Shown: positions 1-64,000 of the stretch, piece by piece | How the letters are laid out: each line of letters opens with the position of its first letter | Numbering within the stretch: position 1 is the first letter of the stretch | Source: Haloterrigena salifodinae | GTDB lineage: Archaea > Halobacteriota > Halobacteria > Halobacteriales > Natrialbaceae | Length of the DNA: 64,000 nt | Direction: 5' to 3' | Assembly (NCBI RefSeq): GCF_003977755.1 | Contig: NZ_RQWN01000004.1 | Coordinates: 372,001 to 436,000 of the forward strand | Program-made: the position numbers and the translations under genes | The notes under the pieces: model-generated | What the model was told of the DNA's origin: nothing | Seen by the model: only the letters and a program-made list of their open reading frames with translations | Database searches by the model: none

Positions 1-362
1 ACGGCTGGATCAAGAAGTGGAACCCTGAGACCGAAGAACTAGAGCGCCTGAAGACCTTCGACGGCACGCGATCGAACAATGGCTCGAAGGGGAATCCGTG
101 TTTCTCGGGCGACATCCTCGGCGACTGGCGCGAAGAGGTAATCTGGCGGACCGACGACAGCGAAGCGCTGCGGCTGTACGCGACGCCCTACGAGACCGAT
201 CACCGGCTGTACACGCTATTGCACGACCCGCAGTACCGGACCGCGCTCGCGTGGCAGAACGTGATATATAACCAACCGCCGTGGCCGAGTTACTTCATCG
301 GACACGGGATGGACGACCCGCCGAAACCCGATATCGAACTCGTCTCCGCTGACGGCGAGTGA
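1..362 (+). CDS. Rhamnogalacturonan lyase, PL11 family (3' end only, array copy 1)
   Basis: This is the last ~120 codons of a gene that begins before the window; the reading frame has whole codons from base 3 and stops with TGA at 360-362. The translation (GWIKKWNPETEELERL, then GDILGDWREEVIWR, then QPPWPSYFIGHGMD) is nearly the same as the C-termini of the two full genes downstream, so it is a third member of a tandem array. PL11 lyases cut the rhamnose-galacturonate backbone of rhamnogalacturonan I by beta-elimination. By eye the DNA differs from the second copy at fewer than twenty of these positions, so this copy is closer to copy 2 than to copy 3. Its N-terminus, signal peptide and promoter lie outside the window. 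Confidence 0.93.
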   Translation, partial: GWIKKWNPETEELERLKTFDGTRSNNGSKGNPCFSGDILGDWREEVIWRTDDSEALRLYATPYETDHRLYTLLHDPQYRTALAWQNVIYNQPPWPSYFIGHGMDDPPKPDIELVSADGE

Positions 363-538
363 ACGTCACGCGTCTCGTCACGTCACGATCCGCTACCGGT
401 CGACTGCACGGACCTGAGTAGCCAGTTGGTACGCGAGGTATGGGACCGTCGTCTCGGTCCCCTTCAGTCGTCGGCGATTCGAGACCGAACTGTCTGTTCA
501 GTATTAGATGTACTATTCATATCCCATAGTGACAAATA

Positions 539-546
539 TTTATATG
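539..546 (+). promoter_or_regulatory. TATA box of PL11 copy 2
   Basis: TTTATATG lies 38-45 bases before the ATG at 584, in a locally AT-rich stretch preceded by purines as expected for a BRE. The same element in the same place precedes copy 3. The GGAGG at 560-564 is about 20 bases from the ATG, too far for an ordinary Shine-Dalgarno spacing. Confidence 0.6.
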
Positions 547-583
547 ACGTGATATGGACGGAGGAACTGCGGTGTGAAAGAGA

Positions 584-2605
584 ATGACTAATTCGAGTAC
601 GAACGAGAGACGACTGCGACAATACCGACGCGAACTGCTGAGTGGAATAGCGGCCGGAACGACGGTGTTCGCAACCGGTGCTGCGGCGACTCCGACGGAC
701 GGGAACGGCCGATCCGGGGGCAGGAATAGAAATGGCGCCAAGAAGAACAGATCGGCGCGCCAGATGGAATCACTCAATCGGGGCCTCGTGGCCGTTCCGG
801 TAGACGACGGGGTACTCGTCCGGTGGCGCCTGCTCGGAACCGAGCCCGCCAATTTGGGTTTCCACGTGTTCCGCGACGGCGAGCGGGTGAACAATAAGCC
901 GATCACCGAGAGCACGAACTTCCTCGACCCCGAAGGGACGACCGATTCAACCTATGCGGTTCGACCGGTCGGCAACGGTCGGGCCGGAGGAAGGCGGAAA
1001 ACCGGCGGGAGCGACCGCAAACCCGGCATGTCGAAGTCCGTCGAGGTGTGGGACGAACAGTACAAGGAAATCCCGTTGAACAAGCCCGACCCGGTCGAAG
1101 GCGAGGACGGCGAGACGGTCACGTACCACGCCAACGACGCGAGCGTGGGCGACCTCACTGGGAACGGCACACTCGATATCGTCCTGAAGTGGTCCCCATC
1201 GGACTCGAAGGTAAACCCGCTCGACGGATATACGAGCGACGTCCTGCTCGACGGCTACACGATCGAGGGCGAACACCTCTGGCGAATCAATCTCGGACGG
1301 AACATCCAGGCCGGCCCGGCGTACACGTCGTTCGCGGTCTACGACTTCGACGGCGACGGGACGGCGGAAGTGACGATGCGGACGTCCGACGGCACCACGG
1401 ACGGGACTGGAACGGTCATCGGTGATCCTGACGCCGACCACTCAACCGAGGACGGACGGATCCTCGAGGGGCCGGAGTATCTGACCGTCTTCGACGGCGA
1501 AACGGGTGAAGCACTCGCAACAGAGGACTTCGAACCCGCGCGTGGTGACGTCTGCGACTGGGGCGACTGCTACGGTCACCGCGTTAATCATTTCCTCCCG
1601 GCGCCCGCCTACCTCGACGGCGAGCGCCCGAGCATCGTCATGGGTCGCGGCTACTACGAGAAGACCATGCTGGCCGCCTGGGACTTCCGCGACGGCGAAC
1701 TCGAAACCCGCTGGATCTTCGACAGCACCGACGGCAACGAGGAGTACGAGGGACAGGGCAACCACCAACTCTCCATCGCCGACGTCGACGGCGACGGGAG
1801 GGACGAGATCGTCTACGGCGCAATGGTCGTCGACCACGACGGCACCGGCCTGTACTCGACCGGCTGGGGCCACGGCGATGCCCTTCACGTGAGCGATTTC
1901 GTCCCGGATCGAGAGGGACTCGAGGTCTTCCAGCCCCACGAGTACGGGACGTACGGCGTGACGTTCCGCGACGCCGGAACGGGCGAGTTACTGTGGGGGA
2001 AGGGAGACGGGGAGAAAGACATCGGCAGAGGAATGATTGCGGACATCGATCCGAACTACGACGGTGCGGAAGCGTGGGCGGGGATACCCCTCTCCGATGA
2101 CGGACTCAGTACGTGGACCGCCAGTGGTGAACGGATCCGCGAGACACCAATCGGTTCGGCCAATTCGGCGATCTGGTGGACGGGAGACCTCCACCGCGAG
2201 CTGCTGGACCATGACTTCCTCGGCTACGACGAGGGAGGGTACGGTCACGGCTGGATCAAGAAGTGGAACCCCGAGACCGAAGAACTAGAGCGTCTGAAGA
2301 CCTTCGACGGCACGCGGTCGAACAATGGCTCGAAGGGGAATCCGTGTTTCTCGGGCGACATCCTCGGCGACTGGCGCGAAGAGGTGATCTGGCGGACCGA
2401 CGACAGCGAAGCACTGCGGCTGTACGCGACGCCGTACGAGACCGATCACCGGCTGTACACGCTGTTGCACGACTCGCAGTACCGGACCGCGCTCGCGTGG
2501 CAGAACGTGATATATAACCAACCGCCGTGGCCGAGTTTCTTCATCGGACACGGGATGGACGAGCCGCCGCAACCCGACATCAAACCCGTCTCCGCCGATG
2601 ATTGA
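584..2605 (+). CDS. Secreted rhamnogalacturonan lyase, PL11 family (array copy 2)
   Basis: The 673-residue protein should cleave rhamnogalacturonan I outside the cell. Residues 1-45 form a Tat-type leader (RRELLSGIAAG at about 15-25 followed by a small-residue hydrophobic run). A beta-sandwich start domain (RGLVAVPVDDGVLVRWRLLG, about 66-85) is followed by the PL11 beta-propeller with repeated calcium-type loops (YDFDGDGTAEV, ADVDGDGRDEIV). Length and domain order match full PL11 lyases. It lies between two paralogues in the same direction with its own TATA box, so each copy can be transcribed separately. The ATG at 584 is chosen because the Tat motif follows directly and the position is conserved in copy 3. 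The endo-lyase assignment rests on family resemblance; an exo-mode cannot be excluded from sequence. Confidence 0.93.
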   Translation: MTNSSTNERRLRQYRRELLSGIAAGTTVFATGAAATPTDGNGRSGGRNRNGAKKNRSARQMESLNRGLVAVPVDDGVLVRWRLLGTEPANLGFHVFRDGERVNNKPITESTNFLDPEGTTDSTYAVRPVGNGRAGGRRKTGGSDRKPGMSKSVEVWDEQYKEIPLNKPDPVEGEDGETVTYHANDASVGDLTGNGTLDIVLKWSPSDSKVNPLDGYTSDVLLDGYTIEGEHLWRINLGRNIQAGPAYTSFAVYDFDGDGTAEVTMRTSDGTTDGTGTVIGDPDADHSTEDGRILEGPEYLTVFDGETGEALATEDFEPARGDVCDWGDCYGHRVNHFLPAPAYLDGERPSIVMGRGYYEKTMLAAWDFRDGELETRWIFDSTDGNEEYEGQGNHQLSIADVDGDGRDEIVYGAMVVDHDGTGLYSTGWGHGDALHVSDFVPDREGLEVFQPHEYGTYGVTFRDAGTGELLWGKGDGEKDIGRGMIADIDPNYDGAEAWAGIPLSDDGLSTWTASGERIRETPIGSANSAIWWTGDLHRELLDHDFLGYDEGGYGHGWIKKWNPETEELERLKTFDGTRSNNGSKGNPCFSGDILGDWREEVIWRTDDSEALRLYATPYETDHRLYTLLHDSQYRTALAWQNVIYNQPPWPSFFIGHGMDEPPQPDIKPVSADD

Positions 2606-2782
2606 GCGGGCACGTCGATCATAGCGTCACGATTCGCTAACAGTCGACTGCACGCGCCCGGGTAGCCGGGACAGCATGCGAGGCGCGGGACCGTCGTCTC
2701 GGTCCCCTTCAGTCGTCGGCGATTCAGAAACGAACTGTCGGTTCAGTATTGGTTGTACGATTCACACGTACAGTCACAAATG

Positions 2783-2790
2783 TTTATATA
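2783..2790 (+). promoter_or_regulatory. TATA box of PL11 copy 3
   Basis: TTTATATA sits 38-45 bases before the ATG at 2828, matching the element before copy 2 in position and flanks. The strong sequence match between the two promoters compared with the drift of the rest of the spacer suggests they are kept under selection or were copied recently. Confidence 0.62.
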
Positions 2791-2827
2791 ACGGGATATG
2801 GACGGAGGAACTGCGGTGTGAAAGAGA

Positions 2828-4849
2828 ATGACTAATTCGAGCACGGACGAGACGCGACTGCGACAGTATCGACGCGAACTGCTAAGTGGAATCGCGGCCG
2901 GAACGACGGCGTTCGCAACCAGCGCTGCGGCGACGGCGACGGATGGAAACGGCCGATCCGGTGCCAGGAGGAGAACCGGTACCGAGGAGAACGGATCGAC
3001 GCGCCAAATGGAATCGCTCGACCGAGGCCTCGTGGCCGTTCCAGTAGACGAGGGGGTCCTCGTCCGCTGGCGACTGCTCGGGACCGAGCCAGCCGATCTG
3101 GGGTTCCACGTGTTCCGCGACGGTGACCGAGTGAACGACGAGCCGATCACCGAGAGTACGAATTACCTCGACTCCGAGGGGACGACCGATTCGACCTACG
3201 CGGTTCGACCGGTCGGCAACGGTCGGGCCGGCGGAACTCGGAAGACCGGCGGAAGTGACCGAAAGCCCGGGATGTCGGAGTCCGTCGAGGTGTGGGACGA
3301 ACAGTACAAGGAAATCCCGCTGAACAAACCCGATCCGGTCGAAGGCGAGGACGGCGAGACGGTCACGTACCACGCCAACGACGCGAGCGTAGCCGACCTC
3401 ACGGGCGACGGTACGCTCGACATCGTCCAGAAGTGGTCGCCGTCGAACGCGAAGGACAACGCCCACGAGGGGCAGACGAGCGACGTTCTGCTCGACGGCT
3501 ACACAATGGAGGGCGAACACCTCTGGCGAATCAACCTCGGACAGAACGTTCGCGCCGGCGCACACTACACGCCGTTCGCCGTCTACGACTTCGACGGCGA
3601 CGGGAAGGCCGAACTGGCCGTGCGAACGTCCGACGGCGCCACGGACGGGACCGGGACGGTCATCGGTGACCCGGACGCCGATTACACGAACGAGGTGGGA
3701 CGCATCCTCGAGGGACCGGAGTACCTCACCGTCTTCGACGGCGAAACGGGCGAGGAACTCGCGACAGCGGACTTCGAACCCGCGCGCGGCGACATCTGTG
3801 ACTGGGGCGACTGCTACGGCAACCGCGCCGATCGGTTCCTCGCCGGCGTCGGGTACTTCGACGGCGAGCGCCCGAGTATCCTCATGACGCGGGGCTACTA
3901 CGAGAAGTCGATGCTGGCCGCCTGGGACTTCCGCGACGGCGAACTCGAGACTCGCTGGATCTTCGATAGCGACGACGGAAACCAGGAGTACGAGGGCCAG
4001 GGTAACCACCAACTCGCCACCGCCGACGTCGACGGTGACGGAAAAGACGAGGTCGTCTACGGCTCGTGTGTCATCGATCACGACGGCACCGGGCTCTACT
4101 CGACCGGCTGGAACCACGGCGACGCCCTGCACGTGAGCAACTTCGATCCCAGTCGGGACGGGCTCGAGGTCTTCATGCCCCACGAGTGGGGGCCGTACGG
4201 TGCGACGTTCCGCGACGCCGGAACGGGCGAGTTACTGTGGGGCGTCGAAGCGGAGGGCGACATCGGCAGAGGCATGATCGCGGACATCGATCCGAACTAC
4301 GACGGTGCGGAAGCGTGGGCAGGCATCCCTCTGTCCGACAACGATATCGGCTTGTGGTCCGCTCAGGGCGAGCAGATCAATGAGAACTCCGTCAACTCGA
4401 TGAACTTCGGAATCTGGTGGACCGGCGACCTGCATCGAGAGCTGCTGGACCACGACTTCCTCGGCTACGACGAGGGAGGGTACGGTCATGGCTGGATCAA
4501 GAAGTGGAACCCCGAAACCGAAGAGCTGGAGCTCCTGCGGTCCTTCGACGGCACACGCTCGAATAACGGCTCGAAGGGGACGCCGTGTCTCTCAGGCGAC
4601 ATTCTCGGCGACTGGCGCGAGGAAGTGATCTGGCGCAGGGAAGACGACGAAGCGCTTCGTCTGTACGCGACGCCCCACGAGACCGATCACCGACTGTACA
4701 CGCTGTTGCACGACCCGCAGTACCGGACTGCACTCGCGTGGCAGAACGCCGGCTACAACCAGCCGCCGTGGCCGAGTTACTTCCTCGGTCACGGGATGGA
4801 CGACCCGCCGAAGCCCGATATCGACCCCGTCTCAGCAGACCACGACTAA
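2828..4849 (+). CDS. Secreted rhamnogalacturonan lyase, PL11 family (array copy 3)
   Basis: Exactly the same length as copy 2 (673 residues) with the same architecture: Tat leader (YRRELLSGIAAGTTAF), N-terminal beta-sandwich, and calcium-loop propeller (YDFDGDGKAELAVR, ADVDGDGKDEVV). Differences from copy 2 cluster in surface loops, for example the segment after the GIPLSD motif (about residues 505-525) and the segment after KWSPS (about 208-220). Core motifs such as DICDWGDCYG and GRGMIADIDPNYDG are kept. This pattern of a constant core and varied loops could reflect specialisation for different substrate decorations. It is the last copy; the next gene is a GH42 enzyme 291 bases away. Confidence 0.93.
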   Translation: MTNSSTDETRLRQYRRELLSGIAAGTTAFATSAAATATDGNGRSGARRRTGTEENGSTRQMESLDRGLVAVPVDEGVLVRWRLLGTEPADLGFHVFRDGDRVNDEPITESTNYLDSEGTTDSTYAVRPVGNGRAGGTRKTGGSDRKPGMSESVEVWDEQYKEIPLNKPDPVEGEDGETVTYHANDASVADLTGDGTLDIVQKWSPSNAKDNAHEGQTSDVLLDGYTMEGEHLWRINLGQNVRAGAHYTPFAVYDFDGDGKAELAVRTSDGATDGTGTVIGDPDADYTNEVGRILEGPEYLTVFDGETGEELATADFEPARGDICDWGDCYGNRADRFLAGVGYFDGERPSILMTRGYYEKSMLAAWDFRDGELETRWIFDSDDGNQEYEGQGNHQLATADVDGDGKDEVVYGSCVIDHDGTGLYSTGWNHGDALHVSNFDPSRDGLEVFMPHEWGPYGATFRDAGTGELLWGVEAEGDIGRGMIADIDPNYDGAEAWAGIPLSDNDIGLWSAQGEQINENSVNSMNFGIWWTGDLHRELLDHDFLGYDEGGYGHGWIKKWNPETEELELLRSFDGTRSNNGSKGTPCLSGDILGDWREEVIWRREDDEALRLYATPHETDHRLYTLLHDPQYRTALAWQNAGYNQPPWPSYFLGHGMDDPPKPDIDPVSADHD

Positions 4850-5140
4850 TCGGTAGTTCCGTTGTGAGACCGCTACAGCGCCGTTCAACGTAGCGTCCGA
4901 CGGAACGAGGCAGTGGAGTTCGTGGTCTCGACCCCGGACTTCTCGGACGATCCACCGCCTGCAGCGATTCTAGCACGGATATTCGAGTAGCGGTGTGGGC
5001 CGTGAGACGAGACCGCGAGCGGTGTTACAGTTCGGTACTCGGCTAGCTGAATCGTGAGGGTGAGAGCAAACGGCTGCTACCAGAGATAACGTCGCACCCT
5101 GCATGACAACGTTTACAACGGTCGGTGCGAACGGTGACCT

Positions 5141-7150
5141 ATGTCAATCGGAGTCTGTTACTTCCCGGAGCATTGGCCGCACGAACAGTGGGAGACGGAT
5201 ATTCGGCAGATGGCCGACGCCGGGATCGAGTACGTCCGCATGGCGGAGTTCTCGTGGGGGGTCCTCGAGCCCGAACGCGGCGCGTTCGACTTCGAGTGGC
5301 TCGACGAGATCGTCGGGTTGGTCGGCGAGTACGGGATGGAGGCCGTCCTGTGTACGCCGACGGCGGCGCCGCCGCGGTGGCTCATCGAGGAACGCCCCGA
5401 GATCCGCCAGCGCGACCGCGACGGGACGGTCAAGGACGTCGGGAGCCGACGACACTACTGCTTCAACTCCGACGCGTATCGCGAGGAGACCGAACGCGTT
5501 GTCCGGGCGATGGCGGAGCGCTACGCCGACGATCCGCGCGTCGTCGGCTGGCAGACCGACAACGAGTACGGCTGTCACGGCACGACGCGGTGTTACTGCG
5601 ACGACTGCGCCGACGCGTTCCGGAACTGGGTCCGCGAGGAGTACGAGACCGTCGACGCGCTCAACGAAGCGTGGGGAACGACGTTCTGGAGCCAACAATA
5701 CGACGACTTCGAACAGGTCGATCTCCCCCGTCCAACGCCTGCACAGGATCACCCGTCAATGCTGCTCGACTTCGCCCGGTTTGCGAGCGACAGCGTCGTC
5801 GAGTACAACCGGCTGCAGGCGGACCTGCTTCGCGAGGCGAATGAGGAGTGGTTCGTCACGCACAACTTCATGAACCTGTTCGAGTCGGTGGACGCCTACG
5901 AGTTCGACGAGGACCTCGATCTGATCGCGTGGGACTCGTACCCGACAGGCCACGCCCAGCAGGCCGGCGGCGAGACGACGACCGACGAACTTCGCGCGGG
6001 GAATCCCGATCTGCTCTCGTTCAACCACGACCTCTACCGGAGCGTGCTCGACCGGCCGTTCTGGGTGATGGAACAGCAACCGGGCGACGTCAACTGGCCG
6101 CCCCACTCCGCACAGCCCGCCGAGGGCGCGATGCGCCTCTGGGCCCACCACGCGACCGCCCACGGCGCCGACACCGTCGTCTACTTCCGTTGGCGGCGCT
6201 GCCTCGAGGGCCAGGAACAGTACCACGCCGGCCTTCGAAAGCAGGACGGGACGGCGGATCGAGGCTACGCGGACGCGACGCGGGCCGCCGAGGAGCTGTT
6301 CGACCTCGACCACGTCGACGCGCCCGTTGCCCTGCTGCACGACTACGAGAACGCGTGGGCGCTCGGCGAACAGCCCCACGCGCCCGATTTCGACTACTGG
6401 CAGCTGTTGCAGTCGTTCTACGCGTCGCTGCGGGCCCACGGCGTGCAGGTCGACATCGTGCATCCCGAGAACGACCTCGAGTCGTACGACGCGGTCGTCG
6501 CGCCGACACTCCACCTGGCGACCGAGTCGCTGGCCGACCACCTAACCGCGTACGTCGAATCCGGCGGCGAGCTGCTGCTCGGCCCGCGGACGGGCGTGAA
6601 GGACGCGAACAATAAGCTTCGATCCGAACTCCAGCCCGGGCCGCTGTCAGCCCTCGTCGGCGCGAGCGTCGACCAGCACGAGTCGCTCCTGACGCGGTTC
6701 GAGCCGACCGTCACTCGAACCGACGAGACGAGCGCCGAGTACGCGTTCCGAACGTGGGCCGAGTGGCTCGAGGCCGACGCGGGCGAGCCGCTCCTCGAGT
6801 ACGCGGGCGACGACATCGAGGGGGGACGGACGGCGGCCGTTCGAAACGCGGTCGGCGAGGGAAGCGTCGTCTACTGCGGCGTCTGGCCAGAGTCCGAACT
6901 CGCCAACGACCTCGTCGGATCGCTTCTCGACCGCGCCGGCGTCCCGCAGACGGACGTGCTTCCGGACGGCGTTCGCGTCGCCTCGCGCGACGGCCACACC
7001 TGGGTGATGAACTTCCGGAGCGATCCGGTCGCGGTGACGGTTGCGGAGGACGCGTCGTGGCGACTCGGCGGTCCGGAAATCGATTCGTTCGATCTCGCGA
7101 TCGCCGAGATCGACGCGGTCGACGAGCTCTCGGTGCAGATTCGAGAGTAG
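5141..7150 (+). CDS. Beta-galactosidase, GH42 family
   Basis: A 669-residue GH42 enzyme that removes terminal beta-galactose, here probably from galactan-derived oligosaccharides. The start (MSIGVCYFPEHWP) is the typical GH42 N-terminus. The acid/base is E142 in QTDNEYG and the nucleophile E311 in FWVMEQQPGDVNWPP. Cys107, Cys151, Cys153 and Cys156 match the four-cysteine zinc site known from the Thermus GH42 enzyme, so the metal site is probably intact. A C-terminal trimerisation-type domain and beta-domain follow. There is no signal peptide, so it acts in the cytoplasm on imported oligomers. Free galactose from it could feed the De Ley-Doudoroff route whose dehydratase lies at 7955. Confidence 0.95.
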   Translation: MSIGVCYFPEHWPHEQWETDIRQMADAGIEYVRMAEFSWGVLEPERGAFDFEWLDEIVGLVGEYGMEAVLCTPTAAPPRWLIEERPEIRQRDRDGTVKDVGSRRHYCFNSDAYREETERVVRAMAERYADDPRVVGWQTDNEYGCHGTTRCYCDDCADAFRNWVREEYETVDALNEAWGTTFWSQQYDDFEQVDLPRPTPAQDHPSMLLDFARFASDSVVEYNRLQADLLREANEEWFVTHNFMNLFESVDAYEFDEDLDLIAWDSYPTGHAQQAGGETTTDELRAGNPDLLSFNHDLYRSVLDRPFWVMEQQPGDVNWPPHSAQPAEGAMRLWAHHATAHGADTVVYFRWRRCLEGQEQYHAGLRKQDGTADRGYADATRAAEELFDLDHVDAPVALLHDYENAWALGEQPHAPDFDYWQLLQSFYASLRAHGVQVDIVHPENDLESYDAVVAPTLHLATESLADHLTAYVESGGELLLGPRTGVKDANNKLRSELQPGPLSALVGASVDQHESLLTRFEPTVTRTDETSAEYAFRTWAEWLEADAGEPLLEYAGDDIEGGRTAAVRNAVGEGSVVYCGVWPESELANDLVGSLLDRAGVPQTDVLPDGVRVASRDGHTWVMNFRSDPVAVTVAEDASWRLGGPEIDSFDLAIAEIDAVDELSVQIRE

Positions 7151-7300
7151 CGCGATGGCGTAGCGTGCACGGAGTCATTCCCGTTCTGCCGTCGCGCCTC
7201 CGTGCTCGCGCGGTTCGGCGATGCGAGCCTGCAGTCGGGAACTCGAGACCGTGCGACGACCGCCGGGCCGTCGATCGCCGCGGAGGAACCGAACCCGCGA

Positions 7301-7765
7301 TCAGTCCATTTTCAGCGTGACGGTGCCGTCGAAGTTGAGCAAGATCCGCTGGGCGACGTCGCCGAACACCGCTTTACCGGTCGGAGAGCGCCGCCGGCCG
7401 ACGACGAAGACGTGGTCGCAGCCGAGGCGCTCCGCGGTCTCGATGATCGCGTTGGCGCGGTCGGCCTCCTTGCTGACGAGTCCGTCGGCAGTGAACTCGA
7501 TCGACTCGTCGAACGACTCGAAGACGCCCTCGGCGAACTGGCGGGCGAACTGCGTCGCGGTGGCGGCCGGATCGGGCTCGCTGTACGACGTTCCCTCCAC
7601 TTGCTCGATCGCCTCGAGGTTCGCCGCCGTTTCGTCGACCTGATCCGGCGTGATCCACCCGAGAACGGTCAGTTTCGCGCCGGTATCGTGTGCGAGGCGG
7701 CCGGCTTCCGCGAGCAGTTTGCGGTGCGTCTCGGTGTCGTCGACGACGACGAGTGCGTCATCCAT
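7301..7765 (-). CDS. Universal stress protein (UspA) family
   Basis: A 154-residue single-domain UspA protein. The ATP-binding signature is near the C-terminus (VGRRRSPTGKAVFGDVAQ, then NFDGTVTL), so it probably binds ATP. I start it at the ATG at 7765 (MDDALVVVDDTE) rather than the ATG at 7786: an AT-rich TATA-like stretch at about 7788-7797 would place a transcript start close to 7765, and the paralogue at 44084 begins at the same place (MQRGLVLAEDTE). It is divergent from galactonate dehydratase. UspA proteins have no catalytic role in sugar breakdown; a stress or flux-sensing role is possible but not shown. Confidence 0.88.
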   Translation of the reverse strand: MDDALVVVDDTETHRKLLAEAGRLAHDTGAKLTVLGWITPDQVDETAANLEAIEQVEGTSYSEPDPAATATQFARQFAEGVFESFDESIEFTADGLVSKEADRANAIIETAERLGCDHVFVVGRRRSPTGKAVFGDVAQRILLNFDGTVTLKMD

Positions 7766-7954
7766 GCCATCGTATTGATCAGTCATCGAAATAAGTGTAC
7801 GGTCTATCGCGTCGGTCGACCGCTGGGGGACCCGAATCGGTACGAGACGGTACTCGAGGCCGGTACGAGACGAGAGGCGAGAGCGGGATGCTACAGGGCG
7901 AACGCGCCCGCGATCCCGCAATCACTAAATGAGCCGGAGGGAAAGAGGACTACT

Positions 7955-9109
7955 ATGACAGAAATCGTCGACTACGAACTGTTCGAGGTCCCGCCGCGAT
8001 GGCTATTCCTGCGTCTCGAGACGGCCGACGGAACGGTCGGCTGGGGCGAACCGGTCGTGGAAGGGCGCTCGAAGACCGTTCGGACTGCGGTAGAGGAACT
8101 CCTCGACAACTATCTGCTAGGGGAGGACCCGGACCGGATCGAGGACCACTGGCAGGCGATGTACCGCGGCGGCTTCTATCGCGGCGGCCCGGTGCTAATG
8201 AGCGCCATCGCCGGGATCGATCAGGCCCTCTGGGACATCAAGGGCAAGCGGCTGGGCGTCCCGGTCCACGAACTGCTTGGCGGTGCGACCCGAGATCGGA
8301 TCCGGGTCTACCAGTGGATCGGCGGGGATCGTCCCTCCGACGTAGCCGAACAGGCTCGAGCGCAGGTCGAGGCGGGCTTTACGGCACTCAAGATGAACGC
8401 GACGGAGGAGATCGAGCGCGTCGACGATCCCGCAACGATCGAGGCCGCCGTCACTCGGCTCCGCGAGGTTCGCGAGGCCGTCGGTGACGAGGTCGACATC
8501 GGCGTCGACTTCCACGGTCGCGTCTCGAAGCCGATGGCGAAGCGACTCGTCGAAAAGCTGGAACCCCACGAGCCGATGTTCGTCGAGGAGCCGGTCCTGC
8601 CCGAGCACAACGACGCGCTGCCGGAGATCGCGTCCCACACCACGATTCCGATCGCCACCGGCGAGCGGATGTTCTCCCGGTGGGACTTCAAGCAGGTGTT
8701 CGAGAACGGGGCCGTCGACGTGATTCAGCCGGACCTCAGCCACGCCGGTGGGATCACGGAGGTCAAGAAGATCGCGTCAATGGCCGAAGCCTACGACGTG
8801 GCGATGGCCCCCCACTGCCCGCTCGGGCCGATCGCGCTCGCCTCCTGTCTCCAGGTCGACGCCTGCTCGCACAACGCGTTCATCCAGGAACAGAGCCTGA
8901 ACATCCACTACAACGAGACCAGCGACGTGCTCGAGTACCTGGCCGATCCGTCCGTCTTCGACTACGACGACGGCTACGTCCAGATCCCGGACGAGCCGGG
9001 GCTCGGCATCGATATCGACGAGGACCACGTGCGCGCCCAGGCCGACGTCAGCCACGACTGGCACAACCCCGTCTGGCGGCATGACGACGGCAGCGTCGCC
9101 GAGTGGTAA
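7955..9109 (+). CDS. dgoD: D-galactonate dehydratase, enolase superfamily
   Basis: A 384-residue enzyme that dehydrates D-galactonate to 2-keto-3-deoxy-galactonate. It follows E. coli DgoD almost motif for motif: PPRWLFLRLET near the start, YRGGFYRGGPVLMSAIAGID, then DFHGRVSKPMAK, and the ending NPVWRHDDGSVAEW. Magnesium ligands are D185, E211 and E237; H187 and H287 are the acid and base histidines that define the galactonate group of the mandelate racemase family. The ATG at 7955 follows a purine-rich GGAGGGAAAGAGG stretch and gives the usual family length. With the KDG kinase (27580) and KDPG aldolase (28626) it makes up most of a De Ley-Doudoroff galactose pathway; the galactose dehydrogenase is not in the window. 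Confidence 0.95.
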   Translation: MTEIVDYELFEVPPRWLFLRLETADGTVGWGEPVVEGRSKTVRTAVEELLDNYLLGEDPDRIEDHWQAMYRGGFYRGGPVLMSAIAGIDQALWDIKGKRLGVPVHELLGGATRDRIRVYQWIGGDRPSDVAEQARAQVEAGFTALKMNATEEIERVDDPATIEAAVTRLREVREAVGDEVDIGVDFHGRVSKPMAKRLVEKLEPHEPMFVEEPVLPEHNDALPEIASHTTIPIATGERMFSRWDFKQVFENGAVDVIQPDLSHAGGITEVKKIASMAEAYDVAMAPHCPLGPIALASCLQVDACSHNAFIQEQSLNIHYNETSDVLEYLADPSVFDYDDGYVQIPDEPGLGIDIDEDHVRAQADVSHDWHNPVWRHDDGSVAEW

Positions 9110-9632
9110 CGGACGGCTGATAGTACAACGGATATTCTTTCGATACGCTCACGGCGTGAGTGCTATCGCTCGGCCTCAGCGGCGCCTCTCGAGGGTGGGC
9201 ATGTACCGCGCTCGATCGTGAATTCTCGCTTCGGACACGATCCGAACGCCCGAGCGATTCCGCCCTCCGTCCGCTCTCGCCGGAAATAACTGTGGGAGCG
9301 ATACAGACCGACGATAGGGGACGCTAGAGAGTTCTGTGCATCTCGTTTCGCTCAGTATCCAGATATAGGCGTCCGCCAGGGCCGGACAGAATACCGTGTC
9401 GATCGACTGTCTTCGGGTCCGGTGTTACGTCCATACAGTTGTAAATTTCTGCAGTTGCTCGATCCGAATTCGATCAGGAAACTGCATTCACCCGATAGAA
9501 GGGAGGAGCACCGAGTTTTGAGAACGTCCGGTCTCACCGAACGCACCGTGCGGATCACTGCCACAGTGGGAGTAAGTCCGAAGCGGACGATCCGATCACG
9601 CCGTCGGTATCGGACGACGAACGGCGCAACTA
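9110..9632. other. Intergenic region without a recognised gene
   Basis: About 520 bases between galactonate dehydratase and GH4. Open frames running through it (for example the in-frame extension of the GH4 gene back to 9422) have no protein-like character and no start signal. Only the GH4 TATA box at the right edge is convincing. Confidence 0.6.
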
Positions 9633-9640
9633 CTTTATAT
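9633..9640 (+). promoter_or_regulatory. TATA box of the GH4 gene
   Basis: CTTTATAT lies 22-29 bases before the ATG at 9662, the spacing expected for a leaderless haloarchaeal transcript. This fixes the GH4 start at 9662 and rules out the longer in-frame extension. Confidence 0.65.
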
Positions 9641-9661
9641 TTCGATCGCCGTACGGAACGT

Positions 9662-11089
9662 ATGCATCGACTTGAGGAGAGAGTGCCGTCGCAGTCGCGT
9701 TCGTCGGTAAAGATCGGCTACGTCGGCGGCGGCAGTCACGGCTGGGCGCACACGCTCATCAACGACCTGCTCCAGTGCGACGATCTCGCGGGAACGGTAT
9801 CGCTCTACGACGTCGACTACGACGCGGCCGAGCAGAACGCGAGGCTGGCGAACGACCTCGCGGACCGGCCGGACGCTAACGGTGCGTGGACGTTCGAAGC
9901 GCGTCGGGACGTCGACGACGCGCTCGCGGACGCCGACTACGTGATCTGCTCGATTCAGGATCCGGTCGACGAGACGTTCGTCCACGACATCGACGTCCCC
10001 CAGGAGTACGGCATTTACCAGACCGTCGCGGATACGGTCGGTCCCGGCGGCGTCCTGCGCTCGCTGCGAGCGATCCCCCAGTACCGCGAGATTGCAGCGA
10101 CGGTCCGCGAGCAGTGTCCCGACGCGTGGGTCGTCAACTACACGAACCCGATGACCGTCTGCACGCGGACGCTCTACGAGGAGTTCCCCGACATCAACGC
10201 GATCGGGCTCTGCCACGAAGTGTTCGAGACCCAGCGGCTGCTGGCCGACATCGCCGAGCGGTACATCGACGACGCCGAGGACGTCGCGGCCGACGAGATC
10301 GAGGTGAACGTGAAGGGGGTCAATCACTTCACGTGGGTCGACGAGGCGTACTGGAACGGACGCGACGTCTTCCAGTATCTGGATCGCGAACTCAAGGAGC
10401 GAAAACCGATTCCGGGGTTCGAGCCCAGCGAACTCGACGACGAGTCCTACTGGACGAACCACCACCAGATCGCCTTCGATCTGTACGACCGGTTCGGGTT
10501 GCTCGGCGCGGCGGGCGACCGCCACCTCGCCGAGTTCGTCCCCTGGTATCTCGACATCGACGAACCCGAGGAGATCCAGCGGTGGGGAATCCGGCTGACG
10601 CCCAGTTCCGCCCGGACCGGCGACGACGAGGGGCCGGCGAAGATGGAACAGTATTTGTCCGGCGACGAGGCGTTCGAATTCACCGAGTCCGGCGAGGAAG
10701 TCGTCGATATCGTGCGCGCGCTCGAGGGACTCGAGCCGATCAAGACGCACGTCAACTACCCGAACCGGGGCCAGACGCCTGACCTACCGACGGGAGCCGT
10801 CGTCGAGACCAACGCCGTCATCACCGGCGGCGGCGTCGCGCCGATCACCGCCGGCGACCTCCCCCGCGAAGTGCGGTCAATGGTGTTGACGGCAGTGAAC
10901 AACCAGGAGACGCTCATCGAGGCCGGTTTCGCCGGCAATCTGGACCTTGCTTTCCAGGCGTTCCTCAACGACCCGCTGGTCACCGTCCAGCGCGACGAGG
11001 CCCGCGACCTGTTCGCCGATCTTGTCGACCTCGAGCGCGACTACCTTCAGGACTACGACCTCGAGGGCGCCGCCGTCCTCGAAGGCTGA
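9662..11089 (+). CDS. GH4 family glycosidase, probable alpha-galacturonidase
   Basis: A 475-residue GH4 enzyme. GH4 enzymes use NAD+ and a divalent metal in a redox-elimination mechanism. The Rossmann loop is IGYVGGGSHGW (18-28), then NYTNPM (159-164), CHEV (184-187, metal ligand C184) and VNHFTW with metal ligand H222. The CHEV variant differs from the CHSV of alpha-galactosidases and is what I recall for the alpha-galacturonidase group (B. subtilis LplD type). The pectin setting, with PL11 and PL22 lyases, fits release of galacturonate from unsubstituted ends. No signal peptide; cytoplasmic. Substrate is inferred, the family is certain. Confidence 0.88.
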   Translation: MHRLEERVPSQSRSSVKIGYVGGGSHGWAHTLINDLLQCDDLAGTVSLYDVDYDAAEQNARLANDLADRPDANGAWTFEARRDVDDALADADYVICSIQDPVDETFVHDIDVPQEYGIYQTVADTVGPGGVLRSLRAIPQYREIAATVREQCPDAWVVNYTNPMTVCTRTLYEEFPDINAIGLCHEVFETQRLLADIAERYIDDAEDVAADEIEVNVKGVNHFTWVDEAYWNGRDVFQYLDRELKERKPIPGFEPSELDDESYWTNHHQIAFDLYDRFGLLGAAGDRHLAEFVPWYLDIDEPEEIQRWGIRLTPSSARTGDDEGPAKMEQYLSGDEAFEFTESGEEVVDIVRALEGLEPIKTHVNYPNRGQTPDLPTGAVVETNAVITGGGVAPITAGDLPREVRSMVLTAVNNQETLIEAGFAGNLDLAFQAFLNDPLVTVQRDEARDLFADLVDLERDYLQDYDLEGAAVLEG

Positions 11090-11398
11090 AGGCGAGATGG
11101 GAGCGACAACACAGAAACCACAGCAGGCGGGTCCGCGCGGCGAAAACGACGGCGTCGACACGCCGTAACGTTCGACCGCAGAACGGGACCGCCGACTACC
11201 GTTCGATTCGCGGTTCGATTTTCTCGGGGGCGATGAGCACTGGCTAGTACTCGTTCGACTAACCGGAGGAAACCGAACTCTCGCTCGGGTTGGGGTTTGA
11301 GTACCGATCGCGGCTACGCAGATTTTACTTTAGATATAATAATTATATTCTAGAAATAAACCTTAACAATACTGTCCACGATAGCTACGGATGCGACC
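11090..11398. other. Intergenic region with an AT-rich promoter zone
   Basis: The first 220 bases show nothing clear. Bases 11321-11365 are strikingly AT-rich (several TATA-like words in a row, including TTTAGATATAATAATTATAT) and lie 35-75 bases before the ATG at 11399, so they probably hold the promoter of the beta-helix gene, which would then have a short leader. Confidence 0.45.
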
Positions 11399-12643
11399 AT
11401 GTCACAAGACGACACACGAGAGCGGAGCAGCGAAGAGGCCGAGTGCACCGACTCGAACACGACGACTCCGAGCGTAACGCGCCGCCGTACGTTATCGCTC
11501 GCAGCCACGGGGCTGGCAGCGGGTGCGATCGGGACCGCGCAGGCGGACAATCACGACGCCGAGGTCTGGCAGACCGACGGCACCTGGTACGCCGCGAACG
11601 ACGGGACGGTGTACGAGGGGCCGGACCACCTCGACGCGATCCAGGCGGCCGTCGATAGCCTCACCGCCGGTCGGACCTCGAAGGAGACGGTCCTGATCAA
11701 AAACTCCGGGACGGTCGGTCCCCACTCGTGGGACGGCGACGTCAAGGCCGTCGATCTGCCTAGCTACACCGTCATCGATCACAACGGGACGATCTCCGTC
11801 GAAGACACCGGCGAGGATCTGATCGTGCCGTTTCGTGCACAGAGCGTCGAGTCAATCGAGATACAAAACGTCACCATCGAGGGCAACCCCCGCTACGGCA
11901 TCTAGGTCCAGAGCTGTTCAGACGTGCAGCTGGGGACGATCAACATGTCGCTGTGGGACACTGAAACCATCGGGATCGGGATCCGTATCGACGACAGCGA
12001 CGGCGGCCGCAGCCAGAATGTCTCGCTCGACTATGCCTTCGTCGAAGGATCCCAACACCACGGGGTGGAGACGTACGGCGTCGACGACCTCACGATCGGC
12101 ACCGTGGAGACCGTCGATACGGGCGGCTGCGGGCTGTTGTTGAACGACACGGCCTACGCGACGGTCGACCACGTCGACGCCACCCGTGCGGATCAGGGCG
12201 GCGGCTACGCTGGGTTCCGGTGTGCGAACAGCGCCGGTCCGGAGATCGTCGTCAATCGGGTCGACGCGGTCGACTGCGGCCGCGGGATCTTCACCGTCTC
12301 CGGGAGCGAGGGCATCGAGATCTACAACATCTATCTCGACGGAAACGGCGGGAACCTCGTCCAGGACACCCGGTATTTACTCATCGACAGCGGTACCGTC
12401 ACGAACACCGGCAGCAGCGGTATTCGCATCGACTCGCGGGACAGTGCCGACTATCCGCACACGAGCGACATCACGATCCGAAACCTCGATATCACGGGCA
12501 ACGCCGAGTACGGCGTCTACGAGACCGGTCCCGACACGGAATCGAACGCGATTGTCAATAACTACTTCTGTAACAATGCCAGCGGAGCGATCGAGACGTA
12601 CGCGAACAGTACGGAGGTCAGCGGAAACTCCTATTGCGGCTAG
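11399..12643 (+). pseudogene. Secreted right-handed beta-helix (pectinase-like) protein, interrupted by an in-frame TAG
   Basis: Residues 1-50 form a Tat leader (TRRRTLSLAATGLAAGAIG). The rest is a parallel beta-helix of the pectate lyase/polygalacturonase fold: repeated short strands such as VESIEIQNVTIEGN, DDLTIGTVETVDTGG, GIEIYNIYLDGNGGN, SDITIRNLDITGNAEYG. A TAG codon at 11903-11905 (codon 169) interrupts it, and the same frame runs on without any shift to TAG at 12641-12643, giving 414 codons in all. Beta-helix repeats and haloarchaeal codon use continue straight across the stop. A single CAG-to-TAG change would explain it. It is a fresh pseudogene, a sequencing error, or a readthrough gene; the first is most likely. 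Confidence 0.8.
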
Positions 12644-12700
12644 GACGGATCGGGCTCCACAAGCGCGGGTCCCAATCGTGCTGGGAGCCGAGTCACCAAA

Positions 12701-12710
12701 TATTTGATAT
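12701..12710 (+). promoter_or_regulatory. TATA box of the SGNH esterase gene
   Basis: TATTTGATAT lies 25-34 bases before the ATG at 12735. It favours that ATG as a leaderless start over the GTG at 12726. Confidence 0.5.
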
Positions 12711-12734
12711 AGTGATCGGGAGAACGTGTCCGCT

Positions 12735-13763
12735 ATGCACCACGACGGCGTCCAATTTCACAACGTCGACGACGTGCGCTCGCTCGAGGACCGTGGCGGG
12801 AAACTGTTACAACGGGTTCCCGAATCGGTGCGGACCGAACTCAACGACGGTGCGCAGTCGCGGATGCGCCACCCAGCAGGCGTCGAACTCCGTTTCGTTC
12901 CCGACGGCGCCGCGACAGTGACGCTCTCGACGGTGCCCGGCGGAAACGTCGAGGAGAGTACCGTCCGCGTCTTCTGGGGGCCGATTCAGGGTTCGACAGA
13001 GGTTGTTGTTGACTCTGAGCCGACCGAGATCGAGGTCTCGCTGCCAGAGAAACTCGCCGACCTCGAGCCGTCGGCCGTCGAGGATCTTACCTTCGATCCC
13101 CGCGTCTGTCGGATCCGGCTTCCGGGCGAGCACCGCGGCGGGCCGATAGCGTATCACGGTCTCGAGGGCGAGGTCCGTCCGCCCCACGAAGACGAACTGC
13201 CGGATAGACGCTACCTCGCCTACGGCACCTCGATCACCGAAGGCGCAATGCCGCTGGGCGAGCACCTGACCTACGTCAGCCAGACGGCCCGCCGACTCGA
13301 CGCCGATCCGATCAACCTCGGCTCCTGTGGCACCGCCTACTGCGACGCTGCGATGGCCGACCACATCGCCGAGCGCGGCGACTGGGACGTCGCAACGCTC
13401 TCGATCTCGGTGAACATGGTCGGCACGTTCGAGCCCGCGGAGTTCCGCGAGCGGGCCGAACGGCTGATCGACCGCGTGGCCAGCGCTCATCCCGAGAAGC
13501 CGGTCGTCGCAATCACCAACTTCCGCAATGCCATGGACGTCTGCCAGAGCGCCGATCCCAAGGGGCTGTGCGATCGGTTCCGCGAAGAACTTCGCGAAAT
13601 CGTCGCCAAGACGCCCCACGAGAACGTGTCGCTCCTCGAGGGGCCCGATCTGCTGCCGACAATCGGCGGGCTCACCACCGATCTGGTTCATCCCGGCGAC
13701 AACGCGATGATCACGATGAGCGAGACTCTCGCCGCCGAACTCGAGCCGCTGCTCGAGGACTGA
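12735..13763 (+). CDS. SGNH/GDSL-type hydrolase, probable carbohydrate esterase (paralogue 1)
   Basis: A 342-residue two-domain protein: an N-terminal beta-sandwich of about 150 residues, then an SGNH hydrolase domain. The catalytic serine is S166 in YLAYGTSITEGA, where the usual GDS is GTS. Later blocks are NLGSCGTAYCD (block II glycine), SISVNM (block III asparagine) and DLVHPGDNAM with the Asp-x-x-His pair. The fold includes many sugar acetyl-esterases, and the pectin neighbours suggest removal of acetyl groups from imported pectin fragments; this is inference. No signal peptide. A close paralogue lies at 32683-33726 with the same domain order and the same GTS variation. Confidence 0.85.
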   Translation: MHHDGVQFHNVDDVRSLEDRGGKLLQRVPESVRTELNDGAQSRMRHPAGVELRFVPDGAATVTLSTVPGGNVEESTVRVFWGPIQGSTEVVVDSEPTEIEVSLPEKLADLEPSAVEDLTFDPRVCRIRLPGEHRGGPIAYHGLEGEVRPPHEDELPDRRYLAYGTSITEGAMPLGEHLTYVSQTARRLDADPINLGSCGTAYCDAAMADHIAERGDWDVATLSISVNMVGTFEPAEFRERAERLIDRVASAHPEKPVVAITNFRNAMDVCQSADPKGLCDRFREELREIVAKTPHENVSLLEGPDLLPTIGGLTTDLVHPGDNAMITMSETLAAELEPLLED

Positions 13764-13799
13764 TGAGAAAACGGGCACCGAGTCGCCGGGTCCGTCGCA

Positions 13800-16535
13800 T
13801 TACTCGAGTCCGAACTCGTACGTTCCCGATTCGACATCGATGTCGAGTCGGTCGCCGTCTCGAACGGCCGAGACGCCGTCGGGAAGCGTCGCCGCTTCGT
13901 CGCCGTCCCGAACCGGCTCGCCGTCGACGGTCGCGACGGCGTCTTCGGTACTCGTCGGGAGGACGACCGTCGCTGACGCGTTCCACGGGATCGTCGCCTC
14001 GAGACGGAACGACTCGCTGCCGTCCGTCTCGGGGTCCGCGTGCTCGCCGCACGTCCACGAGACCGCGATGGTTCCTCGCTCGGTCGGCACCCGACCGGAC
14101 GCCGACTCGAGTCCCGTCTCGGGCGGGCGGATCTCGACGCGTTCGCCCGCGACGCCGTCGGGGCGAACGCCCAGGAGCGTCCGCAAAATGTACACCAGCA
14201 CCGTCGCGCCCATGGCGTGGGACTCGCTGCGGTTGTGCCGCTGATCGTCCGGCAGCGAGGAGTCGCGGCAGTGCCAGGTCTCCCAGGTGAACGTACCGCC
14301 CTGTGCTATGATGTTCGCCCAGCCGTCGTCCTCGGCGTTCGTCAGCAGGTCGACGACCGCGTCGGGACGACCCGCTGACTCGAGGGCCTCGAGCAGCCAC
14401 GGCACCATCATCGGCCCCATCGCCATCCCCCCGGCCACGCGCTCGGCGACGGCGTCGACGCGCTCGTCGGGAACGAGACCGAACGCCAGCGGCAGCGCGT
14501 TGGCGTGCTGGGAGGCGGAGTCGCTCGCGTCGGTCGCGGTACAGCCGTCGACGTAGCGGTCGCCCTGACGGAGACGGTCGTTGATCGCCGCCTCGAGCGC
14601 GCGCTGGCGGTCGCGGTAGTGCGCCCGCTCGTGGTCCGGTCGGTCGAGTTCGGCCGCGATGTCGGCCGCCCGCCCGAGCGCGCTCGTACAGAGGACGTTG
14701 ACCGTCGTCCTGGCGGGCCAATCCCGGTCGTAGCCGTAACGCATCTCCGGCGGCCAGTCGACGATCCCCTCCTCGTAGGGGCCGCCCTCGCCGCCCGAGA
14801 GATTCGCGACGAGTCCAGTCTCGCCGTCGACGTGACGCTCGACGTAGGCCACGATCGACGTAATGACGGGATAGGCGCGCTCGAGCGTCGCTCGGTCGCC
14901 GGTCGTGCGGTAGTACCGCCAGACCCACTCGGGGAAGGAGACCGTGAAATCAGGGATGTCGCGCTTGCCGTCGCCGTTCGGGTAGACGGCGTTCAGCCGG
15001 CCCTCGCCGGCCCAGTACCGGTAGTGCGACCGGAGAAACTCCTCGATCGCCTGCCGGCTCAGCGCGCGCTCCGCGAAGGCTCGCGTCGTCGTCCGCGAGA
15101 CGTTGAAGCCGTCCATCAGGAACTGGCCCTTCTCGCGGGTCGGCGTGTCGACGAACTGCCCCTGACAGCCGTACAGCGCCGAGTGGCGCGCGAGGTCGAA
15201 GATCGCGTCGACCGTCTCGTCGTCGGACTCGAACGTCGCCGCTCGCTCGTCGGGGACGGCATTGCGCGTCGCCAGCAGCCGCACCCGTTCGGGCTCGAGT
15301 TCCTCGCCCGGATCGTCGATCTGCAGGTAGCGGACGCCGAGGTAGTTGAACGGGCGGAACGTCCCCTCGCCCTCGCGCTGAACGTACTCGTAGCGCATGT
15401 CCGTCCACTGGGTACCCTCCGTCTCGGCGACCGAGCCGTCCGCTGCGAGCCGGTAACCCGTTCTGAGCGCGACCCGGTGGCCGTCGGTGCCGTCGGTAAA
15501 GCGCACCTCGGGGAGCCCGGCGTAGACGCGCCCGAAGTCGACCACGTACGAGCCGTCCTCGAGTCGGTCCATCGAGACCGGCTCGAGCGGCGACCGGACG
15601 ACCTCGCTGCGCTGGGCGACGAGCCGTTCCCACGGCTCGGTCGGGTGGGTGCCGACGACGGTTGCGTGATCCCACGCTCCTGCGTCGAATCCAGGCTCGC
15701 TCCAGCTGCGCGGGGCCCGACGGGCGTCGACGATCTCGACCGGCTCCGCGATCTCGTCGTTTCGTAGCGGCGCGTCTTCCCGCCACTCGGCCTCGCGGAC
15801 GCGCCACGACCCGTCGGTGACGACGGTGCGCTCGGTCCCGTCGGCGAACGTCACCTCGAGCTGGCAGACGAACCCGGGTTCGGCGGCGGGTCGCCCCTGT
15901 CCGGCGCCGTTCCAGTTACACAGCGCGCCGATCGCGTTCGCTCCCGACGCGAGGTCGTCTGTGAGGTCGACGGTCTTGTAGTACTGGAAGTCCGGATAGG
16001 ACGCCGACGGGCCGCAGTCGACCGCGCGCCCGTTGACCGACAGCTCGTACCGGTGGCTCGCGGAGACGTACGCACGGGCGCGTTCGATCTCTCCGTCGAG
16101 GGAGACCTCGCGACGCAGGTAGGTGAATCGACCGCGCTCGAACGCGCCGTCGTCCGGGCGACGGATCCAGGACGCCTCCCAGTCTGCTGGCTCGAGAAGC
16201 CCCGTTTCCCACCGGGACGGATCGCTCCACGCGCTCGGTTCGTCGGCCTCGTCCCACACACGAACCGCCCAGTGGTATTCGGTTCCGGACTCGAGCGGCT
16301 CGCCGTCGTAGGTCACCGCCGGCCGATCCGACGACCGCTTGCCGGTGTCCCAGCAGTCCGCCTCGCCGGGCGAGAGTCGGTCGGGCGTCGACGCGACGAG
16401 CACTCTGAACGCGGTCTGTCGGGCCCCGCGGCGGTCAGCGTCGACCCGCCAGCGCAGGTCGGGTCTCGCGGCGTCGAGCCCGATCGGAGTCGACGCGTAC
16501 TCGGTTCGAAGGGCTACTGGCTGGTTCCCTGACAT
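13800..16535 (-). CDS. Alpha-L-rhamnosidase, GH78 family
   Basis: A 911-residue GH78 enzyme with the full domain set: an N-terminal fibronectin-like domain (TEYHWAVRVWDEADEPSAWS at about 85-104), beta-sandwich domains with a lectin-like sugar-binding fold, an (alpha/alpha)6 barrel and a C-terminal beta-domain. The likely general acid is E468 in DTPTREKGQF, which takes the place of the common DxxRxE motif, and the base E752 in FTWETW. No signal peptide, so it releases rhamnose from imported rhamnogalacturonan fragments, the products of the PL11 lyases. It converges on the SGNH gene with a 36-base gap. Rhamnose catabolism genes are not seen in the window. Confidence 0.94.
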   Translation of the reverse strand: MSGNQPVALRTEYASTPIGLDAARPDLRWRVDADRRGARQTAFRVLVASTPDRLSPGEADCWDTGKRSSDRPAVTYDGEPLESGTEYHWAVRVWDEADEPSAWSDPSRWETGLLEPADWEASWIRRPDDGAFERGRFTYLRREVSLDGEIERARAYVSASHRYELSVNGRAVDCGPSASYPDFQYYKTVDLTDDLASGANAIGALCNWNGAGQGRPAAEPGFVCQLEVTFADGTERTVVTDGSWRVREAEWREDAPLRNDEIAEPVEIVDARRAPRSWSEPGFDAGAWDHATVVGTHPTEPWERLVAQRSEVVRSPLEPVSMDRLEDGSYVVDFGRVYAGLPEVRFTDGTDGHRVALRTGYRLAADGSVAETEGTQWTDMRYEYVQREGEGTFRPFNYLGVRYLQIDDPGEELEPERVRLLATRNAVPDERAATFESDDETVDAIFDLARHSALYGCQGQFVDTPTREKGQFLMDGFNVSRTTTRAFAERALSRQAIEEFLRSHYRYWAGEGRLNAVYPNGDGKRDIPDFTVSFPEWVWRYYRTTGDRATLERAYPVITSIVAYVERHVDGETGLVANLSGGEGGPYEEGIVDWPPEMRYGYDRDWPARTTVNVLCTSALGRAADIAAELDRPDHERAHYRDRQRALEAAINDRLRQGDRYVDGCTATDASDSASQHANALPLAFGLVPDERVDAVAERVAGGMAMGPMMVPWLLEALESAGRPDAVVDLLTNAEDDGWANIIAQGGTFTWETWHCRDSSLPDDQRHNRSESHAMGATVLVYILRTLLGVRPDGVAGERVEIRPPETGLESASGRVPTERGTIAVSWTCGEHADPETDGSESFRLEATIPWNASATVVLPTSTEDAVATVDGEPVRDGDEAATLPDGVSAVRDGDRLDIDVESGTYEFGLE

Positions 16536-17077
16536 CGTCGTGTTCGTGTGCTATCCCTTTCGGCGGCCGTAAAAACGTACCGACACGAGGGGGCCGGCGC
16601 GAGCCGACGGCGGCCGGGCCGACGGACAGCACGGCGAGTCGGGCCCGACGCGCAAGTGGAATCAGGATATCGACGCGCAGGGATACTATCTCTCGAATCT
16701 GGGGCCACTCGAGGTCGATGACGGATAGCATCGGTCCGATTCGACTCGAAACCGCTCGTTCGGTCGCGTCGATCGGCGATGGCCGGAAAATAGTGGGATG
16801 TTGTAACAACCCAAATATTGATACTCGTCGCTCGCGTATATCAATTCGCGCACTGAAACGTGCGCGGCAAACGGAATAGCCTCTGGCAAGCCTATTCTGG
16901 TGTATCTCCCAGTGGGGGATTCCCCCAACCCCACTGGCGGGAGAGCTTTCGAGACGAGCGAGACGAATGCGACGGACGAGTCGCTACAGCCGTGAGTTCG
17001 GTACGCGCTCGAGAACCGCAGCATGGACCCTCGAGCCCGTAAAACTATTGCGGGCTGTTGTGGCCACTGTAGATAGC
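16536..17077. other. Intergenic region with GH78 promoter and two inverted repeats
   Basis: On the minus strand a TTTTTAC stretch (16568-16576) may be the GH78 TATA box. At 16875-16898 GAATAG and CTATTC form a small hairpin. At 16909-16937 CCAGTGGGG and CCCCACTGG form a nine-base perfect stem with a further G/C-run pairing inside the loop. No protein-like frame was found. The hairpins could be a terminator pair for the oligogalacturonide lyase gene or an end of an IS200/IS605-like element. Confidence 0.45.
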
Positions 17078-18259
17078 CTACTCCGCGACACCGTCGAATC
17101 TCGGAAGTTCGTCGAGGTCGGCGGGAACGTCGACGAGGTAGACGTCGCTGCCGTCGCCGTCGCGGGCACGGGAGCTGTCGAAGACGACGCTGTTTCCGTC
17201 GGGACTCAGCCGCGAGTGCGGATGGACGTCGTCGTCGCCGCTCCAACCGTGCGAGGCCAGTTTTCGCGGCGTCCGGTATCCGCCGGTGTCGTCCCACTCC
17301 CAGAGCAGATCGAACGGCGCGCCGCGGTACGTGCCGTCGCCGACGACCAGTTCGCGCGAATTGCTGTGGAAGTGCGTATAGATGTCCGGCGCCGGCCACT
17401 CGCGCCGATCCGTGTCATCGTACCGAACGTGCCCGAAGAACGCCGCTGGGTCGTCGCGGCTGCCCCGCCAGCCGTGGTAGCCAATGGTCTCGCCGTCGGC
17501 GAGCCAGTACTCGTGGCCGACGGCCTCGTCTTCATCGGTCGGCCGGACAGACCACGTCTCGTCCGTCTCGAGGTTCAGCACTCGGATCCGATCGACGTCC
17601 TCCCACGTCCCCTCTTCACAGTACGTGACGAGTTCCGGCCAGGTCGGCGACGCGTTGACGTGGTTGAGCCACCGATCCGCCTCGACGTGGACCGTCGGCT
17701 CGCCGCCCTCGAGCGGGACCGAGAGCACCATCGAGTGGGGGCCGGCGTCCATCCGATCAGCGATCCACTGCTCCCGATCCTCGTCCCGTCCCTCGATGCC
17801 GAGTTCCGCCGAGAGCGCGACGACGGCTCGCTCCCCGTCGGCCGTCCCCGCGGCGATGCTTCCCGCGTAGCCGTCTGGGCGTTCGTACAGCGACGTCGCC
17901 TCGAGGGACTCGAGATCGAGCGCGACGAGCCGAGTATCACACCAGAACAGCGCCGTCGGTTGGGTCGCGACGCGGGTGACGCCGCTGATCGCCGCGGGGA
18001 GGTCGGTTAGCTGTGTGATCTCGCCGGACTCGAGGGCGATCGAGTAGAGCTGCTGCGTTCCGTCGCGGTCCGAGCGGACGAGCAGCTTCCGGCCGCCGTC
18101 GTACCACCCCGGTTCTGTGAAGTACAGATGTCGGCTGTCGGCGTCTGAATCGTTCGTCACCCGCGTGACCCGAGCACCGGTCTCCGGATCCGCGTATCGC
18201 TCGCGCTCGGGCGGGAGCGTTCGACCGGCGTTCGGCCCCTGTCGTAACTCGTCTGCCAT
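17078..18259 (-). CDS. ogl: Oligogalacturonide lyase, PL22 family
   Basis: A 393-residue seven-bladed beta-propeller lyase that cuts short (often unsaturated) galacturonate oligomers to the deoxy-ketouronate monomer DKI. Seen motifs: HLYFTEPGWYDGGRKLLVRS (start of the propeller), WLNHVNASPTWPELVTYCEE, GHEYWLADGETIGYHG and THFHSN, which holds the metal-binding histidines of the family. Length is normal. No signal peptide, in line with the cytoplasmic role of Ogl. It is in the same direction as the DUF2264 gene upstream with a 70-base gap, so the two may share a transcript. DKI needs KduI- and KduD-type enzymes to reach KDG; I did not find them here. Confidence 0.92.
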   Translation of the reverse strand: MADELRQGPNAGRTLPPERERYADPETGARVTRVTNDSDADSRHLYFTEPGWYDGGRKLLVRSDRDGTQQLYSIALESGEITQLTDLPAAISGVTRVATQPTALFWCDTRLVALDLESLEATSLYERPDGYAGSIAAGTADGERAVVALSAELGIEGRDEDREQWIADRMDAGPHSMVLSVPLEGGEPTVHVEADRWLNHVNASPTWPELVTYCEEGTWEDVDRIRVLNLETDETWSVRPTDEDEAVGHEYWLADGETIGYHGWRGSRDDPAAFFGHVRYDDTDRREWPAPDIYTHFHSNSRELVVGDGTYRGAPFDLLWEWDDTGGYRTPRKLASHGWSGDDDVHPHSRLSPDGNSVVFDSSRARDGDGSDVYLVDVPADLDELPRFDGVAE

Positions 18260-18329
18260 TCGACCAATGAGACGACCCCGCAGGGCAAAAAGGTACCCGA
18301 CACCGCGGTCGGTTTCAGTTGGCGTGCGG

Positions 18330-20192
18330 TTACTCCGCTCGATTCGCGTTCGCGATCTCGCCGGCCGTGCACTCGAGGAGTCGGTCGCCGTCGGCCGTCT
18401 CGAGCGCGACGCGGTCGTCGCTGTCGGCCGTCACGAGTTCCGGCGTCCGATCGAAATCGGTCGGCCCCTCGGGCGTCGCTCGGACGGCAGTGGCCAGCCA
18501 GTGTTCACCGGCGTCGTACCGCTCTTGGAGCGTCGGGACGACCGTGCGCGGGTGCATGAGGTTCGTGTTTGGTTCCTCCGGGACGATCTCCGGCTGTCGA
18601 TCGCCGCGCAGGTCGGTGACGAGGCTCGTCCCGTTCGGATACGCGGCGCGGGCGGTCGCTCCCTCGGTTTCGTGGGAGAACTGCGTCGGGTCGTCGTCAC
18701 CCGTCCGATCGAGCGCGAATCCGCCCTCCTCGCTGTGGAGCGGGCGCGACGTCTCGAGGTGGTGGACTCGAACGTGCCAGGGAAGCGCCGGCGCCAGCCA
18801 GGTTTCGACGCTGACGTCGTCCCACGGGGTCCACAGCGATTTGAGGGTCGTCCCGTCGACTTCGGTCGCGGCGACCGACTCGGGGGCGGGGGACTTGTAC
18901 AGGTCGCCGTCCAGGCTGAGCGCGAGCGTGCTGTCGTGTCCCGCTTCCCCGAGACCCGCGTTCTGCCCGGCCATGGAGAACCCGAAGGTCGCGGAGTAGG
19001 CGAACTTCCCGTACTTCTCCGCCCCGTAGATGCTGTCCTGGGCGAGCGAGAGCGCGAACAGGTGGTCGTCGTCCCGGCAGATGACCTTCCGAGGTTCGGA
19101 CTGGACGACCGTCTCGGAGCGGTCGGGTAGCGGTTCCTCGTCGGCCTGCCAGAACGGGTGTGTCGGCTCGAGCGCGAGCGGCAGGAACGCCTTCGTCGCC
19201 CAGTACGGTGAGTTGGGCGAGTTGTATGCCTCCGATGTTTTGAGCGTCGGATACCGGTATCCGACCGACAGCAGGCCGCCGTCCGTGAATATCGGCTGGT
19301 TCAGCCACCAGCGGATATTACGCGCCCAGAGCCCTCTGAGCACGCCCCACGGGAGCGGATTCAGGTCGGCGAACGCGAGCGCACCCCAGAACCCGGCCTG
19401 CGCGAAGCGGTAGGTGAGGCTCCGTCCGTAAGGGAGCGCGCGTCCCTCGTCGTCGAACCAGTGAACGTGCTCGGTCGCGAACTCGGCGGCCCGCTCGCGA
19501 AACCGGCGGGCCCGCTCCGGATCCTCGTCGCCGCAGACGGCGGCGTAGACGAGCCCGTAGAAGTGCATCGCCCACGGCAGGTAGTAGTCGATCGGACTCC
19601 CGTCGCCTACCGGGCCGTCGGTGTACCAGCCCTCGCCCTGATAGAACGACTCGAGTCGGTCCAGCGACGCCTGCGTGCCCTCCCAGTCGTGGGCCGCCCC
19701 GACCGACCGAAGCCCCATGTTGACCATGACCCGGAAGAACAGCCAGTTGCAGTCGTGGAGTTCGGCGTCGTTGATCTGGTTCAGCCAGCGGACGAGCCGT
19801 TCCCGCTCCGGTTCGGAGAGCGGCTCCCAGATTCGTTCGGGAGTCAGCGCGAGTCCGAGCCCGATCGCGGCCATCTCGACGTGTTTCTGGGCGTAGTCGT
19901 CCGCCTCGCCCCAGTACTCCTCGTGGTCCGGATCCGTCCCGTTGACGAGGCCGCGTCGAACGAGATCCCACTGCTCGGACGAGCCGTGGACGCTCAGCGG
20001 AACGAGCCCCCACAGCGGTCGCGCGAACCCCTCGAGTTCGGCGGCGACGGGGGGAAAGTGAGCGCCGGACGTCATCGGCCGCACTCGTGCACCGCCAGGG
20101 CTGGCGTGCTCGTACAGCGGTTCGACGAGGTCCTCGACGGCCCGTTCGAAATCGGCTCGCGTCTGGAGCGGATTTTCCGCGGTTGGGTTCAT
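18330..20192 (-). CDS. DUF2264 family protein, possible GH154-type beta-glucuronidase
   Basis: A 620-residue cytoplasmic protein of the DUF2264 family, recognised by the N-terminal RVRPMTSGAHFPPVAAELEGF followed by ARPLWGLVPL, and by later blocks such as ADDYAQKHVEMAAIGLGLAL and NWLFFRVMVNMGLRS. The N-terminal half is an (alpha/alpha)-toroid and the C-terminal half a beta-sandwich. I recall that CAZy places beta-glucuronidases related to this family in GH154; I cannot verify the match here. Start: ATG at 20192 (MNPTAENPL) is preferred; an ATG-less extension to 20219 has no support. The setting among pectin and glucuronide enzymes supports a role in removing uronic acid from side chains. Confidence 0.8.
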   Translation of the reverse strand: MNPTAENPLQTRADFERAVEDLVEPLYEHASPGGARVRPMTSGAHFPPVAAELEGFARPLWGLVPLSVHGSSEQWDLVRRGLVNGTDPDHEEYWGEADDYAQKHVEMAAIGLGLALTPERIWEPLSEPERERLVRWLNQINDAELHDCNWLFFRVMVNMGLRSVGAAHDWEGTQASLDRLESFYQGEGWYTDGPVGDGSPIDYYLPWAMHFYGLVYAAVCGDEDPERARRFRERAAEFATEHVHWFDDEGRALPYGRSLTYRFAQAGFWGALAFADLNPLPWGVLRGLWARNIRWWLNQPIFTDGGLLSVGYRYPTLKTSEAYNSPNSPYWATKAFLPLALEPTHPFWQADEEPLPDRSETVVQSEPRKVICRDDDHLFALSLAQDSIYGAEKYGKFAYSATFGFSMAGQNAGLGEAGHDSTLALSLDGDLYKSPAPESVAATEVDGTTLKSLWTPWDDVSVETWLAPALPWHVRVHHLETSRPLHSEEGGFALDRTGDDDPTQFSHETEGATARAAYPNGTSLVTDLRGDRQPEIVPEEPNTNLMHPRTVVPTLQERYDAGEHWLATAVRATPEGPTDFDRTPELVTADSDDRVALETADGDRLLECTAGEIANANRAE

Positions 20193-20340
20193 GACTGACG
20201 TATGTTGACAGGGGCCCAAAATGATTTCCCTATTGACCCGTTTCGCCTCGAACCTGTTTCACCCCAGACCCATTTTACGCTCGAGTCGACGAGTACAATC
20301 CATCGCGTCCGAGGATTGATGATGGTTCGTCGAACACTAG

Positions 20341-23541
<3,201 letters not shown>

Positions 23542-23677
23542 CGGCGGCCGTCCATCGTCTCGACGAGAGGCGGGTAGATCGACTACGACGAGTGTTGCGT
23601 CTGGGCGATTACTGCTACGTCGGGGGACTCGTTCGAGCGACCGAGCACTAATCCCAATACCGGTGACGGACAGAGGA

Positions 23678-23685
23678 TTTTTACC
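23678..23685 (+). promoter_or_regulatory. TATA box of the GH115 gene
   Basis: The stretch GGATTTTTACC centred here lies about 30-37 bases before the ATG at 23715, suggesting GH115 has its own promoter although it follows the GH2 gene by only 173 bases. Confidence 0.45.
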
Positions 23686-23714
23686 GGCCCGTTCCGAGTA
23701 TCGAATCACGTGCT

Positions 23715-26600
23715 ATGATAACTCACGATCCGTCAGACGGCAACGTGCCGATCGTCGCTGGAGAGTCGGTCGCGGATATCTACGTCGACGGGGACGATCA
23801 CGAGGTCGCGACCATCGCGGCGACCGACCTCGGCGACGATATCGAACGGGTTACGGGACGCCGGCCCGCGGTCACCGATTCGCTCGCCGAACTCTCCGAG
23901 ACCGCCGTGATCGTCGGGACGATCGGTCGCTCCGCGGGCGTCGAGCGGTGTCTGCAAGCGAGCGACGTCAGCGCCGCGGCGCTGACGGATGAGCGGGAGA
24001 GTTTCGTCGTCGGAACGGTCGACGAACCACTTCCGGGACTCGAGTCGTGCGTGCTGATCGCCGGGAGCGATCGCCGCGGGACGGCCTACGGAGCGTACGA
24101 GTTGTCGAAGCGGATCGGCGTCTCGCCGTGGTACTGGTGGGCCGACGTGCCGACGCCCGACCGGGACGCCCTCTACGCGACGGAAGGATTCGAGCGAGCG
24201 GGCCCGCCATCGGTTCGGTACCGCGGCGTGTTCATCAACGACGAGGACTTCGGGTTCCGCGAGTGGGCGCAGCAAACGCACGATCCGGCCACACCGGACG
24301 GCATCGGTCCGACAACCTACGAACGGCTGTTCGAACTCCTCCTGCGACTCAGGGCGAACACGATCTGGCCGGCGATGCACGAGGGAACGACGGCGTTCTA
24401 CCGGTGTGCGGGAAATCTCGAGGCCGCCGAGCGGTACGGCATCGTCGTCGGCACCTCTCACTGCGAGCCGATGCACCGCAACAACGTCGACGAGTGGGAC
24501 CCGGAGACGGACGGCGAGTGGAACTACGCGACCAACGCGGAGCGGATCCGCGAGTACTGGACCGACCGCGTCGCGGAGATTGCCGGTCAGGAGAACCTCT
24601 TCACGGTCGGCATGCGCGGGATCCACGACTCGGGAATGCCCGGCGGCGACACCCTCGAGGAACGCGTCGATCTGCTCCAGCGGGTGATCGATGACCAGCG
24701 CGAGATCCTCGGCGAACACCACGAGTCGCCGGTCGAGACCGTCCCGCAGCTATTCTGTCCGTACAAGGAGACGCTCGAACTCTACCGGAACGGGCTCGAG
24801 GTGCCCGAGGATGTCTGTCTCGTCTGGCCCGACGACAACTTCGGCTACCTCCGGCGGCTGCCGACCGGCGAGGAGCGAGCGCGGTCCGGCAGCCACGGCG
24901 TCTACTATCACCTCTCATACTGGGGGCGTCCGCACGACCACCAGTGGCTGTGTTCGGTCCCGCCGGCGCTGATCCGCGAGGAACTGCACCGAGCGTATCG
25001 CCACGGCGTCGACACGCTTTGGATGGCGAACGTCGGCGACCTCAAGCCGGCGGAGACGGAGACGGAGTACTTCTTCGAGTTGGCCTGGGACGTCGACGGC
25101 GTCGCGGAGCGATCGACGAGCGACTGGCTCGCCGAGTGGGCCGCCCGCAAATTTGGCTCTGCCTACGCGGACGAAATCGCCGACGTCCTCGCCGAGTACT
25201 ACCGCCTCGCGCTCGCACGCAAACCGGAACACGTCGGCTGGAACGCGGTGTACCCGAACACCGAGAAGAACGAACCGACGTTCAGCGCGGTCGATCACGG
25301 CGACGAAGCCCGGCGACGGCTCGAGGCCTACGAGCGGATCGACGAGGCGGCCGCGGTGATCCACGAGGAACTACCAGAGGAATACAGAACGGCGTTCTTC
25401 CACCTCGTCGAGTACCAAATCCGGTGTGCGCGGGCGATGAACGAGGGGGCCCTCGAGGCGATGCGGAGCCGGCTCTACGCAGGTCAGGGGCGGACGAGCA
25501 CAGCAGCATACGCGGATCAATCGCGGGCGGCGCTCGACCGTATCGACGCGGCGACGGAGCGGTACAACGCCTCGTCGAACGGCAAGTGGCGCGAGATGAT
25601 GTCCGCGAGCCCGCGAGATCTGCCGGTGTTCGACCAGCCCGCGACCGGGCGCGTGACCGACGAGCAGGGTCCGACCCTCGAGATTGCCGTCGAGGGAACG
25701 GCGGGCGTCGCCGGAACTGGTCCGCGAACCCGCCGACTGCCGACGATCGTGCAGGGCGTCGATCGGCCGCGGTTCGTCGACTGCTACAACCGCGGCGGGG
25801 GAGCGATCGCGTGGACGGCGACGGCCGCCGACGACTGGATCGATCTCGAACGAACGTCGGGAACGTTCGAGACGGACAAGCGGCTGTGGGTCGGTGTTGA
25901 TTGGGACGCCGCGCCGGACTCGCGGACGACCGGCCGCATTCGGATCGCGGGCGCCGGTCTGGAACTCGAGGTCGCGGTGCCGATCCGGCCGCGAGAGCGA
26001 CCGACTGCGGGCGGGGTCGACGGCGATTCCGAGCCAGGTCCCGATCGAACGCCGCTCTTCGTCGAATCGAACGGCCGCGTCGCGATCGAGGCCGACCATC
26101 CGACGGCAATCTGGCAGGCGAAGACGCGCTGGGAGCCCGTCGACGGCCTCAGTCGAACGACCGGGACCGCGATGGCCAGTCGGCCGGTCGACGGCCTACG
26201 CGTCGACGCCGATGCAGTGTGCGAGCGAGCGGCGCGCCTCGAGTATGACTTCGAGGCCGATGCCGACGATGTTCGCGTCGAGGTCCAGTTGCTGCCGACG
26301 CACGCGCCGACTGAGTCGACACCCCACCGGTACGCGGTCGCGATCGACGGCGCCGCGCCGACGGTCGTCGACTTCGACGCGAACGGCGGCGAGCACGACC
26401 CGCAGTGGCAGCGGAACGTGCTCCGCTCGAGCGTCCGCTCGACGACCGACCACGAACTCGATCAGGGCGGTCGCCACACGCTGTCGCTGTACGCGATGGA
26501 TCCGAGCGTCATCGTCGATCGAGCAGTCATCTACACTGATGACGATTCCCGTCGGTCGTACCTCGGGCCACGAGAGATGCGGGATCAGCGACTCGAGTGA
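23715..26600 (+). CDS. Alpha-glucuronidase, GH115 family
   Basis: A 961-residue GH115 protein. GH115 enzymes remove (4-O-methyl-)glucuronic acid from xylan and related chains. Seen blocks: GTAYGAYELSKRIGVSPWYWW (near residue 120-140), PSVRYRGVFINDEDFGFREW, LRANTIWPAMHEGT, GTSHCEPMHRNN, and SYWGRPHDHQWLCSVPP, followed by a C-terminal beta-domain (GGGAIAWTATAADDW onward). The length is normal. No signal peptide, so it should act on imported oligomers. Released glucuronate could reach mannonate and then KDG through the mannonate dehydratase at 47349. Substrate could instead be glucuronate on arabinogalactan side chains, since no xylanase or xylosidase is seen here. Confidence 0.92.
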   Translation: MITHDPSDGNVPIVAGESVADIYVDGDDHEVATIAATDLGDDIERVTGRRPAVTDSLAELSETAVIVGTIGRSAGVERCLQASDVSAAALTDERESFVVGTVDEPLPGLESCVLIAGSDRRGTAYGAYELSKRIGVSPWYWWADVPTPDRDALYATEGFERAGPPSVRYRGVFINDEDFGFREWAQQTHDPATPDGIGPTTYERLFELLLRLRANTIWPAMHEGTTAFYRCAGNLEAAERYGIVVGTSHCEPMHRNNVDEWDPETDGEWNYATNAERIREYWTDRVAEIAGQENLFTVGMRGIHDSGMPGGDTLEERVDLLQRVIDDQREILGEHHESPVETVPQLFCPYKETLELYRNGLEVPEDVCLVWPDDNFGYLRRLPTGEERARSGSHGVYYHLSYWGRPHDHQWLCSVPPALIREELHRAYRHGVDTLWMANVGDLKPAETETEYFFELAWDVDGVAERSTSDWLAEWAARKFGSAYADEIADVLAEYYRLALARKPEHVGWNAVYPNTEKNEPTFSAVDHGDEARRRLEAYERIDEAAAVIHEELPEEYRTAFFHLVEYQIRCARAMNEGALEAMRSRLYAGQGRTSTAAYADQSRAALDRIDAATERYNASSNGKWREMMSASPRDLPVFDQPATGRVTDEQGPTLEIAVEGTAGVAGTGPRTRRLPTIVQGVDRPRFVDCYNRGGGAIAWTATAADDWIDLERTSGTFETDKRLWVGVDWDAAPDSRTTGRIRIAGAGLELEVAVPIRPRERPTAGGVDGDSEPGPDRTPLFVESNGRVAIEADHPTAIWQAKTRWEPVDGLSRTTGTAMASRPVDGLRVDADAVCERAARLEYDFEADADDVRVEVQLLPTHAPTESTPHRYAVAIDGAAPTVVDFDANGGEHDPQWQRNVLRSSVRSTTDHELDQGGRHTLSLYAMDPSVIVDRAVIYTDDDSRRSYLGPREMRDQRLE

Positions 26601-27579
26601 CTCCCGCTCGCGATGTCGATGGAAGAACCGTACTACTCTGATAGTGGAACGAGATCACCGTGATCAGGACCGTTGAGACGCGTGGCCGGCAGTCGACGAC
26701 TGCGTACGGGAACTACAAATTCGGCCATAGCGAACAGTATTGGTCATACGTAGCACAGAACGTTCCCGAGAGGGAGAGACGAAGCTGATGTCTTTACAGC
26801 CGTACATTCGTATATTGAGGATCGAATACGTCGACCCTGATTCAGCGCAACAGAACGTAGTGAATTGGACGCTCCAACTCGCAAACGGAAACCGCTGTAT
26901 CGGACCGCTGCGTATCGGTTTCGAGAGTCCGTCGTGGGAAACGTTCGGCGAGAGCGGACGAAAGTGTGGGAAGAGAAGCATCGACCCCGTCCGTGACCGG
27001 AGTAGCAACGTTGAAGAGAACAGACGACCGACGAGATTGATATTCAATCTATCGCGACCGTTCGGAGCTACCGAACGAAGTTCAGTCGTCAGGAGCGCGA
27101 AATGTTACTCGAGGATGAGACAGACCAATCTCAGCCTATCGACTAATGAGAACCCGTGCTATATGAACACACACATTGAACAAACCCGTTAGGTTACGAT
27201 TCCTGTCCAGTGTCGGTAATTCTGTAATCGGGTTAATAAATAAAAGAAATAAAATACCATTATATACCATTATGTTTGTTGTCGCGAGACAACGACAGTT
27301 GTTATCGGAGAAAAGATAGTGGGCAGGCCATAGCGATAGATTTCGATCGCACGGAGAAGAATCGAACCGCGAAGACGGACACAGCCAACGCCACACCGCT
27401 CTCCACGGGGCGGTGCGCTGGCGATGCTCGGCGCGACCGGATTCGGGAGACTCCTCTCGAGCACAGCGAGCGGTCGTCGCGGGTCCGGCGACGAGTCGGC
27501 GACCGACACCACCGTCTCGAGTACCCCGTCGAGAATCCCCAAAGTTATGTTCGTCGCCGGGAACTCCAAACTGACCAGT
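26601..27579. other. Long intergenic region, partly AT-rich
   Basis: About 980 bases without a convincing gene. Frames of 100-150 codons exist on both strands but lack haloarchaeal codon bias and family motifs. Bases 27200-27290 are very AT-rich. A short inverted repeat (CACCGC with GCGGTG, about 27400-27418) lies before the kinase gene. TTATG at 27545-27549 is a weak TATA-like element for the kinase. The drop in GC marks the edge between the GH115 gene and the KDG genes and may be a join between separately acquired segments. Confidence 0.5.
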
Positions 27580-28545
27580 ATGACGGATTCCACCGATGGG
27601 ACGACGACCGAGATTACGACGTTCGGTGAGACGATGCTCCGGCTGGCGCCGGAACGCGGAGAGCGACTGGAAACGGCGGAGTCGCTCGACTTCCGGACGG
27701 CGGGCGCCGAGAGCAACGTTGCGATCGCGGCGAGTCGACTCGGCGCCGACGCGGTCTGGATCTCGAAGCTCCCGGAGACGTCGCTCGGTCGTCGCGTGAC
27801 GACCGAAGTACGGTCGCACGGAGTGACGCCGGCGGTCGCCTGGAGCGACGAGGGGAGACAGGGTGCGTACTATATCGAAGAGGGCGGGGAGCCGCGGGGA
27901 ACGAACGTCATTTACGACCGGCACGACGCGGCGATAACGACGGCAGAACCCGACGACGTGCCGATCGACACGATCCGTTCGTCGGACGTGTTCTTTACCA
28001 CGGGCATCACGCCGGCGCTGTCCGAAACGCTGTACGAGACGACCGCCGAACTCCTGGACGTCGACACCACGACCGCATTCGATCTCAACTACCGGAGTAA
28101 GCTCTGGTCGCAATCGACGGCGCAGTCGGGGTACGAGGAACTCCTTCCGAAGGTCGATCTACTGTTCGCCCCCGAGCGCGACGCGCAGTCGATCCTCGAC
28201 GTCGACGGGACGGGCGAAGCGGTCGCCGACGAACTCCGCACGCGGTTCGACTGCAAGACGGTCGTCGTAACGCGGGGCGCGGACGGTGCGGTCGCGAGCA
28301 CTGCCGAGGGAAGCGCAAGCCAATCGGCGTTTGACACCGAGACGCTCGACCCGATCGGGACCGGCGACGCGTTCGTCGGCGCGTTCCTCTCCAGGTACGT
28401 CCGCGACGCGTCCGTTTCGGAGGCGTTGACGTGGGCGGCGGCGACGGCGGCGTTGAAACGAACGATCAAGGGCGATCTGGCGGTGATCACTGAAGACGAA
28501 GTCGAAGCGGTCATCGCCGACGACGGGGCCGGGATCGACAGATAG
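27580..28545 (+). CDS. 2-keto-3-deoxygluconate/galactonate kinase, PfkB family
   Basis: A 321-residue PfkB-family sugar kinase that phosphorylates 2-keto-3-deoxy acids at C6. It opens with EITTFGETMLRLAPERGERLE, the typical KDG kinase start, and ends its active site with the anion-hole/catalytic loop LDPIGTGDAFVGAFL, where the Asp of GTGD is the base. A substrate loop (GAESNVAIAASRLG) follows the first strand. The ATG at 27580 is chosen because upstream in-frame sequence back to 27424 is low-complexity and a TATA-like element sits about 30 bases upstream. It is followed after 80 bases by the aldolase that uses its product. Confidence 0.93.
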   Translation: MTDSTDGTTTEITTFGETMLRLAPERGERLETAESLDFRTAGAESNVAIAASRLGADAVWISKLPETSLGRRVTTEVRSHGVTPAVAWSDEGRQGAYYIEEGGEPRGTNVIYDRHDAAITTAEPDDVPIDTIRSSDVFFTTGITPALSETLYETTAELLDVDTTTAFDLNYRSKLWSQSTAQSGYEELLPKVDLLFAPERDAQSILDVDGTGEAVADELRTRFDCKTVVVTRGADGAVASTAEGSASQSAFDTETLDPIGTGDAFVGAFLSRYVRDASVSEALTWAAATAALKRTIKGDLAVITEDEVEAVIADDGAGIDR

Positions 28546-28593
28546 CAAGCCGGACACCAACCGGACGCTATCGGGACAGTTCGTTATCGGTAC

Positions 28594-28603
28594 GATTTAT
28601 TAG
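28594..28603 (+). promoter_or_regulatory. TATA box of the KDPG aldolase gene
   Basis: GATTTATTAG ends 23 bases before the ATG at 28626, right for a leaderless transcript. So the aldolase may be transcribed alone as well as with the kinase. Confidence 0.55.
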
Positions 28604-28625
28604 GTCTCGCACACGGAGTATCGAT

Positions 28626-29264
28626 ATGAGTACTCGAAAGAGAGAGCAGATCGTTGACAGTGGCGTGATCGGGATCCTTCGCGGCGTCGACCCGGACGCG
28701 GCGGTCGACGTCGCTTCCGCCGTCGTCGACGGCGGCGTCACGGCGCTCGAGGTGACCGCAGACACGGAGAACGTCGTGGAAACGATCGATACGCTCTCGA
28801 GTCAGTTCGACGACGTACTCGTCGGTGCGGGGACCGTTCTAGACGCGGAAACGGCGCGGGCCGTGCAGTTAGCCGGTGCGGAGTTTCTGGTGACGCCGAC
28901 CGTCGACACCGACGTCATCGAGGTGAGCAATCGCTACGGGACGCCCATCGCGTCGGGCGCGTTCACGCCGACTGAGGCGCTACGAGCCTACGAGGCCGGC
29001 GCCGACTTCGTGAAGGTGTTCCCGGCGAAAACCGGCGGGCCGGAACACGTCGCGGCGATCGGCGGCCCGCTCTCGCAGATCCCGCTCGTCCCGACCGGCG
29101 GCGTCGGTCCGTCGAATACAGAAGCGTACATCAAGGCGGGAGCCGTCGCGGTCGGCGCCGGCAGTGCGATCGTCGAGGATAAAGCCGTCGCGACCGAAGA
29201 CTACGCGAGGATTACCGAGAACGCGCGTCAAATGGTCGACGCCGTCGAATCGGCCCGGAACTGA
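28626..29264 (+). CDS. kdpgA: 2-keto-3-deoxy-6-phosphogluconate/galactonate aldolase (bacterial-type class I)
   Basis: A 212-residue aldolase that splits KDPG or KDPGal into pyruvate and glyceraldehyde 3-phosphate. The Schiff-base lysine is K130 in DFVKVFPA, the catalytic glutamate E42 in TALEVT, and the phosphate loop is PTGGVGPSN. The length and motifs match the trimeric bacterial Eda family rather than the tetrameric archaeal KDG aldolase. It closes the route from galactonate (DgoD), mannonate (UxuA) and pectin-derived deoxy acids, all of which converge on its substrate after phosphorylation. Confidence 0.95.
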   Translation: MSTRKREQIVDSGVIGILRGVDPDAAVDVASAVVDGGVTALEVTADTENVVETIDTLSSQFDDVLVGAGTVLDAETARAVQLAGAEFLVTPTVDTDVIEVSNRYGTPIASGAFTPTEALRAYEAGADFVKVFPAKTGGPEHVAAIGGPLSQIPLVPTGGVGPSNTEAYIKAGAVAVGAGSAIVEDKAVATEDYARITENARQMVDAVESARN

Positions 29265-30132
29265 AATCTCGCGCAGCCGCCTGATCCGACTCGAGTTTCG
29301 AGGACCGCGAAGAAACACCGCGATAGATACTATCGCTCAGTCTCCGGAATTATCGTGCTCGAGTCTATATTTGGCATACTATTCGTTTGGACGACACGTT
29401 CGGTGTGAGCAGACTCGAGCAACCGGGCGGGAACGAGTTCACAGCGCTGATCAATCGCCTCTTACTGGCCAAGGCTGAGGCCCGTTCTGGGAGACGGATT
29501 CGGGAGTCTCCCTCGAGACTGGACAGTATTTCGTTCCGCTACCGCTCATAATTCGAACGTATAATTCTCGGAAGAGGAATAAAGTGTACATAGATCAAAT
29601 GGACAGAGTATTGTCCAGGTTTTTCGAATAATACCCCAACAATACGTATTTATTCAACCACATCTATAGTAAATATGGTCTTAGCATCCGGTTCGAGAAC
29701 CACGGAATCAGCGCAACAGATGAATTGTCTATAGGAGAATAATTCCGTGTATTTACTCGCTATCAAATATATTATCGCTGCCGAGGAAGCGACTAGTACT
29801 CGGAGACCTCGGCCGATCTACCGGCCTCCATTATCTAAGTTTCTAAGATATGAAGCATAGGTTTCGATCGTAGATAATCTGATCGAACGCGGAATTGTCT
29901 CAGGGCAAATCACGCGCTCAATTCTGGTGGACGACCGGGGACGACTCGGCTACCGGACGATCGATGTGACGACGTAGTGTCGCCCGGACAGCGTGAACAG
30001 CGTCGCCCTGAGGGTGCCGTGCGAAGCGGTGTTCCCACTATCCAAGCCCCGAACCGAATCGACGTGCCTTCGCGATGACTGCCCACGAGACGGCTGGACG
30101 CTCCCAACGCACACGCTCGCGTTCGGATCTCG
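29265..30132. other. Convergent intergenic region with an AT-rich island
   Basis: About 870 bases between two genes that converge. A hairpin GGGAGAC/GTCTCCC lies at 29489-29512. Bases 29560-29880 are clearly AT-rich compared with the genes around them and carry no protein-like frame. At 29834-29852 there is a TCTAAG-type site (TCTAAGTTTCTAAGATATG) that resembles the repeats upstream of parA. The right part (29900-30132) has GC-rich sequence but only shadow frames. Confidence 0.5.
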
Positions 30133-31395
30133 CTAGAGCCGTTCGAGGGCCGCGATACACTCGAGCAGCGCTCGACCGTTGTGGTATGCCGCCTTGTAGA
30201 CCGCGCCCTTTCGTCCGACGGGCTCGAGATCATTGTTGACGCCGGAGTGCCACTCGCCATGTTCGCGGTCGATCTGATGCTCGTCGAGGAACTCCCACGT
30301 GTCAGCGAAGACGTCAAGATACCGGTCGTCGCCGGTACACTCGTAGGTTCGAAGGGCGCTGGTCATACACTCGGCTTGCACCCACCAGGCTTTGACGCGG
30401 AAGCTCGCGGGCTCGTCGAAGCCGCCATAGAAGTAGAATCCGCCGCGATCCTTGTCGTACCCGTACTCGAGCGAGTAGTCCCACAGCGTCTCGAAGTAGT
30501 CCCGGAACAGGTCCTGCGAGACGCCAAGCGCGTCGGCGGCCTCCATGACGAGCCAGACGGTCTCCAGGTCGTGCCCGTACGAGACGACCCGAAATTCCTC
30601 GTCGTCGAGCTTCGGCGACCAGTCGGGATCATACTTGTCCGTACAGAAGCCGCGCTTCTTCCGGTAAACCGTGTTGGTGAGAATGTCCAGTAGTTCGTGG
30701 AGGCGCTCCCGTCCGCTATCAGTGCCGAACGTCTCGTAGTAGGTCGTGAACGCCTCCATGAGGTGGAGATGCGTGTTCATCAGCTTCAGCGTCGGATCGA
30801 GGACGCTGTCGCCCGACTCCTTGGGTGACCAGTCCGGTTCGATGTTTTCGAGGTACGTCTGTCCCTCCGTAATCGGTTCCCAGTCGGGCGTGAAGTACTC
30901 GACGTATCCCCCGTGCTCGCCGTCTCTTGCGTATTCGTCCATCAGTTCGACCAGTTCGTGGGCGTAGTCTGCCGCTTCGTCGTCCCCGGTCGCGCGGTAG
31001 TACTCGGAAAGCGCGTAGAGGCCGAACGACTGTCCGTACAGGTGTTTGTTGGGTTTGGTCGTGGTTCCGTCGCGCTGAACTTCCCACACGAACCCGCCGT
31101 TAGGTTCGTCCCACATCTCGTCGACCAGAAATTCGACCCCGTGATCGGCGATCTCGCGGTACTCGTCGCCGTACCCTTCGCGGACGAGCCGCGCCGTTAA
31201 CCAGACCATGCGCGCCTGAGTGACGACCTGCTTGGAGTCGGTCCCTGCGAACTCGCTGTCCTCGTCGTAGCTGGTGATGAAGCCTCCGTGTTCATCGTCG
31301 ATACTGCGAGGGAACCAGAAGTCAAGGACGTTGTCCGTCAGCGTTTGCTCGAGCGACGAGAGATACTCTTCTTTGAGCGTGGCTACGTCTGCCAT
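30133..31395 (-). CDS. AGE-family sugar 2-epimerase, cellobiose/mannobiose 2-epimerase-like
   Basis: A 420-residue (alpha/alpha)6-barrel protein of the N-acylglucosamine 2-epimerase family. Motifs: HGGFITSYDEDSEF near the start, KHLYGQSFGLYALSEYY, SYGHDLETVWL and WWVQAECM. The SYGHD-x-E form with its histidine is what cellobiose 2-epimerases show, rather than the PGHALE form of true AGE enzymes. Such an enzyme turns Man-Man into Man-Glc, a known step in bacterial mannan use, and a mannanase/mannosidase set lies 13-18 kb downstream. The start is the ATG at 31395; upstream frame is not protein-like. It is divergent from the oxidoreductase at 31558. A mannose isomerase or other epimerase remains possible. 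Confidence 0.82.
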   Translation of the reverse strand: MADVATLKEEYLSSLEQTLTDNVLDFWFPRSIDDEHGGFITSYDEDSEFAGTDSKQVVTQARMVWLTARLVREGYGDEYREIADHGVEFLVDEMWDEPNGGFVWEVQRDGTTTKPNKHLYGQSFGLYALSEYYRATGDDEAADYAHELVELMDEYARDGEHGGYVEYFTPDWEPITEGQTYLENIEPDWSPKESGDSVLDPTLKLMNTHLHLMEAFTTYYETFGTDSGRERLHELLDILTNTVYRKKRGFCTDKYDPDWSPKLDDEEFRVVSYGHDLETVWLVMEAADALGVSQDLFRDYFETLWDYSLEYGYDKDRGGFYFYGGFDEPASFRVKAWWVQAECMTSALRTYECTGDDRYLDVFADTWEFLDEHQIDREHGEWHSGVNNDLEPVGRKGAVYKAAYHNGRALLECIAALERL

Positions 31396-31423
31396 TGCGG
31401 ATGGATGATTGTCTACGTGGTGG

Positions 31424-31433
31424 ATAATAATAC
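31424..31433 (-). promoter_or_regulatory. TATA box of the 2-epimerase gene
   Basis: On the minus strand the GTATTATTAT word lies about 29-38 bases before the ATG at 31395. It fixes the start and shares a 162-base divergent spacer with the promoter of the gene at 31558. Confidence 0.5.
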
Positions 31434-31519
31434 CGGTACCGGACGGTTCCTCGCCGAAAGGGTAGTAGCCCGTCGGAGATCGGTCAAACAGGACGAGTGA
31501 CGTGAACCTGGAGGGAAAT

Positions 31520-31529
31520 ACATTTACCG
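31520..31529 (+). promoter_or_regulatory. TATA box of the first Gfo/Idh gene
   Basis: ACATTTACCG lies 29-38 bases before the ATG at 31558. Confidence 0.4.
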
Positions 31530-31557
31530 CGGATGATACAACAGAAGAGCGAAGTCT

Positions 31558-32667
31558 ATGAGTGCTTACACAGTCGCAGTTATCGGAACGGGACCCGACC
31601 CGGATACTCCGACCGTAGACGGGTTCGCGATGGGGTATCGACACGCCGAAGCGTTCGAATCCGACGACCGCTGCGAACTCATCGGTTGCGCGGATGTCGT
31701 TGAAGAGAATCGTCTCGCGTTCGCCGACGCGTTCGGACTACCGGCGGAGAACATCTTCGAGAAGTACAAGGAACTGCTCTCGACGCTCGAACCGGACATC
31801 GTGAGCGTCGCGGTTCCGCCGGCGATACACAGAGAGATCGTCGTGGGATGTGCCAAAAGCAGCGTTGTCGACGCCGTCCATTGCGAGAAGCCGATGGCGA
31901 ACACGTGGGTGGACGCCCGACAGATGGCACAGGAGTGTTGGCGTCACGACGTGCAGTTGACGCTGAACCGGCAGCGTCGGTTCGGACGGCCGTTCACCGA
32001 AGCCAAACGCCTGCTCGACGACGGGGAGATCGGCTCGCTCCGACGAATCGAGATCGGATGGGGAGACTTCTTCGACACTGGCGCACACACGGTCGACCTC
32101 GCCGGAATGTTTACCGACGACCGCGCCGCCGAGTGGGTACTCGCGGGACTCGATTACCGCGAGGAGGATATCAGATTCGGGGCCCATCAGGAGAATCAGA
32201 TGTGGGCCCAGTGGCGGTACGAGAACGGCGTCTACGGCGTTATATCGACCGGCAAAGGCAGTGATTTCACCGACGCCGCAATCGTGCTCCGGGGAACGAA
32301 CGGGGTCATCCGTATCGACAAGACGGACGGCCCGATGCTCGAACTCGACCGCGGCGGTGACCGCCGATCGATCGACGTGGACGGCGAGACGATGCACGCG
32401 ACGAACGACGAAGGCGACGGCCGCTACGGGTCGCACTTCCACGATCGGGCGGTCGCCGCGGTCGTCGACGGGTTGGAGACCGGAGCGGAACCCGTAATCA
32501 GCGCGCGAATGGGGCTGACCACAGCCGAGATCCTGTTCGCCGGCTACGAGTCCGTCCGCCGCCGCGGACGCGTCGACCTCCCGCTCGACGTGGCGGAGAA
32601 TCCGCTGCAGTCGATGGTCGACACCGGTGCGCTCTCCCCGTCACCGGCGGCGGCCGACAAGAAGTAG
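31558..32667 (+). CDS. Gfo/Idh/MocA-family sugar oxidoreductase (1)
   Basis: A 369-residue NAD(P)-dependent oxidoreductase. The N-terminal Rossmann domain starts TVAVIGTGPDPDTPTVDG, an unusual long insertion between the first glycines and the helix. The family lysine lies in HCEKPMANTW (about 120), and the substrate-domain histidine in DTGAHTVDLAGMF. The substrate could be a glycoside, a free sugar or an inositol; sequence does not tell. It is divergent from the 2-epimerase and convergent with the SGNH gene that ends 15 bases away. Confidence 0.85.
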   Translation: MSAYTVAVIGTGPDPDTPTVDGFAMGYRHAEAFESDDRCELIGCADVVEENRLAFADAFGLPAENIFEKYKELLSTLEPDIVSVAVPPAIHREIVVGCAKSSVVDAVHCEKPMANTWVDARQMAQECWRHDVQLTLNRQRRFGRPFTEAKRLLDDGEIGSLRRIEIGWGDFFDTGAHTVDLAGMFTDDRAAEWVLAGLDYREEDIRFGAHQENQMWAQWRYENGVYGVISTGKGSDFTDAAIVLRGTNGVIRIDKTDGPMLELDRGGDRRSIDVDGETMHATNDEGDGRYGSHFHDRAVAAVVDGLETGAEPVISARMGLTTAEILFAGYESVRRRGRVDLPLDVAENPLQSMVDTGALSPSPAAADKK

Positions 32668-32682
32668 ACGCCCGGTCGGTAG

Positions 32683-33726
32683 TTAGCTCAGTGAATGTGC
32701 GGTTCTCGGCCGCTCAGCGCCGTCGCTAACCTTCTCCGCGATCCCGTCCGCAATCGACCGCATTCCGGTGTCTCCAGGATGAAGCAGATCCGTGGTTAAT
32801 CCGGTCGCGTCCGCGACGGTCGGCCCGTCGATCAGTGACACGTTGTCTGGCGCCCGCTCGGCGGTTCGCCGGACGACCGTTCGAAAGGCTTCGGCCCGCT
32901 TCGCGTCGCCGTCTCGGCGCGCGTCCGCATGATACGGGAAGAGCGTGACGCACGCGATCGGACGCTCTGGCTTCGACGACGCGATGACGTTCACGAACTC
33001 CGTCACGCGGTCCTCGAACTGCTCGACGGTGAAACCCCTATTCGCCATGTTGACCGATAGCGCGAGCGTGGCGACGTCCCAGTCGTCTCGCCGCGCGACG
33101 TGTTCGGCAATTGCCGGCTCGCAGAACGCCGACCCGGCGGTACCGAGGTTCACCGCGTCGACGCCCAGTTCCCGCGCGACCTGCGAGACGTACGTGAGAT
33201 GACAGCCCGTCGCCGACGCGCCCTCGGTGATCGACGTGCCGTACGCCAGATAGCGTCGCGTCGGCAGTTCGGTCTCGTCCGGCGGCCGACACCGACCGGA
33301 GACACCGTGGAACGCGACCGGTTCCCACGCGTCGAACCGGAGACGACACGCGCGGGGGTCGAAAGCGCCCGTCGCGGCGACACCCGGCTCGAGACGGGCG
33401 ATGCCATCGGGCCTCGAGAGTTCCAGCGTCCGCGGAGTCGGACCGAGTTCGTACGTCTCGGCCCCCTGAAACTCGCCCCAGAACGGGCGGACGACGGTCT
33501 CGGACGCTGCCGAGAGCGTCACCGACACGGTCGCCTCGTCGTCCGCGGGGACGAATCTGAGTTCGCAACCCGACGGGTGACGGAACCGATCGCGAGCCGC
33601 TACGCTGACCTCGGCGGCGACCGACTCGGGAACGCGACGGAGCAGACGCCCCTCGTCCACCCAGCCCGCGGTCTCCGTGGCTGCAACGTTGTGAAAGCTA
33701 ACGGATTGAATCTCGTCGTCGATCAT
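32683..33726 (-). CDS. SGNH/GDSL-type hydrolase, probable carbohydrate esterase (paralogue 2)
   Basis: A 347-residue homologue of the protein at 12735, with the same N-terminal beta-sandwich (SVSFHNVAATETAGWVDEGR) and the same SGNH domain: YLAYGTSITEGAS (serine, again GTS instead of GDS), NLGTAGSAFCEPA, LALSVNMANRG and DLLHPGDTGM. The ATG at 33726 is chosen because it aligns with the start of the paralogue; the frame runs on to 33906 but that part is low complexity. One copy sits in the pectin part and one in the mannan part, so they may deacetylate different oligosaccharides. It is divergent from the isomerase at 33912. Confidence 0.84.
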   Translation of the reverse strand: MIDDEIQSVSFHNVAATETAGWVDEGRLLRRVPESVAAEVSVAARDRFRHPSGCELRFVPADDEATVSVTLSAASETVVRPFWGEFQGAETYELGPTPRTLELSRPDGIARLEPGVAATGAFDPRACRLRFDAWEPVAFHGVSGRCRPPDETELPTRRYLAYGTSITEGASATGCHLTYVSQVARELGVDAVNLGTAGSAFCEPAIAEHVARRDDWDVATLALSVNMANRGFTVEQFEDRVTEFVNVIASSKPERPIACVTLFPYHADARRDGDAKRAEAFRTVVRRTAERAPDNVSLIDGPTVADATGLTTDLLHPGDTGMRSIADGIAEKVSDGAERPRTAHSLS

Positions 33727-33911
33727 ACGAATACGCGTCCCATTGGACCGTTGATAAGATAATTCTGGCGGGGGACGCTCCCGATTCCGGCGCAGTCCAC
33801 ATCGCGACTTCGGAGGACGAGGGGTCGCGATAGCGACACCGGCGAGCACGGAAGGGGCAACTGTTGACTGTTGGTTCACACTTACGGTACCGGCATCGGT
33901 AGGCAACGTGC

Positions 33912-34643
33912 ATGACGTCGTTTGGATTCCAACTGTACAGCCTGCACGCAGTCGACGATCAGCTCCCGGCCGTAATCGAACGCGTCGGCGAAACGGGGTT
34001 CGAGGGCGTCGAGTTCGCCGGCCTCGGCGACGCCGATGTCGAGTCGGTGAACGCGGCGCTGGATCGGAGCGGACTGGGTGTCGCGGGCGCCCACGTCGGC
34101 ATCGAGGAGATCGAGGCCGACGCCGAAGGCGTCGCCGAGACGTACCGTACGCTCGGCTGTGGTACCGTTGCCGCCCCGTGGCTCGATCCGGAGCACTTCG
34201 CCTCCGAACCGGCCGTCGAAGAAACGGCGGAGCGACTCTCGAACGCCGCCGAATCGCTTGCGAATCACGGACTCGATCTGCACTACCACAACCACGATCA
34301 GGAGTTCACCGAACTGGACGGCCGTCCCGCGCTGGAGCACCTGTTCGAGGCGACTGACGATATCGGCCTCGAACTCGATCTCGGGTGGGCCGGCGCGGCG
34401 GGGTACGAACCGCTCTCGTTCCTCGAAACGCATGCCGAACGGAGCGATCTCGTACACTTGAAAGATTACGACGCCGATGCGGGCGAGACAGTCAGGGTCG
34501 GCGAGGGCGACTTAGACATCGAGGCGACCGTGGAGTTGGTCAGAGATTTGGAATTCGAGTGGCTCGTCTACGAGGCCGAAGAACGACCGGACTCCTACGA
34601 GACGCTCGAGCACGCCGCGGACATCGTCGACGCGCACTGGTAA
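33912..34643 (+). CDS. Sugar phosphate isomerase/epimerase-like TIM barrel (AP endonuclease 2 superfamily)
   Basis: A 243-residue TIM barrel of the xylose-isomerase-like superfamily. It starts SFGFQLYSLHAVDDQLPAVI, then GFEGVEFAGLGD, and carries the metal-binding pattern LHYHNHDQEF, LELDLGWA and LVHLKDYD, ending with WLVYEAEERPDS. Enzymes of this group are often encoded beside Gfo/Idh oxidoreductases and ABC sugar transporters and isomerise or epimerise keto-intermediates. The substrate is unknown. No signal peptide. Confidence 0.85.
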   Translation: MTSFGFQLYSLHAVDDQLPAVIERVGETGFEGVEFAGLGDADVESVNAALDRSGLGVAGAHVGIEEIEADAEGVAETYRTLGCGTVAAPWLDPEHFASEPAVEETAERLSNAAESLANHGLDLHYHNHDQEFTELDGRPALEHLFEATDDIGLELDLGWAGAAGYEPLSFLETHAERSDLVHLKDYDADAGETVRVGEGDLDIEATVELVRDLEFEWLVYEAEERPDSYETLEHAADIVDAHW

Positions 34644-34893
34644 CGGGGGCTGGCTACCGGTCGAGACGGTCCCCGCCGACCGCCAGCGGGGCGTCACGGA
34701 ACTCGGAGTGTTTCTTCGCGGTACCTTCGGTTGTGTGTTAGCGCACTCCCGCGCAAATGTTCGGGGTTCTCGGCGACGAGCTCCGATCGAACCGCGCCGT
34801 CGCGTCGTTACCGACGAGCGGTCGCCGCGGGAACAGCGGAATTCCGCCGGTGAGACGGATTCCTCGTTCGGCCAAGCGGCGAGTACCGTCCCC

Positions 34894-35127
34894 TCAGCGA
34901 GAGATATCTCGGCGGACGCTCATCCAGAAGATGGTGCTAACGATCGCTCCGAAGCCGAGTACGATCACGAGGTTGACCACTGCGAGCGTGTACGACTCCG
35001 TTCCACGCTCGCCGAACAGAAGGGTAATCGATGTGAGTACCAGCATGAACACGAGGAATAGCCAAAGCATCCCTAACTGCGTCTGGTAGTCACGGACGAG
35101 CGACCAGAACGATTCCTTCCAGGACAT
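34894..35127 (-). CDS. Small two-helix membrane protein
   Basis: A 77-residue protein with two predicted membrane helices (about 20-37, MLWLFLVFMLVLTSITLL, and 47-68, LAVVNLVIVLGFGAIVSTIF) and a basic C-terminus. It lies 122 bases after the last gene of the ABC transporter operon in the same direction. The N-terminal MSWKESFWSLVRDYQTQLG looks like a genuine cytoplasmic start. I do not recognise the family. It may be an accessory of the transporter or an independent gene. Confidence 0.6.
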   Translation of the reverse strand: MSWKESFWSLVRDYQTQLGMLWLFLVFMLVLTSITLLFGERGTESYTLAVVNLVIVLGFGAIVSTIFWMSVRRDISR

Positions 35128-35248
35128 ACGACGTATCTGAGACCGTCATCCGAATAAGCTTTTTCACCGTGTTACGGCCCGTTCGACGAACGGGCAACAG
35201 CGCCCGCAAAGGCAGAGTGACCGCGACGCGAGGACGGTCGACTCGAGG

Positions 35249-36292
35249 TTAGTCCGTGAGTTCGGGGCTGTCCCAGTACTCGTGGTTCTCGTCTTCGCGG
35301 AAGCAGGCAACCGTCTGGTCCCCGTGTTGGTACCCGGGCGGTGTCTCCCGACGGCAGGCCTCGGTCGCCTTCGGACAGCGCGTGTGGAACCGACAGCCGG
35401 TCGGCGGGTCTACCGGGTCGGGGACGTCGATCTTTCGCATTGGCAACTCGCCGGTCTCGCGCAGCGCCAGATCGGGCGTCGCCCAGCGTAGCACGTTCGT
35501 GTAGGGGTGTTGGGGGTCGTTGATCATGTCCTCGGCTGGCCCGACCTCGACGAGTTCGCCGAGGTACATGACACCGATCTTTCCGTCGCCGTGGGCGGAG
35601 AAGTACCGCGCATTCGAGAGATCGTGGGAAATGAAGATGTAGGACGTATCGAACTCGTCCTGCAAGTCGAGCATGAGGTCCATCATCTCGACGCGTAGGG
35701 ACACGTCCAGCGCGCTGATCGCCTCGTCGGCGAGGATGACGTCGGGGTTCATCAACAGCGCGCGACACAGCGCGACGCGTTGCTGTTCGCCGCCCGACAG
35801 CTGGTGGGGATAACGCTCCGCGAAGTCCGCCGGCGGATTCATGCCGACGCGCTCCAGCAACGAGTAGATACGGCTTCGTTTTTCCGAGCGGCTGAGTTCC
35901 GGATTGACTTGTCGAAGCGGTTCGGACAGGATCGAGATGATCCGCCGATTGGGGTTAAGCGAGGCGCCGGGGTCCTGGTGGATGATCTGGAGCGACGTCC
36001 GAACGTCCGCCCACTCCGTGTCGGTGTCGACGTCGCCGTCGCGGATGGCCCAGATATCCTCGCCGCGGTACTTCACCGAGCCGCCGGTGGGTCGCTGGAG
36101 GCCGATCGCCGTCTTCCCGAGCGTCGTCTTGCCGCAGCCGCTTTCTCCGACGAGCGAGACGACGTCGTTCTCCTCGATATCGAGCGAGACGCCGTCGACT
36201 GCGCGGACCGTCTCGGAGCCGCCAAAGTCCAAGAGACTCTTGTTAGTGAAGTGAACCTCGAGGTCTTCGAGCGAGATGAGGGCGTCACTCAT
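35249..36292 (-). CDS. Dipeptide/oligopeptide-type ABC transporter ATP-binding protein (DppF-like)
   Basis: A 347-residue ATPase with Walker A GESGCGKTTLG (about 48-58), signature LSGGEQQRVALCRAL, Walker B VILADEAISALD, and the C-terminal oligo-binding-protein extension with its cysteine pattern (GCRFHTRCPKATEACRRETPP, about 303-323). It is the last core gene of the operon; its ATG overlaps the stop of the preceding ATPase by one base, so the two are translationally coupled. With its partner it powers uptake through the permeases encoded upstream. Confidence 0.93.
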   Translation of the reverse strand: MSDALISLEDLEVHFTNKSLLDFGGSETVRAVDGVSLDIEENDVVSLVGESGCGKTTLGKTAIGLQRPTGGSVKYRGEDIWAIRDGDVDTDTEWADVRTSLQIIHQDPGASLNPNRRIISILSEPLRQVNPELSRSEKRSRIYSLLERVGMNPPADFAERYPHQLSGGEQQRVALCRALLMNPDVILADEAISALDVSLRVEMMDLMLDLQDEFDTSYIFISHDLSNARYFSAHGDGKIGVMYLGELVEVGPAEDMINDPQHPYTNVLRWATPDLALRETGELPMRKIDVPDPVDPPTGCRFHTRCPKATEACRRETPPGYQHGDQTVACFREDENHEYWDSPELTD

Positions 36293-37362
36293 TAGCGTTC
36301 ACCTCCTTCAGCGTCGCCCAGGGAGTCTTCGTAGACGAGTGGCACCTCGTCGTACGACTCTCGCCAGTGGTAGCAGGCCGAGCCGTGGTCAGGACCGACA
36401 TCGTGATACTCGGGCACGTCCGTCCGACACTCCTCGCTCGCGAGCGGACAGCGCGGATGATACGCGCACCCAGAGGGCATATTGATCGGGGCGGGGCTCT
36501 GTCCTCCGATCGGTCGCATCTCCGACAGCGGCGCGTCGAGGTTCGGAGTTGAGTTGAGTAACGCGCGCGTGTAAGGATGGGCCGCGTTCTCTACGATGTC
36601 GCGTGTTTCGCCGATCTCGACGAGCCTGAACGCGTACATGATGGCCATTCGATCGGCCAGTGCGGCGACAAGCGGCAGGTCGTGCGTGATGAACATCATC
36701 GTGAGGTCGTACTTCTCTTGGAGGTCCGACAGCAGCATCAGGATGGATCGCTGCATCAGGAGATCGAGCGCTGCCGTCGGCTCGTCCATCACCAGCACGT
36801 CAGGCTCGAGGACGAGGCTGAGCGCGATCAGGGCGCGCTGTTGCATCCCGCCGCTCAGTTCGTGCGGATAGGAATCGAGAATGCGCCCCGGTTCAAGATG
36901 CAGGTCCTCGAGCAGTTCTTCGGCCCGTTCTATCCCCTCCCGGACGTCTGCGTCGTGGGATTTCAGCGTCTCCTCGAAGTGCGTTCGGATTGGCATCGTC
37001 GGGTTAAACGAGTTCATCGCCCCCTGGAACACCATCGATATTTGCTCCCAGCGGAGGGACCGTAGCTCGTCTTTCTCTAGCTCGAGAACGTCGACCGGTT
37101 CTTCGCCGTCGGGACGATAGGTGATCTCACCCGTCAAGCGACCCGGAGACGGGACCGCATCGAGTAATGACGAGGCAAGCATCGACTTGCCCGAACCGCT
37201 CTCTCCGACGACGCCGAGTATCTCACCGCGGTCGAGATCGATCGAGACGTGATCGAGGACGTACGACGTTCCGTCGTCGTAGGTCACGGCTGCGTCGCGG
37301 ACTTCGACGACCGGATCGTCGGTGCTGTACGTCTGTTCGTCGGAAGTCTGGTCGAGTGCCAT
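36292..37362 (-). CDS. Dipeptide/oligopeptide-type ABC transporter ATP-binding protein (DppD-like)
   Basis: A 356-residue ATPase with Walker A GESGSGKSMLASS (about 55-67), signature LSGGMQQRALIALSL, Walker B VLVMDEPTAALD, and the same cysteine-bearing C-terminal extension (GCAYHPRCPLASEECRTDVP). It pairs with the 35249 ATPase; the two differ in the signature region as DppD and DppF do. Start and stop codons overlap the neighbouring genes by one base at each end, a strict operon arrangement. Confidence 0.93.
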   Translation of the reverse strand: MALDQTSDEQTYSTDDPVVEVRDAAVTYDDGTSYVLDHVSIDLDRGEILGVVGESGSGKSMLASSLLDAVPSPGRLTGEITYRPDGEEPVDVLELEKDELRSLRWEQISMVFQGAMNSFNPTMPIRTHFEETLKSHDADVREGIERAEELLEDLHLEPGRILDSYPHELSGGMQQRALIALSLVLEPDVLVMDEPTAALDLLMQRSILMLLSDLQEKYDLTMMFITHDLPLVAALADRMAIMYAFRLVEIGETRDIVENAAHPYTRALLNSTPNLDAPLSEMRPIGGQSPAPINMPSGCAYHPRCPLASEECRTDVPEYHDVGPDHGSACYHWRESYDEVPLVYEDSLGDAEGGER

Positions 37363-38402
37363 CAGGTCATCACCTCCGTGGGCGCAGCGGCGTCTTCGTC
37401 GTCTTCAGTCTCCGATTCGGACTCACCGGCGAGTCGGGTCCGAACACGGGGGTTGAACACTCGATCCATCCCCTGCGCGAGCAGGATGAGACCGAGGGCG
37501 AGAAACATGATCGCGATCATGGGGACCGCGAGCTGGTACATCGTTCCGCCGCCGCTGAGCGCGCCAGCCTGGCTGTACGCGTTGTCTAGCTGGATCCCCC
37601 AGTTAGCGACTGACGTGGGGAGGATACCCAGATAGTACAGTCCGACCGACGCGAAGACGACGTACCGCGCGGCGTTGGCGAAGTTGACGAGCACGTACGG
37701 CATGATATTCGGGATGACGTCCTTGAGCAGAATCCGAGGCGTACTAACGCCCATCGTTCTGGACGCCTCTACGTAGGAGTGTTCTCGGATCGTCAGCACT
37801 TGCGATCGAATGGAGCGAGCGAGCCCCGCCCAGTAGTTGATCGTGATGAGGATACCGATCACGACGGCGCGCTCCGGCGATACGACGACCGCCAGCACCA
37901 TGATGAGGGGGAGCCCGGGGATCGACATCGCGACGTCCGAGAACGTCGTCAGGACGCGGTCGGTCGTCCCGCCCTTGTACCCCGCGACCGTTCCGATCAG
38001 GACCGCGAGCGCCGTCGCAAAGATACCACCCGATAGGATCATGATGAGCATCTCGGGCGTCGCGTGAATCGCCATGGCCAGAACGTCCTCGCCGGAACTC
38101 GTCGTCCCGAGCGGCGCCTCCATAGTCTGGAACGGTTGCAGACTACGCTCCGACTGGTTCGTACTCGGCGACCGGTAGAGCCACGTGCCGACGGTACCGA
38201 CGAAGACGTATACAGCCAAGATGGTCGCACCGATACGCGTCCGGTTGTCCTCCCACGCGACGAGCCCCGGTTTGTAGATAAACTCCCGGTAGAAGTCTCG
38301 CAGTCGGTCCGCCGTCGTGACTTCGACGTCGGACTGCGCGGCACCGAACGAGAACTCGTCCTCCGACTCAGTTTTGGACTCAGTATGCTTCACTGGAATC
38401 AC
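37362..38402 (-). CDS. ABC transporter permease (DppC-like)
   Basis: A 346-residue inner permease. After a hydrophilic N-terminus a first helix (IGATILAVYVFVGTVGTWLY, about 52-71) is followed by an extracytoplasmic segment and five more helices. The EAA loop is YVEASRTMGVSTPRILLKDVIP. It begins with GTG at 38402, overlapping the end of the DppB-like gene by 23 bases; a GTG three codons later is also possible. The acidic insertion at the N- and C-termini is typical for haloarchaea. Confidence 0.9.
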   Translation of the reverse strand: MIPVKHTESKTESEDEFSFGAAQSDVEVTTADRLRDFYREFIYKPGLVAWEDNRTRIGATILAVYVFVGTVGTWLYRSPSTNQSERSLQPFQTMEAPLGTTSSGEDVLAMAIHATPEMLIMILSGGIFATALAVLIGTVAGYKGGTTDRVLTTFSDVAMSIPGLPLIMVLAVVVSPERAVVIGILITINYWAGLARSIRSQVLTIREHSYVEASRTMGVSTPRILLKDVIPNIMPYVLVNFANAARYVVFASVGLYYLGILPTSVANWGIQLDNAYSQAGALSGGGTMYQLAVPMIAIMFLALGLILLAQGMDRVFNPRVRTRLAGESESETEDDEDAAAPTEVMT

Positions 38403-39378
38403 CGGATTTGACGCGAGGGTCGACGAGGCCGTACGTCAGGTCAGCGATGTAAACCGACACCACGAGCGCGGTCGTGATGACGAGGAAGATTCCCATCATG
38501 AGCGGGTAATCCCTGTTGATGAGAGCCTCGAACATGTAGTAACCGATCCCCGTGTACGTGAAGATTTCCTCCAGAATCACCGATCCGCCGAGATTGAACC
38601 CGATAAGCGTCAGGAAACCGGTGTACATCGGCAGAATCGCGTTTCGGCCGACGTATCTGACGGCGATCCGGCGGTCAGACAGTCCCCGCAGTCGCGCAAC
38701 CCGGACGAAGTCCTCACCGAGTACCTGGATGCTGTTGCCACGCATCGCAAGCGTTTGCAGACCGACCTGCGTGATCACGATCGATGCGATCGGAAGCGCC
38801 GCGTGGTACAACGCATTCCCCACGAACGTGATCGACAGGTCGGGGGAGACGCCCGGACTCGTTCGATACCGCGCGGGGAAGACACCGAACTTGTACGAGA
38901 ACACGACCACGAACAGGATGCCGAGCACGTAGAAGGGGATAGACGACAGCAGGATCGCCACGCCGCTCGAGACCGTGTCGAACTTGGACCCCTCCTTGTA
39001 GGCAATGAGCGCGCCCCAGACGACGGCGATCGCGAACAGGATGATCGTCGCCGTTACCATGATGAACACCGTCCACGGGAGCGCGTCGGTGATTATCTTG
39101 GAGACGGGTTCTCTGAAGTAGAACGACTCTCCCAAGTTCCCTGACAGGAGAGACGACATGTACTCGTAGTACTCGACATAGATCGGTTGGCTCTGCTGTT
39201 GTCGAGACTGGATGATGGAATCGATGCGTGCGGGATCGACGCCCTGTCGGACTAATCGCGCCCTGAGCATCTCCAGCGGGCCGCCCGGAATCGCCCGTAT
39301 CAGACCGAACGTGAGTGTAACAGTGACCCACAACGTGAGCACTGCACGCCCAGTTCGTTTGACATAGTAATTATTCAT
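38380..39378 (-). CDS. ABC transporter permease (DppB-like)
   Basis: A 332-residue permease with six predicted helices. The first helix lies at about 9-30 (RAVLTLWVTVTLTFGLIRAI), followed by the family motif PGGPLEMLRARL, and the EAA loop near the C-terminus is EDFVRVARLRGLSDRRIAVRY. It follows the binding-protein gene with a 58-base gap and pairs with the DppC-like protein. Family-5 importers of this type carry peptides, nickel or oligosaccharides; the surrounding genes favour oligosaccharides. Confidence 0.91.
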   Translation of the reverse strand: MNNYYVKRTGRAVLTLWVTVTLTFGLIRAIPGGPLEMLRARLVRQGVDPARIDSIIQSRQQQSQPIYVEYYEYMSSLLSGNLGESFYFREPVSKIITDALPWTVFIMVTATIILFAIAVVWGALIAYKEGSKFDTVSSGVAILLSSIPFYVLGILFVVVFSYKFGVFPARYRTSPGVSPDLSITFVGNALYHAALPIASIVITQVGLQTLAMRGNSIQVLGEDFVRVARLRGLSDRRIAVRYVGRNAILPMYTGFLTLIGFNLGGSVILEEIFTYTGIGYYMFEALINRDYPLMMGIFLVITTALVVSVYIADLTYGLVDPRVKSGDSSEAY

Positions 39379-39436
39379 GAGTGGGATTGTGTCGTTCTAT
39401 CAAATAAGGATTTTGGTCGGCATCGTTCTCGTTTAC

Positions 39437-41200
39437 TTATCCGTCGTACTGCAGTTCACCTTGGCGGATGAGCCACAGATGGGGCCATCGAACCTGCGAA
39501 ACGTCGGAACCCTGCTCGGGAACGGACCACTCGTCGGTGGCGAGGAACGCCTGTTCCTGCTTCTCCATGACGGGAATCACGGGAAGGTCCACGTTGGTCA
39601 CCCACGCTTGTTCGATCGAGATCTCGCGAGTCGTCGCCTCGTCGGACGTTTCGGACAGTTCTTCGAGTCGGTCGTTGGGATTGACTGTCATCGTTCCCGA
39701 GCCGGTCCGGGAGGGGACGGTGACATCACCGTTACTCCCACCGCGGTTTTCGTTGGCCGGGGTGTAGTTGTACGTGAAACCGCGGTAGTGCTCGAGGAGC
39801 TGATGGTGAAGCGAGAAGTACGGGAAGGACGCCCGACCGCCGCCGGGAAGCCACCCGCCGGCCGAGAGAATGAAGTCGCCGTTGGGCCAGACCGTCCCGT
39901 TCAGCGCACTGAAGTTCCGCGAGTCGACCTGAGACTCGAACCCGAAGTCGTTCAGTTGATCGACGATCGTCTGGGTCGCGGTGACCCAGTCGGTCCATCC
40001 GGACGGGACAGTGATGGGGAGTTCGACGACGTTCCCGCTACCGTCGACCCACGTGTCACCGTCCTTCGAGTAGCCGGCGTCGAGAAGTATCTGTTCGGCA
40101 TCGTCGGTCTGACGTTCGTTCACGCCGTAGTCCTCGAACGAATCGTAGGCGTCGCCGAGCCACCGTTCCTGGTCGTCCGAGGGGATTCCCACGGGCAGTG
40201 GCGGCGCTTGCTTCAGCGTCTCGCCGACGTTCTTGACGATGGTTTCCCGGTCTAGCACGTGGGCGATCGCCTGGCGGACGGCCCTGTCGCCCGTGTGCTC
40301 GTGGTCATGCTGCGGAATCAACCCGTATCCGACCTTCCCCGGAATGGTCTCCATCCGGATATGGTCGGGGAAGTTATTCACGACGTTCGGCGGGGCGAAC
40401 ACCATCACGGAGTCAAGTTCGTTCGCGCCGATCGCTTGGTGAACGGCCGTGTTCCCGTCGAGGTAGCGGAACGCAACCTGATCGAAGTTGATATTTCCGG
40501 AGTCGGGGTGATCGTCCCGCTTCTCGAGGAGGATCTGTTGATTCCCCCGCTCCGCGACCGTGAACGGGCCGTTGGCGGTAACGTCCTTGTAGGCGTGGCT
40601 CTGGATCTCGCTCTGGGCCTTCTCGGCATCGTCCTCGAACATCTCGACGTACTTCCCGAACTCGCTCTCCTTGAGGGTCATGAACCGCTGGCCCAGCGCG
40701 TTGAACTCGACGATTCGTGGGTTCACGTCTCCGGCAAGTTCGAGAACGACGGTCCGGTCGTCCGCCACTTCGACGCTATCGGTGAACTGGTCGATCGTTC
40801 CGCCGGTCAACCTCGCGAGACGCAGTTGCGTCGCGACGTCGCCGGCCGTGACGTCGTCGCCGTCCTCCCAGGTGACGCCGTCGCGAACGGTCATCTCGAA
40901 CGTACCGTCGCCGAACTCCCAGTTCTGAATGAGATAGGGAATGAACTCGCCCTTCGCGAAGTTGAAATTCGCAAACCGATCGAAGAGCAGGTAGTGGGAG
41001 TACTGTGAGTAACTCGTCGGATTGAGGGGATTGTACTGAATCTTCGTCGGAACCTGGTTCGTATAGCTGACATGGGTCCCGTCTCCAGTTCCGTTTCCAC
41101 CCGTACAGCCCGCCAGTGCGACGGCGCTCGAGGCGCCTGCGACTTGCAGGAACGCACGGCGATCGATATGACTAGCACAGCCACGGTTATTGTTCGTCAT
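39437..41200 (-). CDS. Extracellular solute-binding lipoprotein, family 5 (DppA/OppA-like)
   Basis: A 587-residue binding protein anchored outside the cell. The Tat motif DRRAFLQVAG (13-22) is followed by a lipobox LAGC with the lipid-bearing C32, the normal layout for haloarchaeal lipoproteins. Mature blocks such as FEMTVRDGVTWEDGDDVTAG and DRAVRQAIAHVLDRETIV are those of SBP family 5. It is the first gene of the five-gene operon ending at 35249. In hyperthermophilic archaea, several family-5 systems import cello-, xylo- and mannooligosaccharides, so uptake of mannan or pectin oligomers is a fair inference; peptides cannot be excluded. Confidence 0.92.
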   Translation of the reverse strand: MTNNNRGCASHIDRRAFLQVAGASSAVALAGCTGGNGTGDGTHVSYTNQVPTKIQYNPLNPTSYSQYSHYLLFDRFANFNFAKGEFIPYLIQNWEFGDGTFEMTVRDGVTWEDGDDVTAGDVATQLRLARLTGGTIDQFTDSVEVADDRTVVLELAGDVNPRIVEFNALGQRFMTLKESEFGKYVEMFEDDAEKAQSEIQSHAYKDVTANGPFTVAERGNQQILLEKRDDHPDSGNINFDQVAFRYLDGNTAVHQAIGANELDSVMVFAPPNVVNNFPDHIRMETIPGKVGYGLIPQHDHEHTGDRAVRQAIAHVLDRETIVKNVGETLKQAPPLPVGIPSDDQERWLGDAYDSFEDYGVNERQTDDAEQILLDAGYSKDGDTWVDGSGNVVELPITVPSGWTDWVTATQTIVDQLNDFGFESQVDSRNFSALNGTVWPNGDFILSAGGWLPGGGRASFPYFSLHHQLLEHYRGFTYNYTPANENRGGSNGDVTVPSRTGSGTMTVNPNDRLEELSETSDEATTREISIEQAWVTNVDLPVIPVMEKQEQAFLATDEWSVPEQGSDVSQVRWPHLWLIRQGELQYDG

Positions 41201-41230
41201 TGTCTAACCAGAGGGTAAAGCTCAAAGGTA

Positions 41231-41240
41231 ATAAAAGTAT
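41231..41240 (-). promoter_or_regulatory. TATA box of the ABC transporter operon
   Basis: On the minus strand ATACTTTTAT lies 31-40 bases before the ATG at 41200. Confidence 0.5.
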
Positions 41241-41810
41241 GTAGTTTTCGGGGAAGTGTCGATATCGCGGGATACAACCGCAGTATTCGGAGTTTTGCCG
41301 GCACAGCGGTCGGTTGCGCGAGGTGAGCACGCCGAGTTCCGTGACGGTCACACGAGCGATCGACGACTGTCAGTTTCTGTGGGGAGCAGTGAACGCCGTC
41401 CGCCGAGGCTTGGACCAGTCTCCGTAACAGAACCCTCTGGGACTCCATTCGTCCGTCGAGACTCCGTTTCACCAGATCAAACGAATCGGCGACTGATACC
41501 GGCGGAATCACGCTACGGAATATCAAGGCCGCATAGCGACGCAGGCGAGCACACGAATACCCATCTAGCGTCTCCGCGCGTGCTATTATCCAAGTGATTC
41601 GAGTGTCTGCTCACAGATCTCCAACCGAGGGCACGTGTTTGACTACGGGAAACAACTCGCGCCGCTCCGACGAGGGGTTACAGCAGTACTCTCGTACTGC
41701 TGGACTGGCAGCGCACGATCACGTTCGCTCGAGGTCGGTGGAACCGGCGGCCGACGATCGGAAACGAGTACGATATAGTAATATAATCGATCGTAAGTGA
41801 TTTATCGAGC

Positions 41811-41818
41811 GGAGGTGA
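41811..41818 (+). promoter_or_regulatory. Strong Shine-Dalgarno site of the second Gfo/Idh gene
   Basis: GGAGGTGA is a full match to the 16S rRNA tail, rare in this window where most starts look leaderless. It stands 15 bases before the ATG at 41834, a little long for the optimum. The transcript therefore has a leader, starting near the AT-rich stretch at 41770-41790. Confidence 0.55.
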
Positions 41819-41833
41819 GGAAATATAGCAAAC

Positions 41834-42907
41834 ATGAGGGATACAACGCTGACGGTCGGTCTGGTCGGATTAGGAACGCACGGAGCGAATCACGTGAAAA
41901 TACTCAAAGAACTGGGACACAATGTCCTCGGTGTGGACGCGGATACGGCGGCGAGACAGGCGTTTCAGGAGCGCCACGACGCAACGACGTTCGAGAGTCT
42001 CGAGGAATTGTACGAACAGGATCCGGATGCGATCATTATCTCAGCGCCGAATAAATTCCACGAGACAGCCGCCACCGACGCACTCCTGGCGGGCCACGAC
42101 GTCCTGCTCGAAAAACCGCTCGCGCACAATTTGGAGAGCGCAGAGCGTATCGCCGACGCAGCGAACCGGACCGGCAATATCTGCATGGTCGGCTACCACC
42201 ACCGCTATCGAAACATCTGCCAGGTCGCCAAATCCTACGTCGAGGACGGCTACCTGGGCGAGGTCACTCACATCGACGCCCAGTTCGTGCGACGGCGCGG
42301 CGTTCCCGGTCGAGGGACGTGGTACACGTCGAAGGATATCGCCGGGGGCGGCGCACTGATGGACGTCGGCGCACACCTGCTCGACCTGCTCTTTTTCTGG
42401 ACCGACTGGCCGACGATCACCGACGCGATGGCGACGGCCCGATCGAACTTCGGACAGCACGACGACTACACGTATCTCCACATGTGGGGAGAAGACGACC
42501 GGGGCAAGATGTACGACGTAGAGGATTCCGTTACGGCGTTTTGCGAGTTCGACTCCGGGATGACCGCGGACATTCAGGTCGCGTGGGCAGCGAACATGGA
42601 ATCGTCGCACAGCTATCGAATTCAAGGAACGGACGCAGGTATGACGATCGATATTACGAACACGCTCCGCGAAGTCGAGCCGGAGGTCGATCAACGAAAC
42701 GATCTCCGACTGTACGAGGTACGGTCGGGACGGCGTGACCATTTCGTCGACAGTGAAGTCATCGTCTCACTGAACGATCCGTACCGTGACGAGTTGGAGA
42801 CGTTTCTGGACGCGGTCCGATCCGGCGAGCGGCCGGAGATGACGAACGTCGACCAGGCGCTCCACGTGCAGCGCGCCGTCGATCGGCTCTACCAGACGAC
42901 CCGGTGA
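41834..42907 (+). CDS. Gfo/Idh/MocA-family sugar oxidoreductase (2)
   Basis: A 357-residue NAD(P)-dependent oxidoreductase with Rossmann loop VGLVGLGTHGANHV (8-21), the family lysine in DVLLEKPLAHNLESAE, the active-site region GYHHRYRN, and MDVGAHLLDLLFFW with the substrate-domain histidine. It is only distantly related to the protein at 31558, which has a different N-terminal loop. It is divergent from the ABC transporter and followed after 104 bases by IclR, a typical transporter-enzyme-regulator set. Substrate unknown. Confidence 0.88.
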   Translation: MRDTTLTVGLVGLGTHGANHVKILKELGHNVLGVDADTAARQAFQERHDATTFESLEELYEQDPDAIIISAPNKFHETAATDALLAGHDVLLEKPLAHNLESAERIADAANRTGNICMVGYHHRYRNICQVAKSYVEDGYLGEVTHIDAQFVRRRGVPGRGTWYTSKDIAGGGALMDVGAHLLDLLFFWTDWPTITDAMATARSNFGQHDDYTYLHMWGEDDRGKMYDVEDSVTAFCEFDSGMTADIQVAWAANMESSHSYRIQGTDAGMTIDITNTLREVEPEVDQRNDLRLYEVRSGRRDHFVDSEVIVSLNDPYRDELETFLDAVRSGERPEMTNVDQALHVQRAVDRLYQTTR

Positions 42908-43011
42908 TCTACCGCGTTCGTCACCGTGTCGTCAATTCGATGTTTCCTCGCCGAACCGCCCACGATCGAGAGGTGAGCACGTTTAACTGTCCGTGGACAC
43001 TGATAACGGGT

Positions 43012-43806
43012 ATGACAGAGGAAACCCCCGATGGATACGGAAAAACGATCCAGTCTATCGAGTCAGCGCTCGAGGTCGTCGAAGTCATCCGCCAGAAGGA
43101 ACGAGCGGGCGTGACGGAGATAGCGAACGAACTCGATCGCTCCAAGAGTACGATCCACCACTACGTGACGACGTTGACCAAACACGACTATCTCGACAAA
43201 GTTGACGGAGAGTACCAGCTCAGTCTGCGGTTTCTCACGCTCGGTGGCCAAGTTCGCGAGCGAGAACAGCTCTATCATCTCGGAAAAGACAACGTCGAAG
43301 AACTCGCACAGGAAACCGGCGAACAGGTGCGTCTCATCGTCGAACGCAACGGGTCCGGCATTACGCTCTATCAAGCGACTGGAGACCGCGTCACCAAGCC
43401 GATAACGCACGTGGGCAGTATCGAAGAGCTCTACTGCACTGCGGCCGGCAAGGTGTTTCTGGCCGAACTATCGGATGAGGAACTGGACTCGTACCTCGAC
43501 GAGGTTTCATTCACGCCGTACACCGAGAAGACAATCACCGACGGCGACGCGCTCCGAGCGGAACTCGAAGAGATCCGCGATCGAGGAGTGGCGTTTGACG
43601 ATGAAGAACGGTATGAGGGATATCGGTGTGTAGCCGCTGCGATCAGCACCGAGAAACGAGAACTGTTCGGTGCGCTCAGCGTCTCCGCGCCGGTCAAGCG
43701 CATGGGAGAAGAGCGGTTCCGAACCGACGTGCCGAACCAACTACAGAACGTTGCCGGCGTCGTCGAGATTAACACTACGTATTCCGAGTGGACGGACGTG
43801 CTCTGA
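43012..43806 (+). CDS. IclR-family transcriptional regulator
   Basis: A 264-residue regulator: N-terminal winged helix-turn-helix (GVTEIANELDRSKSTIHHYV, about 33-52) and C-terminal effector domain (LVVERNG-like strand, HVGSIEELYCTAAGKVFLAEL, DDEERYEGYRCVAAAI). The ATG at 43012 is chosen because it gives the usual IclR start (KTIQSIESALEVVEVI) and a TTTAAC element sits about 28 bases upstream; the frame extends to 42904 without protein character. IclR proteins respond to small metabolites, often sugar acids or aromatic acids. Its position suggests control of the transporter and the mannan genes. Confidence 0.92.
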   Translation: MTEETPDGYGKTIQSIESALEVVEVIRQKERAGVTEIANELDRSKSTIHHYVTTLTKHDYLDKVDGEYQLSLRFLTLGGQVREREQLYHLGKDNVEELAQETGEQVRLIVERNGSGITLYQATGDRVTKPITHVGSIEELYCTAAGKVFLAELSDEELDSYLDEVSFTPYTEKTITDGDALRAELEEIRDRGVAFDDEERYEGYRCVAAAISTEKRELFGALSVSAPVKRMGEERFRTDVPNQLQNVAGVVEINTTYSEWTDVL

Positions 43807-44083
43807 GGCAGTCGAGACGCCGTTCGGCGCAGGCGGTTTTACATTGGTACTTTCGTAAAAAGTGATGTGGGTGCCACGTAGACCCATCGGTTACAGAAGT
43901 ATGTCTGTAAATAATGCTCGATCTGGTACCCGCCCGAGGCGCCATTCTGGTTGACAGTGGGAAACGGAGGGATGGAGAGCTCTGTCCTGTTCCACTTGAT
44001 CAAACAATCGGACCCATCCCTCCGACCGTAACTTCACGAATCGCGGCAGTAGATTCTTGTAGAGTCAGTTCGTGGGCCTCTCT

Positions 44084-44542
44084 ATGCAACGCGGATTGGT
44101 ACTCGCAGAAGATACCGAGAACGGTCGAAAACTACTCGCTGAAGCGGCCGCAACCGCACGCGGTAGCGAGTGCGGGTTGGTCGTCTTGTCCATCATCCGT
44201 CCCGAGTCGTTCGCAGCGGACGTTGAGACGCTGGAAGCGATGGGCGATGTCGAAGACGCTCACTACGACGAAAGCAATGTTCTCGACGCTGAGCGAAACG
44301 CCGTTCAGTCCTTCGTTGACGCTGCCATCAACAGCGAAGACGTGGAGATCGCATACCGAGTGAGCGTCGCGTCGAACGACGACAACGTCGACACGGTCCT
44401 TCAGACTGCTCGAGAGACCGCTTGTGATCACCTGTTCGTGTCCGGCAGTCAACGCTCCCCGACCGGAAAAGCGATCTTCGGCGATAGGACACAGCAACTC
44501 CTTCTGGAGTTCCCCGGAGCCGTGACGGTGGATCTCAACTGA
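44084..44542 (+). CDS. Universal stress protein (UspA) family (second copy)
   Basis: A 152-residue UspA protein close to the one at 7301: both begin M-x-x-x-LVxxxDTE and end with the ATP loop SGSQRSPTGKAIFGDRTQQ and EFPGAVTVDL. The ATG at 44084 fits the paralogue. It lies between IclR and beta-mannosidase in the same direction. Each of the two sugar regions therefore has its own member of the same UspA subgroup. A regulatory or sensing role is plausible, not shown. Confidence 0.88.
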   Translation: MQRGLVLAEDTENGRKLLAEAAATARGSECGLVVLSIIRPESFAADVETLEAMGDVEDAHYDESNVLDAERNAVQSFVDAAINSEDVEIAYRVSVASNDDNVDTVLQTARETACDHLFVSGSQRSPTGKAIFGDRTQQLLLEFPGAVTVDLN

Positions 44543-44657
44543 GATACCGGATCGGCACCCCCGCGTTCGGATGTGGTAACCGCCTCGATCGGCCCTTCGT
44601 TTTCCATCGAGGCTGTACCGAAAACGTGTCACGTGACCACATATCAAATACCGGTAG

Positions 44658-44666
44658 CGTTATTAC
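44658..44666 (+). promoter_or_regulatory. TATA box of the beta-mannosidase gene
   Basis: CGTTATTAC lies 23-31 bases before the ATG at 44689, fitting a leaderless transcript. Confidence 0.45.
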
Positions 44667-44688
44667 GCTCTGTTAATACAGTTCGGAT

Positions 44689-47226
44689 ATGCGGGTAGAG
44701 TCTCTCAACGGCAGTTGGAAGTTACGTCAGTCGGATACCGATCGCTGGCTCAACGCGACGGTTCCTGGCGGAGTCTACACGGATCTCCTCAACGCGGGCG
44801 AAATCCCCGATCCGTACGACAACGACAATGAACTCGATCTTCAGTGGGTCGGAACGTCCGACTGGGTGTATCGACGCACGGTGACACTCGATAGCGACTT
44901 CCTCGACGAGGAGCGGATACGCCTGCGCTGTGCCGGGCTCGATACCATCGCGACGGTACGCATCAACGGGGAGGTCGTGGGCGAAGCCGCGAACATGCAC
45001 CGTAAGTACGAGTTCGATGTCGCCGGCGTCCTCACACCCGGGGAGAATCAGGTGGAAATCACGTTCCACTCTCCGATCGAGTACAGCACTCGTCGCTCGG
45101 AGAATCACGAGTACGAAGTTCCAACGCTTCGATATCCTATCGACCAGCCGGGACGGAACTTCATCCGAAAGGCCCAGTGCCACTACGGATGGGACTGGGG
45201 GCCGTGTCTTCCAACCTCCGGTATCTGGCGAGATATCGACCTTCTCGCGTACTCCGAGCCCCGAATCGAGTATACGAAGACCGTACAGGACCACGACGGC
45301 GACAGCGTCAGCCTCGATGTGATCGTCGGCCTCGACGTACCGGCCGATGGCGAAGTATTGCTCGCTGCCGAGGTTGCGGATACGGCGACGCACGAAGTCC
45401 GAGACGTCGCCGAGGGACGCAGCGAGGTCACGGTCGGTCTCGAGGTTTCGGACCCTGATCTCTGGTGGCCGAACGGGTACGGTGATCAACCGCTTTACGA
45501 CCTCACCGTAGCCGTCGGCGCAAAAACCGAGTCAGTATCGGACAACACGGACGTGGTGACAGCCGACGGCGGCGTGACGACGGCAAACTCGTCGTTCCCG
45601 CCCGACGCGGCACACGAGACGACCACTCGTATCGGGTTTCGAGACCTCAATCTCATCCGCGAACCGGACCAAGAGGGCAACGGCGAGTCGTTCGCGTTCG
45701 AGGTCAACGGAGTACCGGTGTTCGCGAAGGGCGCCAACTGGATCCCGGCGGACGCGCTGTACGGACGGATCACGCGCGATCGATACGAATCGCTACTCGA
45801 CAGCGCTGTCGACGCCAACATGAACATGATTCGCGTCTGGGGCGGCGGGTACTACGAGCGAGACAGCTTCTACGAGGCGTGCGACGAACGGGGATTACTC
45901 GTCTGGCAAGACTTCATGTTCGCCTGCGCGCTGTACCCCAGCGACGAGGACTATCTGGAGTCCGTCGAAGAAGAGGTCCGGTACCAAGTTCGCCGGCTAG
46001 CCGACCACCCATCGCTCGCGCTCTGGTGTGGCAACAACGAAGTCGAGATGGGACTCGAGAGCTGGTTCGACGACGCTGCCGAACTGGAGCAATTGAAGGA
46101 GGGCTACGAGACGCTGTTCTACGACGTGATCGGCGATACCGTCGCTGAAGAGGATGAAACCCGGACGTACTGGCCAGGATCGCCGTCTAGCGGCACCGGG
46201 ATGCAGGATCCGTACCAGACCGACAAAGGGGACATCCACTACTGGGACGTCTGGCACGACGGCGCGAACTTCGAGGAGTACGAGACGGTCGAACCGCGGT
46301 TCGTCTCCGAGTTCGGATACCAGTCGTTCCCCTCGGTCGACGCGCTCTCGTCGGTGCTCCCCGACGACGAGCTCAATCCGACCGCGCCGTTGATGGAACA
46401 CCACCAGCGAAGCGAGGGAGGCAATCGGACGATCCTCCAGCGAATGGCGTCGTCGTTCCGTATTCCGTTTAGCTTCACTGACTTCGTCTATCTCAGTCAG
46501 GTGCAACAGGGGCTGGCGATGAAGACCGCCATCGAGCACTGGCGGCGGCTGAAGCCCGACTGTATGGGGACGCTCTACTGGCAGTTAAACGACCTCTGGC
46601 CCTGCGCGTCGTGGTCGTCCATCGAGTACGGCGGCGACTGGAAGGCGCTCCAGCACGTCGTACGCCGCATCTACGCGCCGGCTCTGCTCTCGACAACGAC
46701 GACAGACGGCGGCGACGAAGTCGAGATCTGGCTCACGAACGACGAACGCGACCCCCTCGAAGGGGAGATCACCGTCGAAGCGAATACGTTCGACGGAGAA
46801 CGCGTAGACGAGACCGGCGAGACCGTCTCAGTCGCGGCGCTCGACAGCGCCTGCGTTGCGACCGTCGACCCGGGTCGATTACTCGGTGACGTTCCACAAG
46901 AGGAGGCGTACCTCCGCGTCTCCTTCGACGGGAGCGACGAGACGTATCCGGCATTCGCGTTTTTCGAGGAGTACAAGCACCTCGAACTCCCGGATCCAAA
47001 GTTCGACATCACCGTTGTCGGGAACGAGGTGACGATCGAGGCGGACGCCGCCGCCCTGTTCGTCGAACTGAACGTTCCGCTCGACGGCCGGTTCTCGGAC
47101 AACTACTTCCATCTGACGCCCGACGAAGAGCGAACGGTCGCGTTCGACGCCGCGGACCCCCCTAACGATATCGAGCGGCGACTCGCCGAAGAATTGTCGC
47201 TAACCCACCTCCGTGCGACCTACTGA
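44689..47226 (+). CDS. Beta-mannosidase, GH2 family
   Basis: An 845-residue GH2 enzyme that removes beta-mannose from the non-reducing end of mannooligosaccharides. The mannosidase hallmark RKAQCHYGWDWGPCLPTSGI (160-179) separates it from beta-galactosidases and glucuronidases. The acid/base is E451 in LWCGNNEVEMG, the nucleophile E541 in PRFVSEFGYQSFPS. FAKGANWIPAD and RVWGGGYYE mark the TIM barrel. No signal peptide, so it acts inside on oligomers brought in by a transporter. It finishes the work of the secreted GH5 enzymes downstream. Confidence 0.95.
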   Translation: MRVESLNGSWKLRQSDTDRWLNATVPGGVYTDLLNAGEIPDPYDNDNELDLQWVGTSDWVYRRTVTLDSDFLDEERIRLRCAGLDTIATVRINGEVVGEAANMHRKYEFDVAGVLTPGENQVEITFHSPIEYSTRRSENHEYEVPTLRYPIDQPGRNFIRKAQCHYGWDWGPCLPTSGIWRDIDLLAYSEPRIEYTKTVQDHDGDSVSLDVIVGLDVPADGEVLLAAEVADTATHEVRDVAEGRSEVTVGLEVSDPDLWWPNGYGDQPLYDLTVAVGAKTESVSDNTDVVTADGGVTTANSSFPPDAAHETTTRIGFRDLNLIREPDQEGNGESFAFEVNGVPVFAKGANWIPADALYGRITRDRYESLLDSAVDANMNMIRVWGGGYYERDSFYEACDERGLLVWQDFMFACALYPSDEDYLESVEEEVRYQVRRLADHPSLALWCGNNEVEMGLESWFDDAAELEQLKEGYETLFYDVIGDTVAEEDETRTYWPGSPSSGTGMQDPYQTDKGDIHYWDVWHDGANFEEYETVEPRFVSEFGYQSFPSVDALSSVLPDDELNPTAPLMEHHQRSEGGNRTILQRMASSFRIPFSFTDFVYLSQVQQGLAMKTAIEHWRRLKPDCMGTLYWQLNDLWPCASWSSIEYGGDWKALQHVVRRIYAPALLSTTTTDGGDEVEIWLTNDERDPLEGEITVEANTFDGERVDETGETVSVAALDSACVATVDPGRLLGDVPQEEAYLRVSFDGSDETYPAFAFFEEYKHLELPDPKFDITVVGNEVTIEADAAALFVELNVPLDGRFSDNYFHLTPDEERTVAFDAADPPNDIERRLAEELSLTHLRATY

Positions 47227-47348
47227 CGACGGCACTGCGTCGAACTGAGGGCACTGTTTGCGACCGAACGAAAGCGCTTACGTTGGAATTCGTCGTTCGT
47301 CGTGCTGCGTCGGTAGCGAGCAGTGACCGTGAAGCCGACGACGGCGTC

Positions 47349-48305
47349 TCAATCGGTCGCATCGAGCAGGCCGCGGATATATCCGCTGGCGAACAGTTTT
47401 CCGGAGAGGTGATATCCAGGGATCGAATTGTCCTCGCCGGCCATCGTCGGAACGTGATCCGGTCGAATCGGACCGTCGAAGCCGATGTCGCGATACGCCT
47501 CGATCGCGGCGGCCATGTCGGTTAGCCCGTCGTCGTGCCACGTCTCGACGAAGCCGTCGGCGCCGCCCTCGACGTCGCGGAAGTGGACGAAGCTAATCCG
47601 ATCGCCGAACCGCCGGATCGTCGCCGGAACGTCGACGCTCATCGCCGCGAAGTTTCCCTGGCAGAACGTGATGCCGTTGTACGGCGAGTCGACGACGTCG
47701 AGTGCGCGCTCGTAGGCCTCCGGCGAGTTGACGATCCGCGGCATTCCGCGGACATCCCCGATCGGCGGATCGTCGGGGTGCAGTCCGAGTTTGACGTCCG
47801 CCTCCTCGGCGACCGGAACAACGCGTTCGAGGAAGTACTCCAGGTTCGCCCAGAGGTCGTCCGCCGTCGTCGAGCGGGCCGCGGCGGGCGCGGGTCCGCG
47901 GCGCATCTGCTCGTCGCTGTAGGAGGTGGTAAGCGAGGCGACCCGACTCGGCGTCGTGACCGAGGTCCGGGCCCACCGGAGCCCCGCCATCCAGTCGTAA
48001 CAGACGACGTCGACGCCGAGTTTCCCGAGATTCCGAAGGAACCGACAGAACTCGTCAATCTCGTCGTCCCGACCGTCCGTCGCGAGGCGCGTGGTGTCGG
48101 TCAGCGGGACGCTCCCCTCGAACGCGGCGGGTTCGAGCCCGTGATCGCGGTACCGGTTGACGGCCCGGAGCAATTCGTCGTACTGCGACGGACGCCGCCC
48201 GTCGCCGAGTTCGAGCGAATGATACACGGCGTGGTCGACGCCGATCTGCTTTGCCTTCTCCCACCGTTCGTCGGGTTCCGGCGGAAGGACGAGCAAAAGT
48301 TGCAT
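47349..48305 (-). CDS. uxuA: Mannonate dehydratase, UxuA family
   Basis: A 318-residue TIM barrel that dehydrates D-mannonate to 2-keto-3-deoxygluconate. Family blocks: VVCYDWMAGLRWARTS, KLGLHPDDPPIGDVRGMPRI (catalytic His and metal site), FCQGNFAAMSVD, FVHFRDVEGG and IRPDHVPTMAGED. The length is a little under that of E. coli UxuA (about 390), as in many shorter homologues. It links glucuronate (through fructuronate and mannonate) to the KDG kinase at 27580. The isomerase UxaC and reductase UxuB needed before it are not in the window; one of the Gfo/Idh proteins might replace the reductase, but nothing shows this. Confidence 0.9.
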   Translation of the reverse strand: MQLLLVLPPEPDERWEKAKQIGVDHAVYHSLELGDGRRPSQYDELLRAVNRYRDHGLEPAAFEGSVPLTDTTRLATDGRDDEIDEFCRFLRNLGKLGVDVVCYDWMAGLRWARTSVTTPSRVASLTTSYSDEQMRRGPAPAAARSTTADDLWANLEYFLERVVPVAEEADVKLGLHPDDPPIGDVRGMPRIVNSPEAYERALDVVDSPYNGITFCQGNFAAMSVDVPATIRRFGDRISFVHFRDVEGGADGFVETWHDDGLTDMAAAIEAYRDIGFDGPIRPDHVPTMAGEDNSIPGYHLSGKLFASGYIRGLLDATD

Positions 48306-48396
48306 GCGAGTACTCCGGCGGAAGGGCTTTGCCCGAACCCTTAGCTCTTGTCCTATCGTTGTGTCCGACCGGTATCCGTACCGTTAGTTCCCTTTG

Positions 48397-48410
48397 AAAA
48401 AATTTATTAC
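48397..48410 (+). promoter_or_regulatory. TATA box of the first GH5 gene
   Basis: The AAAAAATTTATTAC stretch ends 30 bases before the ATG at 48441. Confidence 0.5.
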
Positions 48411-48440
48411 AGATGTCGGTGAATTCGAAACGCACCATCC

Positions 48441-49661
48441 ATGGTACGAAGACGCACGATCCTCCGCAGCGGCGGTGCGGTCGCCGGCGGACTCACTCTC
48501 CCCGGGTTCGCGGCGGCGGCGTCCGACGAAGCGTCGAACCGACCGAACGGCTTCCTCGCGACCGACGGAACGTCGTTTTCGGTGGACGGCGAGTCGCAGT
48601 ATCTCGCCGGAACGAACAACTTCTGGCTCGCGGACGTCCGGACGACTAGAGACGAAGTCGACGCCATGCTCGACCGGGCGGCCGATCTGGGGCTCAACAC
48701 CGTCCGAACGTGGGCGTTCTGCGCCGGACGCAACGGCCACTGTTTCCAGCCGTCCGAGGGCGAGTACGATGAGTCTGCCTTCGAGCATCTCGATTACGTG
48801 ATTGAGGCCGCAGCGGACCGGGGGCTCCGTCTGCTCCTCCCGCTCGCGAACAACTGGGGAGCGTACGGCGGCATGGAACAATACGTCGAGTGGTCCGAGA
48901 CGGCCGAGGAGCACGACGACTTCTACACCGACCTCGAGACGCGGCGGCTGTACCGCGACTTCGTCGAAATGATCGTGACGCGCACGAACTCCATCTCTGG
49001 AGTCCCGTACGCCGAAGATCCGACTATCGCGATGTGGGAACTCGGAAACGAGCCGCGCGCCCAGACGAAGGGCGTCGACGTACTCGGAGACTGGATCGAG
49101 GAGGTGTCGGGGTTCATCAAGTGCCTCGATCCGAACCACCTCGTGTCGACCGGCATAGAAGGGTTCTACGACGGCGACGGTGACGACTGGCTCCGCGACG
49201 GCTCTCAGGGAACCGCGTATGTGGATCACCACCGGATCGACACCGTCGACGCGTGCTCGTTCCACCTCTACCCCGACCACTGGGGTGTCAGCCCCGAGTA
49301 CGGTACCGAATGGATCGAGGACCACGTCAGAGACGGCCACGAACGGGTCGGGAAGCCCGTCTACCTGGGCGAGTTCGGCATCCAGGTGGATCGGAACGCG
49401 AACGATACGCGACAGCAGATCGCCCGTCGGAACAGCATTTACGACACTTGGTACGATAGACTCGACGAACTGGACGCCGACGGGGGCGTCGTCTGGCAAC
49501 TTACTCTAAAAAAGCGAGCCCAGTACGACGATGGCTTCTACGTGTTCCCCGGAGACGACCGCACGATACGGCTGATAGAGCGGTTCGCGAACCGGATGGA
49601 TGCCGAATCCGGTCGTCCGCTCTACGCGGATCGGAAGCGACGTCGCGCGGGACGCGATTGA
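48441..49661 (+). CDS. Secreted endo-beta-1,4-mannanase, GH5 family
   Basis: A 406-residue enzyme with a Tat leader at the very start (VRRRTILRSGGAVAGG, 2-17, cleavage near residue 27). The catalytic domain resembles GH5 subfamily 7: LAGTNNFWLADVRTTRDEVD, GLNTVRTWAFCAGRNG, then acid/base E204 in MWELGNEPRA and nucleophile E311 in VYLGEFGIQ. The GTNNFW start and the RTWAF strand are typical of mannanases of this subfamily. The basic C-terminal tail (KRRRAGRD) is odd for a haloarchaeal exoprotein. It is followed in the same direction by a second, different mannanase. Confidence 0.9.
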   Translation: MVRRRTILRSGGAVAGGLTLPGFAAAASDEASNRPNGFLATDGTSFSVDGESQYLAGTNNFWLADVRTTRDEVDAMLDRAADLGLNTVRTWAFCAGRNGHCFQPSEGEYDESAFEHLDYVIEAAADRGLRLLLPLANNWGAYGGMEQYVEWSETAEEHDDFYTDLETRRLYRDFVEMIVTRTNSISGVPYAEDPTIAMWELGNEPRAQTKGVDVLGDWIEEVSGFIKCLDPNHLVSTGIEGFYDGDGDDWLRDGSQGTAYVDHHRIDTVDACSFHLYPDHWGVSPEYGTEWIEDHVRDGHERVGKPVYLGEFGIQVDRNANDTRQQIARRNSIYDTWYDRLDELDADGGVVWQLTLKKRAQYDDGFYVFPGDDRTIRLIERFANRMDAESGRPLYADRKRRRAGRD

Positions 49662-49749
49662 CGGCGTGATTGAAGCGGTGGAGACCGAACATCCTCAGCC
49701 GGTCCGCAACCGGTTTCGTAACGTCCGCTTTGACTCAATTTCCCTAAGA

Positions 49750-49760
49750 TTTAATAATGA
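49750..49760 (+). promoter_or_regulatory. TATA box of the second GH5 gene
   Basis: TTTAATAATGA lies 32-42 bases before the ATG at 49792 in an AT-rich stretch. It supports that start rather than the in-frame extension back to 49600, which overlaps the previous gene. Confidence 0.5.
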
Positions 49761-49791
49761 TATTATTGAATCTCCTTTCGGAGCTAGAAAA

Positions 49792-51120
49792 ATGTACGAA
49801 CGACGTGATGTACTCAAGTCCACTGCGATCGGAACGACGATCGGTCTAGGCGTACTGGCGAGCAGCACAACGACGACTGCGGCGGGCGCATCGTTCGGTG
49901 ACGGCGTCAACCTCCAACCCGCGTACTACTGCGGCGGCGACCAGAATCTGGGGTGGGACCTGATGGACGACCATCCCGATATCGAGACCGTCCGGATCGA
50001 GATCGAACCGCCGAGCGGCGGCGAGACGGGCGCGGATCTGTCCGACGTCCGTCGCTGGATCGACGAGGCAAACGCCAACGGCTACCAAGTCATCGCGACC
50101 TATCACCACTGGCTGAACAACGGCTCCGGAGACCCGCAGGACCTGCAGGACGCCGCGGATTGGTGGGTGGAAAACTACGACTACCTCTCGCAGAACTCCT
50201 CGTTCGTGATCAACCTCCACAACGAGTGGGGGCCCCACGACGTATCGGCGTCGGAGTACGGCAACGCGTACGACAGCGCGCTCGGTAGACTGCGCGACAG
50301 CGCCTACGACGGGACGGTAATCTGCGACGTACCCGGGTACGGGCAGGAGCCCCAGATCGCTGCCGAGAGCGTCGATTATATTGGCGACGACGACATCGCG
50401 TTCTCCGTGCACGTGTACGCAAAGGCGTGGAACCAGTATGCCGGGGAGCCGCTGCAGGCGTCGCACCTCGATTACCTCAATACGAACCAGACCCATCCGT
50501 GCCTGATCGGCGAGTTCGGACCGCTCGGCCCGGACGATCGGACAGACTGGTCCGCCGTCGTCGACCACGCCAAGTCGCTGGGCTGGCCGGTGCTCGGGTG
50601 GGCCTGGAACGGCGATGGCGAGTCCGATCCCATGAATATGACCGCCCCGTTCTGGGGCGACGACTGCGGTGCAACGTCCTACTCGAAAACCTCGTACTTC
50701 AGCACTGTGTACGATAAGCTGGGCGGTGAAAGCTCTGGCGGCGGTGGAGAGACGACGGCTCACTACCTGAACGCCGAGTACTACTCGCTCGACGGCGTCT
50801 CGACGTCGACGAGCCGATCGGGGTATTGGGGCAACGCGTACGTCACCGGCTTCGACAGCTCGGGCGACTCCGTCACGGTGGACTTCGACGCGGCGGCGAG
50901 CGGGCAACGAACTGTCAAGATCCGATACGCCGCGCCACACGACGACAAAGAGTGTAACCTGTACGTCAACGGACAGTCCGTCGGGCAGGCGTCGCTCCCG
51001 TACACGACCTCGTTCCAGCAGACGACTGTAGGGAGCTATCAGTTCGACGCGGGCTACAACGAGATCACGATAGAGAACGGCTGGGGATACTACGATATCG
51101 ATGCGGTCGTCATTGAGTGA
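49792..51120 (+). CDS. Secreted GH5 mannanase-like enzyme with C-terminal carbohydrate-binding module
   Basis: A 442-residue protein with a Tat leader (YERRDVLKSTAIGTTIGLGV, 2-21). The GH5 domain (about 35-305) has acid/base E145 in VINLHNEWGPH and nucleophile E241 in CLIGEFGPLG; the order and the WAWNGDGESDP block resemble bacterial GH5 subfamily 8 mannanases. A glycine-rich linker (GESSGGGGETT, about 306-318) leads to a beta-sandwich of about 120 residues (HYLNAEYYSLDGVSTS onward) of the CBM35/CBM6 type. It is a different subfamily from the gene just upstream, so the two are not a recent duplication but complementary enzymes. Confidence 0.86.
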   Translation: MYERRDVLKSTAIGTTIGLGVLASSTTTTAAGASFGDGVNLQPAYYCGGDQNLGWDLMDDHPDIETVRIEIEPPSGGETGADLSDVRRWIDEANANGYQVIATYHHWLNNGSGDPQDLQDAADWWVENYDYLSQNSSFVINLHNEWGPHDVSASEYGNAYDSALGRLRDSAYDGTVICDVPGYGQEPQIAAESVDYIGDDDIAFSVHVYAKAWNQYAGEPLQASHLDYLNTNQTHPCLIGEFGPLGPDDRTDWSAVVDHAKSLGWPVLGWAWNGDGESDPMNMTAPFWGDDCGATSYSKTSYFSTVYDKLGGESSGGGGETTAHYLNAEYYSLDGVSTSTSRSGYWGNAYVTGFDSSGDSVTVDFDAAASGQRTVKIRYAAPHDDKECNLYVNGQSVGQASLPYTTSFQQTTVGSYQFDAGYNEITIENGWGYYDIDAVVIE

Positions 51121-51656
51121 GAAACAGCCCTGAGACCGCCTGTGCGGACCGACAAAATATCGGGTGACGCCGGACGGAAGACCTAACGAGCGTTGCCGTC
51201 CGTTCACGACGGTATTCAGCGGTGGAAAGAGGTGAGACGTGACGGTTTCAACGTGTTCTGGGCCCGAAATCGCACGTCTTCGTCCCAGTATCGGCTACTT
51301 CGATCCGAGTTTCTCGAGACATCCGGTGTCGGACGGGCTCGATTGATCGTTCGTAGCTGGGTGCACGAAGTCGAGCGACAGCCCGATACCGAAACCGGCC
51401 ACAGACAACGCTTGAACCGGCAAGGACTACCATCGTTGCACGGTCATGCTTCCAGGACTGCTCGAGGAGGCCGCGGCTCGCCTTCGCGACCGGTGTGCGA
51501 AATACTATCGTCGGAACGCTGATCTACGTGTCTCTGACCGTCGAATGGTATACATCGGCACGCCCTTTCATAACACATTACACAAAGCTTAAGTGAGCGG
51601 TTGTGATTGGGAATTATACGAGTGTGTTACAGCCACTCAAATAGAGAGATGAAATC
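51121..51656. other. Intergenic region without a recognised gene
   Basis: About 535 bases between the CBM-bearing mannanase and GH27. Only shadow-type frames are open. The last 80 bases are AT-rich and include CACAAAGCTTAAGT (51581-51594), a possible promoter of the GH27 gene with a 60-base leader. Confidence 0.5.
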
Positions 51657-53375
51657 ATGAACGAAAGAAATAAATACGAAACTGAAAGTGCAGCGGAGAG
51701 AGTAGGCAGCGATGATTCAATTACACCGCCGATAACGCGACGGTCCGCGATGAAAGTGGCAGCGGCGACGGGAGCCAGTAGTCTCCTCGCGAACTCGACG
51801 GTTACCGCCGACGACGACAGCGAACGGAGCGAGAGCGCAGACGAGACGTTGGCGGAATCCCCGCCGATGGGATGGAACAGCTGGAACACGTTCTACTGCG
51901 ACATTGACGAGGGGTTGATCAAGGACGCCGCCGATGCAATGGTCGAAAGCGGGATGACGGAAGCGGGCTACGAGTACGTCTGTATCGACGATTGCTGGAT
52001 GGCTCCCGAACGCGACGCGAACGGGAACCTCCAGCCGGATCCCGAGACGTTTCCGAACGGCATCAGTGCTCTCGCCGATTACGTTCATGACAAAGGCCTA
52101 AAACTCGGTATCTACGAATCAGCGGGGACGACGACGTGTCAGGGCCTTCCCGGCAGCCTCGGTTACGAAGAAACCGATGCACAGACGTTCGCTGACTGGG
52201 GAGTCGACTTGCTCAAATACGATAACTGCGGAGACCATTACGGCCTGTCGGCGGTTGAGCGCTATACGCGAATGCACAACGCGCTCGAAGCCGTCGATCG
52301 GGATATCGTTCTCAGCATCTGCGAATGGGGAGACAACGATCCGTGGATGTGGGCCCCAGAGATAGGTGGCGACCTCTGGCGGACAACTGGCGATATTAAA
52401 CCCCTCTGGAGCGCCCAAGAGGAGCTGTGGGGGAACGGCATTATCGACATCATCGATCAGAACGAGCCGCTCGCCGAATACGCGGGTCCCGGTCGCTGGA
52501 ACGATCCGGACATGCTCGTAGTCGGCGTGGACCTGCCGGAGTATCCAAACCTAACCGAAGCGGAAGATCGAACGCACTTCGGCATGTGGGCGATGATGGC
52601 CGCGCCGCTCATGGCCGGCAACGACATTCGAAATATGTCCGACGAGACTCGCGATATTCTCACTAACGACGAGGTGATCGCGATCGATCAGGATCCGGCG
52701 GGCAATCAGGCGACGCGGATTCAACACATCAGGGGTGAGGACGGTCTCCCACGTTCTGTTTGGGCGAAAACACTTGAGAACGGGGATCGGGCAGTCGGAT
52801 TACTGAATCGTAGCGATAGGAGAACGACGGTTACGACCAGCGCCCAGGCGGTCGGACTCGAAGCTGCCTCCTGCTACGTTGCTCGCGATCTCTGGAACGG
52901 AACCGACTGGCAGACCGCCGGTCTGATCAGTGCATCGGTTCCGTCACACGGGCTCGCATTATTCCGGGTCAGTAGCGGCAGCCCGGACGGTACCAACCCA
53001 TTCGCAACGGTTTCACTCGGCGATACTGAAGCGACAGTCGCACCGGGTGAGGCAATCACTCGATCGCTTACATTCACTAATTATTCGCCAATGACAATCG
53101 ATAGCGTTCACGTCACCTGTGATGCGCCCGACGGCTGGGAATCCGAGCCGACCTCAACGACGTTTACCGATATCACGGCCGGACCAGCGATTTCGGGTGC
53201 GTCTGGTCCGCAAAACGACGCCGAAACCGACTGGATGGTACGCCCCCCGAGAGATGCACCGCCCAAGGACTACGAACTCGGCGTAACCGCAAAATACGCA
53301 AATGGAGTCTCCATTGCGGAGTTATTTACCGTAACTGTCGAGAATAACGCTGGCAACGACTCTGGCGCCGACTAA
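51657..53375 (+). CDS. Secreted alpha-galactosidase, GH27 family, with C-terminal NEW3-type domain
   Basis: A 572-residue enzyme that removes alpha-galactose from galactomannan. The leader has a Tat motif set back from the start (TRRSAMKVAAATGASSLL, 27-44). The catalytic barrel starts PPMGWNSWNTFYCDIDE (69-85); the nucleophile is D189 in LLKYDNCGDH and the acid/base D283 in GRWNDPDMLVVG. A beta-domain follows, then from about 460 an NPCBM-associated (NEW3) domain (ATVAPGEAITRSLTFTNYSP), which usually helps polysaccharide or wall contact. It completes the mannan set with two mannanases and beta-mannosidase. Confidence 0.94.
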   Translation: MNERNKYETESAAERVGSDDSITPPITRRSAMKVAAATGASSLLANSTVTADDDSERSESADETLAESPPMGWNSWNTFYCDIDEGLIKDAADAMVESGMTEAGYEYVCIDDCWMAPERDANGNLQPDPETFPNGISALADYVHDKGLKLGIYESAGTTTCQGLPGSLGYEETDAQTFADWGVDLLKYDNCGDHYGLSAVERYTRMHNALEAVDRDIVLSICEWGDNDPWMWAPEIGGDLWRTTGDIKPLWSAQEELWGNGIIDIIDQNEPLAEYAGPGRWNDPDMLVVGVDLPEYPNLTEAEDRTHFGMWAMMAAPLMAGNDIRNMSDETRDILTNDEVIAIDQDPAGNQATRIQHIRGEDGLPRSVWAKTLENGDRAVGLLNRSDRRTTVTTSAQAVGLEAASCYVARDLWNGTDWQTAGLISASVPSHGLALFRVSSGSPDGTNPFATVSLGDTEATVAPGEAITRSLTFTNYSPMTIDSVHVTCDAPDGWESEPTSTTFTDITAGPAISGASGPQNDAETDWMVRPPRDAPPKDYELGVTAKYANGVSIAELFTVTVENNAGNDSGAD

Positions 53376-53979
53376 TCGACCAATGGGCTTCCAAACCGAA
53401 TCCGATCGCAGCTTCCGACCGGCCAGATCAGGATACTCGAGGTACAACGGGGGCGGAGCCGACTCGAAGTCGAGCAGAATCGACCGGAGAATGGAAAGAA
53501 CTCGGCGACGTTGAAGCGGAACGAGGAAGGTGAATCGGAGCTAGTGAGCGAGACGATCTCGAACGGTAGCCCGAGAAAATCGCCCGAGAGCAAGCCCTCG
53601 AGGAGCGTACTACTCAGATGAATGCGGTCTTCGAGCGACTCGGCTACGAAAAACCTTGAACGGGCCAGAGACGAGGGACGAGAAGGACGTCGTAAGGTCA
53701 CGACCGGCTCCGACTTCGTACCGTTCGCAGTAATGAGTCGGGAGTTGACGAGGACGCCGTGGACCTTTCGATCGAAATACGATTGCATATCGATCTCTGT
53801 CGGAAGGAGCTACCACTTATAGATAATTTTCTGTGAACAGAGAAGTTTGGGATAGGTGGTCGTAATCAGGCGATCAGACGTACTCCAGAAGCCGAGTTAC
53901 AGTCGAGAAAGAGGACGCAGGCAGATACTATTACCGACGTATATATCTGCTCTGAAGAACATTTGAGCTATTAGCATAC
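53376..53979. other. Intergenic region, possible decayed coding sequence
   Basis: About 600 bases after GH27. One + frame holds a short protein-like stretch (IAREQALEERTTQMNAVFER at about 53579-53638) bounded by stops, and a nearby frame holds TGEWKELGDVEAERGR. They suggest a gene broken by several stops and shifts, but I cannot name it. GC falls steadily after 53800. Confidence 0.35.
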
Positions 53980-54240
53980 CTATTTCACCATATATGTTTG
54001 GAAACCGTCTTGAAATATCTCAATAAGTGTCCAGAGCAGAACGGAGGTTATCGTGAGTGGGTCCGATCCACAGAGAGGGGCGTTGGTAGAGCATTCTGGT
54101 ATAGTTTTCGATAGAAAGGACAACCAATCATTTCTCATATTATTGAGAAAGGGTGTACCCGTGACGTAGTATTCAAGTCCCATATCTGATGGTAACTCAT
54201 AACCGAGAGCGAAATCGGATCTTCGATCATCATCCGGCAT
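53980..54240 (-). CDS. Small hypothetical protein
   Basis: An 86-codon frame (MPDDDRRSDFALGYELP start) in a low-GC stretch. The acidic start and a C-terminal hydrophobic segment (LTITSVLLWTLIEIF) could make a short membrane-tied protein. Its base use is unlike the sugar genes and closer to plasmid or virus DNA. No family recognised. On its 5' side, at 54274-54285, lies the palindrome CTAAGATCTTAG of the TCTAAG type. It may be spurious. Confidence 0.35.
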   Translation of the reverse strand: MPDDDRRSDFALGYELPSDMGLEYYVTGTPFLNNMRNDWLSFLSKTIPECSTNAPLCGSDPLTITSVLLWTLIEIFQDGFQTYMVK

Positions 54241-54654
54241 TTTATCATGGATCCTTCTTCAGGGACCGTTTACCTAAGATCTTAGTCTAAGAACCGAAGA
54301 TCAGTTCATGGGCTTTTATCGGAGACTACTCCGGTCAAAAGCGTAGCGACGCCCCCGGAACTTGACACAGTCGTACTTGCGGCGGAATTACCACAGTATC
54401 GATCCCGTAGCGGTGTCGTTTGAGTACAACGGACTGCAATTACTCTTTCGACAGGCCGACCCGGTTTTAGCGCTCACACGAATACGCTATCCGTTCGCAA
54501 GTTGCAACCCCAGCGATGGAGACGGTGTCCATCGTCTCCTTGCCGAGATAACAATCGACGACGGAGTGACAAGAGAGGGGGACAATATTTTAAGACCGAA
54601 CCGGTACATGCTACCAGAATGGTCTATAATCTGGATGGCAACGATCGATAGCTC
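54241..54654. other. Intergenic region with a TCTAAG-type palindrome
   Basis: CTAAGATCTTAG (54274-54285) is a perfect 12-base palindrome followed at once by GTCTAAGAAC. The rest up to the RNA ligase start shows no convincing gene; a 98-codon frame at 54362 would need a TTG start. Confidence 0.45.
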
Positions 54655-55491
54655 ATGAAGAGGTTTCCATCGATACCGCCGATCGCCGACGTTGCTGACG
54701 GCTGCTTCGAGGACGGGCATCTCTGGCTGATAGAGAAAGTCGACGGGGCGCATTTCCGCTTTCAACTCCAGGAGTCGGGATTGATTCGATTCGGCGATCG
54801 GAATCGCGTCTACGACGATCCGGATGCCGTTCCGGAACCGTACCGACACGCCGTCCGTCACGTGCGAACGAACCTCGAGCGAGAAGCGCTTCGCGACGCC
54901 GTCGACGACGTCGAGGCGCTCGTTTTCTTCGGGGAGGCAATGCATCGGCACACGATCGACTATGACTGGGAACGGACGCCGTCGTTCCTCGGCTTCGACG
55001 TCTGGTCGGCCCAGAAGGAACGGTTCTACTCGGTCGATACCGTCGAGCGGATCTTCAATCAGCTCGGTCTCCACACGGTGAACGTCTTCGAGCGCGAACG
55101 GCGCGCTCGAGACTTCGATCCCGACTCGTATTCCGTCCCCCAGTCCGCGTGGTATGACGGACCCGCCGAAGGAGTGATCGTCCAGAACAAACGGGGCCAG
55201 CGAGCAACGCTCCTGCATCCGTCGTTTCGCGAGATCGAGGCGACAGCGCCAGTCGACGCCTCCGCGGCGGAGGTAGCCGAAACGTACGCGACGCAACGAC
55301 GGTTCGAAACGCTCTCGAGCGAACTCGAAGAACGGGGCCGTCCCGTAACGTTCGACACGCTTTACGAGCGCGTCCTCGAGGATATCGGTCGCGAAGAACA
55401 CGACCGACTCTACCACGAAAGCGAACCGGTCGACATGAAGGCGTTCCGATCCGAAGTCAGTGCGCTAACGCGCCGATTCCTTGAGGAGTGA
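54655..55491 (+). CDS. RNA ligase-type nucleotidyltransferase (RNL2-like domain)
   Basis: A 278-residue member of the covalent nucleotidyltransferase superfamily. The AMP-accepting lysine is K28 in LIEKVDGAHFRF (motif I, KxDG), motif III is VFFGEAMHRH with E94, and motif IV/V is EGVIVQNKRG with E172 and K179. The remaining C-terminal ~90 residues are helical. It is shorter than T4 Rnl2 (334) but keeps all visible motifs, so it is probably active in joining nicked or broken RNA. It stands alone beside the replication origin with no phosphatase or kinase partner, so its job may be RNA repair or a plasmid function. Confidence 0.85.
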   Translation: MKRFPSIPPIADVADGCFEDGHLWLIEKVDGAHFRFQLQESGLIRFGDRNRVYDDPDAVPEPYRHAVRHVRTNLEREALRDAVDDVEALVFFGEAMHRHTIDYDWERTPSFLGFDVWSAQKERFYSVDTVERIFNQLGLHTVNVFERERRARDFDPDSYSVPQSAWYDGPAEGVIVQNKRGQRATLLHPSFREIEATAPVDASAAEVAETYATQRRFETLSSELEERGRPVTFDTLYERVLEDIGREEHDRLYHESEPVDMKAFRSEVSALTRRFLEE

Positions 55492-55575
55492 CGGAATCCC
55501 CAATAGAGACCCGCCTCGGTCCAGCGTGTGCTCGAGAAGACCGGATCGCTCTGCTAACAGTTCCCACACCCGTTC

Positions 55576-55762
55576 CACACCCCTGATTTCCGTCGTAGGT
55601 TTCGACCCCCCACGTTTCCGTCGTTTCCGTACGCCCCACCCCGAATTTCCGTCGTTTCCGTCGTAGTTCGAACACACCCCGTCGCACCCCGGGTTTCCGT
55701 CGTCCATTCGGACCCCCCACGTTTCCGTCGTTTCCGTACGCCCCACCCCGGATTTCCGTCGT
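55576..55762 (+). repeat. Six ORB-like repeats downstream of orc1/cdc6
   Basis: Six direct copies of a ~20-base unit with consensus CCCCACGTTTCCGTCGT or CACCCCGNATTTCCGTCGT lie at 55576-55596, 55605-55624, 55634-55655, 55684-55703, 55711-55731 and 55741-55762. Two-unit blocks (55601-55655 and 55708-55762) are almost identical, so the cluster grew by duplication. Read on the other strand (ACGACGGAAACGTGGGG) the unit has the GGAAAC core and the G-run of haloarchaeal origin recognition boxes. Further copies lie upstream of the orc gene. Confidence 0.82.
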
Positions 55763-55788
55763 ATATTCTTGTTCGATGTTCTGGAAAT

Positions 55789-57021
55789 TTAGTCGTCATC
55801 CCAGTTCTGCATTCGGCTATCCTCCAGAATGGTCTCGCGGACGACTTGCGGATCCTCGATGAGCCGATTTTGCAGATGGATCCCTCCCGCACTCCCCTTA
55901 TTGATCTTCTCGATCTCGACGACGCCGAGGAACGCCTGTTCTTTCAGGATGTCTCGGAACCGGCGAACCGAGAGAATATCCATATCGAGGTGTTCGCAGA
56001 TGCGCTCATACTGGTCGTACACGCGACTCGTGAGGAACGCGTCGTCGTCAGAGTTGACGCTGAGTTCGGTCAACGCGAGCAGCGCGGCCTTCGCCTGGGT
56101 GGGCGCACCGTTGACGAGTTCCCGGAAGCGGTCCTTTTCGGCGTGTTGTTGGGCCTGCCGGACGTGTTTCTCTCGGACTTTCTCGGCGCCGTCCTCGTAG
56201 GCGACCTCGCCGGCGTGGCGTAGGATATCGATGGCCTTCCGCGCGTCGCCGTGTTCCTGGGCGGCGAACGCAGCGGACAGCGGAATCACGTCGTCGGAAA
56301 GAACCCCGCCCTGAAACGCGTCCGCACGATTGAGCATGATCTCGCGGAGCTGGTTCGCGTCGTAGGGTTTGAAGAACAGTTCCTTGTGTTGGAAGCTGCT
56401 CTTGACGCGTTCGTTCGTATTGTCGACGTACTGGATTTTGTTGCTGATCGCGATGACGCCGATACTACAGTCGATCTTCCCCGCCTCCTCGGCCCGCGAG
56501 AGTTTCATGAGGAGACTGTCGTCGTTCATCAGATCGATCTCGTCGAGGATGATGATGGCGGAGTCAAACTGCGCGTCGAGCGTTTTCCAAAGCAGTTTGT
56601 AGTATTTTGACGTGCTGAGACCGGTGTGCGGGACGGTGATCTCGGTAACGGATTCGTCATTTAACTTCGCAGCGAGAGAAGAGATCGCCTGCGTTTCCGT
56701 ATTATCTTCAGCGCAGTCGATATACGCCGTCCCGATCGTGACACCCTCCTGAGCCGCACTTTGGGCGCGTTGACAGACGTGCCTCGAGACCAATGACTTC
56801 CCCGTTCCCGTCTTCCCGTAGATCATCACGTTTTCCGGAGAGTATCCGTGAACTGCGCCGTTCAGACGTTTCGCTAGCTTCGAAATCTCCTCATCGCGCC
56901 CGACGATTCGGTCGGCTTCGGGAACGTGGCCGATTTTCAAGAGATCCTTGTTCGAGAAGATCCGATGCCCCGATTCGAAGAGCGGATCATCGACGGAATC
57001 GGACGAGGAGTCGGGTGTCAT
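55789..57021 (-). CDS. orc1/cdc6: Orc1/Cdc6 family replication initiator
   Basis: A 410-residue AAA+ initiator. Walker A is YGKTGTGKS (68-76), Walker B is ILDEIDLM (158-165), sensor 1 is GVIAISNKI, and the C-terminal winged helix (about 320-400) includes YDQYERICEHLDMDILSVRR. It should bind the ORB repeats around it, open the origin and load the MCM helicase. The ATG at 57021 follows a TATA box (57051-57058 on the minus strand), and an ORB-like copy lies just upstream of that box, so the protein probably represses its own gene. Neighbouring repeats mean it is the dedicated initiator of this origin. Confidence 0.95.
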   Translation of the reverse strand: MTPDSSSDSVDDPLFESGHRIFSNKDLLKIGHVPEADRIVGRDEEISKLAKRLNGAVHGYSPENVMIYGKTGTGKSLVSRHVCQRAQSAAQEGVTIGTAYIDCAEDNTETQAISSLAAKLNDESVTEITVPHTGLSTSKYYKLLWKTLDAQFDSAIIILDEIDLMNDDSLLMKLSRAEEAGKIDCSIGVIAISNKIQYVDNTNERVKSSFQHKELFFKPYDANQLREIMLNRADAFQGGVLSDDVIPLSAAFAAQEHGDARKAIDILRHAGEVAYEDGAEKVREKHVRQAQQHAEKDRFRELVNGAPTQAKAALLALTELSVNSDDDAFLTSRVYDQYERICEHLDMDILSVRRFRDILKEQAFLGVVEIEKINKGSAGGIHLQNRLIEDPQVVRETILEDSRMQNWDDD

Positions 57022-57050
57022 TCGATAGAAAACGATGTGAGCGGTAGGAG

Positions 57051-57058
57051 TATAAAAC
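57051..57058 (-). promoter_or_regulatory. TATA box of orc1/cdc6, next to an ORB-like site
   Basis: On the minus strand TTTTATA lies about 30-37 bases before the ATG at 57021. An ORB-like repeat (57071-57090) starts 12 bases further upstream, close enough for Orc binding to hinder or help TBP/TFB. Confidence 0.6.
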
Positions 57059-57060
57059 TA

Positions 57061-57650
57061 GTGGGGAAGCCCACCCCGAATTTCCGTCGTAATTCTACTG
57101 AATACCTGGTTTAGAGAGTTTGGAAAGAGGGAATAAGACAGCTGATAGTATGACCGCATTTCCGACGTAGATCGGAATACCGCCGATAACGGGACGGTAA
57201 AGACGATAGAGAGAGAAGAGTCTGCTCACCCCCACACCCCACGTTTCCGTCGTAACTTGATGAGAGTGGGTGGGTGGAGTTGAAGCGATCGTTCGGAGGG
57301 TGTTTTTTCACGGATTATTCGTTCGATACTGGTGTTATCCACCAAGGACAGCTACGGAAAGGAGAAGATAGTCGACCTCCATTTCGACCGACGAAACGAA
57401 TAACCATTGTTTCGTCAGTAAACGAAGTTAGCTTAGTGGACTATAGTCAACCTAACCACTTCAGTCTAGCTATTAGGAGTAGCTTCCGGCATCCAAGATC
57501 CGGTAACATAGACCGCTATCTGCATACCCCCGCCTCCGTTCTTGGAGAAACGACGGAAACGTGGGGTGTGGGGGTTCACCTCCGTTCTTCATTTTTGGTT
57601 CCCAGCACTCCTTCGGTCCCTCTCGATACGTCGGAAACGTGGGGTGGGTG
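57061..57650. other. Probable replication origin with inverted ORB-like repeats
   Basis: Upstream of orc1/cdc6 two repeats read in the + direction (57071-57090 and 57233-57253) and two in the opposite direction (57550-57570 and 57628-57650), with a weaker copy near 57156. Between 57254 and 57549 lies an AT-richer stretch with runs of T and A, a good candidate for the DNA unwinding element. An AT-rich core flanked by inverted ORBs next to the initiator gene is the standard layout of haloarchaeal origins. Confidence 0.8.
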
Positions 57651-57807
57651 TCTCCTCCCATCTTGCTCTCCTTTCCGAGTCGCATTCACATACGAGCATA
57701 CTCTCAGTAGTCTCGACATCAGTTGATTTTCGAGTCGATGAGTTTCATCGCAGTAGCGAACTCACTTCCGGGAGCACTCCCGTTGCTAACCAAGAGATCG
57801 GAGACGA

Positions 57808-57990
57808 TTACTTTTGCTCGAGGATAGTCAGTTCGCCTTCCCGACACTTGAGGTCGAGATTATTTCCCTGTAGGAGGTTGCTGTTCTGGTCGCGAGTCGT
57901 ACAGAAGAGCGTCACCTGGAATAGGCCATGCTCGTAACGAAGTGACTTCAGAGTACGATACTTCAAAGTATCATATTTGATCCGAGCTAT
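57808..57990 (-). pseudogene. Remnant of a small protein gene (start lost)
   Basis: A 60-codon minus-strand frame ending with TAA at 57808-57810 reads KYRTLKSLRYEHGLFQVTLF, then CTTRDQNSNLLQGNNLDLKC and REGELTILEQK. It looks protein-like but has no ATG or GTG before the stop at 57991-57993. The end segment NLDLKCREGELTIL recalls ILNLECRTGTLTNL in the protein at 59241, so both may come from one family. Most likely a 5'-truncated copy. Confidence 0.35.
57957..57972. repeat. Short inverted repeat GATACTT/AAGTATC
   Basis: GATACTT (57957-57963) and AAGTATC (57966-57972) are perfect reverse complements two bases apart. It may be an operator for the gene at 58103 or chance within the gene remnant it overlaps. 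Confidence 0.4.
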
Positions 57991-58102
57991 TCAGCTCCCA
58001 GTCTGCTTAGGAGCCAGATGAGAACTACTGAAACGGACGTCACCGACGACGCGTCCGAATCGCATCGATACCGACTTCCTTCCGACCGGCGAGTGATCGG
58101 GT

Positions 58103-59050
58103 ATGACCGATTCCGGTACCGCGCTTCGAGAGCGTCTCGACCGCGACGAACTACTGGTCTGTCCCGGTGTTCACGATCCGCTCACCGCCGGCGTCGCCGA
58201 CGCCGTCGGCTTCGACGCGATCTACATGACCGGGTACGGAACGTCGCTATCGAAGACCGGCTATCCCGACGCCGGGTTCATCACGATGCCGGAGATGATC
58301 GACAACGCCGCGACCATTCAAGAGCGCATCGACGTTCCGCTTATCGCCGATGCCGACAACGGGTACGGAAACGCGACGAACGTGATCCGGACCGTCCGAG
58401 AGTACATCAACGCCGGCGTCGGTGCGATCCACATCGAGGACCAGACCTTCCCGAAACGCTGTGGCCACACGAAAGGACGCCAAGTCATCCCGCGAGAAGA
58501 GGCGGTCGGAAAGATCGAAGCCGCGGCCGACGTTCGCGACGACCGCGCCGAAGACTTCGTTCTCATCGCTCGAACCGATGCCCGCGGAACGGGGGACGGC
58601 TCCCTCGACGAAGCGATCGGGCGCGCGAACGATTTTCTGGAGGCCGGCGCCGACATCGCGTTTATCGAGGGACCGACCGACGAATCGGAACTCGAGCGAA
58701 TCGGCCGGGAGGTCTCGGGTCCGCTCGTCTACAACTTCGTCGGTGATCTCGGCTCCTCGCCGTACGTCGACCTCTCGTCGCTCGACGAGTGGGGATTTGA
58801 TCTCGTGATATTCCCGATCGCGTCGACGCTGTCGACAATCGCGAACGTTCATGCCGACCTCAGCGCCTTCGCGGACGATCCCGTTGGGGCGATGCGGGCC
58901 ATCGACGACGAGTTCAACGCCCAATCCGTCGGGAGTCTCCACGAGTTCGCCGGCTTTCCGGAGGTCGTCGACTGGGAACGGCAGTACCTCCCCGACGAGG
59001 AACAGGACAAATACGCGGGCTCGCTCGGCGACGATCCCGAAGCAGAATGA
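58103..59050 (+). CDS. Isocitrate lyase/PEP mutase superfamily enzyme, methylisocitrate-lyase-like
   Basis: A 315-residue TIM barrel. Motifs: VCPGVHDPLTAGVADAVGFD (20-39), TGYGTSLSKTGYPD, LIADADNGYGN (magnesium site), HIEDQTFPKRCGH (catalytic cysteine in KRCGH) and LIARTDARG. KRCGH marks lyases such as methylisocitrate lyase and oxaloacetate or dimethylmalate type lyases, not the phosphonate mutases. It would split a 2-alkyl-malate or isocitrate-like acid into pyruvate or glyoxylate plus a carboxylic acid. No other propionate (methylcitrate) genes are here, so the substrate is unknown. It stands alone by the origin. Confidence 0.88.
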   Translation: MTDSGTALRERLDRDELLVCPGVHDPLTAGVADAVGFDAIYMTGYGTSLSKTGYPDAGFITMPEMIDNAATIQERIDVPLIADADNGYGNATNVIRTVREYINAGVGAIHIEDQTFPKRCGHTKGRQVIPREEAVGKIEAAADVRDDRAEDFVLIARTDARGTGDGSLDEAIGRANDFLEAGADIAFIEGPTDESELERIGREVSGPLVYNFVGDLGSSPYVDLSSLDEWGFDLVIFPIASTLSTIANVHADLSAFADDPVGAMRAIDDEFNAQSVGSLHEFAGFPEVVDWERQYLPDEEQDKYAGSLGDDPEAE

Positions 59051-59240
59051 GCTGAGACGGACGCGACCCTCGTATTTCACAACGCGCACGCGTTGGAGAT
59101 GCTGTGTAACTGGTGTTCGGCGGCCTGGAATCTCGCTCCCTCGTTTCCCACGAGCGGGTCGGTTCAGAAACTGGAAATCGTAATCCCAATACTCGGACGT
59201 CCACGGCACGAATGAACGTCGCGGCGGATATCAAACACGC

Positions 59241-59765
59241 TTACGGAGGGTGGCCGGCGTCGGCGAGTTGCTCGAGGAAGTCTTTGAGGAGTTTCCGCGC
59301 GGTATCGTCATCGCTGTCGGAATTGCGGTGACTGTCGACGGGGAGGTCGTAGACCGTTATCTCCGCACTGGTGAGGTTCGTTAGCGTCCCCGTCCGACAC
59401 TCGAGGTTGAGAATCGCACCGGCGAAGATGACGATCGCCCGACGGTCGTCGACGTCGAGGAACTGGATCTCGAGTCGCTCGAGGATCGTCGTGACGTCGA
59501 TCGCCGACGCGAACGTACACTGTTTGGAGACGTCGACAGCCGTGCTCATCATGACCGTCTTCGAGACGCAGTCTATTAGAACCTCACCTCGTTTCGAAAT
59601 CTGTTCGGCGAGGTCGCAGACGGAAGGTCGCTTTGAGACGTTTTGCTCCGGCGGCTCAGCAGCGCTTCGTTTTCCTCCCGTCTCAGCGGGACTGTTCTTT
59701 TTCGCGACCGCCGGTCCGATCGTACTGGTGAACGTGTCTGAATACGAGAGCAACGCCGGTTTCAA
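59241..59765 (-). CDS. Hypothetical protein
   Basis: A 174-codon frame. The second half (from the ATG at 59552, MSTAVDVSKQCTFASAIDV) has regular haloarchaeal codon use and an alternating strand pattern (RRAIVIFAGAILNLECRTGT), ending in a helical tail (ARKLLKDFLEQLADAGHPP); the first 70 residues are less convincing, so the true start may be 59552 or lie between. I do not recognise the family. Its central motif resembles the remnant at 57808. Confidence 0.5.
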   Translation of the reverse strand: MKPALLSYSDTFTSTIGPAVAKKNSPAETGGKRSAAEPPEQNVSKRPSVCDLAEQISKRGEVLIDCVSKTVMMSTAVDVSKQCTFASAIDVTTILERLEIQFLDVDDRRAIVIFAGAILNLECRTGTLTNLTSAEITVYDLPVDSHRNSDSDDDTARKLLKDFLEQLADAGHPP

Positions 59766-59813
59766 CGCAGTACTAAGCCGCTAGAGGGCGTCGTTGGACG
59801 CGATTCCCTGCGA

Positions 59814-60673
59814 TTGCTCGTACTTGGCGATCTCCACCTCGGCGAGGACGGATTCGACGCTGAACCGCATTTCTCGTGGGATCGATTCGACGCGATCCTC
59901 ACCGTCGGCGACGTCGCTCACTCCTGCGTGACCGTAACGGACGGAAAACCACAGCAGGGGGAACTGGTCGGTCTCGAGGAAGCGCGAGTGTTCTTTCAGC
60001 AGTTGAACGATCTCGGCGTCCCGGTCTTACCCGTCCCGGCAACCACGATTACCGACGACACGCGGAAGTGGTCCGCGAGCCGACGCGAGTGCGGAACCTC
60101 CATCGCGAGACGTATCCGATCGAGGGATACCGCGCGTTCGGACTTGGAAGCGAGACGTTCGATGCCGGCCAGGAGGTTCGATACGATCCCGACGCGGTGA
60201 CCGAACCGGACGATCCGGACGCATGGCTCGAGCGGGCGCTCGACTGTGCCGGTCGCGGCGAGGCGGACGCGACCCTCCCCGAGTTGCGCGAGCGAATCGA
60301 CGCGTTCGACGACTAGTTTGCTACTTACACCGGTCGGTACGAGACGCTCCGGTCGCTCACGACCGAGCGCGAAAGCGAAGCGAACGCCAGGCGGATCGCC
60401 TTGACTCACCTCCCGCCGTTCGATACGCCGCTGGACCGCGCCGCGGAGTCGGTCCCACGTATCGGTGGCCGCCACTGGGGATCGATCACGCTCAAGAACG
60501 GGCTCACCGAGTGCGATATCTCGTTCGTCGCGTGCGGCCACATTCACGAACGGGAAGGCGTCGCTACTGTCGCTGATACGCCCTGTCTCAATGCGGGCTT
60601 CCGGAGCGCCTACAACGTAACGCTCGAGGGTGACGATGTTTCGATTGCCGATGTCGAACCGCTCGAGTGGTGA
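59814..60673 (+). pseudogene. Metallophosphoesterase, frameshifted and with an in-frame TAG
   Basis: The frame starting near 59814 (MLVLGDLHLGEDG by a TTG, then AILTVGDVAHS) is a calcineurin-type phosphoesterase up to LNDLGVPVLPVP. At about 60036-60040 one base is missing: the sequence goes on in another frame as PGNHDYRRHAEVV, the family's GNHD motif. That frame meets TAG at 60314-60316 and continues unbroken as FATYTGRYETLRSL to LTHLPPFDTP and CGHIHEREG, the last metal motifs. So two separate lesions break an otherwise complete gene of about 285 codons. No good start codon is visible, so the 5' end may be lost too. Confidence 0.82.
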
Positions 60674-61246
60674 CGGTCGATTCGGAACGCAAGTGGATGT
60701 TCCAGTCCGTCTCTGTTAGTCTCCTCAGATTCTAATCTAAGTATCTTAGACTCATTTCTTAGGAAAGTTATGTGGGCAACAGTAGCAGATAACTTCGAAG
60801 CGAGGGTACCGATCCTGGCTGTCCAAGACCGTCAGTCTCCGGTCACGGGACCCTGCGGACGGCAAAGATATGTTGTGTTTCGGGTACCTCCCGCAATGGC
60901 TCTTGAGTTGGAATATCCGCTGAGTCCCTTACAATCGCACCTCTCACGAGGAGGCCGCCTATATCATTGCTGAGTCGAAGCAAGCGGAGATGTCTAAGAT
61001 ACATGTCTATGTTTCTTAGATATCTTATTTTGATGACTGGGTTCGATAACGTCTCCTTCGCCGTTATAATCCATGTTGTCTCTCGAACGTCAGCGAGAGA
61101 GTAGTATAATCAATGGACCTGGGGATTCCAGGTAAGTTTCTTAGATATGTTTCTTAGATATGGTCTATTGGGATCTTACTTAGGCATCATATTTGTATGG
61201 CTTATTTGGAGAACATTCATATCAACGTAGACCATCAGGGTTTCTT
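60674..61246. other. AT-rich region upstream of parA with repeated TCTAAG/CTTAGA motifs
   Basis: About 570 bases, much lower in GC than the genes around. It carries the repeats listed next and a possible TATA-like word for parA (ATTCATAT, 61214-61221, 26-33 bases before the ATG). A 67-codon frame at 60770 overlaps the repeats and is probably not a gene. Confidence 0.55.
60736..61162. repeat. TCTAAG/CTTAGA repeat array, candidate centromere (parS) or operator
   Basis: Copies: a perfect inverted repeat TCTAAG-TAT-CTTAGA (60736-60750), a further TTTCTTAGG (60754-60762), TCTAAGATAC (60993-61002), GTTTCTTAGATATC (61011-61024), and two tandem copies of GTTTCTTAGATATG (61136-61149 and 61149-61162) with a 13-base period. 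The tandem pair ends 85 bases before the parA start. Spaced palindromes and direct repeats before a ParA gene are what partition sites and autoregulatory operators look like. Related sites occur at 29834-29852 and 54274-54291. Confidence 0.6.
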
Positions 61247-62122
61247 ATGCTCTCGTACACCGTTTACAGCGAAGCTGGAGGCGTCGGGAAATCGTCTCTC
61301 ACGGCGAATCTCGCTGCCGCGCACGCTCGAGCGGGGCTCGACGTCCTCATCGTCCCGCTGGATCCCCAGGACGGCGACCTCAGCCGACTACTCGGCGTCG
61401 ACGACGAGCGCGCCGATCACGAAGCCGACAACCTCGTCCGTCACATGGTCGGCAGTCCTCGCGGATCGTTCGACGATTTGATCCAGTCTGCCGAAGGGAT
61501 CGACGTCATTCCGGAACACAACCTGCTCTCGGACCTCTCCGATTTTCTCACGCGCGAAAAACAGCAAGCCGAGAAGCTCGGTGACGCGTACAACATCTAC
61601 GCTCAACTCCAGCGCGTTCTCCAGGAGGGCGGCATCGCCGAGCAGTACGACGTCCTGATCTGTGACCCGCCGGCGACCGAATCGGATCACCTCTACAATG
61701 CGATTTACGCCACGCGGAACCTCGTAATCCCGGTCGAGCCCTCCGCGAAGGGCGAAGCCTCCGTCGACGGCCTTCAGCAACTCGCGACGAACTTCGCCGA
61801 TCAGATGGGTATCGAGGTCGGCGTCCTCGCTGCGGTGCCGAACGGATTCAAGGGAACGAACGATCAGGCGGAACTCCTCGAGGAAATCTCGTTCCCGACG
61901 CCCGAGGTAATCGGCGACCGAACGTCGCTGATGGAAGGCTGCTGGAAGCAGCAGTGCTCGGCGTTCACGTACCAGCGCGAGCACCGCGACTACCCGCGAG
62001 ATCACGAACTCGAGACGCTCGCCCAGTTCGATCGTCTCGCCCGTTATCTCGAGGAACAACGCGGAATCGAAGCGCCGAATCCGCCCGAACCCGGCGCGAT
62101 CGAGGACGAGGTGACAGCATGA
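61247..62122 (+). CDS. parA: ParA/Soj-family partition ATPase
   Basis: A 291-residue deviant-Walker ATPase. It starts MLSYTVYSEAGGVGKSSLTA with the Walker A GGVGKSS at 11-17, then LIVPLDPQDGDLSRLLG (switch region) and YDVLICDPPATESDH (Walker B). The ATG at 61247 is chosen because the in-frame extension to 61193 is not protein-like. ParA proteins move plasmid or chromosome copies along the nucleoid with a DNA-binding partner, here probably the product of the overlapping gene at 62119 acting on the repeats upstream. It fits a low-copy replicon. Confidence 0.94.
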   Translation: MLSYTVYSEAGGVGKSSLTANLAAAHARAGLDVLIVPLDPQDGDLSRLLGVDDERADHEADNLVRHMVGSPRGSFDDLIQSAEGIDVIPEHNLLSDLSDFLTREKQQAEKLGDAYNIYAQLQRVLQEGGIAEQYDVLICDPPATESDHLYNAIYATRNLVIPVEPSAKGEASVDGLQQLATNFADQMGIEVGVLAAVPNGFKGTNDQAELLEEISFPTPEVIGDRTSLMEGCWKQQCSAFTYQREHRDYPRDHELETLAQFDRLARYLEEQRGIEAPNPPEPGAIEDEVTA

Positions 62123-62589
62123 CCGGGTTCAAGAGCGGTGCGAGCGCTGACGATCCGTTCGGCGACGCTGACGAGACGGATGACGAACCCGAGACCGAGT
62201 CAGGGTCGGCGACCGAGTCGACCGACTCAGCGTCTCGAGATGAGTCCGAATCACTGGAGTCCGCTGGTCGCGACCAGCGCCAAGAGACGGACAGCGAATC
62301 GACGGCTGATAGCGAACCGACGACGGACGACGACTCGGCGACCGATAGCCGCGGCTTGCCGTGGATCTACGAGCGCAACAGCATCACGGACGGCCGGAAG
62401 AAGACCGTCCAACTGCACCTACAGAAGTCCTCCCTCGACCGCGAGCGCGATACGCGGTTGGAGATCGAGGACGTGCTCGACGAGTCGGTCAAGAAGGCCG
62501 ATCTCCGCGAAGCCGCGTTGCTCGTCGGCCTCGAGCACATCGATCAAGTCGCCGATCAGCTTCGCGAGTGGGGGTACGACTTCGACTAG
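62119..62589 (+). CDS. Acidic ParA-partner protein, possible ParB-type adaptor
   Basis: A 156-residue protein whose ATG overlaps the parA stop (ATGA at 62119-62122), so they are translated together. Residues 1-80 are a very acidic, Ser/Thr-rich disordered tail. Residues 84-156 form a conserved-looking domain (SITDGRKKTVQLHLQKSS, then RLEIEDVLDESVKKADLREA) with a strand-helix-helix pattern, compatible with a ribbon-helix-helix or similar DNA-binding fold. In many archaeal plasmids the gene after parA encodes the centromere-binding partner. No closer family recognised. Confidence 0.75.
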   Translation: MTGFKSGASADDPFGDADETDDEPETESGSATESTDSASRDESESLESAGRDQRQETDSESTADSEPTTDDDSATDSRGLPWIYERNSITDGRKKTVQLHLQKSSLDRERDTRLEIEDVLDESVKKADLREAALLVGLEHIDQVADQLREWGYDFD

Positions 62590-62830
62590 CCTCGCTGTTT
62601 GCCCCGTTTTAACAGCGAATTAGCTGTACTCCCTTTGCGCTAGTCATCAAGTGCGTCCAAGAATCCTCTTCGTCTATCTGATCGCCAAATCACTATTCGT
62701 GCATAATCCTTTTCAGACACTACATAACTGAAACCGGAGTGACGCTGACACCCCTCAACGGTCGCGAGAGAGGCCAGCCGACCGTCCGATCTTCATCCGT
62801 AGTGAGACTCGAGTGCGTTCCGAACGCGAT

Positions 62831-63220
62831 TCAGGCGGGAACTGAATCGCTCGAGTCGACGGTCGATTGAATATACCGTCGACCCACGAGCGTAGCAACG
62901 ACGACGACCAGCATGATGCCGAGCGAGAGCGGAAGCGGTTGGCTCCCGACCAGCCAGTCCCCCGCCGGAGTTTGGTAGAGAATTGTCGCCGGGGCTGCTC
63001 CGCCGAGTGCGACGGCGGCGAGTCCGACCAGACTCTGGAGAACGTACTGCTCCGGTTCGACATACAGGTAGACGCCAATCAGGACCGGCAGGCTACCGAG
63101 TACGAGTCCCAACACCTCTCCGGTTAGCGGGTCGATGTACAGGATCCAGTACAGTGCGAGAACGGCACCGATAACGATCGAGAGATCGAATTTTTGGTCA
63201 GTAGATATCGTTGATACCAT
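62831..63220 (-). CDS. Small multi-pass membrane protein
   Basis: A 129-residue protein with four predicted membrane helices: about 13-30, 34-53, 60-80 and 96-113 (LPLSLGIMLVVVVATLVG). The start MVSTISTDQKFDLSIVIGAV looks genuine. It has no recognised family or catalytic motif. It converges on the parA operon with a 241-base gap in which I see nothing. Confidence 0.65.
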   Translation of the reverse strand: MVSTISTDQKFDLSIVIGAVLALYWILYIDPLTGEVLGLVLGSLPVLIGVYLYVEPEQYVLQSLVGLAAVALGGAAPATILYQTPAGDWLVGSQPLPLSLGIMLVVVVATLVGRRYIQSTVDSSDSVPA

Positions 63221-63621
63221 ACGATTTCAGACGGGAGAGTGATGTATAGCTCTTCGCGTGGTTCAAAGAGGGATTGTAGTTTATCTGGATTGAGGCGCTA
63301 AGACCCCTTCCTCAGTGAGCGCCGAAGACGCGAGCAGGGAGGGGATACAGCGCCGCTCGTGTTTCTTACACTGTTCTACCACCCTCAAGCGCGAGCCGAA
63401 AGACGAGCGGTAGGGTGGGGTAGTTCACCAGCGCGTTCTCCTTACTTCACACGTTTCGCCTTCAGCAGCCGGCCGAGTACCACTCAATATCGCCGAAATT
63501 TCACCGACAAGCTCCTTCGCGACCATACCAACTCTCGAGTCGTGACCAACTAGAAGACTGGCTCAAGACGCCCCAGGTGAAGAACAGGTACCTTCAATAC
63601 ACAGTTCAGACGACTACTACT
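63221..63621. other. Intergenic region with two IS200/IS605-like hairpins
   Basis: About 400 bases with no intact gene. It contains the paired hairpins listed next and GC-rich sequence running to the membrane-protein gene. The rest shows no motif. Confidence 0.45.
63304..63423. mobile_element. Two similar hairpins, probable remnant of an IS200/IS605 (TnpB-type) end
   Basis: Hairpin 1 (63304-63344) pairs CCCCTTCCTC with GGGAGGGG around a GAGC-CGAAGACG-CGAGC centre. Hairpin 2 (63376-63423) pairs CTACCACCCT with AGGGTGGGGTAG around a GAGCCGAAAGACGAGC centre. The shared centre and G-rich right arm resemble the right ends that follow tnpB genes in haloarchaeal IS1341-type elements. No tnpB frame is left, so this is a solo or decayed end. 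Confidence 0.4.
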
Positions 63622-63912
63622 ATGCCTGATGTTATTGTTATTATTACATTATCGCTTGGCGCACTCGTGATCCAGTTTCCGATAGGAATCCTACTGTACC
63701 TCGATGCGAAACGGCTCGATCTCAAAAATCCGGAAATGTACGGGCTGGGTGTAATCGTCCCCGCAGGAGGTTTTGCGGTGATCCTGTACTACCTCTCAGA
63801 ACGAAAAACCTTCCGAAGAACGAACCCGAGACGTCATAGACGCCTTCGATCGTCCGTGAGAGGGACGATCCGAGCGGCTCGCTGGGAATCGTTCACGCGG
63901 CCGGAAGCGTAA
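63622..63912 (+). CDS. Small membrane protein
   Basis: A 96-residue protein with two predicted helices (about 3-25, [20 protein letters not shown], and 37-54, [20 protein letters not shown]) followed by a basic tail ([17 protein letters not shown]). The ATG at 63622 begins [10 protein letters not shown]; the frame extends back to 63577 without support. The layout (two helices with a [18 protein letters not shown] loop between) is seen in short haloarchaeal proteins of unknown role. Its 3' end overlaps the end of the kinase gene by 20 bases on the other strand, so the last codons of one of them may be misplaced. Confidence 0.65.
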
Positions 63913-64000
63913 AGGTGAACGTGGTCCCCTTCCCGGGTTCGGAGTCGACGCGGATCTCGCCGTTGTGGCGCTCGACGATCCGTTGGCAAAGCGAGAGTCC
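63893..64000 (-). CDS. Histidine kinase (C-terminal end only)
   Basis: The minus-strand frame entering from the right edge reads [20 protein letters not shown] and then [15 protein letters not shown] before TGA at 63893-63895. This is the G2 box and final strand of a HATPase domain, so it is the last 35 residues of a sensor histidine kinase. Sensor domains and any receiver are outside the window. The frame is too short to appear as an independent gene but the match is specific. Confidence 0.88.

Follow-up and report, generated by a model that had tools for sequence, protein, structure and literature searches.

The described partition systems closest to the locus reported here are SegAB of the Sulfolobales (PMC5120986, PMC12284271) and the type Ib delta/omega system of pSM19035 (PMC9499535). 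In the archaeal SegAB system, a ParA-type gene comes first and overlaps a second gene for a small site-specific protein, with the sites upstream; SegB is a ribbon-helix-helix (RHH) protein, its sites are two imperfect palindromes, and the system serves the chromosome. In pSM19035, a ParA without a helix-turn-helix (HTH) extension is paired with a small centromere-binding protein that carries an N-terminal Lys-bearing peptide, and the centromere consists of contiguous short polar repeats, the 7-bp WATCACW heptads, which overlap promoters. The archaeal plasmid pNOB8 uses three genes, aspA-parB-parA, with a CenpA-like ParB and a palindromic site near the operon that is read by a small DNA-binding protein (PMC5120986). 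Canonical ParABS combines ParA with a CTPase ParB and a parS site. The ParA superfamily as a whole is defined by a deviant Walker A motif, KGGxxK[S/T], with its signature lysine (PMC9178275). Type 1 McdA, a ParA-family ATPase that positions a protein organelle, the carboxysome, and uses no DNA centromere, does without this lysine, and its ATPase activity is high (PMC6328274, PMC8262871). Among the open questions named in a review of the field in archaea are the form of archaeal plasmid centromeres and the segregation of a halophile chromosome along with several megaplasmids (PMC5120986).

The locus examined here lies in a 64,000-nucleotide stretch of Haloterrigena salifodinae DNA (contig NZ_RQWN01000004.1, positions 372,001 to 436,000), referred to as the window, in whose own numbering all positions are given. 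The parA gene (61247-62122, + strand) encodes a 291-aa protein that is placed among the ParA-family ATPases by its AAA_31 (Pfam, 2.7e-17) and CbiA matches and by the family alignment; ParA starts here and below are predicted ones. The following gene (62119-62589, + strand) overlaps parA by ATGA and encodes an unnamed acidic protein of 156 aa, which we propose to be a centromere-binding protein and call the partner. In front of parA is a non-coding gap of 573 bp (60674-61246; 45% G+C), and upstream of it, at 59814-60673, lies an apparently broken metallophosphoesterase gene with several short overlapping frames. Near-identical loci are present on two complete plasmids, pHTS220 of H. salifodinae, where the gap is 99% identical, and pHTUR01 of H. 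turkmenica; the latter carries an intact annotated metallophosphoesterase gene at the corresponding place (L022:769-1635). An Orc1/Cdc6 replication initiator gene (55789-57021, - strand) is the only one found on the 460-kb contig, which suggests that the par locus serves the same replicon.

The window system resembles SegAB and the type Ib systems in its gene order, cis site and small adaptor, and would work in the same way. As in type I systems, a P-loop ATPase of the ParA superfamily is encoded beside the adaptor gene, an arrangement recognized by AAA_31/CbiA and seen at 149 loci. As in type Ib, the ParA has no N-terminal HTH extension, its Walker A motif beginning at residue 8, and the repeats lie before the promoter of the operon or inside it. 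The segA-segB order, gene overlap and upstream palindromic sites of SegAB have their counterparts in the ATGA overlap and the boxes described below. We do not file the system under either heading because its ParA lacks the lysine that defines the superfamily and because our searches did not identify the partner as an RHH protein. It further differs from SegAB in having polar 13-bp arrays and many repeat words and in residing mostly on megaplasmids, and from pSM19035 in its period of 13 bp rather than 7 bp; the signature lysine is missing in comparison with both. Gene content excludes the AspA-ParBA system of pNOB8, the haloarchaeal operon having two genes with parA first. It also excludes the CTPase ParABS systems, as the partner has no ParB-type domain, although the general ParA-adaptor-site logic is shared.

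The sequence-only reading had listed six TCTAAG/CTTAGA sites before parA, and all six are where it placed them: 60736 (+), 60745 (-), 60993 (+), 61015 (-), 61140 (-) and 61153 (-), the last two being 13 bp apart. The hexamer is not rare across the window, with 10 copies found and 10.9 expected, so the case for these sites rests on their clustering. Six of the 10 copies fall within the gap, whereas dinucleotide shuffles of the gap contained 0.44 on average and five at most, with none of 5000 reaching six. The 12-mer TTTCTTAGATAT has exactly three copies in the 4.96-Mb genome, all in the gap before parA. Elsewhere in the window, far from the 61247 parA, two direct TCTAAG sites lie 8 bp apart at 29834-29847.

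The gap was then scored with a box model trained on loci of other species with the same repeat word (class A, see below), close Haloterrigena relatives having been left out. It holds 15 boxes above threshold, compared with a mean of 4.2 and a maximum of 9 in shuffles. The earlier description of the array was accurate as to the sites and the 13-bp pair and incomplete as to its extent, for the 15 boxes form three clusters. The array is polar: ATCTWAGAT-like boxes follow each other in 13-bp steps and turn around at 8-bp junctions, with the six sites as the strongest boxes. Both TCTAAG and CTTAGA had been noticed because the box core is ATCTWAGAT. Cluster 1 (60722-60764) has centres at 60726, 60739, 60747 and 60760, spaced 13-8-13, and its 8-bp junction is what had been read as a spaced palindrome. 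Cluster 2 (60992-61030) has centres at 60996, 61009 and 61017, spaced 13-8, and a weak box at 61022-61030. Cluster 3 (61138-61185) is a promoter-proximal polar run in 13-bp steps, with centres at 61142, 61155 and 61181 and a degenerate in-phase unit at 61168. Whether 150, 300 or 520 bp upstream of parA are taken, the strongest lag is 13 bp (z = 5.9 for the final 300 bp of the gap), and boxes extend to -521 from the gene. A putative TATA-like element at 61215-61222 (+ strand), some 30 nt ahead of the parA start codon, would be part of a leaderless promoter, judging by its position and by its likeness to elements at equal distance in relatives such as L051 (TTTCATATC).

The 13-bp rule holds across the family. 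Over the 300 bp before parA in 111 de-duplicated loci, mean self-identity is 0.384, 0.363, 0.340 and 0.323 at lags of 13, 26, 39 and 52, respectively, against a baseline of about 0.25 at most other lags. The repeat is individually significant against dinucleotide shuffles in 108 of the 111. Loci added later, with more distant partners, gave 0.372 (35 loci) and 0.349 (30 loci) at lag 13. The signal peaks from -175 to -50, where cluster 3 of the window is located, has died away at about -400 and is not seen within parA. By a fitted model, each locus has about 16 units. The dominant spacings in the 40 class A loci are 13, 26 and 39, at which polarity is mostly conserved, while at a spacing of 8, or of 8 increased by 13, 26 or 39 (21, 34 and 47), polarity mostly changes, as it does for 16 of the 19 pairs at 8 bp. 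Of these 40 loci, 23 have a relaxed junction, compared with 0.5 in shuffles. In class B, pairs 13 bp apart share their orientation in 261 of 264 cases. Dyad symmetry of the single box is modest (p<=0.05 in 33/111 loci), and this, together with the polar arrays, led us to reject a perfect palindrome as the unit. In 75 of 141 loci, against 0.7 in shuffles, another element, GTCTGAC, is located at about -42 from the start codon of parA and immediately precedes a TATA-like box. It is independent of word class, being carried by L051, L164, L183 and others, is absent in the window, and may belong to a leaderless promoter or be a second operator.

While the spacing is constant, the repeated word is not. 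At least nine word classes, defined from k-mers and clustering, share the 13-bp spacing: class A, ATCTWAGAT, as in the window; class B, TGAACA/TGTTCA, for example in Haloferax; class C, TTAGSCTAA, at L002, the second system of the same genome; and further words CAGTAWTACTG, ACAGATATCTGT, AGTMTAAC, AGTACAAC, ATTGAACCAAT and ATAGCTAT. One universal word is ruled out, Haloferax and others using different ones. Instead, the classes follow the tree of the partner domain, requiring 8 changes where shuffles require 51.6, and class B forms one clade with a support of 100/100. As a single host family (f1) holds A, B and C, the words track the tree of the partner and not that of the host, and the partner groups differ from one another both in the word and in a VxLxL-like stretch of the protein. 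The two systems of the H. salifodinae genome have different words. Co-resident pairs with partner identity above 50% number 5 of 126 against 13.5 expected, a value as low in 15 of 5000 shuffles, although the count is approximate because the genomes were picked among those with more than one listed hit and a small number of loci is missing.

We propose that 60674-61246 is most likely the cis-acting partition site (centromere) of a megaplasmid and that its promoter-proximal part probably also serves as the operator of the par operon. A candidate centromere before parA had been suspected from the sequence, and comparison supports it well: the array recurs, its word co-varies with the partner, and co-resident systems differ. 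In the mechanism that we envisage, the 62119 protein would bind the ATCTWAGAT boxes through its C-terminal domain and line up along the polar arms at 13-bp intervals, the arms meeting at the 8-bp junctions. The N-terminal MTGFK..G peptide of the protein, carried by a flexible acidic linker, would touch nucleoid-bound ParA and trigger ATP hydrolysis, and the resulting ParA gradient would move the plasmid copies apart. Binding near the promoter would allow the partner to regulate its own operon. Every plasmid lineage would possess a box word that is read by the partner of that lineage, with word identity setting compatibility, so that several megaplasmids could share a cell. One 13-bp-phased architecture with many words, one word per partner lineage, is our proposed answer to the questions raised in the review (PMC5120986), and differing words tied to their own partners would account for the way in which several plasmids are kept distinct within a cell.

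The strongest competing explanation is that the array acts solely as operator of the parA operon, through which the partner autoregulates, with the centromere elsewhere or overlapping it in part. An operator alone would yield the same comparative pattern, the peak of 13-bp periodicity lies beside the promoter, and SegB sites (PMC12284271) and pSM19035 heptads (PMC9499535) both overlap promoters. We nevertheless consider it unlikely, since the family signal continues to about -400 and the boxes of the window to -521, and since some 16 units per locus exceed the need of an operator. Moreover, divergence of words and avoidance of similar co-resident partners are what would be expected of centromere incompatibility. 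Iterons, too, are typically tandem repeats, and with an Orc1/Cdc6 gene some 4-5 kb away the array might be an iteron-type replication origin bound by this initiator. Such an origin is highly improbable, however, because, with few exceptions among the loci read, the array directly adjoins parA, its word follows the par partner, and no replication initiator is annotated in the stretches of about 2-3 kb around parA in annotated plasmids. Chance clustering in an A+T-rich gap, with which the G+C of the gap and the lack of window-wide over-representation of the hexamer would agree, is already refuted by the same 13-bp phase in the relatives and by the failure of all gap shuffles to reach six sites.

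The ATPase that would act on the proposed centromere has SEAGGVGKS as its Walker A motif, with alanine in place of the signature lysine. SE[A/S]GG, with Ala or Ser at this position, is found in 209 of 210 family ParAs, and KGG is present in the four further ParA-like proteins encoded by the H. salifodinae genome. Lys168, in the motif PVEPSAKG, is invariant (210/210). An hmmsearch alignment places it opposite the lysine in PAEASTKG of McdA (position 171 of the 6non/6noo chains), the segment being weak (E 0.05) and the whole profile matching at 6e-5; the two proteins differ at the Walker A motif, SGG in McdA and SEAGG here. The McdA structure paper reportedly names Lys151 as the stand-in for the signature lysine; with a 20-residue tag this would presumably be the residue at position 171, which we take as a lead only. 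An AlphaFold model of the ParA was poor (pLDDT 48), and its PDB matches, Soj, McdA and MinD, merely restate the family. Two variants were seen among the ParAs. Distant members (L196 on G123:C5 and the similar L208, L224 and L228) have the Walker A WSESGGVGK, and the best lag of L196 is 12/24 and not 13, a possible variant spacing. A subgroup comprising L183, L186, L188, L191-L193 and L197-L200 has SESGGT[FY]KTT and is paired with the ACAGATATCTGT word.

The partner consists of an N-terminal MTGFKSGA..DPF, an acidic linker (37% D/E in the window protein) and a conserved C-terminal domain of about 80 aa; the N-terminal peptide is conserved across the family as MTGFK/M.G..DPF. It had been called an atypical ParB, and rightly so: profile searches found no relative in Pfam, NCBIfam or PDB, and no ParB-type Pfam domain was detected in the window partner or 18 relatives. 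A partner profile search against PDB chains gave no match to SegB up to E=10, and hhalign comparison with haloarchaeal RHH proteins gave nothing convincing, which is weak evidence either way. The AlphaFold model, from nine sequences, had a mean pLDDT of 51, this model and that of ParA being poor because only a few sequences were used. Because the fold searches were negative or weak, an RHH fold for the partner is a guess rather than a result. By analogy, the VxLxL-like stretch, which differs by partner group (TVQLHLQ in A, RVPLFLQ in B, MVQFYLR in C and RIEAHLR in the ACAGAT class), could be the putative DNA-reading strand of such a protein. We found no description of the partner family in the open-licence literature.

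The further suggestion of a new type of partition system holds in part. The missing signature lysine and the unassigned partner speak for it, but the gene order, overlapping start and upstream cis array are common to SegAB and type Ib. We offer only as a tentative proposal that this is a distinct, Haloarchaea-confined type, in which an ATPase without the signature lysine would use the McdA-like Lys168 for the cross-dimer ATP contact and a centromere-binding protein of unassigned fold would act on polar 13-bp arrays, with diverged, mutually compatible words making up a par-based compatibility code for megaplasmids. The 13-bp-phased architecture proposed above would make it possible to predict the compatibility of haloarchaeal plasmids from sequence, supply centromeres for stable vectors and test whether a DNA-partition ATPase works without the lysine held to be the mark of its family.

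The partner family was found in 256 of 391 sampled haloarchaeal genomes, representing 68 of 84 genera, and in 142 plasmid records. Across the phylum, relatives occurred in 54 of 393 genomes, all 54 belonging to the same order. At 149 of 149 loci a parA gene lies directly upstream of the partner gene. Viral-contig scans returned few or no relatives and a phage collection none. Members are also present on contigs of 2.9-4.2 Mb (G068:C1, G033:C1, G037:C1 and G143:C1), which indicates that a chromosome or an integrated plasmid sometimes carries the system. A 179-kb contig (G000:C7) carries four Orc1/Cdc6 genes together with a KGG-type ParA-like gene and is perhaps a composite replicon.
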